Shown: piece after piece, positions 1 to 64,000 of the stretch
How the letters are laid out: the number at the start of each line of letters is the position of its first letter
How positions within the stretch are numbered: the first letter of the stretch is position 1
Assembly (NCBI RefSeq): GCF_016234775.1
Contig: NZ_JACRAH010000009.1
Span: forward strand, 62,001 to 126,000
Direction of reading: 5' to 3'
DNA length: 64,000 bases
From: Aquabacterium sp.
GTDB taxonomy: Bacteria; Pseudomonadota; Gammaproteobacteria; Burkholderiales; Burkholderiaceae_C
The notes under the pieces: model-generated
The model's input: only the letters and a program-made list of their open reading frames with translations
The model's database searches: none
Told to the model about the DNA's origin: nothing
Program-made: the position numbers and the translations under genes

Positions 1-4
1 GCGA

Positions 5-110
5 GATCAGGCCGGTGGGGCACTCTGCTCCGCTCGTGTCCTCCGGAACGGGCTTGCAGCCCATTCCTCCTCCTTTACCTCGCTACGCAGAACGCCCCAC
101 CAGCCTGATC
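5..110 (-). repeat. Palindromic element, copy 1
   Basis: This copy has 17-bp terminal inverted repeats (5-21 and 94-110) with one mismatch. Read on the minus strand it carries box A, gcgaggtaaaggaggag (67-83), a small inner stem, and box B, ggacacgagcggag (28-41). The same two boxes lie in the same order in the second copy at 161-256, in opposite orientation. The stems differ in sequence between copies but remain self-complementary. It could be a REP-like or MITE-like dispersed repeat or a structured RNA; I cannot tell which. Confidence 0.7.
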
Positions 111-160
111 CTGAGACGCTGAGGCTGTTAAACGGTCGCACGCCACCCATGTCTCAAGCT

Positions 161-256
161 GCGGACGTCGGGTGGACAACGCAGCGAGGTAAAGGAGGAG
201 GGGTGGACGCAGTCCGCCCCGGGGGACACGAGCGGAGTTGTCCACCCGGCGTCCGT
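161..256 (+). repeat. Palindromic element, copy 2
   Basis: This copy has roughly 20-bp terminal inverted repeats (161-180 and 237-256) with two mismatches. Box A (184-200) and box B (224-237) are identical to those of copy 1. Between the boxes is an inner stem of the form gggtggac / gtccgccc, where copy 1 has gggct / agccc. The outer stems are unrelated in sequence to copy 1 but pair equally well, so structure appears better conserved than sequence. Confidence 0.7.
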
Positions 257-574
257 GGCCCACACGCAGCTCGAACACGAAAGACAGCAAGTGGCCGGGA
301 GCAGCCCAAAGGCTGGTCTGGTTCGACCAGAACTGAGTGCCTGCTTTGGATCGGGGTCGGTGGTGCTACGCCGGCGCCTGGTTTCAGCCTAAAACGTCGA
401 TTAATGCGGCCCCAGACTTTCAAACGATTTGGCTACCGCCTTGCTGACATTGCTTCTCGCCCCGCCAGCATTGGCTTCGGCAACCAAACATCCTAGGCAC
501 ACCGAACGGGCTCGCCAGATTGACGCCACTCGCGCTGGTGTGGCGTCAAGGCCGTCTGAGATCCAGCCCGGCGC

Positions 575-603
575 TTGATGCTGTAGTGCAAACGCACTAC
601 AAT
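575..603 (+). promoter_or_regulatory. Leaderless TA promoter and operator
   Basis: A -35 box TTGATG (575-580), a 17-bp spacer and a -10 box TACAAT (598-603) precede the ATG at 610 by only 6 bases. Transcription should therefore start at or next to the start codon. A perfect inverted repeat, TGTAGTGC / GCACTACA with a 4-base gap (582-601), covers the spacer and the -10 box. It is the likely operator for the ribbon-helix-helix antitoxin. Confidence 0.75.
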
Positions 604-609
604 GAAGCC

Positions 610-882
610 ATGAAAACTGCCGTCATCCCCCAAGTCCGTGTCGAACCTGAGTTGCGCGCTGATCTCGATTCGGTGCTGCTGCCCGGCGAGACGCTGACTG
701 AATTTGTCGAGGCATCGGTGCGTCGCGCCGTCGAATTTCGCCGCGTGCAAACGGACTTCGCCGCGCGGTGCGATGCCTCATTGGCTGCGTACGAGCGCAC
801 CGGGGTTTCCATTGCGTCGGACGTTGTCCTGTCGAAGCTTGAGGCGAAGGTCGCCGCGCGAGTGAAGCAACTGCGCAAATGA
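610..882 (+). CDS. ParD-like antitoxin (type II TA)
   Basis: A 90-residue protein, the likely antitoxin of the pair with the next gene. Its N-terminus (about residues 7-40) has the pattern of a ribbon-helix-helix DNA-binding domain: a short beta strand (PQVRVEPEL), then helices around TLTEFVEASVRRAVEFRR. The C-terminal half is charged and helical, as in antitoxins that wrap their toxin. I chose ATG 610 over an upstream frame start at 520 because the promoter -10 ends at 603. The stop overlaps the toxin start (ATGA). It should repress its own promoter through the dyad at 582-601. YlcI/YnfO-type antitoxins look similar, so the exact subfamily is open. Confidence 0.8.
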   Translation: MKTAVIPQVRVEPELRADLDSVLLPGETLTEFVEASVRRAVEFRRVQTDFAARCDASLAAYERTGVSIASDVVLSKLEAKVAARVKQLRK

Positions 883-1193
883 CGTTCAGAGTCGAGTTCA
901 CGCCTGAGGCCGAAGCCGATCTGGATCGATTGTTCGACTTCCTGCTGGATCGCGCCGAGACCGTCGAAGAAGCCACGCGTGCCTATGAGGCTGTCGAGTC
1001 CATTCGCACCGCTGCCAATAGTCATCTCGCGACCACGCCCTACAGCTATCGCCGGGTCGGTCAACGTCCAACCTTGCGTGAACTTATCATCCCGTTCGGC
1101 TCCACCGGGTACGTCCTTCGCTTCGACATACGCACCCCTGAGTTGGTCCTCGTCATCGGCGCGCGCCACCAGCGCGAAGAAGATTTCCACTGA
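879..1193 (+). CDS. RelE/ParE family toxin
   Basis: A 104-residue protein with the RelE/ParE pattern: an N-terminal strand (FRVEFTPEAEADL), two helices, then strands ending in RELIIPFGSTGYVLRFDI and LVLVIGARHQREEDFH. Such toxins act either on DNA gyrase (ParE) or on ribosome-bound mRNA (RelE). The sequence resembles the ParE side, but the target cannot be read from sequence alone. It begins inside the antitoxin stop codon (4-base overlap), so translation is probably coupled. The gene is intact and of normal family length, so the module may be functional. Confidence 0.85.
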   Translation: MTFRVEFTPEAEADLDRLFDFLLDRAETVEEATRAYEAVESIRTAANSHLATTPYSYRRVGQRPTLRELIIPFGSTGYVLRFDIRTPELVLVIGARHQREEDFH

Positions 1194-1293
1194 CGGTGGC
1201 GCACTCTTTGGCCCCCGGTCATTGATGTCAGTACCTGGTTGGTTGCAGTCGCATGTAATTGACCCCGTGCATGTGAGTTGAACGGTTGGCACC

Positions 1294-1599
1294 TCAACTT
1301 GCCGGAGGGGCAGGTTTTCTTCGATAGTCTCCAGGTGTCTGCCCTGTCCAGCGTTTGAAGGCCCTTTGAAACGCACTTTGTTCAGAGAAGCCCAGCAGGT
1401 AAGCAATGTCCACCAGGCTGAGGTTCGGATCCCGCATGTAGCCTAGCGCCAGGGCCTGTCGCAACTCGTCGATGAACGAACGAAAGCTGATGCCTCTTTG
1501 CGCGAAGTGCTCTTTCTGATGATTCAACAGTGTCGATACAGGGCGCGCCAATCCGACAGCAGTTTGAGGTGCTGCGGGTTCAATAAGCTGCCAGCAAGT
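1294..1599 (-). pseudogene. AraC regulator remnant (C-terminal HTH)
   Basis: An 85-residue frame starting at TTG 1551 encodes only the last part of an AraC/XylS regulator: the second helix-turn-helix with LSLVDIAYLLGFSEQSAF and the closing RAFKRWTGQTPGDYRR. Full-length members run to about 320-350 residues. The frame stays open upstream only to a stop at 1600-1602, and the preceding residues no longer match the family, so the N-terminal ligand domain and first helix-turn-helix are gone. It is probably a decayed gene. Intact relatives are found at 3753, 47870, 50451 and 54237. Confidence 0.7.
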
Positions 1600-1664
1600 T
1601 CACGCCCGAGGCCTGCTGTATCTTGACGTCATGCTGTGACGCGTGTGATGCCGTGTGCCGTGCG

Positions 1665-2588
1665 TCACCGCTGTGCCCTCAGCCCCATCGCGCCCTCCAG
1701 TCGCCGTCGCTCGCCTTCGCTGAACAACACGTTCACCAACGTTGCCCGCTCTGCGTCAGGCGCCTGCGCATACAGATCCAACCTGCGCTGCCAGTCTGCT
1801 TCTTGCCGATCCAGCAACGCCAAGCGCTCAGCGGCATCGGCGCCCACCAACTGCGCGCGTTGCGCAAGGCGCTCGGCATCGGGCACTTGCTGCACATGGA
1901 AGGACTCCGTTTGCTTCAACGCCGAAAGTGGCAGCACGCTCGCGCGCCTCGCCGCCACCTCCTCGGGCGCGAAGCTCTGCGCTTCGACCTGTTGCAATGC
2001 GGCGTCGCGTTCGGCGTCAGTCAAGCCGGGGGCGGCCAGCACGGTCATACGCTTGAGCAGGTGCGTTTCGGCACGCGCTTCATCTGACCAGAAGGCTTCG
2101 ATCTCTTGCGTCGAGAAGTGCGCTCGGCGCAACCGGTCGCGCTGACCCAGGTGCTGCCGCCAGGCGTCCAGGTCGCCTTCGCGGGGCACCGCGCTTGCCA
2201 GCAACGCATCCTGGTACGCCACGTAACGCTCGAACAGGTTCAGCACCAGTGGGTGCGAGAGCGTCGGGAAGCGTTGCAGCAAGGTCTGGCGAGCGTGCGC
2301 CAACAGAGCGGCGCGGTCGTCGCCTTTGGCGTGGCCGAGCGCATCCTTGACCATGCGCATCATCTCGGGGCTCAGCAGGGCCTGACGCGTGACCGCGTCC
2401 AGGCTTGATCCAGCCGGTGCCGTTGCGGGCTGAGGGCCGGCCGTGGCCGTGATCCAGGGCAGGGCCAGGCCTGCTCGGGCATTGGGGCCTGCCACAGAGG
2501 CCCCACCGTCTTCCCACAGCATGGCAGCACCGCCCAGCCCAGCGACGGTCAGGGCGCCTGTCATCACCAACCAGGCTCGGCGCATCAC
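1665..2588 (-). CDS. lifO: Lipase-specific foldase (Lif)
   Basis: A 307-residue steric chaperone that folds the secreted lipase encoded just upstream. It has an N-terminal membrane anchor (about residues 5-24), a proline/alanine-rich linker, and a long helical body. A C-terminal mini-domain is rich in Arg/Glu and ends around LVNVLFSEGERRRLEGAMGL, as in Lif proteins. It starts at GTG 2588 or at the ATG immediately after; the GTG overlaps the lipase stop by 4 bases, so the two are co-translated. The conserved RxxFDYxLSA signature of the first mini-domain is not visible; the equivalent place reads SPEMMRMVKDALG. It is a foldase by context and overall architecture, with an unusual N-terminal mini-domain. 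Confidence 0.75.
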   Translation of the reverse strand: MMRRAWLVMTGALTVAGLGGAAMLWEDGGASVAGPNARAGLALPWITATAGPQPATAPAGSSLDAVTRQALLSPEMMRMVKDALGHAKGDDRAALLAHARQTLLQRFPTLSHPLVLNLFERYVAYQDALLASAVPREGDLDAWRQHLGQRDRLRRAHFSTQEIEAFWSDEARAETHLLKRMTVLAAPGLTDAERDAALQQVEAQSFAPEEVAARRASVLPLSALKQTESFHVQQVPDAERLAQRAQLVGADAAERLALLDRQEADWQRRLDLYAQAPDAERATLVNVLFSEGERRRLEGAMGLRAQR

Positions 2589-3607
2589 AAGCCTGCCTGC
2601 TTCAGACGGGCCACGTGCGCGTGGTACACCCCCACCGGGTCAGGCGTGAACAGCCCGCGAAGGCCGGCGAGCTGGTTGATCTCGTCGAAGTGGTTCCAGG
2701 CGTACTCGCCCACCACGGTGCCCAGACGCTGCGTGCAGGCGTCATTGATGCCGTCGTTGGGCTCCTTGTAGATGAGTTGAACGACGCTGGTCAGCCAGTC
2801 GAACGGGTCAACAATGTTGGTGACGGCCTTGTTGCCTACCCACGAGTAGTAGCGAACGCCCTTGGCTTGGGCTGCGCCGTTTGTGCCACAGCGGGTTGGC
2901 GGCAGGCCTTCTGGGAACTTGGCATTGAAGACCAGTTGGGCGGGCGTGGCGTTGTCGCGCAGCGCGCCCAGCGGGTCGGAGGTCGCGGGGCCGGGCTTGC
3001 CGACGACGGTGTCCATCACGCGGCCGATGGCGCTCACGATTTGCACGACGATGCCGCGCAGGGGCGAGCCTTCGGGCGCCAGCCCATCGGTGACCTGCGT
3101 CACCAGGTCGCCAAGCGGGGAGCCCTTGTGCGGCGCCCCGACGGTGGTCAGCGAGGCCACCTTCTCTGGCGCCACGGCCGTGACATAGCGGGCGGTGGTG
3201 CCACCTTGGGAGTGGGCAATGATGTTGACCTTTCTGGCGCCGGTGACGGCCATGATGTGGTTGATCTGTGCGAGCAACTGTTCACCGCGGACCTCGTTGG
3301 AGCTCACGGATGAGACCTCGGCGATGTAGACCTTGGCGCCGCCTTTGCGCAGGTCGCCGGGGATGCCCCAGAAGTAGTCCACTACTCCCAACGCATTGCC
3401 GAAGCCAAACAGGCCGTGAACCATGACGATGGGGTACTGCGTGGCGGTGTCGTTCTTCGGTTGCGACAAGAAGTCGAACAGGCCGGCGTGGGCCGGTGTG
3501 GCCAGCCCGCACAACAGGGCCCCGGCGACGCAGGCGCTGGCCAGGGGGCGTGTGATGCGATGGCGGCGGTGTTGATGGGCGCGGGACGGCTTGGAATGGC
3601 GCTGCAT
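2585..3607 (-). CDS. lipA: Secreted triacylglycerol lipase
   Basis: A 340-residue extracellular lipase of the Pseudomonas/Burkholderia I.1/I.2 type. It has a long signal peptide cleaved near AHA-G (about residue 41). The oxyanion loop HGLFG lies at 64-68 and the nucleophile Ser133 sits in AHSQGG. The likely acid is Asp285 (NDG) and the likely His is 306 (WNHFDE). Cys240 and Cys291 could form the usual disulfide. The start ATG is preceded by GGAG at good spacing. It overlaps its foldase gene by 4 bases, the standard lipA-lif layout for lipases that fold in the periplasm before type II secretion. Confidence 0.93.
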   Translation of the reverse strand: MQRHSKPSRAHQHRRHRITRPLASACVAGALLCGLATPAHAGLFDFLSQPKNDTATQYPIVMVHGLFGFGNALGVVDYFWGIPGDLRKGGAKVYIAEVSSVSSNEVRGEQLLAQINHIMAVTGARKVNIIAHSQGGTTARYVTAVAPEKVASLTTVGAPHKGSPLGDLVTQVTDGLAPEGSPLRGIVVQIVSAIGRVMDTVVGKPGPATSDPLGALRDNATPAQLVFNAKFPEGLPPTRCGTNGAAQAKGVRYYSWVGNKAVTNIVDPFDWLTSVVQLIYKEPNDGINDACTQRLGTVVGEYAWNHFDEINQLAGLRGLFTPDPVGVYHAHVARLKQAGL

Positions 3608-3752
3608 GTGGGGACTCCGTTGGTGAATGAGTTGTCGATGACGTCATTCTTTGGAGCCCCTGTCGATGGCGTCTTTCGCAAATGCGCAAGCGATAGCGGG
3701 ATCCCGCAGGACAGCGGGTTTGCCGGGGCGGGTCAAACCCTAGGCGTGGGCG

Positions 3753-4811
3753 TCAGTTCTGGGTGATGGCGTACTGCTGGCGGCGAAACTCGCCCGGCGT
3801 CAGCCCGGTCCATTTCTTGAACGCACTCTGAAAACCCGTTTGGTTGGCGTAGCCCAGCAGGTTGGCGATCTGGATCAGTGGCGTTTGGTGGTCGCTCAGA
3901 TGCTGCAGTGCGAGCTTGAGTCTGACGCGTTCGATCAGGTCGCGGTAATTGAGGCCGGCGCAGGTCAGGCGGCTTTGCAAGGTGCGGGGCGGCATGCCCA
4001 GCAACTGGCTGATGTGCGGCAGCGTGGCGTCGCCCTTGAGCAGCTCGCGCATGAGCAGGGCTTCGATGTCCTGCGGTAGGCCGGGGATGGTGCTGCTGAG
4101 CGATTCGAGTTCGGCGTCGGCGCGTTGTTTGAGCAAGTTGTGCACGACAGGGTCACGCTGCGCAATGGGCAGGTCGAGCGCGGCGCGTGATGCGATGAGT
4201 GCCGAGCGCGGCGCGTTGAATTTCAGTGGACCGCCGAAGGTGGCCTGCAAGGCGCGCAGGTCTTCTGCCCGGGTGGGCGGGGCGAAGGTGAAGTCGGCAC
4301 CGAAGGTGAGGTCGGGCCGGTCGGTCAGCCAGCGGATCTGGTGCGCCCAGATGGCCATGGCCAGCATGGCGAGCGAGGGTGGCGGGTGGTCGATCAACGG
4401 AAGCCACACCAGGGTGCATGCTCGCTCTGTGATGTGCAGGTCGACGGTGTTGACGCCATCGAGCAGGGGCTCGTAACGCAGCAGGATCTGGCCCGCTTGT
4501 GCGAGGTTGCCGCAGGTGCTCAGCAGGAAACCCAACACGCCGATGTGGCGCAGGCGAATGGCCTCGGCCACCTTGAGCGTGAACAGTGGGTTGCCGGTGA
4601 ATCGGCAGGCACTGTCGATGATGTCCAGCCACTCGGCCAGCGCGATCCGGTCATCGCTCCTGCCTTGCAAGATGCCTCCTACCCGTGTTGCACCCAATAC
4701 CTGGTTCGGGTCCAGGCCCTGTTGCTGCAGGCATTCGATGACGGCGACCGCGTAGCTGGCGCGGGTGCTGCCACTCGCGTGCGAGTGCGTGGATTGCTGG
4801 GCGAGCGGCAT
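3753..4811 (-). CDS. AraC family transcription regulator
   Basis: A 352-residue regulator. Residues about 20-210 form the arabinose-binding-like N-terminal domain found in OruR/ArgR-type AraC proteins (the GVLGFLLSTCGNLAQAGQILLRYE pattern region). The C-terminus has two helix-turn-helix motifs: LPHISQLLGMPPRTLQSRL and IQIANLLGYANQTGFQSAF, closing with KKWTGLTPGEFRR. It lies 145 bp upstream of lipA on the same strand, which suggests but does not prove lipase control. Regulators of this subtype are often encoded beside lipid or hydrolase genes. Confidence 0.88.
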   Translation of the reverse strand: MPLAQQSTHSHASGSTRASYAVAVIECLQQQGLDPNQVLGATRVGGILQGRSDDRIALAEWLDIIDSACRFTGNPLFTLKVAEAIRLRHIGVLGFLLSTCGNLAQAGQILLRYEPLLDGVNTVDLHITERACTLVWLPLIDHPPPSLAMLAMAIWAHQIRWLTDRPDLTFGADFTFAPPTRAEDLRALQATFGGPLKFNAPRSALIASRAALDLPIAQRDPVVHNLLKQRADAELESLSSTIPGLPQDIEALLMRELLKGDATLPHISQLLGMPPRTLQSRLTCAGLNYRDLIERVRLKLALQHLSDHQTPLIQIANLLGYANQTGFQSAFKKWTGLTPGEFRRQQYAITQN

Positions 4812-4937
4812 CTGGCTGGGTGGGTGACGAGGCTGCAGTATGGGGGGCGCTCCCGGGCTCAGCCATACGGGCTTGTCATGGTGAGCGCGTGCGGGTATGC
4901 GTGACGACCTTATCCCGTTTCGATATTTGTTTGCAGG

Positions 4938-5432
4938 TCACGTCGGCGGTTCGTCGCGTCGTGTTCCCAGTTCGACGTCGAAGGCCCCGAGCGTTCGACG
5001 CATCGGCACCATGGTGGACAAGGTGAAGCCATGCCTGGCATAGAACCGCTGTGCAGCGGTGTTCTCGCGATCAGTGAGCAGCGTCACGCGTTTGGCGCCA
5101 CTGCGCCGAGCAACGTCGATGGCGTGATTCAGGAGCGCCGATCCCACACCCGAGCCGCGTGCAGTGGGTGCCACGATCATGTCTTCAAGCAGCGCTACGC
5201 GTTCACCGATGGCTGTCGATATGGTGAACAACAGGCTGACCATGGCCTGGATGGCTTTGCCCTCCCTCGCAACCAGGATGATGCCCATGTCGGGGTTGTT
5301 GATGATCGCTGCCAACCCTTTGCATTGCGCTGCGGTATCGGGCTGGAATTCAACTTCTTGTGTGAACAGAACCGTCAGCAACTCGCTGAGCGCCGCGATG
5401 TCTGATGCTGATGCACGTTCGAATATCGGCAC
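4938..5432 (-). CDS. GNAT family N-acetyltransferase
   Basis: A 164-residue acyl-CoA-dependent acetyltransferase. The acetyl-CoA pyrophosphate-binding loop is visible in LEDMIVAPTARGSGVGSALLNHAI (R/Q-x-x-G-x-G/A type), followed by the late GNAT motif in TDRENTAAQRFYARHGF. I chose GTG 5432 because it has AGGGAG seven bases upstream; a longer frame from 5510 would run into the preceding gene. It lies 35 bp behind the DapB-like gene on the same strand and is probably co-transcribed with it. The substrate is unknown; the C-terminal signature is typical of small-molecule GNATs. Confidence 0.85.
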   Translation of the reverse strand: MPIFERASASDIAALSELLTVLFTQEVEFQPDTAAQCKGLAAIINNPDMGIILVAREGKAIQAMVSLLFTISTAIGERVALLEDMIVAPTARGSGVGSALLNHAIDVARRSGAKRVTLLTDRENTAAQRFYARHGFTLSTMVPMRRTLGAFDVELGTRRDEPPT

Positions 5433-5467
5433 GGTGGGTCTCCCTTGTGTGCTCACGCTTGAGGTTG

Positions 5468-6142
5468 CTAGATCCACCCATTGTGAACAAACTCCATCAC
5501 GTTGTAGCAACGATCCTGCAGTTCATGCGCCATCACGGCGGCAACGATCTGTTCCACACCCTTCGCATACGGTGCATCCCCGCAGACGCGCGTCTCAAGC
5601 AGCACACTGCAGCTGCCATCCTCGATCCGGATCTGGTGGAAGGCATGGCGAGCCAGGTCGGCATCAGCAAACCCTGTGAGCGTTCGCTGTATGCCGACAT
5701 CACGCACGGATTCGATCTCGCTGCTGCCCACCCCGAGTGAATGGGCGATGTTGACGGCCGTGCCCGGCACGGACGTTTTCGATGCCTGGTGCGATTCAAG
5801 CACCTTGACGTCGTAGGTGCGAAACAGCGGGCCGCAACGTTCCAGCATGGCCATGAACTTGAGCATGAGGATGTTCGTGTTGGGACACAGCACCACGGGG
5901 AAGGTCAGAGGCATGGCCTCGATCTGTGACCCGGTCGCCAGCTCGATCAAGGGCGAGTGGGTGGCGGCACAAAAAGCTGCAATGGCCTCCAGCTCCCGCC
6001 CGGAGCCCGCGTGCACCACGATGGCCTTGTCTGTCTTGTTGCTCAGTTCGGCCCAGGATTGGATTTGAAAGGTGGCGTCCTTGCTCAAGGCATGGCGCAA
6101 TTCGGTCGCCAGCTTGCCGGTTCCCGCAATGATGACTTGCAT
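5468..6142 (-). CDS. DapB-like dihydrodipicolinate reductase homolog
   Basis: A 224-residue protein with an N-terminal nucleotide-binding fold (VIIAGTGKLATEL) and a C-terminal segment, LESHQASKTSVPGTA. That segment aligns with the DapB active-site motif HHxxKxDAPSGTA. It is shorter than true DapB (about 265-275 residues), and the first His pair is changed to Ser-His. It may act in a side pathway rather than lysine synthesis. It is followed by the GNAT gene. I call the superfamily with confidence but not the reaction. Confidence 0.6.
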   Translation of the reverse strand: MQVIIAGTGKLATELRHALSKDATFQIQSWAELSNKTDKAIVVHAGSGRELEAIAAFCAATHSPLIELATGSQIEAMPLTFPVVLCPNTNILMLKFMAMLERCGPLFRTYDVKVLESHQASKTSVPGTAVNIAHSLGVGSSEIESVRDVGIQRTLTGFADADLARHAFHQIRIEDGSCSVLLETRVCGDAPYAKGVEQIVAAVMAHELQDRCYNVMEFVHNGWI

Positions 6143-6241
6143 GTTGACCTGATCTCCGTCGTCGCCGGCCTGTGCGTGGTGGCCGTCAGATGACAGCTTA
6201 CCTGCAAAGGATCGCGCAGCGTGTACGGCGCGTCGTCCTGC

Positions 6242-6856
6242 CTAGTCAGCGCTCATCTGCTGGAAGATGTCCAGCGCGCTGATGCGCCGGCATTGTTCGC
6301 GGTCGTGGATGTCGCTGGTGTCAAAGAAGTAGGCGTACTGCAGGCTGACTTCGGCTTGCTGCTCGACGATCTCCCAGGCGCGGCATGACGGCGGGTCCGA
6401 GATGGTATCCCGCATGGCGTCACGCTCTGGCTTGGTGGCGATGTACTCGGCCAGGGCTTCCCGGGTGCGCGCGAAGTGCACGCGATCGGGCAAGGGCAGG
6501 CCGCTGCTGTGATAGCCGCAGCACATGGCTTGCTCCAGATCATCGTAGACCTGGGCGCGTTCGGTCATCTCCTGCGCCTGCCTAAGGGCGTTGTCGTGCT
6601 CGAACTGGCGCTGCCAGTCGGGGTTGCCTTTGGCCTGCAGGGCGTCTTGCGCCATCTTCAGGAACTGGGCCTGGCGGTTGCGCATTTCCTGCGCGAGCAC
6701 ACCGGGAGTCTGGTTGCTGAGGTTGTTGGGGACTTCCACACACTCGCCATCGTCCAGATACTGGTAGACCAGCGTGGGCGACTGGCTCGCGTCCAGGCCT
6801 GGCGGCATGGCCAGCTTGTGGGGCCGGGTCTTGTCAATGCGGGCCGACTGGATCAT
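6242..6856 (-). CDS. Hypothetical protein with possible leader ORF
   Basis: A 204-residue soluble, charged, mostly helical protein of no family I recognise, with no signal peptide or membrane segment. The frame is open to a GTG at 6931. I prefer ATG 6856 because a 15-codon upstream frame (6900-6853), which has a strong AAGGAG site, ends with its TGA overlapping this ATG (ATGA). That arrangement suggests coupled translation. A central region rich in Gln/Glu (about 40-110) may form a coiled coil. It is transcribed toward, and ends near, the DapB-like gene. Confidence 0.55.
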   Translation of the reverse strand: MIQSARIDKTRPHKLAMPPGLDASQSPTLVYQYLDDGECVEVPNNLSNQTPGVLAQEMRNRQAQFLKMAQDALQAKGNPDWQRQFEHDNALRQAQEMTERAQVYDDLEQAMCCGYHSSGLPLPDRVHFARTREALAEYIATKPERDAMRDTISDPPSCRAWEIVEQQAEVSLQYAYFFDTSDIHDREQCRRISALDIFQQMSAD

Positions 6857-7020
6857 GGCTGTCGGGCCTGGCATGGCTTGGATACGCGTGGCATGGACAT
6901 ATGGGTGCTCCTTGCGCGCGAGGGCGCACACCTGCTGTCACGAGTATGGGCGCAAGCCGCCGCCGTGTTCGTGGAAATTGAACGGTATTGACCTTGGTAT
7001 TGGGCCTTGGTATCGGGCGT

Positions 7021-10562
<3,542 letters not shown>

Positions 10563-10563
<1 letters not shown>

Positions 10564-11600
10564 CACGGCTTGCGTCCGGCCCACCGGGCATCGATCATGT
10601 TGTTGAAGCGATAGCCCATGGCCTGTGGCGACGCACCAGCGCTTTCGCGGAAGAAAGCATCGGTCTGCTGAATCTGTGCTTCAGAGAAGCGGCCATCTTC
10701 GCTGAACTGGTTCGGGTACTGTTTGAGCATGGCCATGAAGGCGGATGCCTCTGCACCGCTCAGGCCCAGTGCGGTCACGGTTTCCTGGGCGGAGTGCGTC
10801 TTGCGCCAGGCCAGCGTGCGCTGGATCACCTTGACCATGCGTTGCGCCGCTTGCGCTTGGGCTTCCACCAGGCTGCGTTGCGCAATGAGCGTCCCGCGCA
10901 GGAAGCCCTCTCCCGGCAGGGGCTCGCGGCTGTCAGCCAGCCCCAGTCGAACCAGGGGGTAGGCCAGGCCTTCCTGCTCCATGCGCAGGCCAAAGGGCTC
11001 TTCCGATACCACGGCATCCACCACCTGGCCACGCAGCGCGCTGGATTGGGTGTCCCATGACTGGCCGGCCGCTACCAGCTTCACGCTGTCTGCCGGGAGG
11101 CCATGCTGGCGAAGCAGGAGGTTCAGGAACTGCTGGCCATTGGTTGTGGTGCTCAGAGAGTTGCTGTGGATGCCGACGACGCGGCCGCGCAGGTCTTGCA
11201 CACGCTTGACCTGGCCTGCCAGGCCAGATCGAACCATGAGGGACAAGGGCGCGCGGTTCTCGACCGCCGACAAGGCAAGCAGCCGCGGCTCGCGCAGGTT
11301 TTCGTTCATGGCGGCCGTGGCGCCGAACACGCCGAAGTGGGCATTGCCGTTCAGCACCTCGCGGATGGCGATGCCGCCTCCACCGACGAACTTCAGGCGC
11401 AGTGACACGCCTTCGGCCCGGTCGGCGCCAATCTTGACGGCCAGTTCGGGAATGGTGGAGACGGAACTGCCCGGGCCAGGGGTGGCCAGCACCAGGTCCA
11501 TGAGCTCACTGCTCTGGGCGTTTGCGGCTCGTGGGAAAGCGGACAGGGAGGCCAGGCCGGCACCGGCTAGCAAGGCAGTGCGACGACGTAGCCGGAACAT
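10563..11600 (-). CDS. Periplasmic substrate-binding protein (SsuA/THI5-like)
   Basis: A 345-residue binding protein of the NMT1/SsuA class. Its N-terminus (MFRLRRRTALLAGAG, cleavage near ANA-Q) resembles a twin-arginine or Sec signal. Typical features are an early strand LVLATPGPGSS, the segment LNGNAHFGVFGATAAM, and LRGRVVGIHSNSLSTT. No ABC permease or ATPase gene follows. The next gene is the hybrid histidine kinase, joined by a TGATG overlap. The protein may therefore feed a signal to the kinase periplasmic domain rather than to a transporter. The ligand is unknown. Confidence 0.82.
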
Positions 11601-11747
11601 GTGTGGGTATCCCTGTGATGGCTTTGTGGATTGAGCGGATCAGTTTGCCATGAAGCCAGAATCAGCGTCAACCGAGCCAACCCAGGCAAAGATCCGGGCG
11701 GGCAGGTAGACTGTTTTGCAGCCTTTGGCGCCAGAGGAGCCCCCTAG

Positions 11748-12605
11748 ATGACCGACACTTCTGATTACACGCCACCCGCCATCTGGACCTGGCAGAAAGA
11801 AAACGGCGGCCAGTTTGCCAACATCAACCGGCCCGTAGCCGGCCCCACGCATGAGAAGGTCTTGCCGGTTGGCCAGCATCCGTTGCAGCTCTACTCACTG
11901 GCCACGCCCAATGGGGTCAAGGTCACGGTGATGCTGGAGGAGCTCCTGGCGCTTGGCCATGCGGGCGCCGAGTATGACGCCTGGCTGATTCCGATCAAGG
12001 AAGGCGCTCAGTTCGGTAGCGGCTTCGTTGACGTGAATCCGAACGCCAAGATCCCGGCCTTGATGGACCGCAGCGGCCCTGAGCCCATTCGCGTTTTCGA
12101 ATCCGGTGCGATCCTGCTGTACCTGGCAGAGAAGTTCGGCGCCTTGTTGCCCACCACCATGCCGCAGCGTGCCGAGTGTCTGTCGTGGTTGTTCTGGCAG
12201 ATGGGCAGTGCGCCCTTCCTGGGTGGCGGCTTCGGCCACTTCTACGCGTATGCGCCCATCAAGATCGAATACGCGATTGACCGCTACGCCATGGAAGTCA
12301 AGCGTCAGCTGGATGTGCTCAACCGCCGTCTGGCCGAGAGCCCTTATCTCGCGGGTGATGACTACTCCATCGCCGACATCGCCGTGTGGCCCTGGTATGG
12401 CGCCCTGGTCAAAGGCCAGCTGTATGGCGCAGGCGAGTTCCTGCAGGTGCACGAATACACCCATGTCGTGGCGTGGGCAGACAAGATCGCACAACGCCCG
12501 GCTGCCCGACGAGGGCGCATCGTCAACCGCAACTGGGGCGACGCATCGAGCCAGTTGCCTGAACGCCATGACGCCAGTGACTTCGACAAGGTGCCTGCCA
12601 AATGA
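11748..12605 (+). CDS. yghU: YghU-like glutathione-dependent disulfide oxidoreductase
   Basis: A 285-residue glutathione transferase of the Nu/YghU class. It has the long N-terminal extension (PPAIWTWQKENGGQFANINRP) typical of YghU, a thioredoxin-fold domain (about 45-130, with LATPNGVKVTVMLEEL) and a helical C-terminal domain ending near 265. Known YghU/YfcG proteins reduce disulfides using bound glutathione. A site GAGGAG lies upstream of the ATG. Its stop overlaps the next GST gene (ATGA), so the two form an operon. It is divergent from the binding-protein gene. Confidence 0.92.
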   Translation: MTDTSDYTPPAIWTWQKENGGQFANINRPVAGPTHEKVLPVGQHPLQLYSLATPNGVKVTVMLEELLALGHAGAEYDAWLIPIKEGAQFGSGFVDVNPNAKIPALMDRSGPEPIRVFESGAILLYLAEKFGALLPTTMPQRAECLSWLFWQMGSAPFLGGGFGHFYAYAPIKIEYAIDRYAMEVKRQLDVLNRRLAESPYLAGDDYSIADIAVWPWYGALVKGQLYGAGEFLQVHEYTHVVAWADKIAQRPAARRGRIVNRNWGDASSQLPERHDASDFDKVPAK

Positions 12606-13234
12606 TCACGCTCTACGATTGCGCCACCGCCCCGAGCCCACGCCGAGCCCGCATTCTGCTGGCCGAGAAGGGCCTCGCTCACGAGACCGTGCAGGTGGAC
12701 CTGCGCACCGGCGAACAGCTCAGCGAGGCTTACCGACGCGTGAACCCGCAATGTACGGTGCCCGCCTTGCGCACAGAGGATGGGCTGGTGTTGACGGACA
12801 ACGCCGCGATCACGGCCTATGTGGAGGCCCGCTACCCTCAGCCGGCGCTGCTGGGTGAGACACCCGAAGAGAAGGCCGAGATTGCCAGCTGGAACTGGCG
12901 CGTGGAGTTCGAAGGCCTGCTGGCCATTGCCGAGGCTTTGCGCAACAGCACGCCCGCCATGGCCAACCGGGCTTTGCCCGGGCCCGTGAACTACCCGCAG
13001 ATCCCAGAGCTGTCGCAACGCGGGCAGGCCCGTGTGCAACAGTTCTTCGTCGATCTCGATGAGCGACTGGCCGGGCGCGAGTTCATCGCCGCCGGGCGCT
13101 TCAGCGTGGCCGACATCACAGCCGTGGTGGCCGTTGATTTTGCGCGCGTGGTGAAGGTCAAGCCCGGCGAGCAACACCCGCACCTGCAACGCTGGCGGGC
13201 GGCCATGGCCTTGCGGCCATCCATGTCGCTGTGA
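12602..13234 (+). CDS. Glutathione S-transferase family protein
   Basis: A 210-residue canonical-length GST. The N-terminal thioredoxin-like domain begins MITLYDCATAPSPRRARILLAEKGL, with the cis-proline segment CTVPAL and the glutathione-binding DNAAI (about 60-64). The C-terminal helical domain includes the N-capping motif FSVADI, needed for folding. A Ser or Cys near residues 7-12 is the likely catalytic residue (CATAPS). It overlaps yghU by 4 bases. The substrate is unknown; a role in detoxification or reduction beside YghU is inferred. Confidence 0.88.
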   Translation: MITLYDCATAPSPRRARILLAEKGLAHETVQVDLRTGEQLSEAYRRVNPQCTVPALRTEDGLVLTDNAAITAYVEARYPQPALLGETPEEKAEIASWNWRVEFEGLLAIAEALRNSTPAMANRALPGPVNYPQIPELSQRGQARVQQFFVDLDERLAGREFIAAGRFSVADITAVVAVDFARVVKVKPGEQHPHLQRWRAAMALRPSMSL

Positions 13235-13249
13235 GCCTGCCTGCCATGA

Positions 13250-14038
13250 TCAGTCGTGGCGACGCGGCTTGTCATGCAGCAGCAGTGCTTTGGCAGCCTC
13301 AATGCGCAGAGCCAGTGCCACGGCGGTGTCGTTCATGATGTTCAGCAGAAAGCGCTTAGGGTCATCGCCGTCGTCGGCTCGAATGACGCTGGCGCCTGAG
13401 TCGGTCCGTTGCTGCGCGGCCTCGTTCCGTTTGGCGCAGGTGTGGGCATCTTTCTGGCAGGCATCCAGGGCCGCCTGAAAAGCCTCATCCGAGATGCTGC
13501 GCAGTCGAGACAGCAGCTCAGCTTGCCCCTCCACGCTGGGTTGCATGTCCAACCATGGGGTCTCGGCAAACACGGGGGCGAGATCTTGCGCGACAAAGGC
13601 AGACCACTGCTCGGTGTGTACGGGCAAGCCCGGCATCCGGATGGCTTGTTCACCGGCCGCGGGTGATGCGTTGTGTGCATGGGGCATCAGGCGCAGGCGA
13701 TGCGGCGCCACATCTGGCAGATAGCGCACGCGCAGGGCGTGGAGCACCATGGCCGCCTGAGCCGCCCCGACAGGGGTTTGCAGTGAGAACCACAACTGAT
13801 AGCCGTCATGCCCATTGATGGCGATCGCCGGCGCAGGCCAGCCCCAATCGGCCTGTACGCCTTGCCACAGGACGGCCAGGGGGGGCCATTCCGCTGGGCG
13901 ACACAGTTCCAGCACCATGGCGCGAACCTGGCCCTGGGCATCGGCCAACGCCATGGGTGCATCGGTATCGGTGCCTACCTGGTTGTCGGTTGCCTGTGGG
14001 GCATACAGGCGGCACCATTGGGATTGCAGTCTGGTCAT
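13250..14038 (-). CDS. Conserved hypothetical protein
   Basis: A 262-residue soluble protein I cannot place. There is no signal peptide or membrane segment. A central stretch (about 60-130, AIAINGHDGYQLWFSLQTPV and then LRVRYLPDVAPHRLRLMP) recalls the catalytic core region of small primase-polymerase-like proteins, but I see no clear metal-binding triad and do not claim that function. The C-terminal 60 residues are charged (RADDGDDPKRFLLNIMND). It converges on the GST gene and is divergent from arsR, with 98 bp between the two start codons. Confidence 0.6.
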   Translation of the reverse strand: MTRLQSQWCRLYAPQATDNQVGTDTDAPMALADAQGQVRAMVLELCRPAEWPPLAVLWQGVQADWGWPAPAIAINGHDGYQLWFSLQTPVGAAQAAMVLHALRVRYLPDVAPHRLRLMPHAHNASPAAGEQAIRMPGLPVHTEQWSAFVAQDLAPVFAETPWLDMQPSVEGQAELLSRLRSISDEAFQAALDACQKDAHTCAKRNEAAQQRTDSGASVIRADDGDDPKRFLLNIMNDTAVALALRIEAAKALLLHDKPRRHD

Positions 14039-14101
14039 GGCCTGGTTTGGTGTGAAGCGATTCTGGCGGGACTTTACCTGAGCGCATCGAGGCCAGGCCC
14101 C

Positions 14102-14136
14102 TTGACATCATCCAATAGTTCAACAATAATTGAATT
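14102..14136 (+). promoter_or_regulatory. ars promoter and ArsR operator, leaderless
   Basis: A consensus -35 TTGACA (14102-14107), a 17-bp spacer and a -10 AATAAT (14125-14130) end only 6 bases before the ATG of arsR at 14137. The mRNA is therefore predicted to begin at the start codon. An imperfect dyad with core TTCAA-N6-TTGAA (14119-14134) overlaps the -10 box. It is the expected place for the ArsR dimer to bind and block polymerase until arsenite or a related ligand binds. Confidence 0.8.
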
Positions 14137-14490
14137 ATGGAAGAAAACACTGTCGTCACATCGCTCGCCGCGCTGGCTCAGCCCTTGCGTTTGCGGATTT
14201 TTCGAGCCCTGGTGGTGGCGGGGCCGCAAGGCTTGACCCCGGGTGATCTGGCGGTCGCGCTGGACGCCGCAGCCACCACGCTGTCTTTTCATCTCAAGGA
14301 ACTCACCCATGCCGGCCTGGTCACCCAGGAGCGGGATGGTCGCCATTTGATCTACCGCGCCGCGTTCGAGCACATGGATGGCCTGTTGGGCTATCTGACC
14401 GAGCACTGCTGCCAGGGGCAGCCTTGTGCGCCAACCGTCGACCCATCCTCTGGCAAGCCTGCGCGCAAGCGGGCTTGCTCCACCTGCTGA
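14137..14490 (+). CDS. arsR: ArsR family metalloregulatory repressor
   Basis: A 117-residue winged-helix repressor. The recognition helix region is LTPGDLAVALDAAATTLSFHLKEL and the wing follows (VTQERDGRHLIYRA). The usual ELCVCDL metal site in the DNA-binding helix is absent. Instead there are C-terminal Cys residues (EHCCQGQPC and ACSTC), as in ArsR variants that sense As(III) or methylarsenite from the C-terminus. It is the first gene of the operon and is probably autoregulated through the promoter dyad. No Shine-Dalgarno sequence precedes the ATG, in line with a leaderless transcript. Confidence 0.92.
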   Translation: MEENTVVTSLAALAQPLRLRIFRALVVAGPQGLTPGDLAVALDAAATTLSFHLKELTHAGLVTQERDGRHLIYRAAFEHMDGLLGYLTEHCCQGQPCAPTVDPSSGKPARKRACSTC

Positions 14491-14501
14491 AGGAGCTCAC
14501 C

Positions 14502-14987
14502 ATGAAGCGTTTCCATGTCCATGTGCATGTCACCGATCTGGCCCAGAACGTTGACTTCTATTCGAAGATGTTTGGCGTGCAGCCAAGCCGCCTTGAAGCT
14601 GACTACGCCAAGTGGATGCTGGACGAGCCCGCGGTGAACTTCGCCATCTCTACGCGTGGTCATGGCCATACAGGCGTCGATCACCTGGGCATCCAGGTTG
14701 ACAACGAGGCAGATCTGCAGGCCATGAAGGCGCAAGCCCAGGCGGCTGACTTGTCCTTGATCGACGAAGGGGCCACCACCTGCTGCTATGCGCGTAGCGA
14801 CAAGCATTGGGTGGTCGATCCACAAGGCTTGCCTTGGGAGCACTTCCAGACGCTGGGCAACATTCCTGTCTTCCGTGAAGGCGAGCCTGCACAAGGCGAT
14901 GAGGCGGGTGCCTGCTGCACCCCCACGGTCGCGCCCAAGGTTACGGGCAAGCCCATCGGCATTCCTGTCAAATCTTCCTGCTGCTGA
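14502..14987 (+). CDS. arsI: ArsI-like C-As lyase
   Basis: A 161-residue vicinal-oxygen-chelate dioxygenase of the ArsI/CadI group. ArsI cleaves the carbon-arsenic bond of trivalent methylarsenicals to give arsenite. Likely iron ligands are His7 in the HVHVHV strand, His61 (VDHLG) and Glu113 (WEHF). The diagnostic Cys pair Cys94-Cys95 (TTCCYA), which binds MAs(III), is present. Two further Cys pairs (138-139 and the C-terminal 160-161) extend beyond the core domain. ATG 14502 has AAGGAG at good spacing and lies 11 bp behind arsR. Its presence suggests the operon handles organic as well as inorganic arsenic. Confidence 0.88.
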   Translation: MKRFHVHVHVTDLAQNVDFYSKMFGVQPSRLEADYAKWMLDEPAVNFAISTRGHGHTGVDHLGIQVDNEADLQAMKAQAQAADLSLIDEGATTCCYARSDKHWVVDPQGLPWEHFQTLGNIPVFREGEPAQGDEAGACCTPTVAPKVTGKPIGIPVKSSCC

Positions 14988-14995
14988 GGTGGATC

Positions 14996-15490
14996 ATGAG
15001 CGAGCAGTTGATGAACGTGCTGTTTGTTTGTACCGGCAACTCGGCGCGGTCGATTCTGGCTGAGGGCATCCTCAACGCATTGGGGGCTAACCGCTTCAAG
15101 GCGTATTCGGCGGGCAGCCATCCCAAAGGCGAGGTTCACCCTATGGCGCTGGATGTGCTGCAGCATCTGGCTATGGCCCAAGAAGGCTATCGCAGCAAAA
15201 GCTGGGACGAGTTTGCGAAGCCCACCTCACCAGCCCTGAGCTTCGTCTTCACTGTCTGCGACAACGCCGCTGGCGAGGTCTGCCCCATATGGCCCGGCCA
15301 GCCTCTGACCGCTCACTGGGGGGTGTACGACCCAGCAGGGGTCGATGGCGAGGAAGCCAAGCAGCGCCGGGCCTTCCATGAGGTTGCGCATATTCTCAAG
15401 CGCCGCATTGAACTGATGCTGGCCTTGCCGCCCGAGAGCCTCCATTCCTTGTCCATTCAGTCCCAACTCAACGCCATCGGCAAAACTTGA
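14996..15490 (+). CDS. arsC: Arsenate reductase, LMW-phosphatase fold
   Basis: A 164-residue arsenate reductase of the low-molecular-weight tyrosine phosphatase fold. The anion loop CTGNSARS begins at Cys12. A second pair of cysteines in FTVCDNAAGEVCP can carry the disulfide relay to thioredoxin or glutaredoxin. The segment GVYDPAG supplies the general-acid Asp region. It lies 8 bp after arsI and its stop meets the next frame. It reduces As(V) to As(III), which the aquaglyceroporin-like protein downstream could let out of the cell. Confidence 0.9.
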   Translation: MSEQLMNVLFVCTGNSARSILAEGILNALGANRFKAYSAGSHPKGEVHPMALDVLQHLAMAQEGYRSKSWDEFAKPTSPALSFVFTVCDNAAGEVCPIWPGQPLTAHWGVYDPAGVDGEEAKQRRAFHEVAHILKRRIELMLALPPESLHSLSIQSQLNAIGKT

Positions 15491-15498
15491 AGTCCGTC

Positions 15499-16002
15499 AT
15501 GACCACTCACGTTCTGATTCTGTGCACACACAACTCCGCCCGCAGCGTGCTCTCTGAAGGCATGCTCAACCATCTGGCCGCCAGGCTGGGCAAGGACGTC
15601 AAGGCGCACAGCGCCGGCAGCGCACCCAGCGGGCGGCTGAACCCCTTTGCCATTGAGGCGCTCAACAACGCAGGCATCGACACGTCCGCCTATCGCAGCA
15701 AGAGCTGGGATGAGTTCAGTGTCGATGGCGCGCCGCCTTTGTCCATCGTCATCACCGTGTGTGACAGCGCCGCCGCCGAAGCCTGCCCCGTGTTCTTCGG
15801 TGGCAAGGGGCAGCCCGTCAAAGTGCATTGGGGCTATCCGGATCCCTCCAATGCCGAAGGCGGCGATGAGGGCAAGCGCCGCGCGTTCGAGCTGACGCGT
15901 CAAGCCATAGGCTACAAGATGCTGCAACTCCTGGCGCTGCCACTCGAGACCATGAGCCAGGACGCCCTGCGTTCTGCTCTGGAGGAGATCGGTCGTGCCT
16001 GA
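15499..16002 (+). CDS. Second arsenate reductase-like phosphatase-fold protein
   Basis: A 167-residue paralog of the preceding ArsC. The anion loop is CTHNSARS, with His in place of the Gly of CTGNSARS. It keeps the downstream Cys pair (ITVCDSAAAEACP) and the acidic loop (WGYPDPSN). ATG 15499 is preferred; a TTG at 15487 that overlaps the previous stop is an alternative. Tandem ArsC copies are common in Burkholderiales ars operons, where one may prefer a different electron donor. The stop overlaps the next start by 8 bases. Confidence 0.85.
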   Translation: MTTHVLILCTHNSARSVLSEGMLNHLAARLGKDVKAHSAGSAPSGRLNPFAIEALNNAGIDTSAYRSKSWDEFSVDGAPPLSIVITVCDSAAAEACPVFFGGKGQPVKVHWGYPDPSNAEGGDEGKRRAFELTRQAIGYKMLQLLALPLETMSQDALRSALEEIGRA

Positions 16003-16687
16003 TCAAGTCAACGCCAGCTCGCCAGCATTGGGGCGCGCACTTCTGGCTGAGGCACTGGGCACCATGCTCCTGCTGGCCATCGTCATCGGCTCGGGCATCA
16101 TGGCTGATCGCCTGTCAGCAGGCAACACCGCCGTTGCCTTGCTGGCTAACACGGCCGCCACGGTTGGCGGGCTCTATATCCTGATTGAGGTGTTCGGCCC
16201 TGTCAGTGGTGCGCATTTCAACCCGGTGGTCTCCCTGGTGATGATGTTGCGCGGCACTTTGCCTCGCTCACACGCGATGGCCTATGTGCCTGTTCAACTG
16301 GCGGCTGCCGTGCTGGGGGCGATGTTGGCCCATGCCATGTTTGATCTGCCACTGCAGCAGATATCGACCAAGCTGCGAACGGGGCAGGGGCAATGGATCG
16401 CGGAGGCCGTGGCCACAGCAGGCCTGTTGCTGGTGATTTTGCGTGCGCCCGCAGGCAAGGCCAGCGCCATGGTGGCCGCCTACATCGGTGCGGCGTACTG
16501 GTTCACCGCATCGACGTCGTTTGCCAACCCAGCAGCCGCTTTTGGGCGCATGATGACCGACACGTTCGCAGGCATTGCGCCCAGCAGCGTGCCCGGCTTC
16601 ATCTGGGCTCAACTGCTGGGTGGCTTGGTGGGTTGGGCTTTGGCTTCCTGGGTGACGCCGTCACAGGCGGCGGCCGCCAAGGTGTGA
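15995..16687 (+). CDS. aqpS: Aquaglyceroporin-like arsenite channel
   Basis: A 230-residue MIP-family channel with six membrane segments. The first half-helix motif is FNPVVS (NPV in place of NPA) and the second is ANPAAAFGR (about residues 178-186). In Sinorhizobium meliloti, AqpS takes the place of ArsB in an ars operon and lets arsenite made by ArsC flow out down its gradient. The same role is inferred here because no arsB or acr3 is present between 14.1 and 18.7 kb. It starts at GTG 15995 inside the second arsC gene. Confidence 0.85.
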   Translation: MPDQVNASSPALGRALLAEALGTMLLLAIVIGSGIMADRLSAGNTAVALLANTAATVGGLYILIEVFGPVSGAHFNPVVSLVMMLRGTLPRSHAMAYVPVQLAAAVLGAMLAHAMFDLPLQQISTKLRTGQGQWIAEAVATAGLLLVILRAPAGKASAMVAAYIGAAYWFTASTSFANPAAAFGRMMTDTFAGIAPSSVPGFIWAQLLGGLVGWALASWVTPSQAAAAKV

Positions 16688-16723
16688 GTCAGGCAAGTTT
16701 GGGTCAAGCGATGGAGGTTCCGC

Positions 16724-18715
16724 ATGAAGGTCACGGTTCTAGGCCGGGGGTGTAGCAAATGCCACCTGACGGTCGAGATGATCGAGCGAGAAGCGAAAGC
16801 GATGGGTGTGGCCGTTGAGGTGGTCAAGATCGAGGCACCCGAAGAGATCATGCGTCTGGGCGTGAAAGCCACGCCCGCCGTGATGATCGGAGGGCAGATC
16901 GTTCACAGTGGCGGCCTGCCTGCTCATGAAAAAGTGCAGAGCTGGCTGGCACCTCCGTTGCTGGGTTTTCTGCGCGAACCGACCAGGCACCTGTTTTTCA
17001 CGGGCAAGGGCGGCGTGGGCAAAACCTCTTTGTCGACGGCCACGGCCTTGACACTGGCCGATACCGGCAAGAAGGTGCTGCTGGTCAGCACCGATGCCGC
17101 TTCCAATCTGGACGAGATGCTGGGCATCGAGCTGCGCAATGTGCCGGTAGCGGTGCCTGGTGCCCCGGGCCTGTCGGTTCTCAACATCGATCCTGACGTG
17201 GCGGCAGAGACTTACCGGCAGCGCGTGTTGGCGCAGATGGCCGATCACACCACGGAGGCCGAGCGGGCCACGGTGCGAGAGCAATTGTCCGGTTCCTGCA
17301 CCACCGAGATCGCGTCGTTTGACGAGTTCTCCAACCTGCTGGCGGGTGCCGCGGCTGACTACGATCACATCGTGTTTGACACGGCGCCTACCGGGCACAC
17401 CTTGCGGCTGCTGAGCTTGCCCAAGGCCTGGAGCGGCTTCCTCAAGGGCAACGATCGAGGCGCGTCCTGCCTGGGCCCCCACTCGGGCTTGAAGATGCAG
17501 GAGACCCGCTTCAATGCGGCCTTGAAGGCCTTGTGCGACGAGACCCTTACGACGATCGTGCTGGTGGCGCGCGCCGACCGCAGCGCGCTGTCCGAGGCGG
17601 CGCGAACGTCCGACGAGTTGCGCGTGCTGGGATTGAACCAGCAGCAACTGGTGATCAACGGGCTGTTCAAGGCGAGCGATCCACACGATGAAGTAGCCAA
17701 AGCCATCGAGGCCCTGGGACAGCATGCGCTGGATGCCATGCCCGATGCCTTGCGTGCCTTGCCCCAATCCATCGTGCCATTGCGTGCATTTGATACCGTG
17801 GGCCTGCCCGCCTTGCGTGCGCTGTTGAACCCGACCGCAGCGCAGCCCGCAACCCTCACCACGGCGGGTGAAGAGGCGCACCTGCCATCCGATCACATCG
17901 ACAAACTCGTGGATGAACTGGCCGCTGCGGGGCGAGGCCTGATCATGGTGATGGGCAAGGGCGGGGTCGGCAAGACCACCATCGCCGCGGCACTGGCGAT
18001 CGGTCTCGTGAAGAAGGGCCATGCGGTGCATCTGAGCACCACCGATCCCGCTGCGCATCTGGCCATGACGCTGGAAGGCGAGTTGCCCGGCCTGCAACTG
18101 GGTCGCATTGATCCCAAGGTGGAAACGCAGCGCTATATCGACAAGATCATGGCCGCGCGTGGGCCTCGTCTGGATGCTCAGGAACGTGCGCTGCTGCTGG
18201 AGGATCTGCAGTCGCCTTGCACGGAAGAGGTGGCGGTGTTTCATGCGTTCTCGCGCACGGTCAGCGAAGCGCGCAGTGCCTTCGTGGTGCTGGATACCGC
18301 GCCCACCGGGCATTCGCTCTTGTTGATGGATGCCACCGGGGCTTATCACCGGCAGATGACACGCGAGTTTGAAGGCAAGGCCGCTGTGCACATGGTCACG
18401 CCCCTGATGCGCCTGCAGGACGCGAGTTACACCCGCATCATCCTGGTTACCTTGCCGGAGGTGACGCCAGTCTCGCAAGCCGCGGCCTTGCAGGATGACT
18501 TGCGGCGCGCGCACATCGAGCCCTATGCCTGGGTGGTCAACAAATCCATCCTGGCCGCTGGCACGCATGATCCTTTGCTGCAAGCCAGGCTGGCAGGCGA
18601 GCGCCGGCAGATGGCGCGATTGAGCGGTGGGCTGGCGCACAAGACCTTTGCCGTGCCTTGGTTGCCTCAAGCGCCCGTCGGGCTGACGGCCTTGTCCGCG
18701 CTGCTGGCGTCCTGA
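16724..18715 (+). CDS. arsA: Thioredoxin-like domain fused to ArsA ATPase
   Basis: A 663-residue fusion. Residues 1-77 form a small thioredoxin-like domain of the redox-active disulfide protein 2 type, with CSKC at 10-13 and the cis-proline TPAVMIGG. The rest is a two-half ArsA: P-loops GKGGVGKT at 94-101 and 411-418, and DTAPTGH at 219-225 and 524-530. Three cysteines match the E. coli ArsA metalloid site (Cys192 in SCTTEI, Cys249 in ASCLGP, Cys499 in SPCTEE). ArsA normally powers ArsB or Acr3 and receives As(III) from ArsD, yet none of these is encoded in the operon. The fused domain may replace ArsD or reduce the ATPase. It lies 36 bp after the channel gene. Confidence 0.92.
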   Translation: MKVTVLGRGCSKCHLTVEMIEREAKAMGVAVEVVKIEAPEEIMRLGVKATPAVMIGGQIVHSGGLPAHEKVQSWLAPPLLGFLREPTRHLFFTGKGGVGKTSLSTATALTLADTGKKVLLVSTDAASNLDEMLGIELRNVPVAVPGAPGLSVLNIDPDVAAETYRQRVLAQMADHTTEAERATVREQLSGSCTTEIASFDEFSNLLAGAAADYDHIVFDTAPTGHTLRLLSLPKAWSGFLKGNDRGASCLGPHSGLKMQETRFNAALKALCDETLTTIVLVARADRSALSEAARTSDELRVLGLNQQQLVINGLFKASDPHDEVAKAIEALGQHALDAMPDALRALPQSIVPLRAFDTVGLPALRALLNPTAAQPATLTTAGEEAHLPSDHIDKLVDELAAAGRGLIMVMGKGGVGKTTIAAALAIGLVKKGHAVHLSTTDPAAHLAMTLEGELPGLQLGRIDPKVETQRYIDKIMAARGPRLDAQERALLLEDLQSPCTEEVAVFHAFSRTVSEARSAFVVLDTAPTGHSLLLMDATGAYHRQMTREFEGKAAVHMVTPLMRLQDASYTRIILVTLPEVTPVSQAAALQDDLRRAHIEPYAWVVNKSILAAGTHDPLLQARLAGERRQMARLSGGLAHKTFAVPWLPQAPVGLTALSALLAS

Positions 18716-19123
18716 TCAGCGTCCGGGTGCCGTCTTGGCGCCAAAAGGGCAGTAGTTCGGCCGTGGCCCAACCTGCGGATGTTTGCGGCAGGTGTTGGGG
18801 CGCTTGTCGTAGACCTTGCAGCGGCGCGTGGTGGCGTCCAGAAAATGGCAGTCGCCGTTGGCGCGGCGAGCCAGGGTGAAGATCTCGTACTTGAAGTTGA
18901 AGTGCTGAACCAGGCCGGCCTTCATCAGGCGCTTGGCAATCTGCTTGGGCGCTTCGTGTTCAGCCTCGAAGGGGTCGACCAGTTCCAGGCGAACCAGATC
19001 GGGCAGCTTCACCTCCACCGGCATGGTGCAGCAATTGGCCACGCAGTTGTCACACAGACCATTGCGGTAACGGGTCCAGGTGTCGGTGCGGTCAACGTCG
19101 ACGATGTAGATGGAAGACTTCAT
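18716..19123 (-). CDS. YkgJ family cysteine-cluster protein
   Basis: A 135-residue protein of the YkgJ (UPF0153) type, thought to bind a zinc or iron-sulfur centre. Cysteines cluster in GLCDNCVANCC near the N-terminus and again in GDCHFL, RRCKVY, NTCRKHP and NYCPFG. I chose ATG 19123 (MKSSIYIVDV); a longer frame to 19171 adds 16 residues unlike the family. It converges on arsA with no gap, so it is probably not part of the arsenic operon. Its biological role is not established. Confidence 0.85.
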   Translation of the reverse strand: MKSSIYIVDVDRTDTWTRYRNGLCDNCVANCCTMPVEVKLPDLVRLELVDPFEAEHEAPKQIAKRLMKAGLVQHFNFKYEIFTLARRANGDCHFLDATTRRCKVYDKRPNTCRKHPQVGPRPNYCPFGAKTAPGR

Positions 19124-19221
19124 GGCATGGGGCGAAACGCGGCAGGCCGTATTGTGCCCAAGTGAATGCATGGCAATGCCTGCATACTGTCCTCACCTGT
19201 TTGTCCATTGTTTTTGTACCC

Positions 19222-20106
19222 ATGACCGATTCCACCTACGCCCGTCAGCAGCTTGACCAATTGCGGCAGTTGATGGAGCTGCATGCCGCAGGCCACGATC
19301 ACTTCCTCGCTCAGAGCGACAACATTGGCACGCCCGCCGTGTTTGGTGGGCAGGTGCTGGGGCAGTCCTTGCAGGCCGCCCAGCTCACAGTTGAAGCGGA
19401 CCGGGCCGTGCACTCCCTGCATGCCTACTTCCTGTTGCCAGGCGAGCATGCGCCCATCGACTACGAGGTCACCCGCGTGCGTGATGGCCGCAGCTTCAGC
19501 ATGCGACGCGTGGTGGCCCGCCAGGGTGACAACATCATCTTCGAGATGAATGCGTCTTTTCAGACAGCGTCCGATGGTGTCGAGCATCAGGCAGCCATGC
19601 CGCAGGTGGCGGGCCCTGAAGGCCTGCAAAGCGAGCATGCCTTGCGCCAGGCCATCATCCCGCATCTGCCACCGTACTTCCATGACAAGACCCTGGCACC
19701 GCGGGGCCTGGAGTACCGCCCGGTCGAGCCTGTCGACCTCATGAACCCACCCAAGCGCGAAGGTCAGATCGCGCTGTGGGTGCGCGCCATGGACACCTTG
19801 CCCGATGACGCCGCCCTGCACCGCGCCTTGCTGGCCTATGCCTCTGATCACGGCTTGTTGCTGGCCGCCATTGCACCGCATGGCTTGAGCCTGTTCCGCG
19901 GTGAGGTGCGCATGGCCAGCCTGGACCACGCCATGTGGTTCCACCGTGATTTCCGCCTGGATGACTGGCTGCTCTATGTGTTTGATTCACCCAGCGCGAG
20001 TGGCGCGCGAGGCCTGTGCCAGGGGCGCTTCTTCACACGCGATGGCAAGCTGGTGGCGTCGGTGATGCAGGAAGGCATGGTGAGGCCCTGGGTCAGAAAG
20101 GCCTGA
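19222..20106 (+). CDS. tesB: Acyl-CoA thioesterase II
   Basis: A 294-residue double-hotdog thioesterase that hydrolyses medium- and long-chain acyl-CoA. The first hotdog contains VFGGQVLGQSLQAAQ and the second contains ASDHGLLLAA, the TesB active-site segment with its Asp. The closing segment is LASLDHAMWFHRDFRLDDWLLYVFDSP. The start ATG 19222 gives the usual family length. It is divergent from the YkgJ gene and transcribed alone. Confidence 0.93.
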   Translation: MTDSTYARQQLDQLRQLMELHAAGHDHFLAQSDNIGTPAVFGGQVLGQSLQAAQLTVEADRAVHSLHAYFLLPGEHAPIDYEVTRVRDGRSFSMRRVVARQGDNIIFEMNASFQTASDGVEHQAAMPQVAGPEGLQSEHALRQAIIPHLPPYFHDKTLAPRGLEYRPVEPVDLMNPPKREGQIALWVRAMDTLPDDAALHRALLAYASDHGLLLAAIAPHGLSLFRGEVRMASLDHAMWFHRDFRLDDWLLYVFDSPSASGARGLCQGRFFTRDGKLVASVMQEGMVRPWVRKA

Positions 20107-20121
20107 GCCAGTTGCCGACCA

Positions 20122-20568
20122 TCATGGGTGCATGGGCGTGAAGCGCGCCTGTTGCGCAGGCTGCCCCGCCATCGTCACGCTCACGATGGCCTTGAGGTCT
20201 GGTGTGGAGGCATAAGTGGCCTGTGCGCTCAGCTTGTTGTCGCCATCGGGCTTGAGTGCAACGCTGACCTTGGTCTTGCCAGACAGGATGGTGATGGTGC
20301 CGCTGGCGCCCGCCGTGGTTTGCGGCTTGCCGGCGTGGTCCGTCACGTACACGGCGATGGCCTTGTCCCTCGCTTCGAGAGGCGTCTTGACCAGCACCAG
20401 TTCCAGGTGCACAGGGCCGGCCATGCGCAGTTGGCCACCATGCGGTGCTTTTACCGTATCGAGGTAGGCGTCGTCATGGGCCCATGCAGGTGCTGATGCC
20501 AGCATGCCAACCAGTGATGCAGTGAGGGCTTGCAGGATGTGGCGGCGGTGCATGAAGGTGCGGGTCAT
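20122..20568 (-). CDS. Periplasmic protein of metal efflux operon
   Basis: A 148-residue exported protein. It has a signal peptide (cleavage near AWA-H, about residue 30), then a beta-rich domain that opens HDDAYLDTVKAPHGGQ and continues with VHLELVLVKTPLEARDKAIAVYVTDHAG. The N-terminal His residues could bind metal. It is the last gene of the RND operon, 26 bp after the pump gene, and is preceded by a purine-rich GGAGAAAC site. I do not know a named family, but similar small periplasmic proteins accompany heavy-metal CBA pumps. Confidence 0.75.
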   Translation of the reverse strand: MTRTFMHRRHILQALTASLVGMLASAPAWAHDDAYLDTVKAPHGGQLRMAGPVHLELVLVKTPLEARDKAIAVYVTDHAGKPQTTAGASGTITILSGKTKVSVALKPDGDNKLSAQATYASTPDLKAIVSVTMAGQPAQQARFTPMHP

Positions 20569-20594
20569 GTGTTTCTCCTTGGATGGATCGGGGC

Positions 20595-23500
20595 TCAGAA
20601 ACTCGGCGTGGTGGATGAGGTCGATGGCGTGGCCGAGGCAGCCTGCGTAGCCTCGGCTTCGGCCTGAAGCCGCGCCAGTGGCGCCTTACCCCACAGCCAG
20701 AACATCACCGGCGTCAACAGGGTGTCGAGCAGCGTGGCGCTGATCAGCCCGCCGAAGATGACGACAGCCACCGGATGCAGCACCTCCTTGCCCGGCGCGG
20801 ATGCCGACATGAGCAAGGGCAGCAGCGCGAAGACGGCCACCAGCGCGGTCATCAGCACGGGCGTGAGGCGCTCCAGCGAGCCGCGCACGATCATGCTCTG
20901 GCTGAAGGTCTCGCCCTCATGCAGGCACAGGTTGATGTAGTGGCTGATCTTGAGGATGCCGTTGCGGGTGGCGATGCCCGTGAGCGTGATGAAACCCACC
21001 AGGGCCGCGATCGACAAGGGCTGCCCTGACCACCACAAGGCCGCCACACTGCCCACCAGCGCCAGTGGGATGTTGCACATGATGATGGCGCTCAGCACGG
21101 CCGATCGATAGCGGCTGTACAGCACCATGAAGATCAGCAGCATCGAGATGGCACTCAGCCAGGCCATGCGTTGTGCGGCTTGTTCCTGTGCCTGGAACTG
21201 GCCTTCCAGTGCGGTGAAATAGCCTTGCGGCAACGCTTGAGCAGTCAACGCGGCACGGATGTCCTTGATCACGGCGGCCTGGTCGCGGCCTGCCGTGTTG
21301 GCCGAGATCACGATGCGCCGGCGGGCGTTCTCGCGACTGATCTGGTTGGGGCCGTCGCCATCTTCGATGCGCGCGAGTTGCGACAGGGGCACCCGGCCGT
21401 TGGGTGTTTCAATCAGCACGGATGCCAGTTGGGTCGCCTGGCGCTGCGCTTCAGGCAGGCGCATGACCATGTCGAAGCGTCGGTGGCCTTCCAGCACCTG
21501 GCCCAACTTTTCGCCTTCGATCAGCTCCTGCAGGGCGCGCAGGACCTGGCCAGGTGGCACACCCAGGCGTGAAGCGGCTTCGTAGTCCAGGTGGATCTTG
21601 AGTTGCGGGATGAGCACCTGCTTTTCGATCTGCAGATCGGTCAGGCCCGGAACGGCTTTCAAGCGGCCTTGCAGATCGGAGGCCAGGCCACGCAGGGTAT
21701 CCAGATCATCCCCATAGATCTTCAGGGCGATCTGGGCACGCACCCCAGACAGCAAATGATCAAGCCGATGGGAGATGGGTTGCCCGATGCTGATCACTGC
21801 AGGCAACACAGCCAGGCGCTCACGCAGGTCACCCAGGACCTGGTCGCGTGAACGATCGGAGGCGCGCAGGTCCACATCGATCTCGGAGGCATGCACACCT
21901 TCGGCGTGTTCGTCCAGTTCGGCCCGCCCGGTGCGTCGCCCGACCTGGGTCACCTCTGGCACGCTGGCGATCAGTTGCTCGGCCAGGCGCCCGATGCGAT
22001 CGGACTCGGCCAGTGAGGTGCCCGGGTTGAGTTGCAGGCTCAGCGTCAAGGTGCCTTCGTTGAAGGGGGGCAGGAAGGCGCGGGGCATCCAGGCCAGTGA
22101 GGCGGCAGCCACGACGGTAGCGAGTGCCGCGAGGGCCAGCAGGGCGCGGCCGTGCTGGAAGGACCAGTTCAGCAAGCGGGTGTCGAGTCGTTTGAGATGG
22201 CGGACCACGGGCGTGTCCCGATGCTGGGAGGGCATGCGCTGTATCAGTCCGGGCAGCAGGTAGTGGGCCAGCACGGGCGTCACGGTGATCGACACAATCA
22301 TGCTGGCCAGGATGGACACGATGTAAGCCAGGCCCAATGGCGTGAACAGGCGCCCCTCGATGCCGGGCAGCGCGAACAGCGGCACAAACACCAGCACGAT
22401 GATGAAGGTGGCGTACACGATGGCCGAGCGCACCTCCAGGGTGGCGGCGGCGATCACTTCGATGACGGGCTTGGGCGCCGCCAGCAGGCGATTGAGTTGC
22501 AGTCGCCGCAGCACGTTCTCCACGCCCACCACGGCGTCGTCCACCAGTTCGCCAATGGCAATGGCCAGGCCGCCCAGTGTCATGGTGTTGATGGACAGGC
22601 CCATGTAGTGAAATACCAGCGCCGTTGCCAGCAAGGACAAGGGGATGGCCGTCAAGGAGATGAGCGTGGTGCGCACATTGAGCAGGAAGAGGAAGAGCAC
22701 CACGGCCACGAGCACGGCGCCATCACGCAAGGCCTCTTCGACATTGCGCACGGAGTGTTCGATGAAGTCGGCCTGCCTGAACAGGAATTGGGGCGAGGCC
22801 ATGCCGCCAGGGCGTGAGCGGGCCAGTTCGGCCACGGCCTGCTCGACTGCGCGGGTGACCTTGACGCTGTCCGTGCCCGGTTGCTTTTGCACCGACAGGA
22901 TCACGGCTGGTTTGGCCTGGTAGCTGGCGTCACCCCGTTTGTTGGCGGGTGCCAGGCTGACCTGCGCGACCTGCATGAGCGGTATGGGCTGACCATGCAC
23001 CGTGCCCACCACCACCTGCTTGAGGTCATCGATGCGGTTGGTGCGGCCTATCTGGCGCACCAGGTATTCGCGGCCATTAGCTTGCAGGAAGCCGCCGCTG
23101 GTGTTGCTGCCGAAGTCCCTCAGAGCCCGTGCCACCTGCTCGCGTTCGATGCCCAGTGCCTGCAGGCGCTCGGGCTGGATCTCGATGCGGTATTGGCTGA
23201 CTTCGCCACCGATCGGGATCACCTGGGCGATGCCGGGTATCGTCAACAAGCGTGGGCGCATGACCCAGTCCGCATAGTCGCGCACTTGCATGGGGCTGAC
23301 CTTGGCGGGATCGGCTGGCAGCGCGATCAGCAGGATCTCGCCCATGATGGACGAGATGGGGCCCAGTTGCGGTGTGATGCCTGCCGGCAGTTGTTCGCGC
23401 ACCAGGCTCAGCCGTTCGTTGACCTGCTGGCGGTTGAGGTGGATGTCGCTGCCCCAGTCGAACTCGACGTTGATGACGGACAGGCCGATGCCGGAGACCG

Positions 23501-23750
23501 AGCGCACCCGGCTCACACCGGGCATGCCGTTCAGGCTGGATTCAATCGGGATGCTGATCTGCTGTTCGACTTCTTCGGGCGCCATGCCGCCGGCCTCCGT
23601 CATCAAGGTGACGGTGGGCTTGTTCAGGTCCGGAAAGACGTCGATGGGCATCTGGCGCACGGTGAAGGCGCCATAAAGCACCAGCAGCGCGGCCACCGCC
23701 AGCACGATCAGTCGCTGGCGCAGGCTGGTATGGATGAGGGCGTCAAACAT
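20595..23750 (-). CDS. Heavy-metal efflux RND pump (CzcA/CusA family)
   Basis: A 1051-residue inner-membrane proton-driven pump with the full 12-helix RND plan and two large periplasmic loops. The transmembrane-4 motif reads AIGELVDDAVVGVENVLRR, with the paired Asp used for proton relay. This places it in the heavy-metal RND family, but not with the classic Zn/Co (DGAVV) or Cu/Ag (DAAIVM) signatures, so substrate is uncertain. It closes with a Ser/Thr-rich tail. It sits third from the end of a six-gene operon and overlaps no neighbour. The CueR-like promoter of the operon points to copper or silver. Confidence 0.92.
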   Translation of the reverse strand: MFDALIHTSLRQRLIVLAVAALLVLYGAFTVRQMPIDVFPDLNKPTVTLMTEAGGMAPEEVEQQISIPIESSLNGMPGVSRVRSVSGIGLSVINVEFDWGSDIHLNRQQVNERLSLVREQLPAGITPQLGPISSIMGEILLIALPADPAKVSPMQVRDYADWVMRPRLLTIPGIAQVIPIGGEVSQYRIEIQPERLQALGIEREQVARALRDFGSNTSGGFLQANGREYLVRQIGRTNRIDDLKQVVVGTVHGQPIPLMQVAQVSLAPANKRGDASYQAKPAVILSVQKQPGTDSVKVTRAVEQAVAELARSRPGGMASPQFLFRQADFIEHSVRNVEEALRDGAVLVAVVLFLFLLNVRTTLISLTAIPLSLLATALVFHYMGLSINTMTLGGLAIAIGELVDDAVVGVENVLRRLQLNRLLAAPKPVIEVIAAATLEVRSAIVYATFIIVLVFVPLFALPGIEGRLFTPLGLAYIVSILASMIVSITVTPVLAHYLLPGLIQRMPSQHRDTPVVRHLKRLDTRLLNWSFQHGRALLALAALATVVAAASLAWMPRAFLPPFNEGTLTLSLQLNPGTSLAESDRIGRLAEQLIASVPEVTQVGRRTGRAELDEHAEGVHASEIDVDLRASDRSRDQVLGDLRERLAVLPAVISIGQPISHRLDHLLSGVRAQIALKIYGDDLDTLRGLASDLQGRLKAVPGLTDLQIEKQVLIPQLKIHLDYEAASRLGVPPGQVLRALQELIEGEKLGQVLEGHRRFDMVMRLPEAQRQATQLASVLIETPNGRVPLSQLARIEDGDGPNQISRENARRRIVISANTAGRDQAAVIKDIRAALTAQALPQGYFTALEGQFQAQEQAAQRMAWLSAISMLLIFMVLYSRYRSAVLSAIIMCNIPLALVGSVAALWWSGQPLSIAALVGFITLTGIATRNGILKISHYINLCLHEGETFSQSMIVRGSLERLTPVLMTALVAVFALLPLLMSASAPGKEVLHPVAVVIFGGLISATLLDTLLTPVMFWLWGKAPLARLQAEAEATQAASATPSTSSTTPSF

Positions 23751-23767
23751 GGTTCATCCTTGTGGGC

Positions 23768-24892
23768 TCAGCGCACCTGGCTCAGCAGGTTGGCGCCTTC
23801 GGTGACCACGCGGTCGCCTGCCTGGAGGCCCTTGAGCACGATCACGGTGCTGTCGCTCAAAGGCATGGTGCTGACGATGTGCGGCGTGAAGCGCTCGGCT
23901 TGTTCGTGCAGCCAGACCATGGTGTCGCCACTGGGCAGGCGCTGCAGGGCAGCGCGTGGCACGGCCATGCCGCGTACCGTCCGTGCGGTTTGCGCGGTGA
24001 TCTTGAGTGTCTGGCCGATGGCCAGTGGCGCCTGAGCCCGCACGACACGAAACAGCACGGGCATGGCCTGGTCGCGCAGTTGCCTGCCCGCGCCCGCAAA
24101 GCGCAAGGTGACGGTGCCCGTCGGGGTGCTGGCGCTGGCATCTGTCAGGCCATCGAGTTGACTGGCGTCATAGGCCAGGGCTTCGACCATCAATCGGCTC
24201 GGATCCATGATTTCGAACACCACGTCGTGCGCTTCGATGACCTGGCCCAAGCTGGCGCTGCTGCTGGCGATGACGCCGCTCGCCGGAGCCAGTAAAGGCT
24301 CAGGCGCGGTGAGGCTGCCGCGAATGGCATCACGCCGTCTTTTCAGGGCATCGCGCTCGATGCGGGCGGTCTCGATGTCTTTCTGGGCGATGGCACCTTC
24401 GAGTTGGGCATAGCGCGTCAACTTGCGTTCGGCCACGGCGTACTGCGCGTCAAGATCGGCCAGGGTGGCTTGCTGGTTGCCGCGTTCCAGGCTGCTGGCG
24501 GCGGGATGCAGGTAGGCCAGCACCTGGCCTTTGTTCACGCGCTGGCCCAGCACAGGCAGGCCTTGCGGGCCGGCTTCGATGCGGCCGGTCTGGGTGGTCT
24601 GCACGCGCCCACCGGCATTGGGGTCGGGCAGCACCTTGCCGTTGAGTTCGATGGCTTGCGCATGGTCCTGGGCGAGGGCGCGGATCGTGCGCAAGCCCAG
24701 CCTGTATTGGGCGGGTTTGGGGGCCCAGATGCTGCCATCGGGCAAGCGCTGCGGGGATGCGGTTTGCCCGGTCGCTACTGCGGGCGCGGCAGGGGCGTGG
24801 TCGCCATGGTCTTCACCGCCGTGGGCCCAGACAGCTTGCGTGAACAGCAGGGCCGTCAGCCCGTGCAGGATGGTCATCAGTGGGGATTTCAT
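23768..24892 (-). CDS. RND periplasmic adaptor (CzcB/CusB type)
   Basis: A 374-residue membrane-fusion protein linking pump and outer-membrane channel. It has a signal peptide, a His/Asp-rich start of the mature protein (HGGEDHGDH, a likely metal-binding tail), lipoyl-like half motifs (GRIEAGPQGLPVLGQRVNKGQVLAYL and EPLLAPASGVIASSSASLGQVI) around a helical hairpin, and a beta-barrel domain. ATG 24892 overlaps the stop of the upstream gene (ATGA) and removes 14 unlikely residues found in a longer frame. Confidence 0.9.
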   Translation of the reverse strand: MKSPLMTILHGLTALLFTQAVWAHGGEDHGDHAPAAPAVATGQTASPQRLPDGSIWAPKPAQYRLGLRTIRALAQDHAQAIELNGKVLPDPNAGGRVQTTQTGRIEAGPQGLPVLGQRVNKGQVLAYLHPAASSLERGNQQATLADLDAQYAVAERKLTRYAQLEGAIAQKDIETARIERDALKRRRDAIRGSLTAPEPLLAPASGVIASSSASLGQVIEAHDVVFEIMDPSRLMVEALAYDASQLDGLTDASASTPTGTVTLRFAGAGRQLRDQAMPVLFRVVRAQAPLAIGQTLKITAQTARTVRGMAVPRAALQRLPSGDTMVWLHEQAERFTPHIVSTMPLSDSTVIVLKGLQAGDRVVTEGANLLSQVR

Positions 24893-25467
24893 GCGGGCTC
24901 CTTGCGCGCGGTGGTGCGGCGCTGCAGCAGCCACGCCGAGGTGATCGTGATCAGCAGGGCGGCGGCGGTGAACCAGGGCCAGCGAGAGCCTGTGCTGGCG
25001 GTGTGATCGGGCTCGTGGTCTGACGGGGCTTCGACGTTCAGCGTGGCATCAAGCAGGTCAGCGGTGTCTCCGCTTTGAACGGTGATGGCCAAGGGGTAGT
25101 GGCCTGGTTTGGCCAAAGCCGGCGCAGGCAACGTGTACACGCCAGGCTCCATCGCCTTGGCCGTGCCTTTGAAGGCGCCGCTTTCGATCTCGATGCTGGC
25201 GCCCGCAACAGGGGCATTGGTGTCGGCACGGTCCAGGTACAGGGTGAGGGTGGGCGTGTCGCCGGTTTGCAGCACGGCAACCAGTTCGAAGCTGTCGGTC
25301 TGTGCGGTGGCGCGCGGTGCTTGTGGTGTGGGCGGGGTGACGGCGGCGGGCGTGGCCTCGCCGTGGTCTTCGCCGTCATGCGACCAGGCAGCATGCGGTG
25401 TCAGGGCCACGACGATGGCGGCAAGGGCAAGCGCCAACAAGGCGCGAGGGGGGCGGGGCGATGTCAT
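24889..25467 (-). CDS. His-rich periplasmic accessory protein, membrane-anchored
   Basis: A 192-residue protein with a signal peptide (cleavage near AWS-H), a mature start HDGEDHGEATP that mirrors the His/Asp tail of the adaptor, a beta-sandwich-like domain (about 60-150) and a C-terminal membrane helix (WFTAAALLITITSAWLL) followed by Arg/Lys. It is encoded between channel and adaptor and overlaps both neighbours by 4 bases, so it is very probably part of the same machine. Its job may be metal capture or delivery; no named family is claimed. Confidence 0.75.
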   Translation of the reverse strand: MTSPRPPRALLALALAAIVVALTPHAAWSHDGEDHGEATPAAVTPPTPQAPRATAQTDSFELVAVLQTGDTPTLTLYLDRADTNAPVAGASIEIESGAFKGTAKAMEPGVYTLPAPALAKPGHYPLAITVQSGDTADLLDATLNVEAPSDHEPDHTASTGSRWPWFTAAALLITITSAWLLQRRTTARKEPA

Positions 25468-26720
25468 GGCTGGGTCTCCTCGGGCAGCAGGCCCAGGGCT
25501 TGTCGGAGTCGGGAGATGGCGGCGTCGCGGGCCAACGTTTGCTGGATGAGGGCGGATTGCGCTTCGTGGTCGGCCAGGCGCGCGCGCAGCAAGGCGTTCA
25601 GGTCCTGTTCGCCCAGGCTGAAGGCCTTCTGGGCGAGTTGCAGGTTGTCGGCGGTGAGCTGGCTGCGCTCTTGCGCCAGCGTCAGTTGCTGCGCGGCCAT
25701 GTCGAGCTCGCTTCGGGCTTGCGCGATACCTCGGTCGATGTGCTCACGTGCGCGGGCCAGCGCCATCTCGGCTTGCGTCAGCTCGGCGCGGGCGAGTGCG
25801 CTGTCTTGTCGCACGCGTGGGCCGGACGACAAAGGCAGGGTCAGCTTGACGCCGATGGCCTGGTCGTATGGGTTCAAGGCGTCACTGCGTTGCTGGGTCC
25901 AGCGCACGGCCAGTTCGGGTGGGGCGCGGTCACTGGCATCCTGTAGGGCCAACTTGTCACTGGCGAGCGCTGTCGTGGCTTGCAAGGCTTGCCATTGAGG
26001 GTGATCGAGATCGGCTGAGGTGCCCGTGGCAGGGATGGTTTCGGGCGGCAGCTTGGCGGGCGGTTCTGCGCCAGTCAGATTCGCATAGGCTTGTTCGGAC
26101 TGGCGCGCCTTCTGGCCCGCTTCCATCAGTTCGGCCTGGGCCGACAGCGCTTCGGTGCGCGCGAGGTTGGCGTCGACGCGGGCCAGGTCGCCGTGCTGAT
26201 AGCGGCGCAGCACCTCTGCCTGCAGCGCTTGCGCGGTTTGCAGGCGCTGCTGCGCCAGGGTGTTGGCGGCGCGCGCTTGGGCCACCAGCCACCAGGCCTC
26301 GCGCAGTTCGCCGCTGAGTTGCAGTCGGCGCCAGTTCAAGCGGGCCTGTGATTCGGCGAGGGCATGCCGGGCGGTGTCGAGGCTGGCCTGGCGTTGCCCT
26401 GGCAGCCACAACGGTGCGCCAAGCTCCACCTCCCACTCGCGCCTGCCGAGATTCTGGTTCAGGCGGTCACTGAGGTGATGGAGTGACACGGCCGCTGGCG
26501 CCGGGGTGAGGCCCTGCGCCACCTGCACGCCTGCTTCGGCGGCGGCTTGGCGAAGGCGCAGTTGGGCGGTTTCGGGGTCGCGCGCGGTGGCGGCCTGCAG
26601 GGCGCCGGCCAGATCCGTGGCTGGTGGGTCGAGGGCGGCCTGGGCAGGGCCGCTCCACAGCGTGAGGAGGTAGGCGGGCACGCAAGCCAGCGCGCGCAAT
26701 TGCAATTGCAATGTGCTCAT
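25464..26720 (-). CDS. TolC family outer-membrane channel (CzcC type)
   Basis: A 418-residue outer-membrane efflux protein. It has a signal peptide (cleavage near AQA-A), then the two OEP repeats with long alternating heptad-like helices rich in Ala, Gln, Arg and Leu. The pattern LAESQARLNWRRLQLSGELREAWW marks the periplasmic helices. Length matches CzcC/CusC relatives. Its stop overlaps the His-rich accessory gene. It would complete a CBA-type tripartite pump with the genes downstream. Confidence 0.9.
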   Translation of the reverse strand: MSTLQLQLRALACVPAYLLTLWSGPAQAALDPPATDLAGALQAATARDPETAQLRLRQAAAEAGVQVAQGLTPAPAAVSLHHLSDRLNQNLGRREWEVELGAPLWLPGQRQASLDTARHALAESQARLNWRRLQLSGELREAWWLVAQARAANTLAQQRLQTAQALQAEVLRRYQHGDLARVDANLARTEALSAQAELMEAGQKARQSEQAYANLTGAEPPAKLPPETIPATGTSADLDHPQWQALQATTALASDKLALQDASDRAPPELAVRWTQQRSDALNPYDQAIGVKLTLPLSSGPRVRQDSALARAELTQAEMALARAREHIDRGIAQARSELDMAAQQLTLAQERSQLTADNLQLAQKAFSLGEQDLNALLRARLADHEAQSALIQQTLARDAAISRLRQALGLLPEETQP

Positions 26721-26874
26721 GGCGGAAAGACGTCAAGAGAAGGGGCCTGTGGCCAGGGTGGCCTGAGAGGCCACGGCGAATGGCCCCGGTCGTGGCGAAG
26801 TGCCACGAGGAGCCATGCAAAAGCGACCGCCAGCCTGGGCGTGCAAGCCCGGGCCGGTCAGTCGCCAGGTGAGG

Positions 26875-27333
26875 TCATAGGGTCAGTCGCAGCAGGCGAA
26901 TGACCAATGGCGGCCCTTGGGCTTGCGGGCCCTCCATCCAGCGCGTGGTGGGAGGGAGGGCAGGGGTGGGCGGCAACAAGGGGCCGCTCAAGGCGATCAG
27001 CGTGGGGCTGAAATCCCGCTCATCTGCGCCCTTGTGGTGGGGCAGGGTAAGGCTTTGATCCTTGCAGAACTTGTGACACAGGACATGTTCGTCTGCCTTG
27101 TGATGGGCCGCTTGGGCTTGTTCATCGGCATGCGCATGCATGGTCGATGGGGCATGAGCGTGTTCGTGCTCGGCGGACGGCTCGTCGTGGTGATGGTGCG
27201 TGGCAGGCGCTTCTGGCGCCTGGTCCGCCAGCATGCAGGCGTTGACCGTTCCGCTCAGTACCCCGAACAACCACGCCAGCAGCACCAGGCCGCAGAGACG
27301 GCGCAAGGTGGTGGAGCTGGTGCGAAAGGGCAT
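26875..27333 (-). CDS. His-rich exported protein heading metal operon
   Basis: A 152-residue protein with one hydrophobic N-terminal segment (LCGLVLLAWLFGVLSGTV) and a strikingly His-rich centre: THHHHDEPSAEHEHAHAP followed by more His pairs, and a CHKFC pair near residue 100. It is the first gene behind the CueR-like promoter and lies 154 bp before the channel gene. It may act as a metal sponge or chaperone for copper-like ions. I chose ATG 27333; a longer frame would begin upstream of the predicted transcription start. Confidence 0.75.
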   Translation of the reverse strand: MPFRTSSTTLRRLCGLVLLAWLFGVLSGTVNACMLADQAPEAPATHHHHDEPSAEHEHAHAPSTMHAHADEQAQAAHHKADEHVLCHKFCKDQSLTLPHHKGADERDFSPTLIALSGPLLPPTPALPPTTRWMEGPQAQGPPLVIRLLRLTL

Positions 27334-27367
27334 GGCGGTACAGGATCTCAAAGATGTCTGATCTTGC

Positions 27368-27398
27368 ACTATGAACCTTGACATGGGGGCAAGGTCAA
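27368..27398 (-). promoter_or_regulatory. CueR/MerR-type promoter of metal operon
   Basis: On the minus strand there is -35 TTGACC (27393-27398), a 19-bp spacer and -10 CATAGT (27368-27373). The spacer holds the dyad ACCTTG-N9-CAAGGT (27375-27395). An over-long 19-bp spacer with a central dyad is the hallmark of promoters activated by MerR-family regulators, and this dyad resembles CueR sites of pseudomonads. No merR-type gene is in the window, so the regulator lies elsewhere. The His-rich gene starts about 28 bases past the predicted transcription start. Confidence 0.85.
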
Positions 27399-27490
27399 GT
27401 GATTTTTACCTGACGGGGCTGACGCTGCGCAAATCGTATATGAAGCGCAGAAGGTGCGCATCGCTGAAACGCTGCAAAATGGACATCACT

Positions 27491-28525
27491 ATGCACGCAA
27501 ATCAAACAATCGGGCGAGTCTGGGGGATGCGGGCCGCCGCCATGGCATGCGCCTGGCTGGTCGCCGCCTGTGCTTCGCCTCAGCAGGCCAGTGACCAGGC
27601 TGCTTCGTCTGCGCAGCCGCCCTTGGTGGGGCCCCCTGTGCCACCCCCTCCTGGCGCGCCGCCTACCCAGGCAGCGATGCAGCAGGCCCAGAAGGAGGCC
27701 CAGTCGGCGGTGGACGAGCTGGAAGATGGTCACGAGGACGACGCCCGCGTGATTTTGCGGCGTGCGTTGACGCTGGACCCGAACAACAAGCTGGCCTTGA
27801 GCCTGATGCGTCAGCTGACGACCGACCCCGTCATGTTGCTGGGCAAGGAGTCGTTCAGCTACACGGTCAAGGCGGGGGAGTCCCTGTCGCGCATTGCTGG
27901 GCATCTTCTCGGGGACATCTACCTGTTCTACGGGCTGGCCCGCTACAACGACATCAAGGTGCCCAAGCAGGTGGCTGGCGGGCAGGTGATCCGGGTGCCT
28001 GGCAAGGCGCCACCGGTGGAAGACCGTGAGCCCCCCAAACCCACCAAATCAAGTGGCAAGACCGGGGCCAAGGGCGGCGGCAAGAGTGAACCGCCTGCAC
28101 CACCTCCGGCCCCTGCACCTGCTGCGGTGAGCGCCCCCACGCCTGTGGCGCCGCCCGCCGCCGAGCCGTCGCCGGCACCTGCGCCCTCCGCACCGGCTCA
28201 GTCCACTGAACTGAGCCCAGGTGCCAAGGCCATGCAGGCGGCCCAGGCGGCCGAGCGGGCAGGCAATCTGGACAAGGCGCTGGCCGACTACCGCCTGGCC
28301 GCCTCGCTGGGGCAGTCTGGTTCGGCGAACAAGGCCGAGGCCGTGCGCAAGCAACTGGTTGATCGCCATGTTCAGAAAGCGCGCGCCGCCATGGCCCGGC
28401 AGGATCTGGATGGCGCCATTGCCAACTGGAACCGCGTGCTGGAGCTCGATCCTGGCAACGACATGGCCCGACTGGAAAAGCAGAAGGCCCTGACGCTCAA
28501 GGAGAAGGTCAAGGCCTTGAAGTGA
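27491..28525 (+). CDS. LysM and TPR domain lipoprotein
   Basis: A 344-residue lipoprotein with lipobox LVAAC near Cys27. It has an early TPR-like repeat (DARVILRRALTLDPNNKLAL), then a LysM peptidoglycan-binding domain (YTVKAGESLSRIAGHLLGDIYLFYGLARYN). A low-complexity linker of Pro/Ala/Lys follows, and two further TPR-like repeats lie near the C-terminus (LDGAIANWNRVLELDPGN). ATG 27491 is my choice; 27479 is also possible. Its 3' end overlaps the oppositely oriented TPR lipoprotein by 17 bases. The pair share domains and may be functionally linked. Confidence 0.82.
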   Translation: MHANQTIGRVWGMRAAAMACAWLVAACASPQQASDQAASSAQPPLVGPPVPPPPGAPPTQAAMQQAQKEAQSAVDELEDGHEDDARVILRRALTLDPNNKLALSLMRQLTTDPVMLLGKESFSYTVKAGESLSRIAGHLLGDIYLFYGLARYNDIKVPKQVAGGQVIRVPGKAPPVEDREPPKPTKSSGKTGAKGGGKSEPPAPPPAPAPAAVSAPTPVAPPAAEPSPAPAPSAPAQSTELSPGAKAMQAAQAAERAGNLDKALADYRLAASLGQSGSANKAEAVRKQLVDRHVQKARAAMARQDLDGAIANWNRVLELDPGNDMARLEKQKALTLKEKVKALK

Positions 28526-29309
28526 GTTGAGCCAGCTTGTGGCGCGCCTGGGTGTGCCCGGGCTCCAGCCGCAGGCACAGGCGCAGCGCTGCCAGTGCGG
28601 CGGGCTTGTCCTTGCTTTCCAGGGAGGCGGCCTGCCGGTAGTACACATCGGCCAGCAGCGAGCGGGTGGCGGCGTCCTTGGGATGGGCCGCCAGATCCTG
28701 TTTCAACAAGGCGATGGCGTCATCGAACTCGCCCTGGCCGGCCAGCAAGGCGGCGTGTTCCAGCGCATTGCGCTCGACTGACAAGGTCGTGTTGGCGGCT
28801 TGATGGCCATGTGTGCCCAGTGCGGTCTGCTTGCCGGATGTCGCTTTGGCCAGCGTCAGGCGCGAGTAGCGCCCCAGGTAGAGCTGTTTGTTGCGTTGTT
28901 GTTCGATGTCGCGCAGGGCCTGTGCTGCTGTGGTGTTGTCGGGCTGCAGGGCGAGGATGGCCAGATTGCGTTGAGTGGCCTCATCCAGCGCCCCGCGTTG
29001 TCGGGCCTGGCGTGCGGCGGGCAGCTGTTCATTCACTTTTTGCGTGATCTGCGCGCGGGTCTGCGCCAGTTGTTGGGCGTAGTTTGGCTTGTCCGGGCGC
29101 AGCACACTGAGGACCTCCCAGTTCACGGCAGCCTCGGCCAGATGCCCTTGCTGCATCTGGGCCTGCGCGTTGGCGAGGGTGGCCTGCTCGAAGGCCTCGG
29201 CTGCGGGCGAGAGGGCGCGGCCGCGTTCGCCAGAGGGCATGGCTGTACAGGCCGCAAGCAAGGCGCACATCAGTGCGATGCCCGGCGCGCGCGCGCGGTG
29301 TTGCATCAT
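28509..29309 (-). CDS. TPR-repeat lipoprotein
   Basis: A 266-residue lipoprotein with lipobox LLAAC (Cys about 21). TPR-like helices run along the whole length (for example LAEAAVNWEVLSVLRPDKPNY and ALAALRLCLRLEPGHTQA), and the middle is Gln/Arg-rich. It is translationally coupled to the polysaccharide deacetylase upstream by an ATGA overlap and lies in the same strand block as the Ser/Thr kinase. It resembles the C-terminal part of the LysM/TPR lipoprotein on the other strand. Confidence 0.75.
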   Translation of the reverse strand: MMQHRARAPGIALMCALLAACTAMPSGERGRALSPAAEAFEQATLANAQAQMQQGHLAEAAVNWEVLSVLRPDKPNYAQQLAQTRAQITQKVNEQLPAARQARQRGALDEATQRNLAILALQPDNTTAAQALRDIEQQRNKQLYLGRYSRLTLAKATSGKQTALGTHGHQAANTTLSVERNALEHAALLAGQGEFDDAIALLKQDLAAHPKDAATRSLLADVYYRQAASLESKDKPAALAALRLCLRLEPGHTQARHKLAQLTSRP

Positions 29310-30385
29310 GGCGCATGGCCCCCCGTGGGCCGGCTGATCTGCAGCCTGGCCTTGAAATCCTCCAGGCTCATGTCACCGAAGATCATGGTGCGGCGGAGCA
29401 TCAAGGGCTGGGCGAAGAAGGCGTTGCCACCGGCGTTGACGGTTACGGCAAGGTGGACGTTCTGCTTGCCCAGCATGGCCAGTACGGCCTCATTGGCATC
29501 GCCGTATGGATAGGCATAACTGCTTTGTTCTGTGCCCAGCTTTTGCGCCAGCAACTCGCGTGGCAGCTTGATTTCATTGAACAGGGCCTGTTGGTAGACG
29601 CCTTCGCTCTCACCATTGGGGTGTTCGATCAGATTGCGGTGAGTGCGTGAATGGGATTGCACGTCGATCAGGCCGGAGCGTGTCATTTCCTGCAGTTCTG
29701 ACCAGTCCACCGCATCGCCTGCGCCGATGAAGTCGGTGTAGACGAACAGGGTGGCGGGCGCGCCGTATTGCTGCAGCAAGGGGTAGGCCTGGTGGTAGAA
29801 AGAGGCGTAGCCATCGTCCGCCGTGATGACCACAGACTTGAGCGGCAGGGCGCGCTGACCATCCAGCCAGGCGCGCAGATCGGCCAGCTTGAGCACGTGG
29901 TAGCCGTTGCGTTTGAGCCAGGCGAGCTGCGCTGCAAAGGCCGTGGCTGACACCGTCATCTTGCTGCTGGCGCCGCCGCCGTTGGCCCGACCGAAGCGGT
30001 GGTAGCAGAGGATGGGAATGGTCTGGTAGCGGTCGCTGTAGATGCCCAGCGGGTTGTGTTCGGTGAGCGGGATGACCAAGGGTCGAGTGGCCTGGTCTGT
30101 GGTGCCTGGGGCTGTCTGGTTGAAATCGGTGATGCGCCAGGCCAGATCGGCCGAGCCCAGAAAGTGCCGGGCCATTTCTGCCAGCGTGTCGCCCGGGGCC
30201 GGCTGGTAGATGAGCAGGCGTTCGTTGCGACCGAGCACCTGGCCTTTGAGCATGGAACTGGGGCTGCCCGTGGCGCCAGTTCCCTGGCGATCCTGGCCTG
30301 TGCCGGGTCGCAAGGGCGTCACCGAGCAGGCGGCCAACGCGCTGGCGATGAGCAGGGCCAGCAGGGGGCGCGCGTGTCTCCTCAT
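29306..30385 (-). CDS. LysM-polysaccharide deacetylase lipoprotein
   Basis: A 359-residue lipoprotein (lipobox LAAC). After the N-terminus comes a LysM-like stretch (YQPAPGDTLAEMARHFLGSADLAWRITDFN), then a NodB-type polysaccharide deacetylase domain. That domain starts at ILCYHRFG and has VVITADDGYASFY (catalytic and metal Asp pair) and SHSRTH (metal His pair). It probably removes acetyl groups from peptidoglycan or another glycan in the periplasm. I chose ATG 30385, which gives a proper signal peptide. It lies 17 bp after the kinase gene. Confidence 0.88.
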   Translation of the reverse strand: MRRHARPLLALLIASALAACSVTPLRPGTGQDRQGTGATGSPSSMLKGQVLGRNERLLIYQPAPGDTLAEMARHFLGSADLAWRITDFNQTAPGTTDQATRPLVIPLTEHNPLGIYSDRYQTIPILCYHRFGRANGGGASSKMTVSATAFAAQLAWLKRNGYHVLKLADLRAWLDGQRALPLKSVVITADDGYASFYHQAYPLLQQYGAPATLFVYTDFIGAGDAVDWSELQEMTRSGLIDVQSHSRTHRNLIEHPNGESEGVYQQALFNEIKLPRELLAQKLGTEQSSYAYPYGDANEAVLAMLGKQNVHLAVTVNAGGNAFFAQPLMLRRTMIFGDMSLEDFKARLQISRPTGGHAP

Positions 30386-30401
30386 GATGCTTGCGCGGTG
30401 T

Positions 30402-32339
<1,938 letters not shown>

Positions 32340-32448
32340 GACACCTTCCTTGAAATCTTGCTGGCCATGCGCAGGCCACATCAATGTCCATGGTCGCAGC
32401 GAGATGTGACGGAATCAAGCCCCCAGGATCAACACTTGTGTCATTCGC

Positions 32449-33501
32449 TCAACGAGGTGACGGAGGCTGATCTGGCTGATTGAGCAGTTCGAAAGGCACA
32501 CGATCCATGAGATAGCACAGGCAGTCCTGGCGAACAACCTTGGCATCCAGTGTCAGCATGGCGGGCATGGAGGGGCGTTGCAACTGAAGTTCGCCGTTTC
32601 GGGTGCGGAAGAAGGTGTCAGCCACATCCTGACCGAGCTCGTCGCGCACGTCCAGCGGTCGGCTCAATTGAGTCTGGCCAAAAACGGCGCCCGCATCCAG
32701 TTCCACGAAGTTCAGGTGATCGAGTTGCGGCTTGAAGTTCAGCGGCAGCTCGGGCGTGCCGAAGCCGAAGTCCACATCCGGGGCGACCTTGACCAGGGCG
32801 ACCGTGTGATACAGGTCGATGTCGGACTCGCGCACGCCGTGTTCAGGAAAGGCGGCCAGATGCAGGCAGGCTTCGATGAAGCGTGTTGCGGCGGCTTCGT
32901 TGGCCGGGTAGCCTGGCTTGCCGCATTCCACGGCCACCGAGGGGCAGTGTTGCGCGAATGACGCGGTTTGCGAGCCCTCCGGGCCTCGGAACCACACGAC
33001 CGTGCGTGTCAGCAGCATGGCCAGGTGCAGCGTGTTGGCATCAAGCTGGCAGACCACGCTGTAATGGGGGTTGAGCCCGGTGTTGTTGTGGATGTCGATG
33101 CTGGCGAACAGGCCGCGCTCGACCATGATCTGGTGCACCTGTTGCATGACCTCGGCTTCCGGCGTGCCAGCGTGCACCACGGTGCCGGGCCAGACCCGGT
33201 TGTAGTCGGGCTGTTGATCGAGCCGGCGCAGGCCTTCGCTTGCAGCCGCTACATTGCCGATAAACAGGCTCATGGCGCGTGGCAACTCACGCCCTGCGTG
33301 CGCCTTGAGAACCTGCTGGATCGCCACCAGGCCCACATCTTCATTGCCGTGCAACAGCACGGAGACGAACAGTTCTGGCGTGCGTCTGCCGGGGACGTGG
33401 ATCAGTGTGGGGCCGGGCAGGAGTTGGTGAAGTTCCCGTGCCGGGGTGTCAAGAAAGCCTGCTGGAAGGGCATCAAGTCGGGTCAGCATGGTGTGGTCCA
33501 T
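32449..33501 (-). CDS. Aspartoacylase/succinylglutamate desuccinylase family
   Basis: A 350-residue zinc-dependent M14-like deacylase. The metal motif is LLHGNEDVGL (His and Glu) and a third ligand is His in SIDIHNNTG. Glu in VAVECGKPG may be the catalytic acid. True AstE and aspartoacylase act on N-acyl amino acids; the substrate here is unknown. I chose ATG 33501; the longer frame to 33555 overlaps the upstream gene. It follows the GCS2 ligase gene by 7 bp, a pairing that suggests one acts on the product of the other. Confidence 0.85.
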   Translation of the reverse strand: MDHTMLTRLDALPAGFLDTPARELHQLLPGPTLIHVPGRRTPELFVSVLLHGNEDVGLVAIQQVLKAHAGRELPRAMSLFIGNVAAASEGLRRLDQQPDYNRVWPGTVVHAGTPEAEVMQQVHQIMVERGLFASIDIHNNTGLNPHYSVVCQLDANTLHLAMLLTRTVVWFRGPEGSQTASFAQHCPSVAVECGKPGYPANEAAATRFIEACLHLAAFPEHGVRESDIDLYHTVALVKVAPDVDFGFGTPELPLNFKPQLDHLNFVELDAGAVFGQTQLSRPLDVRDELGQDVADTFFRTRNGELQLQRPSMPAMLTLDAKVVRQDCLCYLMDRVPFELLNQPDQPPSPR

Positions 33502-33508
33502 GGGGTGT

Positions 33509-34936
33509 TCAGATCGGCCATTCGTGCACGGGCATGCCGCTGCGCTGGTGTTCAAGGTAATCGGCGGTCAGCTTGAAGAGGTCACCATATTGCGCATGAT
33601 GGGCCAGTTGCCAGGCCGCACCGTTACGGCGGGTGCGCAGGCGCACGGCCAGCACGTCCAGATAGCGGTCGATGTCACGGCCATCGATGCCTTGCTGTTG
33701 CAGGCCTTCTCGTGCCATGGGCAACAGGTCGATCAGGATGTCAGTGGCGCTGCGTGTGCGGCCATCGAGCCACGTGAGCGGGGCATCCAGGCCGTCCTGA
33801 GCTGCGCGATAGAAATTGGCTTTGGCCGTGGCGAAGGGCAGTGACGTTTCCGGTGCCGTCGGGTTGGCCGCGAGCATGTGCACCACACCGTAGTAGAAAG
33901 CGGCGTTGGCGATCATGTCGATCACGCTGGGCCCGGCGGGCATAACGCGTTGCTCAATGCGCAGATGAGGCTGGCGTGCGTCATCAAAGCCGATCAGCAG
34001 CCGGTTCCAGCGCCATACGGTACCGTTGTGCAAGCGCAGATGCGCAAAGGCCTCTGGTGGTGTGTCGCTGCAGATGGGCAGCAGCACAGGGAACTGCGCG
34101 GCGTTGTCCGTGAAGTAGCTGGTCGGGTCCTCGCCCAGATAGGCGTCACCAAAGCTGACGCGCTGGCCATGGGCTTGCACATCGCTGCCACAGTCCACTG
34201 ATTGTTCGAACAGCGGGATGCGCGTCTCGTGCCACAGGCGGTGTCCGAACAGGAAGGGAGAGTTGGCCGACAGTGCGGTCAGTGGGGCACTCAGCACCAT
34301 GGAGGCGTTCATGTGCCGCACGATCTGATCGGCCGGGACTTGCAGGTGGATCTGGAAGGAGGTGGTGGCAGCCTCCAACATCACATCGGCATGCGTGGTG
34401 CGCAGGTGATCCCCGCGCGCAGGCGCAGCGATGTCCAGCGTCAAAGGGCGTCCCTGTCTGGCCTTGAGCACCTGCTGGTTGAGCGCCACGTAGCGCTTGG
34501 ACGGCGTCATGGTCGACAAGTTGAGGTCGGACTCACGCAGGGTAGGCAGGGTGCCGATGGCGATCGCGGTGGCTTCGTCTTCGTGCGCTGTCTTCAGGCA
34601 GCGAGACCAGGTGTCGGCCAGCTCCCACTCCAGCTTCGACAGCGCATGGCCGGTGAGTGCTTGAGGTTCACCGTTGAGTTCGATGTTGAAGCGCGAGAGC
34701 TCGGCCACCACCTGCGGGTCGGCCATGCGCGCCAGAAAGGACTGGTTGCAAGGGACGGGGTAAAAGTTGCGGTCCAGCAGCCAGGCTTCCAGCTCGAAAC
34801 CCGCAACGCGGCCTTGCTGTGCAAAGCCCCCGAGCTTGAACGTGTCTGCGGCCAGACTGGTTTCCGTCTCCAGGCATTGCGCAAAGCGCGCCATGTCGTC
34901 GGCATTGAAGCGCGTCGCGCTGATCTCCTGGCCCAT
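33509..34936 (-). CDS. Glutamate-cysteine ligase-like (GCS2) protein
   Basis: A 475-residue carboxylate-amine ligase of the GCS2/YbdK-like superfamily. Recognisable parts are GFELEAWLL near the N-terminus (Glu of the metal/ATP site), NIELNGEPQ, SFQIHLQVPAD, a central ANSPFLFGHRLWHETR and PHLRIEQRVMPAGPS near the end. Members ligate glutamate or a similar acid to an amine. It may replace or accompany GshA, but I cannot decide from sequence. It is co-directional with the aspartoacylase-like gene, with 7 bp between. Confidence 0.8.
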   Translation of the reverse strand: MGQEISATRFNADDMARFAQCLETETSLAADTFKLGGFAQQGRVAGFELEAWLLDRNFYPVPCNQSFLARMADPQVVAELSRFNIELNGEPQALTGHALSKLEWELADTWSRCLKTAHEDEATAIAIGTLPTLRESDLNLSTMTPSKRYVALNQQVLKARQGRPLTLDIAAPARGDHLRTTHADVMLEAATTSFQIHLQVPADQIVRHMNASMVLSAPLTALSANSPFLFGHRLWHETRIPLFEQSVDCGSDVQAHGQRVSFGDAYLGEDPTSYFTDNAAQFPVLLPICSDTPPEAFAHLRLHNGTVWRWNRLLIGFDDARQPHLRIEQRVMPAGPSVIDMIANAAFYYGVVHMLAANPTAPETSLPFATAKANFYRAAQDGLDAPLTWLDGRTRSATDILIDLLPMAREGLQQQGIDGRDIDRYLDVLAVRLRTRRNGAAWQLAHHAQYGDLFKLTADYLEHQRSGMPVHEWPI

Positions 34937-35055
34937 GTTGTGGTCAACGAGGTAAACAAGTCTTCATCATGCGCACGTGGGCGGATGGCTTCACGACCTA
35001 ACTGCGCAGTAGTTGAGGCGCATCAAGTCCGAGGGTTTCACGGGCTTGCCCGCGC

Positions 35056-35098
35056 CCCAAAACAAAATGCCGACACCGTGATGAAACGGTATCGGCAT
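35056..35098 (-). terminator. Rho-independent terminator of OMP gene
   Basis: A 12-bp stem (35067-35078 with 35087-35098, one wobble) around an 8-base loop is followed on the minus strand by a T-rich tail, TTTTGTTTTGGGG. It lies about 80 bp after the stop of the outer-membrane protein gene and before the GCS2 gene start. Confidence 0.85.
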
Positions 35099-35175
35099 CC
35101 GGGGCTTGCGCCCAAGACTTGCAATTGTCCCGCCGTGGCGACCATCGGCAGCGACCAAGCCAAAAAACAGGAGGG

Positions 35176-35871
35176 TCAATAGCGGTAGTTCACGCCGATG
35201 CTGGCGCTGGGCAGCAAGGTGATGCGACCGATCTTGTCGTTGATTTCATCGGTCTTGGCGTCCACGTCCGCCTGGGTGATGGTGTAGGTGTTGTAGGTCT
35301 TGCCAACGATGTTGGTGTCGGGCGTGAATTTGGCGCGCCCGATGGACACACCCACATCGGCCACAAAGCCCATGCCAGCGGCGCGCTCCTGGTGGCCCCA
35401 GCCCAGACCGATGTAGGGCATGACGGTCGGGAACTTGAACTGGGCGTTGTAGTAATCGGTGGCCGACGGCGTGATGTCATGGCCATTGACCGTGATGGAC
35501 GAGGCGCCGTCAAATCGCGATTTCAGGTCCAGGCGGGCCTTGTTCAAGGTCAGGCCACCGGTCAGGCGAAAGCGACCGGTGAACGGAAAGTAGTCCGCAA
35601 ACGCCCCGAAGCGGTTGTATTGTGCTTTGGTGTCGAAGCCCACGCCAGTGATGCTGTGGGTGCGGTTGACGATGCCTGTGGTGCCCGCATCGACACGCAA
35701 GCCCAGCTTCTGGTTGACCGTCACCGCGTAGCCCACCACCACACCAGGCGCCCCAACCTGCACATAGGATTCGCCTGCATAGGCCGACATCGCGGCCAGA
35801 CTGACCATCAAGCCGCTCAGCGCGGTGGCCGTCGCGGGCATATGCTGGACTGCTTGGCGGAAGGTCATCAT
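35176..35871 (-). CDS. Outer-membrane beta-barrel protein
   Basis: A 231-residue protein with a signal peptide (cleavage near AYA-G) and alternating amphipathic strands ending in the C-terminal aromatic signature YRY used for BAM-dependent insertion. The segment GFDTKAQYNRFGAFADYFPFTGRFRLTGG is typical of eight-stranded barrels such as OmpW or OprG. I chose ATG 35871 (MMTFRQAV). It is monocistronic, with its own terminator at 35056. Function unknown. Confidence 0.8.
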   Translation of the reverse strand: MMTFRQAVQHMPATATALSGLMVSLAAMSAYAGESYVQVGAPGVVVGYAVTVNQKLGLRVDAGTTGIVNRTHSITGVGFDTKAQYNRFGAFADYFPFTGRFRLTGGLTLNKARLDLKSRFDGASSITVNGHDITPSATDYYNAQFKFPTVMPYIGLGWGHQERAAGMGFVADVGVSIGRAKFTPDTNIVGKTYNTYTITQADVDAKTDEINDKIGRITLLPSASIGVNYRY

Positions 35872-36135
35872 GTCGGGCTCCTCATGAGGTGGGCGCGTCG
35901 GCATCGCGATGTCGACGACAGAGCCCGGACTTTAGTCAGAGGGCGTCGCACGCGATCGTCAGGCAATGGCCTCTTTTTCAGCGTTTTTCAGACTTTAGGT
36001 GCCAGGGGCGATGGCCGATTGAACAAGGATCCACCAAACAAACCTTCCTTTCGGTGTGTTTGCAATCGGATGGGTCTGCGCTTCGGGCGCAACATCGCAA
36101 GCTGTTCCCCCACAACAGGATTCACCTTCTTGCCC

Positions 36136-38247
36136 ATGGTCGTGCACACACCGACACTGTTTCTGGTGATCGTGATCGCCAGCGCTGTCATGGGCGCGGC
36201 CATCGCCTTCATCGCGCACAGGCAGCATGTCAATATGCTGTTGTGGGCGGCTGGCCTGATGTTGCATGCTGTGGGATACGCGCTTTACAGTTTGCGCGGA
36301 CAGATACCCGATGTGTGGTCGATTGTGGTGGCCAATGTGGCGGTATCGGCCATGTTTGCGCTGTTTGGTGAAGGATTTTTCCGGTTCGTCGGGCGGCCAT
36401 CACCGCGTTGGTGGCTGTGGACTCCGGTCGTCTTTGTAGGGGTCGCCTTCAGCTTCCTCCAACATGCGCAGCAAGCGCGATTCCTTCTGGCTGGCCTGGT
36501 GTTCAGCTTTCAGTGTCTGACCCTGCTGTTGGCCCTGTGGCAAAGCCGTGCGGAGTTGCCCGGGAGAGGGGCCTATATCCTGTCCGCTGGCGCACTGGCG
36601 GTGCTGCTGGTCATGTTCGTGCGGGTGTTGGGCATATCCGTTGGGGCGATGCAGGTTGCCGCGGTGACGGACACGGGGCCGGCTCAGGGTCTGACCTTCA
36701 TGGCTGCACTGGTGGGCGTGCTGTGGTTGTCTCTGGGCCTGGTCATGATGAACCAGGAGCGTGCGGAGTATGCCTTGCAGGCCGAGCGCGCAGCCGATCA
36801 GTTTCGCAGCCGGATCCTGGAGCAGTTGTCCACTGGGGTACCGCTGCAACAGGTCCTGTCTGCGATGGTGAGGGGGGTCGAACAACTGCACCCGGGCATG
36901 CTGTGCAGTGTGTTGCTGCTGGATCGGCAAGGCCTGCACCTCGGTGAGGGTGTGGCGCCCAGCCTGCCTGATGCCTATAACGCGGCCATTCACGGCCTGG
37001 CCATCGGGCCGGGCGTTGGTTCCTGTGGCACGGCGGCCTATACGGGTGAGCGCGTGGTGGTGGAAGACATCTCCCAGCACCCCTATTGGTCTGGCTACAA
37101 GGAGCTGGCCGCCAGGTCTGGCTTGGGGGCGTGCTGGTCTCAGCCCATCCGCTCCTCACTGGGCACCATACTGGGCACGTTCGCCATCTATCATCGGCAG
37201 CCGCATGTGCCTTCCCCTGCAGATATGGCGCTGATTGAACAGTCAGCCAGCCTGGCCAGCATCGCCATTGAACGCAGCCGTGAGGCGGAGGCCCTCCGGC
37301 GCAGTGAACAGCGCTATCGCAGGTTGATTGATACGGCCAATGAAGGCATCTGTGTCGTGCAAGGCGACATCATCCGATTCGCCAATCCCAAGCTGTGCAA
37401 ACAGGCCGGGCTGGCAGAGTCGGAACTCGTCGGGCAGTCTTTCGGTCAGTTCATCCACGAAGAAGACCGTGAGATGTTGTTGCTCAACCGGCGCAAGCGC
37501 AAGCTGGCAGGGGCGCAGGATTTCACCTACCTGGTGCGCATTCTCACGCGTCATCAGGGGCAACGCTGGTTCGAGTTGAGTGGCACCACCATTGATTGGG
37601 AGGGGCAGTCCGCCTCACTGAATTTCCTGACCGATGTGACCGACCGCAAGCAGATGGAAGAGCGTGTTCGGCAGTTGGCCTACCAGGATGCCCTCACCAT
37701 GCTGCCTAATCGCCGTTTGCTGATGGACAGGCTGGGGCTGGCCATGGCGAGGCACAAGCGTTCCGGCCAGTATGCCGCGCTGATTTTTCTCGATCTGGAC
37801 AACTTCAAGCCGCTCAATGACCTGCATGGACACGATGCGGGTGACATGCTGTTGATCGAAGTGGCCCAACGCCTCAAGCACTGCGTGCGGGAGGCCGATA
37901 CCGTGGCCCGCTTTGGTGGGGATGAGTTTGTGGTGGTGCTCAGCGATCTGGGCCTGGATCGCAGCCATGCCATGACGCATGGGCTAGGCGTGGCTGACAA
38001 GATCCTGAGTTCGTTGACACAGGTATATCGGCTCGCCGTGCCCACGGCATCTGGCCTGAGCAAGCTCATTGAGCACCATGGCAGTGCGAGCCTCGGGCTG
38101 GTGCTGTTTCATGGTGAGCCAGGCACGGAAGACGAGTGCCTCAAGCGGGCCGATGCCGCCATGTACCAGGCCAAGCAGTCCGGGCGTCGCTCGATCAGGG
38201 TATGTGAGGCAAAAGGTGTGGATCAAGCAGGTGACGTCGTCACCTGA
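36136..38247 (+). CDS. Diguanylate cyclase with MASE-like, GAF, PAS
   Basis: A 703-residue protein. Seven or so membrane helices lie at about 1-205, followed by a GAF domain (about 235-380, LHPGMLCSVLLLDRQG), a PAS domain (about 390-505, YRRLIDTANEGICVVQG) and a GGDEF domain. The active site GGDEF is intact, and the inhibitory I-site RxxD (READ) lies five residues before it, so product inhibition by c-di-GMP is expected. No EAL domain. ATG 36136 is my start; the frame stays open far upstream only as a shadow over the OMP gene. The membrane part may sense a ligand; its type is not assigned. Confidence 0.88.
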   Translation: MVVHTPTLFLVIVIASAVMGAAIAFIAHRQHVNMLLWAAGLMLHAVGYALYSLRGQIPDVWSIVVANVAVSAMFALFGEGFFRFVGRPSPRWWLWTPVVFVGVAFSFLQHAQQARFLLAGLVFSFQCLTLLLALWQSRAELPGRGAYILSAGALAVLLVMFVRVLGISVGAMQVAAVTDTGPAQGLTFMAALVGVLWLSLGLVMMNQERAEYALQAERAADQFRSRILEQLSTGVPLQQVLSAMVRGVEQLHPGMLCSVLLLDRQGLHLGEGVAPSLPDAYNAAIHGLAIGPGVGSCGTAAYTGERVVVEDISQHPYWSGYKELAARSGLGACWSQPIRSSLGTILGTFAIYHRQPHVPSPADMALIEQSASLASIAIERSREAEALRRSEQRYRRLIDTANEGICVVQGDIIRFANPKLCKQAGLAESELVGQSFGQFIHEEDREMLLLNRRKRKLAGAQDFTYLVRILTRHQGQRWFELSGTTIDWEGQSASLNFLTDVTDRKQMEERVRQLAYQDALTMLPNRRLLMDRLGLAMARHKRSGQYAALIFLDLDNFKPLNDLHGHDAGDMLLIEVAQRLKHCVREADTVARFGGDEFVVVLSDLGLDRSHAMTHGLGVADKILSSLTQVYRLAVPTASGLSKLIEHHGSASLGLVLFHGEPGTEDECLKRADAAMYQAKQSGRRSIRVCEAKGVDQAGDVVT

Positions 38248-38286
38248 ACTGCTGCCTTTTCGCCGGTCATCGAATGAGTGTGGCGT

Positions 38287-39609
38287 TCACTTCCTGAGCG
38301 AGCTTGTCGATCCTGTGAAGAAGACATCCGGCAAGGCCAACGTAGCCTCAGCCACGTCAAGCAAGCGACGGTTGTGATCCATCGAGGCTTTCTGCAAAGA
38401 CCGGAAGGCCGCTTCTTCCGTGAGCCCCAGTCGCGACATCAACGCACCCTTGGCGCGTTCGATCACCTTGCGCTCATGCAGGGCGCGCCGTGCGGCGTCG
38501 AGTTCAACCTCCATGCTGGCCAATCGTGCGGACTGTGTCTGCAGCAGATCCTCCAGCGACGACACCTGGGCCTCATGTGCCGGGTCTGTTGAGCTTGCGG
38601 CGGTGGCTTCGAGCAGGTTGGGCAGCACGGGCGCCGCATCCGGTTGCTCTGCTGCGTTGAAGAAACGGTCCACCGCGTGGGTGTGCGGCGGCGGGTTGTC
38701 GCGCAAGCGTTGCAGCAGGCCTTCAGAGTCCTGCAAGTCCTGGCGGGTGGCCGTCCATTGAGCCTGGCAGGCCTGACGCAGGCATTGCACCAGTTCGATT
38801 TGCAGCGCCCACATCTCGGAGATGCGTTCACTGGTGATGTCGAACCAGAGATCGCTCAAGCCGCTGTCAAGTTTCGCACCTGGTCTGGCCGTGCACAGCG
38901 TGCGCCGCAGGCGCTCCAGTTGCGCGACATGGGGCGTCAGCTGATGCTGCTGCCAGCGTGCGCGCAAGCTGGGCTCGGCAAACTCGTCGAACACCTGGAG
39001 GCTGCGCTCCTGCGCGTCAATCAGGTGCACGATGCGCTGCTGTTCGGCGTCATCGCTGGCGCCGGACGCAAACAGTTGCGCCCCCACGGCGCGCTCCTGC
39101 CCGGCCGCTTCCTTGCCCTGCACCAGGTGCACAAAGGCCACGAGCAGCCGCGAAATGCCGGGCAGCGCTGCGGCATCGGCCACGTGAAAGACCAGCTCGA
39201 CCATGCCCGCGATCAAGCGGCTGAAGGCCGCGACGGCATCATGGGCACTGGGCTGGCGCTGATCAATGCGCGCGCGCAGATCGGCCAGGGCATCGAGGTC
39301 GAGCAGCACCCACGCCATCAGGGACAGCATGCGCGCCGAGGCGCCCTGTTCTGGCGCCAGTTGCCGGGCGAGCAAGTCGCGCAAACTGGCTTCCATGGGC
39401 CGGGCTGCAGCCAGCGCAGCCTGCCGCTCTTCTTCAAAGCGCTGGCCGCCAGAGGCCAGATAGATGCTGGTGGCACCACGCTCCCTTTGCAGCGCGTGCA
39501 CAAGCTGGCCGATGACATCCACCAGCTCGACGCGGCCCATCAGGTGCCCGACGGCATCGATTTCCAGTTGTTTGGCGCGCAGAACAAGTTGTGAGACGGA
39601 CAGTTGCAT
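38287..39609 (-). CDS. nasR: NIT/ANTAR nitrate-responsive antiterminator
   Basis: A 440-residue protein. An N-terminal NIT (nitrate- and nitrite-sensing) helical domain contains the ALQRERGATSIYLASGG signature. A C-terminal ANTAR RNA-binding domain (last about 60 residues) has KVIERAKGALMSRLGLTEEAAFRSLQKASMDHNRRLLDVA. This is the architecture of NasR, which binds nitrate and lets polymerase read through a leader terminator in nas operons. It lies 52 bp after nirD on the same strand and probably controls nirBD through its leader. I chose ATG 39609. Confidence 0.88.
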   Translation of the reverse strand: MQLSVSQLVLRAKQLEIDAVGHLMGRVELVDVIGQLVHALQRERGATSIYLASGGQRFEEERQAALAAARPMEASLRDLLARQLAPEQGASARMLSLMAWVLLDLDALADLRARIDQRQPSAHDAVAAFSRLIAGMVELVFHVADAAALPGISRLLVAFVHLVQGKEAAGQERAVGAQLFASGASDDAEQQRIVHLIDAQERSLQVFDEFAEPSLRARWQQHQLTPHVAQLERLRRTLCTARPGAKLDSGLSDLWFDITSERISEMWALQIELVQCLRQACQAQWTATRQDLQDSEGLLQRLRDNPPPHTHAVDRFFNAAEQPDAAPVLPNLLEATAASSTDPAHEAQVSSLEDLLQTQSARLASMEVELDAARRALHERKVIERAKGALMSRLGLTEEAAFRSLQKASMDHNRRLLDVAEATLALPDVFFTGSTSSLRK

Positions 39610-39661
39610 GGGCTGACGGACTGGGAGTGAGCCCCCCATTGTCCGTCAGATGCGGGGTGGG

Positions 39662-40021
39662 TCAGTTGCCCGACACCAGGACCTGCCCATCTACCACGCG
39701 GACTTCGTGCGCGCGCACCGAATGCTCGGGCGACTCCAGGCAGGCGCCGGTACGCAGATCGAAGTGGTTCTTGTACAGCGGCGAGGCCACGACGATCTGG
39801 TCGCCCAGGTTGCCCACCAGACCGCGAGAGAGCACGCTGGCGCCGGATTTGGGGTCGATGTTGTCAATGGCGAAGAACTGGTCTTCACCGACACGGAAGA
39901 CCGCGACGTGCCGGCTCGCCACCAGGGCGCACACCCCCGTGTTGGGCACGATGGCATCGACGGCGCAGACGGAGGTCCAGGCGGAGGCGTCAGTCGGAAA
40001 ATTCAAAACAGCAGCATTCAT
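39662..40021 (-). CDS. nirD: Nitrite reductase small subunit
   Basis: A 119-residue Rieske-fold subunit of the assimilatory NADH nitrite reductase. It has ALVASRHVAVFRVGEDQFFAIDNIDP and ASPLYKNHFDLRTG, but not the Cys/His ligands of true Rieske proteins, as is normal for NirD. I chose ATG 40021. It follows nirB by 22 bp and completes the enzyme complex in the cytoplasm. Confidence 0.95.
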   Translation of the reverse strand: MNAAVLNFPTDASAWTSVCAVDAIVPNTGVCALVASRHVAVFRVGEDQFFAIDNIDPKSGASVLSRGLVGNLGDQIVVASPLYKNHFDLRTGACLESPEHSVRAHEVRVVDGQVLVSGN

Positions 40022-40043
40022 GGGTGGATTCCTCTCAGCGGGA

Positions 40044-42575
40044 TCAGGCCAGAGTGGCCTCGGTCGATGCGTCGTCGCGCTCTTCAGGGCGGGCCGGGCG
40101 GATCTGGCCGCGTTCCTTGACGAAGACGATGCGTTCATCCTTGGCATCGCTGTTGACGAAGGAGCGGAAGCGCTGGCGAACTTCGGGGTTGGTCACGGCC
40201 GTCTTCCATTCGCACTGGTAGGTATCGACCACATGCTGCATCTGGCCTTCCAGTTCGGCGGCCAGACCCAGCGTGTCATTGATCAGCACGCCCTTGAGGT
40301 AGTCCAGGCCCCCTTCGAGGTTGTCGCGCCAGGTGCTGGTGCGTTGCAGGCGGTCTGCGGTGCGCACATAGAACATCAGGAAGCGGTCGATCAATTTGAT
40401 CAACTCGACCTTGCTCAGATCAGAGGCAATCAGCTCGGCGTGGCGGGGCTTCATGCCACCGTTGCCACACACGTACAGATTCCAGCCCTTTTCCGTGGCG
40501 ATCACGCCCACGTCCTTGCCCTGTGCTTCGGCGCACTCGCGCGTGCAACCGGATACGCCGAACTTGATCTTGTGCGGCGCGCGCAGGCCCTTGTAGCGGT
40601 TCTCCAGCTCGACGGCCAGGCCCACCGAATCATCGACACCGTAACGGCACCAGGTCGAACCCACGCAGCTCTTGACCGTGCGCAGCGACTTGCCATAGGC
40701 GTGTCCCGATTCGAAACCTGCGGCGATCAACTCTTCCCAGATCAGGGGCAGTTGCTCCACCCGGGCTCCGAACAAGTCCACACGTTGGCCGCCAGTGATC
40801 TTGGTGTACAGGCCATACTTCTTGGCAACCTGGCCCACAGCGATCAGGCCCTCGGGCGTCACTTCGCCACCTGGCATGCGGGGCACGACGGAGTAGGTGC
40901 CATCTTTTTGAATGTTGCCCAGGAAGTAGTCGTTGCTGTCTTGCAGGCTGGCGAGCTCCTTCTTGAGCACGAACTCGTTCCAGACGGATGCCAGGATGTT
41001 GGCGGCAGCCGGCTTGCAGATGTCGCAGCCCAGGCCCTTGCCGTGCTTGCTCAGCAGGTCGGCAAAAGACTTGATCTCGCCAACGCGGATCAGGTGGTAC
41101 AGCTCCTGGCGCGAGTAGGCGAAGTGTTCGCAGATGTGGTTGTTGACCGCCAGACCCTGCTTCTTCATCTCGGCCTTCATGACCTGGGTGACCAGGGGCA
41201 CGCAACCGCCGCAGGTGGCGCCAGCCTTGGTGCAGGACTTCAGCAGCGAGATGGACGTGGCGCCTTCACCCACGGCCGAACAGATCTGGCCTTTGGTCAC
41301 GCTGTTGCACGAGCAGATCATGGCGCTGTCGGGCAGGGCGTCGGGGCCCAGGCCGGGCTTGGCCTTGCCGTCGCTGGACGGCAGGATCAGGAACTCGGGG
41401 TCGGCCGGCAGGTCGATGCCATTGAGCGCCATCTGCAGCAGCGTGCCGTATTCATCGGCATTGCCCACCAGCACCGCGCCCAGCAGCTTCTTGCTGTCTT
41501 GGCTGACGACGATCTTCTTGTAGATCTGCTTGATCTCGTCGATGTACTGGAAGCTGTGGCAATGAGGCGTCTTGGCATGAGCGTCGCCAATGGAGGCGAC
41601 ATCCACACCCATCAACTTGAGCTTGGTGCTCATGTCGGCGCCCGCGAAGCTGGCGGCAGCGTCACCCGCGATGTGTTTGGCGGCAATGCGGGCCATGTCA
41701 TAACCAGGCGCCACCAGACCGAAGGTCTGCTCGTTCCAGGATGCGCATTCGCCGATGGCGTAGATGTGGTGGTCGCTGGCGCGGCAGTGATCGTCGATCA
41801 CGACGCCACCACGTGGGCCGATGGCCAGTACACATTGGCGGGCCAGTTCGTCGCGCGGGCGGATACCGGCCGAGAACACGATCATGTCGGTTTCAAGGTA
41901 GCTGCCATCTTCAAAGACCATGCGGTGCAGGTGCTCTGCGCCATCGGTGATCTTGACCGTGCTGCGGCTGGTGTGCACGTGCAAGCCCAAGGCCTCGATC
42001 TTGTTGCGCAGCACGCGGCCACCCATGTCATCCACTTGTGCTGCCATCAGGCGAGGAGCGAACTCGATGACGTGGGTGTCCAGGCCCATGTCGCGCAGCG
42101 CCTTGGCGCATTCCAGACCCAGCAGGCCACCGCCGACCACCACGCCGTTTTTGGCCTTGGCGCCCGCGGCCTTCATGCCTTCGAGATCTTCAATCGTGCG
42201 GTAGACGAAGCACTTGTTGCGCTCACGGCCTGGAACAGGGGGGACGAAAGGCACCGAGCCGGTGGCCAGCACCAGTTTGTCGTACTGCAGCTCCTCACCG
42301 TCCGCCGTGGTCACCGTATTGGTGCGCCGCTCGATGGCCACGGCCTTGGCGGCCAGGCGCAGCTTGAAACCGGTGCGCTCGAAGAAGCCAGGCTCGACCA
42401 GGGAGAGGTCTTCAGCCGTCTTGCCAGAGAAGTATTCGGAGAGGTGAACCCGGTCGTAAGCGGGGCGGGGTTCTTCGCACAGTACCGTGACCTCGGCATC
42501 CTTCAGGCCGGATTCGGCCAGGCTTTCGAGGAACTTGTGGCCAACCATGCCATGACCAACGACGACGATCTTCAT
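40044..42575 (-). CDS. nirB: NADH-dependent nitrite reductase large subunit
   Basis: An 843-residue NirB that reduces nitrite to ammonium. The N-terminal FAD/NADH reductase part starts MKIVVVGHGMVGHKF, with the second dinucleotide motif in VVVGGGLLGLECAKAL. A BFD-like [2Fe-2S] domain (CSCNSVTKGQI, CTKAGATCGGCVP) follows. The C-terminal sirohaem-[4Fe-4S] region has the cysteines SCVGSTWCRYG and GCTRECAEAQGKD. ATG 42575 is preceded by CAGGAG. It is read from a sigma-54 promoter 165 bases upstream. Confidence 0.97.
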   Translation of the reverse strand: MKIVVVGHGMVGHKFLESLAESGLKDAEVTVLCEEPRPAYDRVHLSEYFSGKTAEDLSLVEPGFFERTGFKLRLAAKAVAIERRTNTVTTADGEELQYDKLVLATGSVPFVPPVPGRERNKCFVYRTIEDLEGMKAAGAKAKNGVVVGGGLLGLECAKALRDMGLDTHVIEFAPRLMAAQVDDMGGRVLRNKIEALGLHVHTSRSTVKITDGAEHLHRMVFEDGSYLETDMIVFSAGIRPRDELARQCVLAIGPRGGVVIDDHCRASDHHIYAIGECASWNEQTFGLVAPGYDMARIAAKHIAGDAAASFAGADMSTKLKLMGVDVASIGDAHAKTPHCHSFQYIDEIKQIYKKIVVSQDSKKLLGAVLVGNADEYGTLLQMALNGIDLPADPEFLILPSSDGKAKPGLGPDALPDSAMICSCNSVTKGQICSAVGEGATSISLLKSCTKAGATCGGCVPLVTQVMKAEMKKQGLAVNNHICEHFAYSRQELYHLIRVGEIKSFADLLSKHGKGLGCDICKPAAANILASVWNEFVLKKELASLQDSNDYFLGNIQKDGTYSVVPRMPGGEVTPEGLIAVGQVAKKYGLYTKITGGQRVDLFGARVEQLPLIWEELIAAGFESGHAYGKSLRTVKSCVGSTWCRYGVDDSVGLAVELENRYKGLRAPHKIKFGVSGCTRECAEAQGKDVGVIATEKGWNLYVCGNGGMKPRHAELIASDLSKVELIKLIDRFLMFYVRTADRLQRTSTWRDNLEGGLDYLKGVLINDTLGLAAELEGQMQHVVDTYQCEWKTAVTNPEVRQRFRSFVNSDAKDERIVFVKERGQIRPARPEERDDASTEATLA

Positions 42576-42751
42576 GTGAACTCCTGCGACGGTAGAGGTG
42601 CGCTTGCCCGGCCAATGCCGGCGAGCCGAAACCAATGAAAGAACAGCCAGATCACGCCACCGTGAAGTGGCCCTGACTGCATTCCGCCGTCGTTAGCGGA
42701 GAACAAAAAGCGTGCACCGAGGCGACGATACCTGCGGGTGCAGATAGTTAA

Positions 42752-42766
42752 GCAATAGGTGTGCCA
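42752..42766 (-). promoter_or_regulatory. Sigma-54 promoter of nirBD
   Basis: On the minus strand TGGCAC (42761-42766), five bases, then TTGC (42752-42755) match the -24/-12 consensus exactly. Transcription should start near 42740, giving a leader of about 165 bases before nirB. Sigma-54 needs an enhancer-binding activator, in line with the NtrC-like site upstream. Confidence 0.85.
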
Positions 42767-42785
42767 GTGTATTTTGGGTGTTGAT

Positions 42786-42800
42786 GCACTCACATGGTGC
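42786..42800. promoter_or_regulatory. NtrC-like binding site
   Basis: GCAC-N7-GTGC matches the core of the NtrC consensus. It lies 20 bp upstream of the -24 box, closer than typical enhancers at about -100, so the call is moderate. Confidence 0.55.
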
Positions 42801-43013
42801 GCAGATGGCGCCAAAACTGGGCTTGCAGCCGTGGCGCCATTGAGGAAACCACCGTTATCACAAACCCTGGATCTGTCTGGTGCCGGACATATTGGGCAGG
42901 GTTGCACGGGCACGATGCAACGTATCAGCTCATGACAAGCGCTGCCAAGGCAAACAAAAAGATTGCCCCATTCGGTTTAACGCATCTCGCAAGAGAGACC
43001 CCAGGAGACATTG

Positions 43014-44336
43014 ATGCCCATTCGCCCCAGCACCCGAAACTTGCTGACAGCAACCCAGGTCGCAGTAGCCGCACTCATGGTGCCGGCCATGTCCAGCGCT
43101 GCCACTACAACCGACCCCTTCTTCCAGTACACGGACAGCGCTCAACTGGCGGCCGCCGCACCAGGCACGATCCTCAAGAGCCGCACGATCACGGCTTACC
43201 TCGCGGGCATCAAGACGTCGTACCAGGCCACCCAGATCGTTTACCGCTCGACTGATGCCCTGCAGCGTCCTGCCGCCAACGTGACGACCATCTTCTCGCC
43301 CGACTGCAGCAAGGTCAGTTGCGCCAACAAGAACAAGGTGATCTCGTACCAGTCGTTCTATGACTCGCTGAACCCGGAAGATGGCCCCTCGCGCGCCTAT
43401 GCTGGTGGCACCCGCCTGCCGGAGGTCCTGCCTGCTGTTGAAGCCGTGCTGTTTGGCAGCTACGTGAAGAAGGGTTACACGGTCATCATCTCTGATACCG
43501 AAGGCCAGAAGGCCAACTTCGCCGCCGGCCCTGAATACGGCTACAACACGCTGGACTCGATCCGTGCGGCTTTCAGCTCTTCGCAGATCGGTCTGGCCAG
43601 CAGCGCCAAGGTCGTGATGATGGGCTACTCGGGCGGCGCGATTGCCACCGAGTGGGCGGCCGAGCTGGCGCCAAGCTACGCACCTGATCTGAATGACAAC
43701 CTGATCGGCGCGGCGTTCGGCGGCACCCTGGTGAGCCCTGAGCACAACCTGACCTACGTCGAAGGCGCACCCATCTGGGGTGGTGTGATGCCCATGGCGG
43801 TGCTGGGCGTTTCGCGCTCTTACGAGATCGACATCAAGAAGTACCTGACCCCGCGTGGTCTGGAAGTCTTTGACAGGATGCAGAAGGCGTCGATCGCCTA
43901 CGTGCTGGGTCAGTACAGCAAGGTGACCTGGAAGGACCTCGTCAAGCCCGAGTTCCAGGACCGCACCAAGATCCCTGAGTATGTGGAAGCCGTGAACAAG
44001 GTCATCATGGGCACGGGCGGCACGCCGACCATTCCGCTGCAGATCGGTCAAGGCACCGGCGGCACCCTGGAGTTGACCAAGACCTCGCCGATCTGGGGCA
44101 AGGGTGACGGCGTGATGCTGGCTGGTGACGTTCGCACACTGGCGCGCCAGTACTGCGGCAAGGGCGTGCCTGTGCAGCACAAGGAGTGGGGTTCGAGCCA
44201 CTTCCTGTCCATCGCCAACTGGCTGCCTTGGGCAACCGCCTGGGTGGACGACCGCTTTGCCGGCAAGGCCGCACCGCAGAACTGCTCCAGCATTGCCGTG
44301 GGCAACGCGCTGACGCCGATCGTGTACACGCCCTGA
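43014..44336 (+). CDS. Secretory lipase family protein
   Basis: A 440-residue secreted alpha/beta hydrolase of the LIP (secretory lipase) family. It has a signal peptide (cleavage near SSA-A), the nucleophile elbow GYSGG (VVMMGYSGGAIATEWAA) with its Ser near residue 205, a later Asp, and a His in WGSSHFLSIANW. Cysteine pairs (DCSKVSC; YCGKG with QNCSS) could form disulfides in the periplasm or outside. ATG 43014 has CAGGAG upstream. It is followed at once by a terminator, so it is monocistronic. Confidence 0.88.
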   Translation: MPIRPSTRNLLTATQVAVAALMVPAMSSAATTTDPFFQYTDSAQLAAAAPGTILKSRTITAYLAGIKTSYQATQIVYRSTDALQRPAANVTTIFSPDCSKVSCANKNKVISYQSFYDSLNPEDGPSRAYAGGTRLPEVLPAVEAVLFGSYVKKGYTVIISDTEGQKANFAAGPEYGYNTLDSIRAAFSSSQIGLASSAKVVMMGYSGGAIATEWAAELAPSYAPDLNDNLIGAAFGGTLVSPEHNLTYVEGAPIWGGVMPMAVLGVSRSYEIDIKKYLTPRGLEVFDRMQKASIAYVLGQYSKVTWKDLVKPEFQDRTKIPEYVEAVNKVIMGTGGTPTIPLQIGQGTGGTLELTKTSPIWGKGDGVMLAGDVRTLARQYCGKGVPVQHKEWGSSHFLSIANWLPWATAWVDDRFAGKAAPQNCSSIAVGNALTPIVYTP

Positions 44337-44371
44337 TATAGGGCAGGGATGGCTCGCAAGCCATGAAGAAG

Positions 44372-44396
44372 AAGGGGCGACTGGGTCGCCCCTTTT
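44372..44396 (+). terminator. Rho-independent terminator
   Basis: A 9-bp stem, aaggggcga with tcgcccctt, around a five-base loop, ending in a TTTT tract (44393-44396). It lies 36 bp after the lipase stop. Read from the other strand it could also end transcripts arriving from xthA. Confidence 0.88.
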
Positions 44397-44401
44397 GCTT
44401 T

Positions 44402-44454
44402 TCAGAGCTGGAAGTCGTAATCGACCGTCAAGGGCGCATGGTCGCTGAACCAGC
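44402..44454 (-). pseudogene. Detached 3' end of an xthA gene
   Basis: The minus strand here translates as GWFSDHAPLTVDYDFQL followed by a stop. It matches the C-terminus of the exodeoxyribonuclease III gene at 45582 (SWFSDHAPLTIDYAFSL), but only for these last residues. A 22-bp block (44433-44454) is identical to 45613-45634. The fragment sits against the lipase terminator, where a convergent xthA would be expected to end, and has been cut off from the rest of the gene by about 1.18 kb. Confidence 0.8.
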
Positions 44455-44529
44455 CGTGCCTCGCAATGCCCAGTGATGACATCGCCGACGGAAATCACGC
44501 CTTTCCGCGATGCCGTGTAATGCAAGTCA

Positions 44530-44582
44530 TTGATTTTAAAAGAGTCACCGTATAAAATCACGTTTGTATTTTTATAAGGTGA
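44530..44582 (+). promoter_or_regulatory. Promoter and dyad of inserted gene
   Basis: TTGATT (44530-44535), a 17-bp spacer and TAAAAT (44553-44558) form a likely promoter in an AT-rich patch. A long imperfect inverted repeat (44544-44557 with 44570-44582, arms gtcacc-g-tataaaa and ttttata-a-ggtga) covers the -10 box and the start of the transcript. It may be an operator or an mRNA hairpin. Confidence 0.6.
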
Positions 44583-44589
44583 TGACGCT

Positions 44590-45525
44590 GTGAACCATCT
44601 CCCATTGCCTGACAGCGCCGCGCGGCAAGCCATCGACTCCGAGGCGATCTTCTTGGAGTGGCTGCGCGTGGTCAAGGAAGCCAAAAAATTTGCGGGCGGG
44701 ATGTATTTCAAGCGAGAGGGCTCGTACGAGTACTTGGTCAAGACCTCGCCTGACAATCGGCAAAGCAGGTTGGGGCCCCGCGACGAGAAGACGGAGGAGA
44801 CGCTGCGAGCCTTCACCGAAGGCAAGCAGAAGATGGAAGCCCGGCAAAGGTCCTTGCGGGCGAGCCTGCGCGAATCTGAACGGCTCAATAAAGCCTTGCG
44901 CGTGGGGAGGGTGCCCAACCCGGTTGTGGACGTGCTCAACGAGTTGGAGCTAGCGGGGCTTGGCGCGCACTTCACGGTGGTGGGCACCCATGCCCTGTAT
45001 GCCTACGAGGCGGCGGCGTCCATGCGCATCGAGGCGGGTGCGCTGGCCACACAGGATGTCGACCTTCTGTGGGATGCGCGCAAGCGCGTCCAGTTCGTCA
45101 GCACGATGGCCAAATTGGACAGCTCTTTGCTCAAGCTGCTGCAGCGTGCGGATCCCACCTTTCAGCGCATGGAAGGACAGATTGAGTCGGCCGTCAACGA
45201 CAAGGGGTTCATGGTGGATTTCCTTCGCCGCATGGCCACCGAGGGCGACCCGCACCCCTTTCGTTTTACCGAGGACGAAGGCGATCTGTGGCCCGTTCAG
45301 GCGCAGCGTGCGGAAGCCTTCCTCAATGCGCCGAGGTACGAGCGGGTGGTGTTCTCGGTCACGGGCCGCATGGCGCTGATGCGCACCGTGTCGCCTGCCG
45401 TGTTCGTGGCGTTCAAGCGCTGGATGGCCGAACTCGACAATAGGCCGCCTGGCAAACGCCGCAGAGACAAGCTTCAGGCGGACATCGTTCAGCAACTGCT
45501 GGACGAGAAGGCACTTCAGCCCTGA
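44590..45525 (+). CDS. GSU2403-type nucleotidyltransferase-fold protein
   Basis: A 311-residue protein. Residues about 15-100 are basic and helical. The second part has the nucleotidyltransferase pattern: HFTVVGTHALYAYEAAA, then ATQDVDLLWDARKRV with the DVD metal-binding acids, and later FMVDFLRR. This matches the NTP_transf_8 (GSU2403) family, whose biochemical role is not settled; relatives occur as solitary accessory genes. It starts at GTG 44590, ten bases after AAGG. It is the only gene of the 1.18-kb insertion. Confidence 0.75.
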   Translation: MNHLPLPDSAARQAIDSEAIFLEWLRVVKEAKKFAGGMYFKREGSYEYLVKTSPDNRQSRLGPRDEKTEETLRAFTEGKQKMEARQRSLRASLRESERLNKALRVGRVPNPVVDVLNELELAGLGAHFTVVGTHALYAYEAAASMRIEAGALATQDVDLLWDARKRVQFVSTMAKLDSSLLKLLQRADPTFQRMEGQIESAVNDKGFMVDFLRRMATEGDPHPFRFTEDEGDLWPVQAQRAEAFLNAPRYERVVFSVTGRMALMRTVSPAVFVAFKRWMAELDNRPPGKRRRDKLQADIVQQLLDEKALQP

Positions 45526-45581
45526 TGAGGCATGTGAATCGCTTGCCCCAGCCCTATGCTGAGTGAAGGACTCGTCGCCGG

Positions 45582-46394
45582 TCAGAGGCTGAAGGCGTAG
45601 TCAATGGTCAGCGGCGCATGGTCGCTGAACCAGCTGTCCTTGTACACACTGGCGTGCTTGGCCGTGGCCGCCAGCCCAGGCGTCGCCAAATGGTAGTCAA
45701 TGCGCCACCCCACGTTCTTCGCGCGCGCCTGGCCCCGGTTGCTCCACCATGTGTAGCACTCGTCCGTGGTGTCGGGGTGCAGCGTGCGGTAGACATCCAC
45801 CAGGCGCGTCTCGCCGGCCGGATCCAGCAGCTTGGTCATCCAGGCGCGCTCCTCGGGCAGGAAGCCGCTGTTCTTGAGGTTGCCCTTCCAGTTCTTCAGG
45901 TCGGCTTCCTTGTGGGCGATGTTGACGTCGCCGATCAGGATGAACTCGCGCTCGCCACGCAGGGCGGCCAGATGCGGCTGGATGATGTCCAGAAAGCGGT
46001 ACTTGGCTTCCTGGCGTTCTTCCGAGCTGGAGCCGCTGGGGAAGTAGCAACTGATCAGCGACAGCTTGCGGCCCGGTTTGTCAAAGCGCAGCTCCACGTA
46101 GCGGCCTTCCGGGTCGAATTCGCCGCTGGGGTCCTTGCCGCCCAGGCCGATGATCACGTCAGAAGGTTCGTGCTTCGTGTAAAGCCCGACGCCGGAGTAA
46201 CCCTTCTTTTCTGCATGGTGGAAATGGCCATTCATGCCGGCGAAGGCTTTCAGAGGCTCGGGCATGTCGTCGACATGAACTTTGAGCTCCTGCACGCCCA
46301 TACAATCGGCGGACATGGTTTCAGTCCAGGGCACGAGGCCCTTGGTGGCGGCAGAACGGATGCCGTTGAGGTTCAGTGAGACCAGACGAAACAC
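45582..46394 (-). CDS. xthA: Exodeoxyribonuclease III
   Basis: A 270-residue AP endonuclease/3'-5' exonuclease of base excision repair. Motifs are LNLNGIRSA (N-terminal Asn), VQELKV (metal Glu), CYFPSGSSS (active-site Tyr), IGDVNIAHKEADLKN, and the C-terminal SDHAPL with catalytic His-Asp. GTG 46394 is the likely start; a TTG at 46412 is possible. Only 20 bp separate it from divergent pyrE. Its present last 16 residues were probably brought in by the 22-bp-bounded insertion. Confidence 0.95.
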   Translation of the reverse strand: MFRLVSLNLNGIRSAATKGLVPWTETMSADCMGVQELKVHVDDMPEPLKAFAGMNGHFHHAEKKGYSGVGLYTKHEPSDVIIGLGGKDPSGEFDPEGRYVELRFDKPGRKLSLISCYFPSGSSSEERQEAKYRFLDIIQPHLAALRGEREFILIGDVNIAHKEADLKNWKGNLKNSGFLPEERAWMTKLLDPAGETRLVDVYRTLHPDTTDECYTWWSNRGQARAKNVGWRIDYHLATPGLAATAKHASVYKDSWFSDHAPLTIDYAFSL

Positions 46395-46414
46395 GACGAA
46401 ATACCCAATCAATC

Positions 46415-47092
46415 ATGAGCAACACCTCTTCCAATGACACGTTGGCCCAGGACTTCGTGGCCTTCGCAGTGCAATCCAAGGTGCTGCGTTTCGGGGAATT
46501 CAAGACCAAGGCGGGGCGCCTGTCGCCCTATTTCTTCAACGCCGGCTTGTTCGATGACGGCGCCAAGCTCGGCCGTCTGGCGCAATTCTATGCACGTCGG
46601 CTGATCGCGTCCGGCGTCGAGTTCGACATGTTGTTCGGGCCTGCCTACAAGGGCATCACCCTGGCGGCGGCCGTGTCGATCGAACTGGCGCGCCTGGGCC
46701 ACAACAAGCCCTTTGCCTACAACCGCAAGGAAGCCAAGGACCACGGCGAAGGCGGCACCCTGGTGGGCGCGCCCGTGCAGGGCCGCGTGCTGATCATCGA
46801 CGATGTGATCTCCGCCGGCACCTCGGTGCGCGAGTCGATCGACCTGATCATCAAGGCGGGTGCCAAGCCGGCTGGCGTCACCATTGCCCTGGACCGCCAG
46901 GAAAAAGCCACGGCCAACGGACAGGACGCCGCGGAGAGCGCTGTGCAGCAGGTGGAACAGCACTACGGCTTGCCCGTTGTTGCCATCGCCACGCTGGGTG
47001 ATTTGTTGCAGTATCTGCAGACGGAGTCCGACCCTGCCTTGACAGCATTTCACCCTGCGGTGCTGGCTTATCGTCAACGTTATGGCGTCTGA
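46415..47092 (+). CDS. pyrE: Orotate phosphoribosyltransferase
   Basis: A 225-residue enzyme that joins orotate to PRPP in pyrimidine synthesis. It shows the orotate-site SPYFFNAG, the flexible catalytic loop YNRKEAKDHGEGG and the PRPP motif VLIIDDVISAGTS. ATG 46415 is preceded by only a weak site. It is divergent from xthA, a pairing often kept in betaproteobacteria. Confidence 0.97.
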   Translation: MSNTSSNDTLAQDFVAFAVQSKVLRFGEFKTKAGRLSPYFFNAGLFDDGAKLGRLAQFYARRLIASGVEFDMLFGPAYKGITLAAAVSIELARLGHNKPFAYNRKEAKDHGEGGTLVGAPVQGRVLIIDDVISAGTSVRESIDLIIKAGAKPAGVTIALDRQEKATANGQDAAESAVQQVEQHYGLPVVAIATLGDLLQYLQTESDPALTAFHPAVLAYRQRYGV

Positions 47093-47167
47093 TCCGTTTA
47101 GAACTAATATTGACAATTGAACTGATCAGAATGCGGCGTGCTGGAGCGCGCCACACACGGAGCCACG

Positions 47168-47866
47168 ATGACGTTTGAGTTGGGAGCCCTTGAGCGCATG
47201 GCCATCACCGGCAAGGTGGTGCGCCAGGCTGCGGCGTGTGGCGTTCTGCTCCTGGTGGCATCGGCAAGCTGGGCTGCGCCTGGCATTTACTCGTGTGTGG
47301 ATTCATCCGGCAAGAAGTACACCTCCGATCGGCCGATCCGGGAGTGCCTGGATCGCGAGCAGCGCGTGCTCAACAAGGACGGTTCCCAGAAGCAGACTGT
47401 GCCGCCACGCATGAACGCGGAAGAGCGCGCGCTGGCTGAAGAGCGCCAGCACCAGAAGGCGCTGGCAGATGCTGCTCAGAAGGATGCCATCCGGCGCGAT
47501 CGCAACCTGATGCTGCGCTATCCCAATGAGGCTGCGCACAACAAGGCGCGCGAGGCCGTGATCGATGATCTGCGTCGCGGCATTGATGCGTCCGAATTGC
47601 ATCTCAAGGAATTGCAATCTGACCGCAAGCCCTTGCTGGATGAGGCCGAGTTCTACAAGGGCAAGCGTCTGCCGTTCAAGCTCAAGACCCGGCTGGAAGC
47701 CAATGACGCCCAGCAGCAGGCTCAAAAGGACATCATCACGCAGCAGACCGCCGAGATTGCGCGTGTGAATGCCTTGTATGACGCCGAACTGGCGCGATTG
47801 CGGCGCTTGTGGGGCGGGGCAGTGCCGGGGTCCGGTCCGTCAGCCTCTGACGCTGTTCAGCGCTGA
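47168..47866 (+). CDS. DUF4124 domain protein
   Basis: A 232-residue exported protein. It has a signal peptide (cleavage near SWA-A), then the DUF4124 core IYSCVDSSGKKYTSDRPIRECLDREQRVL (about 45-75) and a long charged helical tail rich in Ala, Gln, Arg and Lys. GGAG precedes ATG 47168. Its function is unknown; members are small periplasmic proteins common in Burkholderiales. Confidence 0.85.
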   Translation: MTFELGALERMAITGKVVRQAAACGVLLLVASASWAAPGIYSCVDSSGKKYTSDRPIRECLDREQRVLNKDGSQKQTVPPRMNAEERALAEERQHQKALADAAQKDAIRRDRNLMLRYPNEAAHNKAREAVIDDLRRGIDASELHLKELQSDRKPLLDEAEFYKGKRLPFKLKTRLEANDAQQQAQKDIITQQTAEIARVNALYDAELARLRRLWGGAVPGSGPSASDAVQR

Positions 47867-47869
47867 TGC

Positions 47870-48910
47870 TCACCGGCGCGTCACCCGCCCTTGTCGGAAG
47901 TGCCGCGGTGACAAGCCGCTCCAGCGCTTGAACGCCCTGGAAAAACACGAAGGCTCCGCATAGCCCAATCGCTCGGCGATATCCTCCACGGTCATGTCGG
48001 TGGTGTGCAGCAACTCTTCCGCCAGCACGCGGCGCGCATCATCGGCCAGCGCTTCAAACACCACGCCCTCATCGGCGAGCCGCCGCCGCAAGGTGCGCAC
48101 GCTCATCTGCATTGAATCGGCCACTTGCAGCATGGTGGGCATGGCGCGGCTGTGCATCATCAGCTGATCGCGGATGCGCCCGGCCAGACCGCCTTGCAGC
48201 TTGCGCCGGGTCAGCAGCCGCTGGCATTCATCCTCGCACAGCTGGAGTGCGGCCGCATCCCCTTGAGGCAGCGGCAGTTGCGCCAAAGCCTGGCTGATGC
48301 CTACCCGGTTCTGGGCCTGATTGAAAACCGGCGCATGCCCGTAGAGCGCTTCGATCCGGTCCGCGTAAGCCGGGCGCGGTCGCCTGAGTTCGAGCCGCGT
48401 CAAGGGCAGTTGCATGGGCAGCACGTCACGCTGCAGTTGCAGGATCATGGTGCTGTCGCGGTCAACGAAAAAGTCCCGCACGTCTTCGGGCACGTCCTTG
48501 TCTTCGCAGATCAGCAGGGCCTCGTCGGCCGTGTCGGCCATGACGGGCTGGCAGAACGCACAGGTCAGGCGCGTGTAGCGGATGCCGACCTCCACCGCCT
48601 TCCACGCGCTCGGGCTGCTTTGCAGCGCGAAGCCCCAGATGCCGAAGGTGGTGGGGTGGTAGCGCAGCCCGGCGTCCAGGCCCAGGCCGATGTCGGGGCC
48701 CAGGTGCCTGAGCAGATTGCGTGCGACTTGCATTTCCTGCATGGCCTCGACCATGCGCTCGGGCTGGGCCAGTTGCAGCTCGCTCAGGCCCGTGCCGGCC
48801 AGGCAGTCACGCGCGCTCAAGCCATGTTCGCGCCCCAGGCCGAACAGGATGCGGGTGCTGGCAATGTTGCGTGGGAAATCCCAGCGGGGGCGGTTGGGTG
48901 ACATGGCCAT
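47870..48910 (-). CDS. AraC family transcription regulator
   Basis: A 346-residue regulator with the arabinose-binding-like N-terminal domain (FGIWGFALQSSPSAWKAVEVGIRY) and two helix-turn-helix motifs (MLQVADSMQMSVRTLRRRLADEG and VEDIAERLGYAEPSCFSRAFKRWSG). ATG 48910 is the probable start; 48904 and 48934 are alternatives. It is divergent from the metal-dependent hydrolase gene at 49035, which may be its target. Confidence 0.87.
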   Translation of the reverse strand: MAMSPNRPRWDFPRNIASTRILFGLGREHGLSARDCLAGTGLSELQLAQPERMVEAMQEMQVARNLLRHLGPDIGLGLDAGLRYHPTTFGIWGFALQSSPSAWKAVEVGIRYTRLTCAFCQPVMADTADEALLICEDKDVPEDVRDFFVDRDSTMILQLQRDVLPMQLPLTRLELRRPRPAYADRIEALYGHAPVFNQAQNRVGISQALAQLPLPQGDAAALQLCEDECQRLLTRRKLQGGLAGRIRDQLMMHSRAMPTMLQVADSMQMSVRTLRRRLADEGVVFEALADDARRVLAEELLHTTDMTVEDIAERLGYAEPSCFSRAFKRWSGLSPRHFRQGRVTRR

Positions 48911-49034
48911 GGCGGTTGAAACGTGTGGCCTCAAATGTCAAGTTGGGGCCGCATACGCCATTCTCGCCGAGGGGGGCGCTGTTTACGCTGAAGGCTGTCA
49001 CTTCTTGCCCCAAGTACAGCTTGACCTGCCTGCC

Positions 49035-49961
49035 ATGAACGCACTTACCGGTTCCACTTCACCGACCCACCTGGCACCTCGCAAGGTGCAGTTCGACTGG
49101 TCTGACGTGCCCTTGCACTGGATCCCCGATCAGCCCTTTGCCAGCCATTTTCTGAGCCAGTTGCACATGATGTTGCCCATTGGCGAGTTCTGGTTCTGCA
49201 AGCTGTTCAACCAGGCCTTGCCGCTGGTGCGCGACGAGCGCCTGGCTGAAGATGTCAATGCCTTCATTCGCCAGGAAGCCGTGCATGCGCGATCCCATCA
49301 GGGCGCGTCGAAACATTATCTGGGTGCGCATGGCATCGAGACGCAAAGCTTCATCGATCGTGTGACCTGGCTGTTTCAGGAGGGGCCTTTGTCAGATGAG
49401 CCCTTTGGCCGGCCCTTGCCCAAGTGGCTGGCTCGGCGGTGGCTGATCTTCCGCCTGGGCATCATCGCCAACATCGAGCACACGACCTGCACGGTGGGCA
49501 CATACATCCTGCGCAATCAGCGATGGGATGAGGTGGGGGCTGACGAGACCGTGCTGGACATCCTGCGTTGGCATTGCGCCGAAGAGGTCGAGCACCGCTG
49601 CGTGGCCTTCGATCTGTACCGCCATCTGGGTGGCCACTACGCCACGCGCTGGGTGCACAAATTGATCTGGATCCCCTGGTTTCTGTACGTGTATGCGCGT
49701 GGTGTGGAGCACATCGTGCGTCAGGATCCTGCCTTCAAGGGACGTGGGGCCGGGCCCTTCAGCCTGTCGTTCTGGCGGCAATGGCGCCGAGCTGGCAAGG
49801 GCGGCTTTCTGCCTGGCATCGGCTGGTTCCTCAAGGAGGAGTTGCGTTACCTGAAGCCACGTTATGAGCCCGTGGATGAGGGCGACACCGCCGAGGCCCT
49901 GGCCTATATGGCGCGTTCACAGGGCGTGCGTGCGGGTGCCATGGCGGTGGGCCGCTGGTAG
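49035..49961 (+). CDS. Metal-dependent hydrolase (PF10118-like)
   Basis: A 308-residue ferritin-like-fold enzyme with FIRQEAVHARSHQ (Glu and His ligands) and HCAEEVEHRCVAFDLY (a second Glu and His set), as in the predicted metal-dependent hydrolase family. Its start is ATG 49035. A paralog of similar length is at 59295 inside the gat operon. The substrate is not known; the AraC neighbour suggests an inducible function, possibly in lipid or aromatic metabolism. Confidence 0.8.
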   Translation: MNALTGSTSPTHLAPRKVQFDWSDVPLHWIPDQPFASHFLSQLHMMLPIGEFWFCKLFNQALPLVRDERLAEDVNAFIRQEAVHARSHQGASKHYLGAHGIETQSFIDRVTWLFQEGPLSDEPFGRPLPKWLARRWLIFRLGIIANIEHTTCTVGTYILRNQRWDEVGADETVLDILRWHCAEEVEHRCVAFDLYRHLGGHYATRWVHKLIWIPWFLYVYARGVEHIVRQDPAFKGRGAGPFSLSFWRQWRRAGKGGFLPGIGWFLKEELRYLKPRYEPVDEGDTAEALAYMARSQGVRAGAMAVGRW

Positions 49962-50010
49962 GTGGCTGGTGCGGCGTCCTCCAGCCTGGTGCCGAGCTTC
50001 GCCGCGCCCA

Positions 50011-50454
50011 TCAGATGATGGCAGCCAGTGCGCGCCAGGTGTAGGCCAAAGCTACTGCCGTCACCAGCAGCACGCTGAGCGCGCCAGCGGCACCGGTGTC
50101 ATCGACCTCGGCCGGGTTCAGGCGGCTGCGGGCGATTTCGCGGTGGATCATGAACACGGGCAGGGCGGCACTGAAGGCGATCAGCAGGGAGGCTGGCAAG
50201 TACCAGAAGTAGCCGCCCATCTTCAGGCGGCGGCCTTCGGTCAGCATCCAGCGCCACACCACGGCGAACACGAACATGATGTCCACCGTGATGAAGCGGC
50301 TGGCCGCATTGACCAACGTATCCTGCCAGAAGTGCACATTGCCTTGCACGATACCCAGCGACAGGTAGGGCTTGAGTTGGGCGGCCGTGCCGGTCAGAGC
50401 GGCCACGGCGATCAGGCCGTAGAAAACGCACAGGGCGGTCTGTTTGCTGTTCAT
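50011..50454 (-). CDS. DUF2834-like membrane protein
   Basis: A 147-residue protein with four predicted membrane helices (for example ALCVFYGLIAVAAL and WYLPASLLIAFSAALPVFMI) and a central TVDIMFVFAVVWRWM of the DUF2834 type. It overlaps the upstream AraC gene by 4 bases (ATGA), so it is co-translated with that regulator. No function is known. Confidence 0.72.
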   Translation of the reverse strand: MNSKQTALCVFYGLIAVAALTGTAAQLKPYLSLGIVQGNVHFWQDTLVNAASRFITVDIMFVFAVVWRWMLTEGRRLKMGGYFWYLPASLLIAFSAALPVFMIHREIARSRLNPAEVDDTGAAGALSVLLVTAVALAYTWRALAAII

Positions 50455-51530
50455 GTGTCGGACCCTTGCGTGGATTCTGTGTGGATGGGGGTGTCAGCGT
50501 TGCCGGGGCCGCCGCGCAGTTGCGATGGCGTCTTGCCTGTGGCGCGTTTGAAAGCGCGCGTGAAGGCGGCGGCATCGGCAAAGCCTGCTGCGTGAGCAAT
50601 TTGCGCGATGGTCTTGTCGGTCTCCAGCAGCAAGACCTCGGCGTATTCGATGCCAACTTCCGTGCGCAGTTGCGGCAAGGTGGTGCCTTCGTCTTTCAGG
50701 CGGCGGCTCAAGGTGCGGGGTGACATGGCCAGCGCTTCAGCCAGGGCATCGGCGTCCAGCAACTGCTTCTGGCGCACGGCGGTCTGCAGGCGGCGCTTGA
50801 CCTCGCGCGATGTGGGTTTCGTGTCCTGGCGAGCCTGGCTTTGCTGCTCCAGCGTGGCTTTCATCAGCAGGTGCGAGGCGCGGCTGGGGGCCATCAGCGG
50901 GATGTTCAGATCCTGCCTGGGCACCACGAACTTGTTCTGCCTGGCATTGAACACGAACTTCACGCCGAAGGCGGCTTCGTACTCGGCCGGATCGCCCATG
51001 GGGCTGTGCATCAGGTAGACCGTGCCACCGGAGATGGGCCGGGTCAGGAAGGGCATGATCTTCAGCGGTGCCAGCACCACGGTTTCCGTGAAGAAGTCGT
51101 TGACGGGGCCGAAGTCGTACTTGCGCTCGATGATGACGTGCGCCTCATCGCCCACATCCTGGCGCCGCATCTCGAACGCAGGCATCACCAGTGACGAATA
51201 CTTGAGCGCCCCTTGCAAGGCCTCACCCAGGTTGGCCGACGTGATGGCCAGCATGCCCACCGGGCCATGTGTGGTCACCGGGAAGTGGGCCATGAAGGTG
51301 ACCAGCGGCGGCGGACCGGGCGGGCACTGGGCCAGGAAGTGCGCCAGTGCACGCTGCATCTGCAGGCCATTGATGGTCTGCCAGGGCATGAAGGGCCGGG
51401 GCAGCTCGATGCCGCAATAGCGGTACAGCTCCTCCACGTCCTGATGCAGGTCGCGGGCGAGCGCTTCCCCGATCTCCATGTACTGGATGGGGAAGGTCAG
51501 GCTCTTGAGTATGCGGTCTGAACTCACCAT
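50451..51530 (-). CDS. AraC family regulator, paralog 1
   Basis: A 359-residue regulator. The N-terminal ligand domain includes PVTTHGPVGMLAITSANLGEALQGALKYSSLVMPAF. The HTH region has LAEALAMSPRTLSRRLKDEG and IAQIAHAAGFADAAAFTRAFKRATG, with TPSQLRG at the end. It is clearly paralogous to the AraC at 54237 over most of its length. Both lie beside genes that carry the shared operator-like repeat. It sits between the DUF2306 gene and the DUF2834 gene, all on the same strand. Confidence 0.9.
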   Translation of the reverse strand: MVSSDRILKSLTFPIQYMEIGEALARDLHQDVEELYRYCGIELPRPFMPWQTINGLQMQRALAHFLAQCPPGPPPLVTFMAHFPVTTHGPVGMLAITSANLGEALQGALKYSSLVMPAFEMRRQDVGDEAHVIIERKYDFGPVNDFFTETVVLAPLKIMPFLTRPISGGTVYLMHSPMGDPAEYEAAFGVKFVFNARQNKFVVPRQDLNIPLMAPSRASHLLMKATLEQQSQARQDTKPTSREVKRRLQTAVRQKQLLDADALAEALAMSPRTLSRRLKDEGTTLPQLRTEVGIEYAEVLLLETDKTIAQIAHAAGFADAAAFTRAFKRATGKTPSQLRGGPGNADTPIHTESTQGSDT

Positions 51531-51544
51531 GGGCCGATGCGTGT

Positions 51545-53119
51545 TTATCGGGCCAGTTTACTGTGCGTGGCTTCGCTGAACAGGGCGTACACGAAAGCGC
51601 CCATCAGCAGCATCCATTCGCCATAGCTGGCCATGCGGAAGACGTGGCCCTCCTGCACGAACTGCGGGTCGATGGGCTGCGCGCCAATCAGCGGCAGGGC
51701 CCAGTAGAAGCTGGGTGTGGCCACCAGGCAGGCGATCACGAACACGCCCCATTCCTTGACCCAGACATGGCGCTTTGTGACCAGTGCAAAGGCCAGCAGG
51801 GCGGACAACAGCAGCGTCACGCTGCCGCCAAACAGGTAGATGGCACCGCCAGCGAGGGTGGCAAAGCTGGGCAGACCCATCTGCACGCCCCATTGCACCA
51901 ACACCGCGCCCACAGCACCGCCTGCGGCGGCCAGTGCCCAGCCGCTGAGGCCCATGTAGCGGGCCGGTGAGGCCTTGGCCACAAAGGCCGTCCACATCAG
52001 ATGCGCACCAGCGATCAGGCCCAGCAAGGTGGCGATCGTGAACAGTTGGCGTGTGGCGGCTTGCGCCACGATCACCTGGTCTTCCAGCTGGATGACGCCA
52101 GCAGGGATCCATTGCGCGGCGTGTTCGATGTGTTGCAGGCCAGGCTGCAACAGGTAGTGTTGAACGGTGGTGGCGCCGGCAGCCAGGAGCACCAGCGGGC
52201 TCAGCATGGCCAGCAGGCGGCCCGCGCTGGCGTACAGGCCAAAGGGCTGCGCCACCTTCTGTGCGGAGGCGGCCGAGCGGTCAGCCTGCAGCCAGCGGTT
52301 GATCGTGAACAGGCCGTAGCCGATCATCACCGTCAGCGGCACCAGCACGCCGGTGACAGCGTAGTTGCCTTCCAGCTGGCGCATGTCCTGCGGGCCGAAC
52401 ATGCCGAAGGCCAGCCAGCCGTAGCGCTGGATGGGTGCGGTCAGCAGCAGGCCGAAGTTCAGGCACATGAAGGCCTGGTGCTGGGCAATGCGCTTTTGCA
52501 GCATCGAGTAGATCGCCATCCACAAGGTCACCGTCACGCCAATGGCCAGCGCCCACAGGCCCACGTAAAAGGTGAGGTGGTCATAGATGTCCACCACGGC
52601 TGTGCGCGACAGGTAGATCATCGCGGCGATCATGGCCGATTGCGCAGCCAGGATGTAGAGCCCACCGAAGGCACGGTGCCACAGCGGGAAGCGGCGGCGG
52701 AAAGCCGGCCAGAACTGCAGGGCACCGAAGAGCATGCAGACCCCACCCAGCGCGTTGTGGATGGACAAGGTGATGCCGTTGAATTTGGGCATCAGCGCGT
52801 AGTGGATGGCCGGCTCGCTCAGACCGTCCTTGCCAAAGCTGTATTGGGGTGAGCTGTGCTTGCGCAGGAAGTCAAAGCCGATGCCACTGTGTTCGGCCGC
52901 TGATCCGCTGCTGTCGCCTGCTTCGGCGGCGCGCTGCATCTCGATGCGCTTGGCCGCCACCTCGGCGTTGCCGGCGCCCTTGTAGTTCACGATGCCCGTG
53001 TCGATGGCCACGACGCCATACAGCAGCATGGCCAGCGCCAGCACGACGGCGATGGCGCGCACCAGCCAGGCGCCCTTCATGGCGGGGGTGGAGATGGGGG
53101 TATCGGCGGCAAGGCTCAT
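51545..53119 (-). CDS. DUF2306 multi-spanning membrane protein
   Basis: A 524-residue membrane protein with about twelve helices. The DUF2306 core lies at about 105-250 (IHNALGGVCMLFGALQFWPAFRRRFPLWHRAFGGLYI), with conserved His that could bind haem or another cofactor. The rest is further hydrophobic helices and a loop rich in Ala/Ser near 280. It lies 14 bp before the AraC paralog on the same strand, and one copy of the operator-like repeat is 54 bp upstream. Function unknown. Confidence 0.75.
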   Translation of the reverse strand: MSLAADTPISTPAMKGAWLVRAIAVVLALAMLLYGVVAIDTGIVNYKGAGNAEVAAKRIEMQRAAEAGDSSGSAAEHSGIGFDFLRKHSSPQYSFGKDGLSEPAIHYALMPKFNGITLSIHNALGGVCMLFGALQFWPAFRRRFPLWHRAFGGLYILAAQSAMIAAMIYLSRTAVVDIYDHLTFYVGLWALAIGVTVTLWMAIYSMLQKRIAQHQAFMCLNFGLLLTAPIQRYGWLAFGMFGPQDMRQLEGNYAVTGVLVPLTVMIGYGLFTINRWLQADRSAASAQKVAQPFGLYASAGRLLAMLSPLVLLAAGATTVQHYLLQPGLQHIEHAAQWIPAGVIQLEDQVIVAQAATRQLFTIATLLGLIAGAHLMWTAFVAKASPARYMGLSGWALAAAGGAVGAVLVQWGVQMGLPSFATLAGGAIYLFGGSVTLLLSALLAFALVTKRHVWVKEWGVFVIACLVATPSFYWALPLIGAQPIDPQFVQEGHVFRMASYGEWMLLMGAFVYALFSEATHSKLAR

Positions 53120-53172
53120 GGTGGTCCTGTCGAGGTGCGGGCGGATGATGGCGTGATGCTAAGGATGGCGAC

Positions 53173-53210
53173 TTGACCTTATCGGCCAATGGTGTGCTCG
53201 AATGGCCATG
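53173..53210. promoter_or_regulatory. Shared operator-like repeat, copy a
   Basis: A 38-bp sequence about 90% identical to copy b at 54256. It starts TTGACC-TTATC-GGCCAA, an imperfect dyad, and continues to TGTGCTCGA. It lies just upstream of the DUF2306 gene start. Confidence 0.6.
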
Positions 53211-53253
53211 CTTTTGCCTGCTCAGGTCGCCGGTGTCAGCGAATATTCAGCCC

Positions 53254-53289
53254 GGTCTGCCTGCCGCCATTGGCGGCCGCAGGCAGACC
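53254..53289. other. Strong hairpin after PEP-CTERM gene
   Basis: An 11-bp perfect stem (53254-53264 with 53279-53289) with a second inner stem (cgcc-att-ggcg) follows the PEP-CTERM gene stop. No T run follows on either strand, so it is not a typical Rho-independent terminator. It may protect the mRNA 3' end. Confidence 0.55.
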
Positions 53290-53297
53290 AGTCTGGG

Positions 53298-54119
53298 TTA
53301 ACGGGCGCGACGGCGGCGAGCCGCCAGGCCCAGGCCAGCCAAGCCCAGGCCCATCAGCGCGTAGGTGGATGGCTCAGGAACCGCGGGCGTGACCTTGAGG
53401 CTGACGGTCGACACGATGGTGCCGAAGTCGGTCACTGTCTTCAGCGAGGTGATGCCGTTGGCAGTCAGGCCCATGGCTGTGGCGAACAAGTCGAATGCTG
53501 CCGGGTTGATGGTCAGGCCAGAGCGGGTGTTGGTGAGGGACATCACGCCGCCGCCAGCAGATGCGAGTGACAGGTCCAGCGCGGTAGGACCGGTGACGGT
53601 GGCGATGTCCCACAGCCAGACATTGTTCCGTGTGCCCACGCCGTTGGCGCCGACCAGGTCCGCGTAGACCTTCCTGGCGGTCAGGTCGACGCTCAGGTTG
53701 AGAATCTTCAGCGAGCCACCGGTGGTGGAGATGTTGGTCGTCAGGGCGCTTTGCAGCGAACCACCCGCTGTGCCCGCGCCAGTCACCGTCAGGGTCGTGC
53801 CGGTGAGGTCGGCGCTCAGCGAGGTGACAGGTGCCGCGGCCGAGGCCGACGAGATCGACACCACCTTGGTGGCCGCATTGGTCTTGTAGGTCACGGTGGT
53901 GGTGGCGGGCGCCACGCCAGCGACTTGCACCTTGCCCGCGTTCAATGCCCCGATCAAGGTGCTGGAGAACGTCAGCGTGTCCGTGCCTATCAGGTCTGAC
54001 AGGGTGTAGCCGGACTCCGTCACGGTGCCATTGGCAAGCAGGGAGACACTGTTGGCGTTCGCCACGCCGGCTGCGACGAAGGCAGCCGTGGCCACCAGGG
54101 TTTTCATTGCAAATTTCAT
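53298..54119 (-). CDS. PEP-CTERM sorting domain protein
   Basis: A 273-residue exported protein with a signal peptide (MKFAMKTLVATAAFVAAGVANA), a long Ala/Thr/Ser/Gly-rich beta region, and the C-terminal sorting signal VPEPSTYALMG, hydrophobic helix, RRRRAR. Such proteins are handled by exosortase and linked to exopolysaccharide; no exosortase is in the window. It lies between copies a and b of the operator-like repeat and between the two AraC paralog loci. Confidence 0.88.
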   Translation of the reverse strand: MKFAMKTLVATAAFVAAGVANANSVSLLANGTVTESGYTLSDLIGTDTLTFSSTLIGALNAGKVQVAGVAPATTTVTYKTNAATKVVSISSASAAAPVTSLSADLTGTTLTVTGAGTAGGSLQSALTTNISTTGGSLKILNLSVDLTARKVYADLVGANGVGTRNNVWLWDIATVTGPTALDLSLASAGGGVMSLTNTRSGLTINPAAFDLFATAMGLTANGITSLKTVTDFGTIVSTVSLKVTPAVPEPSTYALMGLGLAGLGLAARRRRAR

Positions 54120-54236
54120 ATGGGTTACTGCTTCTTCAGACAATGCTGTCTATTTGGTTGAATCTGCTCGTGCCGCCGCAAGTGGGTTTGAGGTTCTGCC
54201 CCCAGGCGGACCCTGCGGCCGATCCGTCGGGTGGGC

Positions 54237-55361
54237 TCATTCTGGATTTGGGGGCTTGACCTTATCGGTCAATGGTGTGCTCGATTCGCCATGTTGCGGG
54301 GGCCCTGACGAGGGCACGGTGGCCTCCCTCCGGGTGCCCTGGCGAAGCTGTGTGGGGGTGCGGCCCGTGCCGCGCCTGAAGGCTCGCGTAAAGGCGGCCG
54401 CATCCTGAAATCCTGATGCGTTGGCAATCTGCAGGATGCTCTTGCTCGTCTCCAGCAGCAGTACTTCGGCGTAGGCGATGCTGGCTTCGGTGCGCAACTG
54501 AGGCAGGGTCGTGCCCTCTTGTTGCAGGCGTCGGCTCAGTGTTCGGGCTGAGATCGCCAGTGCTTGGGCGATCTTGGCCAGGTCGATCAACAGGTTTTCG
54601 CGCACGGCCTTGTCCAGCAGGCGCCGTACTTCCTGGGTTACGGGGCGGCTTTGTGGGCGCAGTTGCTGTTGCTGCTCCAGTGTGGCCTTCATCAGCATGT
54701 GAGAGGTGCGGCTGGGCGCCAGCAAGGGGATGCTCAGGTCTTCGCGTGCCAGCACGATCTTGTCTTGCTGGCTGTTGAAGAGGAAGCGGGCGTTGAAGGC
54801 CTGTTCGTAGTCGGCGACCGGGCCCAGGGGGGCGTGCCTGAAGTGCACTTCCGGCAGATGTGTCGGCAGCCGGCTCAGAAAGGGGCCGATCTGCAGGAAG
54901 GCCGCCACGACGGTCTCGGTGAAAAAGTCATTGACCTCGCCAAAGTCGTGCTGGCGTTCAAAGACCATGTGCACCTGATCGTGTACGTCATGGCGGCGCA
55001 TGGCGTAGGCAGGCATCACCAGAGACGAATAGTCCAGCGCGCCCTGCAGGGCTTCACCCATGTTGCGGGCGGTGATCGCCAGCACGCCAATGGGGCCGTG
55101 CGTGGTGACGGCGCAGTGCGCCATGTAGCTCACCAGGGGCGGCACCCCGGCTGTGTGGGTTTGCAGAAATCTGGCCATCGCCCGCTGCATTTGCTTGCCG
55201 TTGATGGTCTGCCAGGGCAGGGCCACCCTCGGGTAGGTGACGCCGCAAAATTGATAGAACTCGGCCACGTCCAGTCCTTTTTCCCGCACGATGGATTCAC
55301 CCGCGTCCAGATAGCTGGCAGGGAAGGACAGGCTCTGAAGGATGCGGTCCGGGTCGGGCAT
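54237..55361 (-). CDS. AraC family regulator, paralog 2
   Basis: A 374-residue regulator very close to paralog 1 (PVTTHGP versus AVTTHGP, the same LGEALQGALxYSSLVMPA core, and the same HTH). The C-terminus is longer by about 30 residues, including STPLTDKVKPPNPE, which is encoded by DNA that contains copy b of the operator-like repeat. The extension may therefore be translated regulatory DNA. It is divergent from the alpha/beta hydrolase operon, with copy c of the repeat between them. Confidence 0.9.
   Translation of the reverse strand: MPDPDRILQSLSFPASYLDAGESIVREKGLDVAEFYQFCGVTYPRVALPWQTINGKQMQRAMARFLQTHTAGVPPLVSYMAHCAVTTHGPIGVLAITARNMGEALQGALDYSSLVMPAYAMRRHDVHDQVHMVFERQHDFGEVNDFFTETVVAAFLQIGPFLSRLPTHLPEVHFRHAPLGPVADYEQAFNARFLFNSQQDKIVLAREDLSIPLLAPSRTSHMLMKATLEQQQQLRPQSRPVTQEVRRLLDKAVRENLLIDLAKIAQALAISARTLSRRLQQEGTTLPQLRTEASIAYAEVLLLETSKSILQIANASGFQDAAAFTRAFRRGTGRTPTQLRQGTRREATVPSSGPPQHGESSTPLTDKVKPPNPE
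54256..54293. promoter_or_regulatory. Shared operator-like repeat, copy b
   Basis: Perfect dyad TTGACC-TTATC-GGTCAA followed by the same tail as copy a. It lies in the 3' end of the AraC paralog 2 gene and about 140 bp upstream of the PEP-CTERM gene start. Confidence 0.6.
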
Positions 55362-55412
55362 GGCGGCGGTGGTGGCTTGATGAGTGGCCTCAGCTTAGGC
55401 AGGTGTAGCGTG

Positions 55413-55436
55413 CCTGAACGGTCAATCATGTGCCTC
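55413..55436. promoter_or_regulatory. Shared operator-like repeat, copy c (partial)
   Basis: Contains CGGTCAATCATGTGC, matching the second half of copies a and b. It lies in the 200-bp gap between AraC paralog 2 and the hydrolase operon. The match is weaker than a to b. Confidence 0.4.
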
Positions 55437-55561
55437 AGGCGCCAGGCTGGTGTCGTGTGCATGTTGACGCGTTCGGCACGGCATTGGCGTTTCAGGCATG
55501 GTCAGCGCTGCTGAAATACGGGCTGGTTTCTTCAGACAGATCAATTTCCCAGGAGTTGGCC

Positions 55562-56380
55562 ATGGCCCGTGAGCAAGTGATCGCCGGTGTGCCTGTGTTC
55601 ATCGAAGGCGAGGGCCCCGAGACCATCCTCATGCTGCATGGTTGGCCCGACACCCATCGACTGTGGGATCGGCAGGTGGCGTTTTTCAGCGCGCACCACC
55701 GCTGTGTGACCATGACCCTGCCGGGCTTTGACAAGGTGGGCCTGGACGGTGGTTTCTCGCTGGATCATGTCGTGGCCGTGATCGCGAAGGTGGTGGAGAC
55801 CGTCAGCCCGCATCAGAAGGTCACGCTGATGCTGCACGACTGGGGTTGTGCCTTCGGTTACCAGTTCGCCATGCTGCACCCCGAGCGCGTGGCCCGCATC
55901 GTGGCCATTGATGTGGGGGATGCCAACTCGCCGGCTTTTCAGCAGTCTTTGTCCATCGTGGCCAAAGGCATGGTCTTCACCTACCAGATCACGCTGGCCT
56001 TGGCCTGGTACGTCGGGGGCGCGATTGGCAACGGGATCACGCGCGGCATGGCCCGGGCATTGCAGGCCAAGGCTGATCCGCGCCACGTGCACGCGGGCAT
56101 GAACTACCCCTATGCCATGCGCTGGATGAAAGCGTTTGGAGGCTTCGACGCCATGCGCCAGATCGAGCCAGAGTGCCCATTCTTCTACGCCTATGGGCGC
56201 AAGAAGCCCTTCATGTTCCATTCGCCGCAGTGGGTGAAGCGCCTGGCTGGCCGCGAAGGCAACGAGGTGCGCGGCTTCAACAGCGGCCACTGGGTGATGG
56301 TGGACTGCGCCGATGAATTCAATGCTTCCGTGGCGGACTGGTTGTCTGCTTCTTCGACTCAAAAGGTGATGTATGGCTGA
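55562..56380 (+). CDS. Alpha/beta hydrolase, epoxide-hydrolase-like
   Basis: A 272-residue hydrolase with oxyanion segment HGWPDT and the nucleophile elbow HDWG (LMLHDWGCAFGYQFA). The nucleophile is Asp, as in epoxide hydrolases and haloalkane dehalogenases. The closing His lies in SGHWVMVDCADEF. CAGGAG precedes ATG 55562. Its stop overlaps the next gene by 8 bases. The substrate is unknown; it may act with the SRPBCC protein and membrane protein downstream. Confidence 0.85.
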   Translation: MAREQVIAGVPVFIEGEGPETILMLHGWPDTHRLWDRQVAFFSAHHRCVTMTLPGFDKVGLDGGFSLDHVVAVIAKVVETVSPHQKVTLMLHDWGCAFGYQFAMLHPERVARIVAIDVGDANSPAFQQSLSIVAKGMVFTYQITLALAWYVGGAIGNGITRGMARALQAKADPRHVHAGMNYPYAMRWMKAFGGFDAMRQIEPECPFFYAYGRKKPFMFHSPQWVKRLAGREGNEVRGFNSGHWVMVDCADEFNASVADWLSASSTQKVMYG

Positions 56381-56840
56381 GGTATTCCGAGTGGAAGTGG
56401 TGCGCGACATGGCGGCCACGCGAGAGCAGGTGTTCAAGCTGATCAGCGATCACCGTGCGTATGCGCGTTACCCCGGCGTGAAAGCGGCCAGGCTGATCAG
56501 TCCAGGCCAGCGCGAGGCTGATGGCCAGGGCGCGGTGCGGGCCTTGTCCGTTGACGGTGGGGTGACCTTTGTGGAAGCGATCACCCGCTTCGAGCCCGGC
56601 AAGCGCATGGACTATCTGATCCTCAACAAGTGGCTGCCCATGCGGCACAAGGGTGCGGTAATCACGCTGGAGGCGCAGGGCCGCATGACGCGCGTGCGCT
56701 GGGTCAGCACATTCGAGGTGCCGGTGCCGCTGATCGGTGGCCTGATCGGCCGCAAGATGGTGGCGCAGTTCACGCAAGGCTTCTCGGGCATGCTGGCAGC
56801 CATGGCGGCTCAGCTTGACAAGCAGGTGCAGGCCGCATGA
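56373..56840 (+). CDS. SRPBCC family protein
   Basis: A 155-residue START-like fold protein with AATREQVFKLISDHRAYARYPGV at the N-terminus and a long C-terminal helix (KMVAQFTQGFSGMLAAMAAQLDKQV). Such proteins bind hydrophobic ligands in a deep cavity. It overlaps both neighbours (8 and 4 bases), so the three form one operon. Confidence 0.85.
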   Translation: MAEVFRVEVVRDMAATREQVFKLISDHRAYARYPGVKAARLISPGQREADGQGAVRALSVDGGVTFVEAITRFEPGKRMDYLILNKWLPMRHKGAVITLEAQGRMTRVRWVSTFEVPVPLIGGLIGRKMVAQFTQGFSGMLAAMAAQLDKQVQAA

Positions 56841-57628
56841 GCCCGCGGCAACACATCAAGGTGGTGGCCGGCCTGCTCGCCGCGTCCATCGCCATCGAGG
56901 TCAACCTGCTGGCGGGCATCGAGCTGGTGAGTGATGCGGTCTACCACGGGCTGCATGTCGCGTTGATGGCCGCGGTGGTGATCTCGCAGTTCGCCTTGTA
57001 TCTGTCGAACAAGGGCACATCACCTCACGCGGGCTATGCCTTGTGGATGGCGCTGGGCATGGCGTCCACAGCGGCGGGCGATTACGTCAACGGCGCCATG
57101 AGCGGGGTGGAGCCGGTGTCGCTCAAACTGACCTGGGCGATGTTGCTGTTCGGCGTGGGTTACGTCATCTACGTGCTGATGCTGTGGCGGCACGACCGAG
57201 AAATGGCAGCTGCCGGGCAGGGCGCTTCAGGCCCTTGGCGCTATGCCCTGGCCTTGCCTGTGGCGGCGCTCAATCTGTTGGCGTGGTTGAAGCACGTGGA
57301 GCCCGGCGTGCAGGCTCACCCGCTGTTGTGCAACGGCTCGCTCGTGTTCAACATGACGATCTATGTGGCCATGCCCGTGCTGGCCATGCGCTTTTTCATC
57401 AACAGCCAGTGGCACATCGGCGGCCTGATGGTGCTGATCGGCGGGGTCCTGATCCCCTACTCGGATCTGATCCTGTTTGGATCGTGGTTGCACAGTGGCG
57501 TGGACCCGGCCGTGCCCAGCTTCCAGCTGTATGCCTACAACTGGATCGTGTACTTTGGCGGGCAGGCCTTGATGGCGCTGTTCTCGGCGCTGGTGATTCA
57601 GTCCGATTCGCGGGCCGGGGCGCGGTAA
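56837..57628 (+). CDS. YhhN/TMEM86-like membrane protein
   Basis: A 263-residue protein with eight predicted helices. AAGDYVNGAMSG and GGVLIPYSDLILFGSWL resemble the GD and SD motifs of the YhhN (TMEM86, lysoplasmalogenase) family, which cleaves vinyl-ether lipids, but the match is distant. It ends the hydrolase-SRPBCC operon, suggesting a lipid-related pathway. A hairpin follows. Confidence 0.45.
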   Translation: MSPRQHIKVVAGLLAASIAIEVNLLAGIELVSDAVYHGLHVALMAAVVISQFALYLSNKGTSPHAGYALWMALGMASTAAGDYVNGAMSGVEPVSLKLTWAMLLFGVGYVIYVLMLWRHDREMAAAGQGASGPWRYALALPVAALNLLAWLKHVEPGVQAHPLLCNGSLVFNMTIYVAMPVLAMRFFINSQWHIGGLMVLIGGVLIPYSDLILFGSWLHSGVDPAVPSFQLYAYNWIVYFGGQALMALFSALVIQSDSRAGAR

Positions 57629-57630
57629 GC

Positions 57631-57653
57631 AGAGGCGGCATCAAGCCGCCTCT
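57631..57653. terminator. Hairpin between convergent genes
   Basis: A perfect 9-bp stem, agaggcggc with gccgcctct, around five bases. It sits between the convergent YhhN-like and gatB genes. There is no clear T run, so it is a possible rather than certain terminator. Confidence 0.5.
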
Positions 57654-57663
57654 TCGCATCACA

Positions 57664-59289
57664 TCAGCCCTCGAGCTTCTTCTTGAGCAGCTCGTTGACG
57701 GTGGCCGGGTTGGCCTTGCCCTTGGTAGCCTTCATGGCCTGACCTACCAAGGCGTTGAAGGCCTTTTCCTTGCCGGCACGGAACTCTTCGACCGACTTGG
57801 CATTGGCTGCCAGGATGTCGTCGAGGATCTTTTCCAGCTCGCCGGTGTCGCTCATCTGCTTGAGGCCCTTGGCTTCGATAATCGCATCAACCTCCCCTTC
57901 ACCATTCCATAGCCCATCGAAGACCTGTTTGGCAGCGCTATTGCTGATTGTTCCATCTCCGATTCGATTTACCAGGATTCCAAGCTGGCAGGGCAATACG
58001 GGGCACTCTATTGCCCCCGCTAGTTCAAATTGCCTCAAATACTCAGCGGGGGTAATACCAATCGCAGTTCGAAGACCCTCTGGCACGGAGGTGGTGTCCC
58101 GGTCTTGTTCGAGCGAATCAGCCGCCTCTAGCAAGGCATGAACCGTACGGTTTGATAGGAAGTCAATCTTTTGTTCGAGGTTTTCGAGCGAATTCTTTGT
58201 GCGTCGAAAGACTTCACCCATTACCCAGTTGCTCGCGGTCTTGTAGTGGCTAGTCCATTTAACTACGTTCTCAAAGTACATGGCCTTGGATCGCGATTGA
58301 ATAAGCGTGGCGCAGTCATAAGCCGGCAGGCCGTAGTCGCTCTCGAAGCGCGCGGCCATCACGCGAGGCAGCTCGGGCATCTCGCTGCGCACGCGCTCCA
58401 CCCACTCCGGCGAGATCACCAGCGGGGGCAGATCAGGGTCGGGGAAGTAGCGGTAGTCGTGTGCGTCTTCCTTGGTGCGCATCGCGCGTGTCTCGCCCGT
58501 ATCGGGGTTGAACAGCACGGTGGCCTGCTGGATGGCGCGGCCGTCTTCGATCTCGTCGATCTGCCAGTTGATCTCGTAGTCAGCCGCCTGCACGATGTGC
58601 TTGAAGCTGTTGAGGTTCTTGATCTCGCGGCGGGTGCCCAAAGGCGCACCGGGACGGCGCACCGAGATGTTCACGTCGCAGCGGAAGGAGCCTTCCTGCA
58701 TGTTGCCGTCGCAGATGCCCAGCCACACCACCAGGGTGTGCAGGGCCTTGGCGTATTCGGCGGCTTCGACGCTGGCATGCATGTCGGGCTCGGTCACGAT
58801 CTCGATCAGCGGCGTGCCGGCGCGGTTGAGGTCGATGCCCGACGACTTCTCGCCGTTGAAGCCGATGAAGTCGTCGTGCAGCGATTTGCCGGCGTCTTCT
58901 TCCAGGTGGGCGCGCACCAGGCGCACGGTGTGTTCCTTGTCGCCCACGAAGAAGCTGACCGAACCACCTTGCACCACGGGGATCTCGTACTGGCTGATCT
59001 GATAGCCCTTGGGCAGGTCAGGGTAGAAGTAGTTCTTGCGCGCGAAGATCGAGCGCGGGGCGATGTGCGAACCCACCGACAAGCCGAAGGCAATGGCGCG
59101 TTCAACGGCCCCCTTGTTCATCACTGGCAGGGAGCCGGGCAGGGCCAGGTCCACCGGGCAGGATTGGGTATTGGGCTCGGCGCCGAATTGCGTCGAGGCG
59201 CCAGAGAAGATCTTGGATTGCGTTGACAGCTGGACGTGTGTTTCCAGGCCAATGACGACTTCGTAGCCGCGGATCAACAGAGAGCTCAT
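57664..59289 (-). CDS. gatB: Asp-tRNA(Asn)/Glu-tRNA(Gln) amidotransferase subunit B
   Basis: A 541-residue kinase-like tRNA-binding subunit. The start [52 protein letters not shown] and the tail [20 protein letters not shown] are canonical. The usual length is about 475-490 residues. The excess, around [19 protein letters not shown] to [15 protein letters not shown], lies in a segment (57880-58320) with about 50% GC by my count against 72% next to it, and with codons unlike the rest. ATG 59289 gives the conserved N-terminus. It is last in an operon gatC-gatA-hydrolase-gatB. Confidence 0.95.
57880..58320. other. Low-GC mosaic segment in gatB
   Basis: GC count over 57901-58320 is about 212 of 420 (50%), against 86 of 120 (72%) over 58321-58440. 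Codons such as CTA, TCA, ACA, ATT and AAT, rare in the neighbours, are common here. The segment encodes the GatB hinge and linker plus some 50-60 extra residues, and the reading frame is intact. Confidence 0.75.
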
Positions 59290-59294
59290 GGGCG

Positions 59295-60164
59295 TCAGGC
59301 GGGGTGTCGCGTAGGTTGATGGTTCAAGGGCCGGTAGGTGGTGGCGAAGTCTTGTCGCCAGCGCGCTACCAGGGCCCGGTTGTCGTGTTGCCAGGGGTGG
59401 AAGCTGGGCTTGAGGAAGGCAAACCAGTGCGGCATGGTGTGCCACAGGATGCCGTCGCGGCCCAGCCAGAAGCGCAGTGCGCTGCCCCAGGTCTTGCGTT
59501 GGAGGAACTGGCCATCCTTGCTCAGCATCAGCGCGCTTTGCACGAAGGCGTAGTACATGAACTCCAGCGAGATCAGCAGGTACATGGCCACACGGCGCAC
59601 ATAACCGCCACCTACGGCGTGGTAGGTGTCGAGCGCCACGGCCTTGTGTTCGGACTCTTCAGCCGCATGCCACATCCAGATCTTGCGCATGGTGGGCTCC
59701 ATGCCTTCAGTCCAGCTGGGGTAGCGCAGCAGGCCATCACCGAGGATGGCCGTGAAGTGCTCGTAAGCCACCGTGATCGCCAGCTTGGTGCGCGGGTCAA
59801 AGAACGCGGTGTGCTTGATCACGCGGGCCAGCGTGCGCTCGACCCAGGCGCTGTAGCCCTTGGATACGAGGTGGTCGTTGTACTGCTGATGCAGATGGCG
59901 ATGCGTGGCCTCTTGCCCGATGAAGAGCTTGATCTCATCAAACAGTTCCGTCTTGCCTTGCGCGGCCACATCCTTGGCGAAATGGCGCACGCTGTCGATG
60001 AAGAACTGCTCGCCCACCGGGAACATGAACGACAGGCCGTTCAGCAGTTGCGAACGGTAGGCATCGTTGTTGTTCCAGTAGATCGGAAAGCCCTGACTGA
60101 TGTCCACATCGAGGTGGCGCACGGTCATGCCGTCCGTGTGGATGGGCGAAGCAGGGGTGTTCAT
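59295..60164 (-). CDS. Metal-dependent hydrolase in gat operon
   Basis: A 289-residue ferritin-like-fold protein of the same PF10118-type family as the gene at 49035, with [13 protein letters not shown] and [16 protein letters not shown] as the two metal-binding pairs. Its ATG overlaps the gatA stop (ATGA) and its stop lies 5 bp before the gatB start. It is therefore embedded in the amidotransferase operon. No link with tRNA amidation is known to me. Confidence 0.8.
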
Positions 60165-61654
60165 GACAGGCTCGCTGGTGTGCGCTGGTGCCAGTCGGTG
60201 GCTTGCTGGAAGGCGTGCGCCGTGTGCAGCAAACCGGCTTCCTGCCAGTAGTTGCCGATCAGCTGCAGCCCTACTGGCAAGCCGTGTTCACCAAAGCCAC
60301 AAGGCACGCTCATGCCTGGCAAGCCAGCCAGCGAAGCAGGCAGCGTGAAGATGTCGGCCAGGTACTCGGCCACCGGGTCGGTTTGTGAACCAATGGGGCG
60401 GGCTACGCTGGGTGAGACGGGGCCGGCGATCACGTCGCACACCTTGAAGGCAGCCTGGAAGTCATCGGCGATCATGCGCCTCAACTTCTGGGCCTGCAAG
60501 TAATAGGCATCGTAATAACCATGCGACAGCACATAGGTGCCGATCATGATGCGGCGCTTGACCTCGGCACCGAAACCTTCGGCGCGGGTCTTGCGGTACA
60601 TGTCGTTGAGATCACCGTACTTGGCTGCACGGTGGCCGAACTTGACGCCATCGAAGCGGCTCAGGTTGGACGAGGCCTCGGCTGGCGCGATGATGTAGTA
60701 CACGGGGATGGACAGCTCGGTACGCGGCAGGCTGATGTCCACCAGTGTGGCGCCCATGGCTTCCAGTTGCGACAGCGCGGCGCGTGTGGCGGCCAGCACA
60801 TCGGCGCTCACGCCTTCACCGAAGAACTCCTTGGGTACACCCACGCGCAGGCCTTTGAGTGGCTGAGCCGTGGTGGCATCGGCTCGTGGCGTGTTGATCA
60901 CGGCCATGAAGTCGGGCACGGGCTCTTGCGCACTGGTGGCATCGCGCTCGTCAAAACCGCTCATGGCCTGCAGCAGCAGGGCACAGTCTTCGGCGGTGCG
61001 GGCCATGGGGCCGGCCTGGTCCAGTGAGGAGGCAAAGGCGATCATGCCGTAGCGCGAGCAGCGGCCGTATGTGGGCTTGATGCCGGTGATGCCGGTGAGT
61101 GCAGCCGGTTGGCGGATCGAGCCGCCGGTGTCGGTGCCAGTGGCGCCGGCCACGAGGCGTGCGGACACGGCCACAGCCGATGCACCGGACGAGCCACCCG
61201 GGATGCGGGTCGTGTCCCACGGGTTGCGGGCCACACCGTAGGCGGAGTTCTCGTTGGCGCCGCCCATGGCGAACTCGTCGCAGTTGAGCTTGCCCACGTT
61301 CACCACGCCCGCAGCCTTGAGTTGCGCCACGACGGTCGCGTCGAATGGCGACTGGTAGCCCTTGAGCATCTTGGATGCAGCCGTGGTGGGCAGGCCCTGC
61401 GTGACGAAGATGTCCTTGTGCGCGATGGGCACGCCATCAAGCGGGCCCAGGGCCTGGCCGGCCACACGACGCGCATCGGATGCGGCGGCAGCAGCCAGCG
61501 CGCCAGCGGTATCCACATGCAGGAAGGCGCCCAGCTCGGTGTGCGCGGCAATGCGGTCCAGCACATGCTGGGTCAGGGCCACGCTGGTGGTCTGGCCAGA
61601 CGCCAGTTGCTGGCTCTGCTCGGCCAGTGTCAGGTCATGCAATGCGGTCGTCAT
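60161..61654 (-). CDS. gatA: Asp-tRNA(Asn)/Glu-tRNA(Gln) amidotransferase subunit A
   Basis: A 497-residue amidase-signature subunit that makes ammonia from glutamine. The catalytic triad region is visible: Lys in VPIAHKDIF, cis-Ser in [12 protein letters not shown] and the nucleophile Ser in [11 protein letters not shown]. It overlaps gatC by 4 bases. The need for GatCAB implies that Gln- or Asn-tRNA is made by the transamidation route. Confidence 0.97.
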
Positions 61655-61950
61655 TCGATCACCTTGGGCACGAGGAACAGGCCGCCATCCTGAGCGGGGG
61701 CGTTGGCCATGTTGGCCTCGCGGTTGTTGGGCTCGGTGACCGCGTCTTCACGCAGGCGCAGGGTCACGTCCTCGATGGCGGACAGGGGGGTGTACAGGGG
61801 CTCGACACCGGAGGTATCGACCGCACGCATTTTTTCGACGATGTCGAAGAATTCATTCAATTGCGTCAGCATCGCACCTTGCTCGTCGCCGCTGAGTTCC
61901 AGGCGGGCGAGTTGGGCAATGCGGCTGACGTCTGCAGGGGTCAGGGCCAT
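61651..61950 (-). CDS. gatC: Asp-tRNA(Asn)/Glu-tRNA(Gln) amidotransferase subunit C
   Basis: A 99-residue subunit that stabilises Gat[17 protein letters not shown] at the start, [23 protein letters not shown] in the middle and [11 protein letters not shown] at the end, all standard for GatC. First gene of the gat operon, divergent from mreB. Confidence 0.95.
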
Positions 61951-63301
<1,351 letters not shown>

Positions 63302-63319
63302 ACCACCCTTGTCGTGACC

Positions 63320-63354
63320 ACAGGCGCCCCTCAAGATGGCGCCTGTCGTGTTTT
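63320..63354 (+). terminator. Attenuator-like hairpin between mreB and mreC
   Basis: A perfect 9-bp stem acaggcgcc / ggcgcctgt (63320-63346) followed by CGTGTTTT. It would end part of the transcripts after mreB and so keep MreB more abundant than MreC. Confidence 0.65.
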
Positions 63355-63372
63355 GGGAGCTGACACGCCGCC

Positions 63373-64000
63373 ATGCCGTTGGCCACGCTGGACCGAACGC
63401 CACCGCCCTTCTTCAAGCAAGGGCCGTCGGCGTTCACACGTCTGATGTTTTTCTCGGCGCTGGCGGTCTTCCTCATGGTGGCCGACGCGCGCTGGAAAAT
63501 GACCCAGCCCCTGCGCGCCGTGGTGGCCACCGCCCTGCAGCCTTTGCAGGAGGTGTTGATGGCGCCCGCACGCTGGTGGGACACGGCCGGGCATTACTTT
63601 TCCGGGCTGGATGCCGCCAAGCAGTCGCAACTGGCGGCGCAGCGCCTGGTGGCCCAGCAATCCGAACGTGTGATGCGGGCCGATCAGCTGGAGCGAGAAA
63701 ACGCCCGCCTGCGTGGTTTGCTGGCATTGCGCCCGCGCATCGAGGTGGCCAGCATGGCGGCCGAGATCCTGTATGACGCGCCGGACCCTTTCACCCGCAA
63801 GGTCGTGATTGACCAGGGCAGCGCCAATCGCGTGGCGCTGGGTGCCCCCGTGATCGATGAGGCGGGCGTGCTGGGGCAGGTCACGCGCGTGTATCCACTG
63901 ACTTCCGAAGTGACCCTGGTGACGGACAAGGATGCAGCCGTGCCCGTGGTCAATGTGCGGACACAACAACGCGGCGTGGCCTACGGGACACCACAGGCGC
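63373..64000 (+). CDS. mreC: Rod-shape protein MreC, 5' part
   Basis: The reading frame from ATG 63373 is open to the window end (209 codons) and continues outside. It begins MPLATLDRTPPPFFKQGPS, then has one membrane helix (LMFFSALAVFLMVADARW), a coiled coil (QLERENARLRGLL) and the start of the beta-barrel domain (AEILYDAPDPFTRKVVIDQGSANRV). MreC is the periplasmic scaffold of the elongasome. A different frame over the same DNA (63336-63776) is a shadow. Confidence 0.95.
   Translation, partial: MPLATLDRTPPPFFKQGPSAFTRLMFFSALAVFLMVADARWKMTQPLRAVVATALQPLQEVLMAPARWWDTAGHYFSGLDAAKQSQLAAQRLVAQQSERVMRADQLERENARLRGLLALRPRIEVASMAAEILYDAPDPFTRKVVIDQGSANRVALGAPVIDEAGVLGQVTRVYPLTSEVTLVTDKDAAVPVVNVRTQQRGVAYGTPQA

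Follow-up and report, generated by a model that had tools for sequence, protein, structure and literature searches.

A thioredoxin (Trx)-like domain and a complete ArsA ATPase are joined in one chain by a 663-codon open frame (16724-18715, + strand) in the window, that is, in the 64,000-nucleotide stretch of Aquabacterium sp. DNA analysed here, and the same fusion was recovered in other Burkholderiales. The Trx-ArsA fusion is real and apparently undescribed. We tentatively favour, ahead of three rival explanations, a function in which the domain is a tethered dithiol acceptor of metalloid that would feed ArsA.

No description of the fusion was found in the open-licence literature, and a description elsewhere is possible. 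It is not named in the accessible portions of PMC2963123, PMC6205960, PMC6514093 and PMC13381914, and within the literature so covered the statement of the initial annotation that no role is described for the fusion holds.

The fused gene and its junction

The gene starts with ATG, and GGAGG stands six bases 5' of it; the stop-free frame has 675 codons and extends just 12 codons beyond this ATG on the upstream side. Its parts are as follows.

16713 to 16717, + strand: Shine-Dalgarno-like GGAGG of the fused gene (from the sequence)
16724 to 16954, + strand: N-terminal Trx-like domain (MTH895/ArsE family, Thioredoxin_3), residues 1-77 (from profiles and AlphaFold2 model)
16955 to 16963, + strand: short linker, residues 78-80, differing in length between relatives
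16964 to 18712, + strand: complete two-half ArsA ATPase, residues 81-663 (from profile and motifs)

The initial annotation had proposed such a fusion, and it is confirmed by the single 663-residue frame with both parts above curated cut-offs. The proposed extent of the Trx domain (residues 1-77) was also right, but its end had been placed at 16955 instead of 16954, and the P-loop does not follow directly, since a linker lies between and ArsA begins at about residue 81.

A sequencing frameshift can be excluded because the same junction recurs in 27 distinct fused genes. The junction of the window gene holds one TTG (residue 79), and 5 of the 11 fused genes examined first have no in-frame ATG, GTG or TTG at this site; there is no conserved start site separating the Trx and ArsA parts. 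Mis-assembly and a separate start are likewise ruled out by the 27 genes and the junction codons. The AlphaFold2 model of the whole chain has a mean pLDDT of 81.5, and its best structural matches are ArsA structures.

The thioredoxin-like domain

Residues 1-75 match PF13192 (Thioredoxin_3; E 6.8e-21, 74.5 bits for the domain alone, cut-off 24.8), and TIGR00412 (MTH895/ArsE) scores 69.6 bits with the domain alone and 64.3 bits in the whole protein (cut-off 62), by which a chance Trx-like motif is ruled out. The score, the CxxC motif (C10/C13) and the predicted Trx fold are those of TIGR00412 members; with the classical thioredoxin model TIGR01068 the domain reaches 13.3 bits against a cut-off of 96.8. 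The fetched relatives from the MTH895/ArsE family, which resemble the domain in these same respects, are for the most part small free-standing proteins whose gene usually adjoins that of a permease, whereas the window domain is fused. As had been noticed initially, the active-site motif is CSKC (residues 10-13) and the expected cis-Pro loop is present (T50-P51). Modelled alone by AlphaFold2 (pLDDT 92.1) the domain is predicted to adopt a Trx fold; its best PDB match is 1ilo, MTH895 (TMq 0.70), with thioredoxins next, and the ArsD structures 3mwh and 3kgk follow at ranks 35 and 44 (TMq 0.60). The structure search with this model thus places the predicted fold nearest to MTH895 and to true thioredoxins, with ArsD more distant.

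Of the 27 fused genes, 25 encode CSKC and one each CSQC and CSQG, so that both cysteines are present in 26. Thirty columns are invariant among the first 11 fused domains, and the CSKC and TPAV columns are near-invariant. The median dN/dS (Nei-Gojobori type; 11 sequences, 55 pairs) was 0.17 for the Trx part, with finite dS in 52 pairs, and 0.125 for the ArsA part, with finite dS in 54; judged by these ratios, the Trx domain is under purifying selection. The CSQG carrier (G731, L197 8178-8408) is a natural single-cysteine variant, in which the second cysteine is absent.

The ArsA part

TIGR04291 (ArsA) matches residues 86-648 with 714.5 bits (cut-off 650), over model positions 2-563 of 565. The P-loops lie at residues 94-101 (GKGGVGKT, 17003-17026) and 411-418, and alignment to 9nbl places the metalloid-site cysteines at 192, 249 and 499, which we take to be the equivalents of C113, C172 and C422 of R773 ArsA. 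Two P-loops and three metalloid cysteines thus mark the protein as an ArsA, and the two-half architecture, both P-loops, both DTAPTGH motifs and the three cysteines are common to it, R773 ArsA (1f48) and Leptospirillum ArsA (9nbl); identity to ArsA 9nbw is 49% over the Foldseek alignment. From canonical ArsA it differs by the additional 77-residue N-terminal Trx domain, by the score (787-910 bits for canonical proteins versus 694-734 for the group of the window protein), and by a genome without ArsD and without detectable Acr3 or ArsB. Both P-loops are kept in 26 of 26 fused ArsA rows, as are cysteines 192 and 249; cysteine 499 is kept in all 25 rows reaching it.

These cysteines bear on a redox switch or thiol guard, in which the domain would keep the metalloid cysteines of ArsA reduced, or shut ArsA off when oxidised. 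Such a role would suit a redox motif joined directly to a thiol-dependent ATPase, with both motif cysteines kept in all but one of the 27 carriers, but unfused relatives of the same ArsA group keep the same three ArsA cysteines without the domain (12 of 12 rows), and we consider the switch improbable.

Distribution and origin of the fusion

ArsA was found above cut-off in 23 of 61 genomes (the own genome and its relatives), and six of these carry the fusion (G000, which is the genome of the window, G003, G004, G007, G009 and G031). A scan of named genomes gave 67 loci, 10 of them N-terminal fusions, including the isolate Pandoraea communis LMG 31110, a Leptothrix MAG and a Polaromonas MAG; five of the 10 are contigs of genus genomes already counted, and PBB1 is G530. 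In the family sample 65 of 399 genomes matched the fused-domain profile (E 1e-15), and in 18, G000 included, the domain was confirmed to be joined to ArsA; in the order sample 61 of 399 matched and at least two were confirmed as fused (G000, G300). The search for other Trx-ArsA fusions that the initial annotation had suggested thus led to a total of 27 distinct fused genes, each from a different genome to judge by contig names and lengths, where the contig of G813 stops after the ArsA P-loop and G816 is without the last part. No relative was found among the viral contigs searched with the ArsA part. On plasmids, the first 130 residues matched 131 records, one of which (Ideonella) covers at least 80% of the query; the full protein matched 2105 records, and among the 60 matches listed none starts before residue 24.

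In the ArsA tree (built without L050, L111 and L120) all fused rows fall in one 31-row clade with support 98/98, composed of 26 fused and 5 unfused rows, and the fused/unfused label needs 4 changes. In the Trx tree, which has few columns, 27 of 27 fused domains stand on one side of a branch with SH-aLRT 94. On the simplest account of these trees, the two parts would have been joined once in Burkholderiales and the Trx part lost again on three occasions, this direction being our reading of the sequences. The putative loss lineages are G027, G010 with G026, and G015 with G034. In G027 a relic of 26 residues matches the start of the domain (E 3e-4), lacks the first active-site cysteine and is followed in frame by ArsA; upstream of the four remaining unfused ArsAs in that clade no convincing relic was seen (best E 0.025). 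Outside the clade, the Ideonella plasmid has the order permease - trx - arsA, with trx and arsA as separate genes 7 bases apart, which is possibly the gene order that preceded the fusion.

ArsD in the carriers of the fusion

ArsD was missing genome-wide in 22 of the 23 fused genomes searched (6/6 plus 16/17), a count that leaves out four carriers (Leptothrix, Pandoraea, L062 and Polaromonas); the one searched carrier with ArsD, G807, has it on a contig other than that of the fusion. Among the 23 ArsA genomes, ArsD occurs in seven, exactly those with high-scoring canonical ArsA, and beside arsA in each, and it is absent from all 16 searched genomes that have only the second ArsA group (6 fused, 10 unfused). 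Lack of ArsD characterises this ArsA group, with hardly an exception among its fused members, and it does not track the fusion, because the 10 unfused-only genomes of the same group are also without ArsD. For the same reason ArsD was not displaced by the fusion alone, and the proposal that the fusion replaced it is weakened; the absence fits a substitute for ArsD without proving one.

The domain itself is not an ArsD: PF06953 matched neither the domain (E 0.1) nor any protein of the G000 genome (E 0.001), and the invariant C12, C13 and C18 of the ArsD set A3 are represented in the fused domain by C10 and C13 only, so that the CC..C cysteine set is missing. As a relative in fold, ArsD had been rightly named in the initial annotation, since 3mwh and 3kgk are among the matches of the model and the profile comparison points the same way. 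In hhalign, residues 19-76 align with ArsD at a probability of 90.7% and the free family aligns with ArsD at 93.5% over 34 columns, both alignments being shallow, with the cysteine loops unaligned and no unrelated-Trx control. According to the accessible part of PMC3091736, d1iloa (MTH895) is the top SCOP hit of ArsD. The window domain therefore shares with ArsD (3mwh, 3kgk) the Trx fold, as predicted, a related C-terminal half and the position directly before ArsA, and differs from it by the lack of the CC..C set and of a PF06953 match and by the covalent joining to ArsA.

The operon in the window and the undetected permease

The fused gene closes a same-strand run arsR - arsI - arsC - arsC - MIP channel - trx::arsA (14137-18715), the other genes of which are the following.

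14137 to 14490, + strand: arsR-type repressor, first gene of the operon (NF033788, 65.4 bits, cut-off 55)
14499 to 14987, + strand: arsI/cadI-type VOC protein (NF041414, 134 bits, cut-off 116)
14996 to 15490, + strand: arsC copy 1, arsenate-reductase-like LMW-PTP, cysteines 12/88/96 (PF01451; TIGR02691 65 bits, below the equivalog cut-off of 174.3)
15502 to 16002, + strand: arsC copy 2, arsenate-reductase-like LMW-PTP, cysteines 8/87/95 (PF01451; TIGR02691 66.8 bits, below the same cut-off)
15995 to 16687, + strand: MIP-family channel, aquaporin/aquaglyceroporin type (PF00230, 69.1 bits, cut-off 25)

By synteny, the MIP channel gene occupies the place of the acr3 of relatives, and it does so in the operons of G000, G004 and G007 (window 15995-16687; L034 12080-12781; L035 6233-6931), in whose genomes neither Acr3 nor ArsB was detected. 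In the genome of the window, which is 94.7% complete, so that a missing contig is possible, Acr3, ArsB, ArsP_1 and ArsD were undetected, and the ArsB/Acr3 partner permease of an ArsA was thus not found. With no pump gene detected in the genome of this operon, the question arises what ArsA does without ArsB or Acr3. An aquaglyceroporin, AqpS, stands in place of ArsB in the ars operon of Sinorhizobium, as described in the accessible part of PMC6205960. From the three operons that have a channel in genomes where Acr3 and ArsB were undetected we have drawn, for the lineage of the window, an ATP-assisted relay, in which the Trx dithiol would take As(III) from ArsC and pass it to ArsA, and ArsA would deliver it to the MIP channel; we regard it as a long shot.

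SBF is the wider family that contains Acr3. On the contig of the window (C63, 36507-37045), about 25 kb before the window, an SBF-family transporter match falls in two frames and is possibly a broken gene; the Acr3 model gives no match there.

Gene neighbourhoods and the rival explanations

Stretches of 3.3 to 20 kb were examined around the 27 fused genes. An arsC, acr3, arsH, arsI, arsR or channel gene is present in 13 of them, acr3 in 10 and a MIP channel in 3, never both in one stretch; among the six fused genus genomes, two have Acr3. The remaining 14 loci include L195, with a weak ArsR-like match, and L033, L056 and L183, which carry a block permease - trx - 424-residue protein; G031 (L033) has an acr3 some 8 kb upstream. 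Around the unfused ArsAs of the same group (L037, L038, L041-L045 and L047) no ars gene was found in the stretches examined.

For the free relatives of the domain, 98 loci were collected by scans with the fused domain, a sample that leans to closer relatives, includes many short stretches and contains L120. An ArsP/SaoE-type permease lies within 1.3 kb on the same strand in 69 of the 98; any arsC is near 11, in 8 of these together with the permease, acr3 is near 9 and arsA near 3. This permease company suggests, as far as gene order can tell, that the free relatives work with a transport step. Direct links of the family to arsA were also met: in Aquisphaera insulae (L120 1770-3797) the frame of ArsA reads on at its C-terminal end into a member that has an internal Met, with arsD upstream, and this would be an independent fusion should that frame be correct; in Pirellulaceae a member is directly downstream of arsA, and in Muribaculaceae one is upstream of arsD-arsA. 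Aquisphaera and Muribaculaceae thus have both ArsD and a Trx family member.

It should be considered whether the domain is an electron donor, that is, a tethered reductant that would recycle the LMW-PTP-type ArsC (and perhaps ArsI or ArsH) and place arsenate reduction beside ArsA, with As(III) released at the pump. CSKC with a cis-Pro is the standard redox equipment, the three cysteines are kept in both ArsCs of the window (12/88/96 and 8/87/95), and the model matches thioredoxins including the Trx of the Trx-ArsC complex 2ipa, a likeness general to the fold. Furthermore, Castillo and Saier (2010; PMC2963123, accessible part) described redox-active disulfide protein 2, by its name the MTH895/ArsE-type family, as a separate ars-operon gene for which service in ArsC reduction was proposed, and reported arsC in 7 of 8 operons with redox genes. 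Against such a donor stand the free relatives, near any arsC in far fewer loci than near the permease (11 versus 69 of 98), the 14 of 27 fused loci with no arsC, acr3, arsH, arsI or channel gene in their 3.3 to 20 kb, the one carrier with CSQG, and the consideration that fusion to ArsA is unnecessary for ArsC reduction. Metalloid hand-off is favoured over the ArsC reductant because the free relatives mostly adjoin the permease and less often arsC; the donor is, in our judgement, unlikely.

The permease company could also mean that the domain merely anchors ArsA to an ArsP-type permease, to Acr3 or to the MIP channel, or that it is simply carried along with the gene order. The 69 of 98 loci, the consecutive permease-trx-arsA of Ideonella, the apparent losses and the truncated relic of G027 speak for docking or a relic; the signs of purifying selection, the near-invariant CSKC and TPAV columns and an ArsP_1 permease undetected in the genome of the window speak against it, and we hold it to be improbable as well.

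A proposed route of the metalloid

In the favoured reading, a free MTH895/ArsE-type protein would have become attached to the N-terminus of an ArsA subclade in Burkholderiales, most simply in a single event. The reduced CSKC dithiol would bind As(III) or a trivalent organoarsenical, coming from ArsC, glutathione or the cytosol, and would hand it on to the metalloid site, with its three cysteines, of the attached ArsA; tethering would do for ArsA what ArsD does in trans. We infer the binding, the hand-off, its direction and its coupling to ArsA from the cysteines kept in 26 of 27 genes, the low dN/dS, the conserved ArsA cysteines, the missing ArsD and the kinship with ArsD, and additionally from the other links of the family to arsA in Aquisphaera insulae, Pirellulaceae, Muribaculaceae and the Ideonella plasmid. 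The hand-off is weakened by the two cysteines in place of the three of ArsD, by a cysteine loop outside the profile match and by a predicted fold nearer to MTH895 and thioredoxins; by the presence of ArsD as well as Trx in G807, Aquisphaera and Muribaculaceae; by three lineages which apparently lost the domain yet kept ArsA and by G731, without the second cysteine; and by the low number of free relatives near arsA (3 of 98). The built-in chaperone suggested in the initial annotation accordingly stands in part: ArsD missing from 22 of 23 fused genomes and the position before ArsA agree with it, but the unfused-only genomes are also without ArsD and CC..C is absent.

If a tethered dithiol feeds ArsA, the fusion would be a single-chain counterpart of the ArsD-ArsA pair, in which the transfer of a metalloid from a Trx fold to an ATPase could readily be studied. 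Through Trx-ArsA, ArsD is also connected with the MTH895 family, for which a part in ars operons was found only as a proposal. Like other ars fusions in the literature, among them ArsR-ArsC and AqpS-ArsC (PMC6205960) and Acr3-ArsC (PMC6514093) according to the accessible parts of these sources, Trx-ArsA combines neighbouring ars functions in one chain.

Other recurrent genes near the fusion

A protein of about 424-434 residues recurs among the loci (L032 8404-9657, L033 1736-3040, L034 9663-10937, L039, L049, L050, L056, L066 and L183); no Pfam family was matched above cut-off by three members, one having a weak CP_ATPgrasp_2 match, and no NCBIfam family by two. In the ars clusters of L033 (1-1745), L049 (2442-4393) and L054 (7305-9225), a sigma-70-type factor gene recurs in a block with those of an ArsP/SaoE-type permease and a free Trx. 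In L186 (6613-7637) the acr3 beside the fused arsA matches in two frames and is possibly a broken gene or a sequence error. Three loci, L033 (4644-7001), L056 (5572-7932) and L183 (6020-8380), have the gene of a ZntA-like heavy-metal P-type ATPase immediately upstream of the fused one, and partial ZntA-like P-type ATPase matches were seen in L058 and L194.
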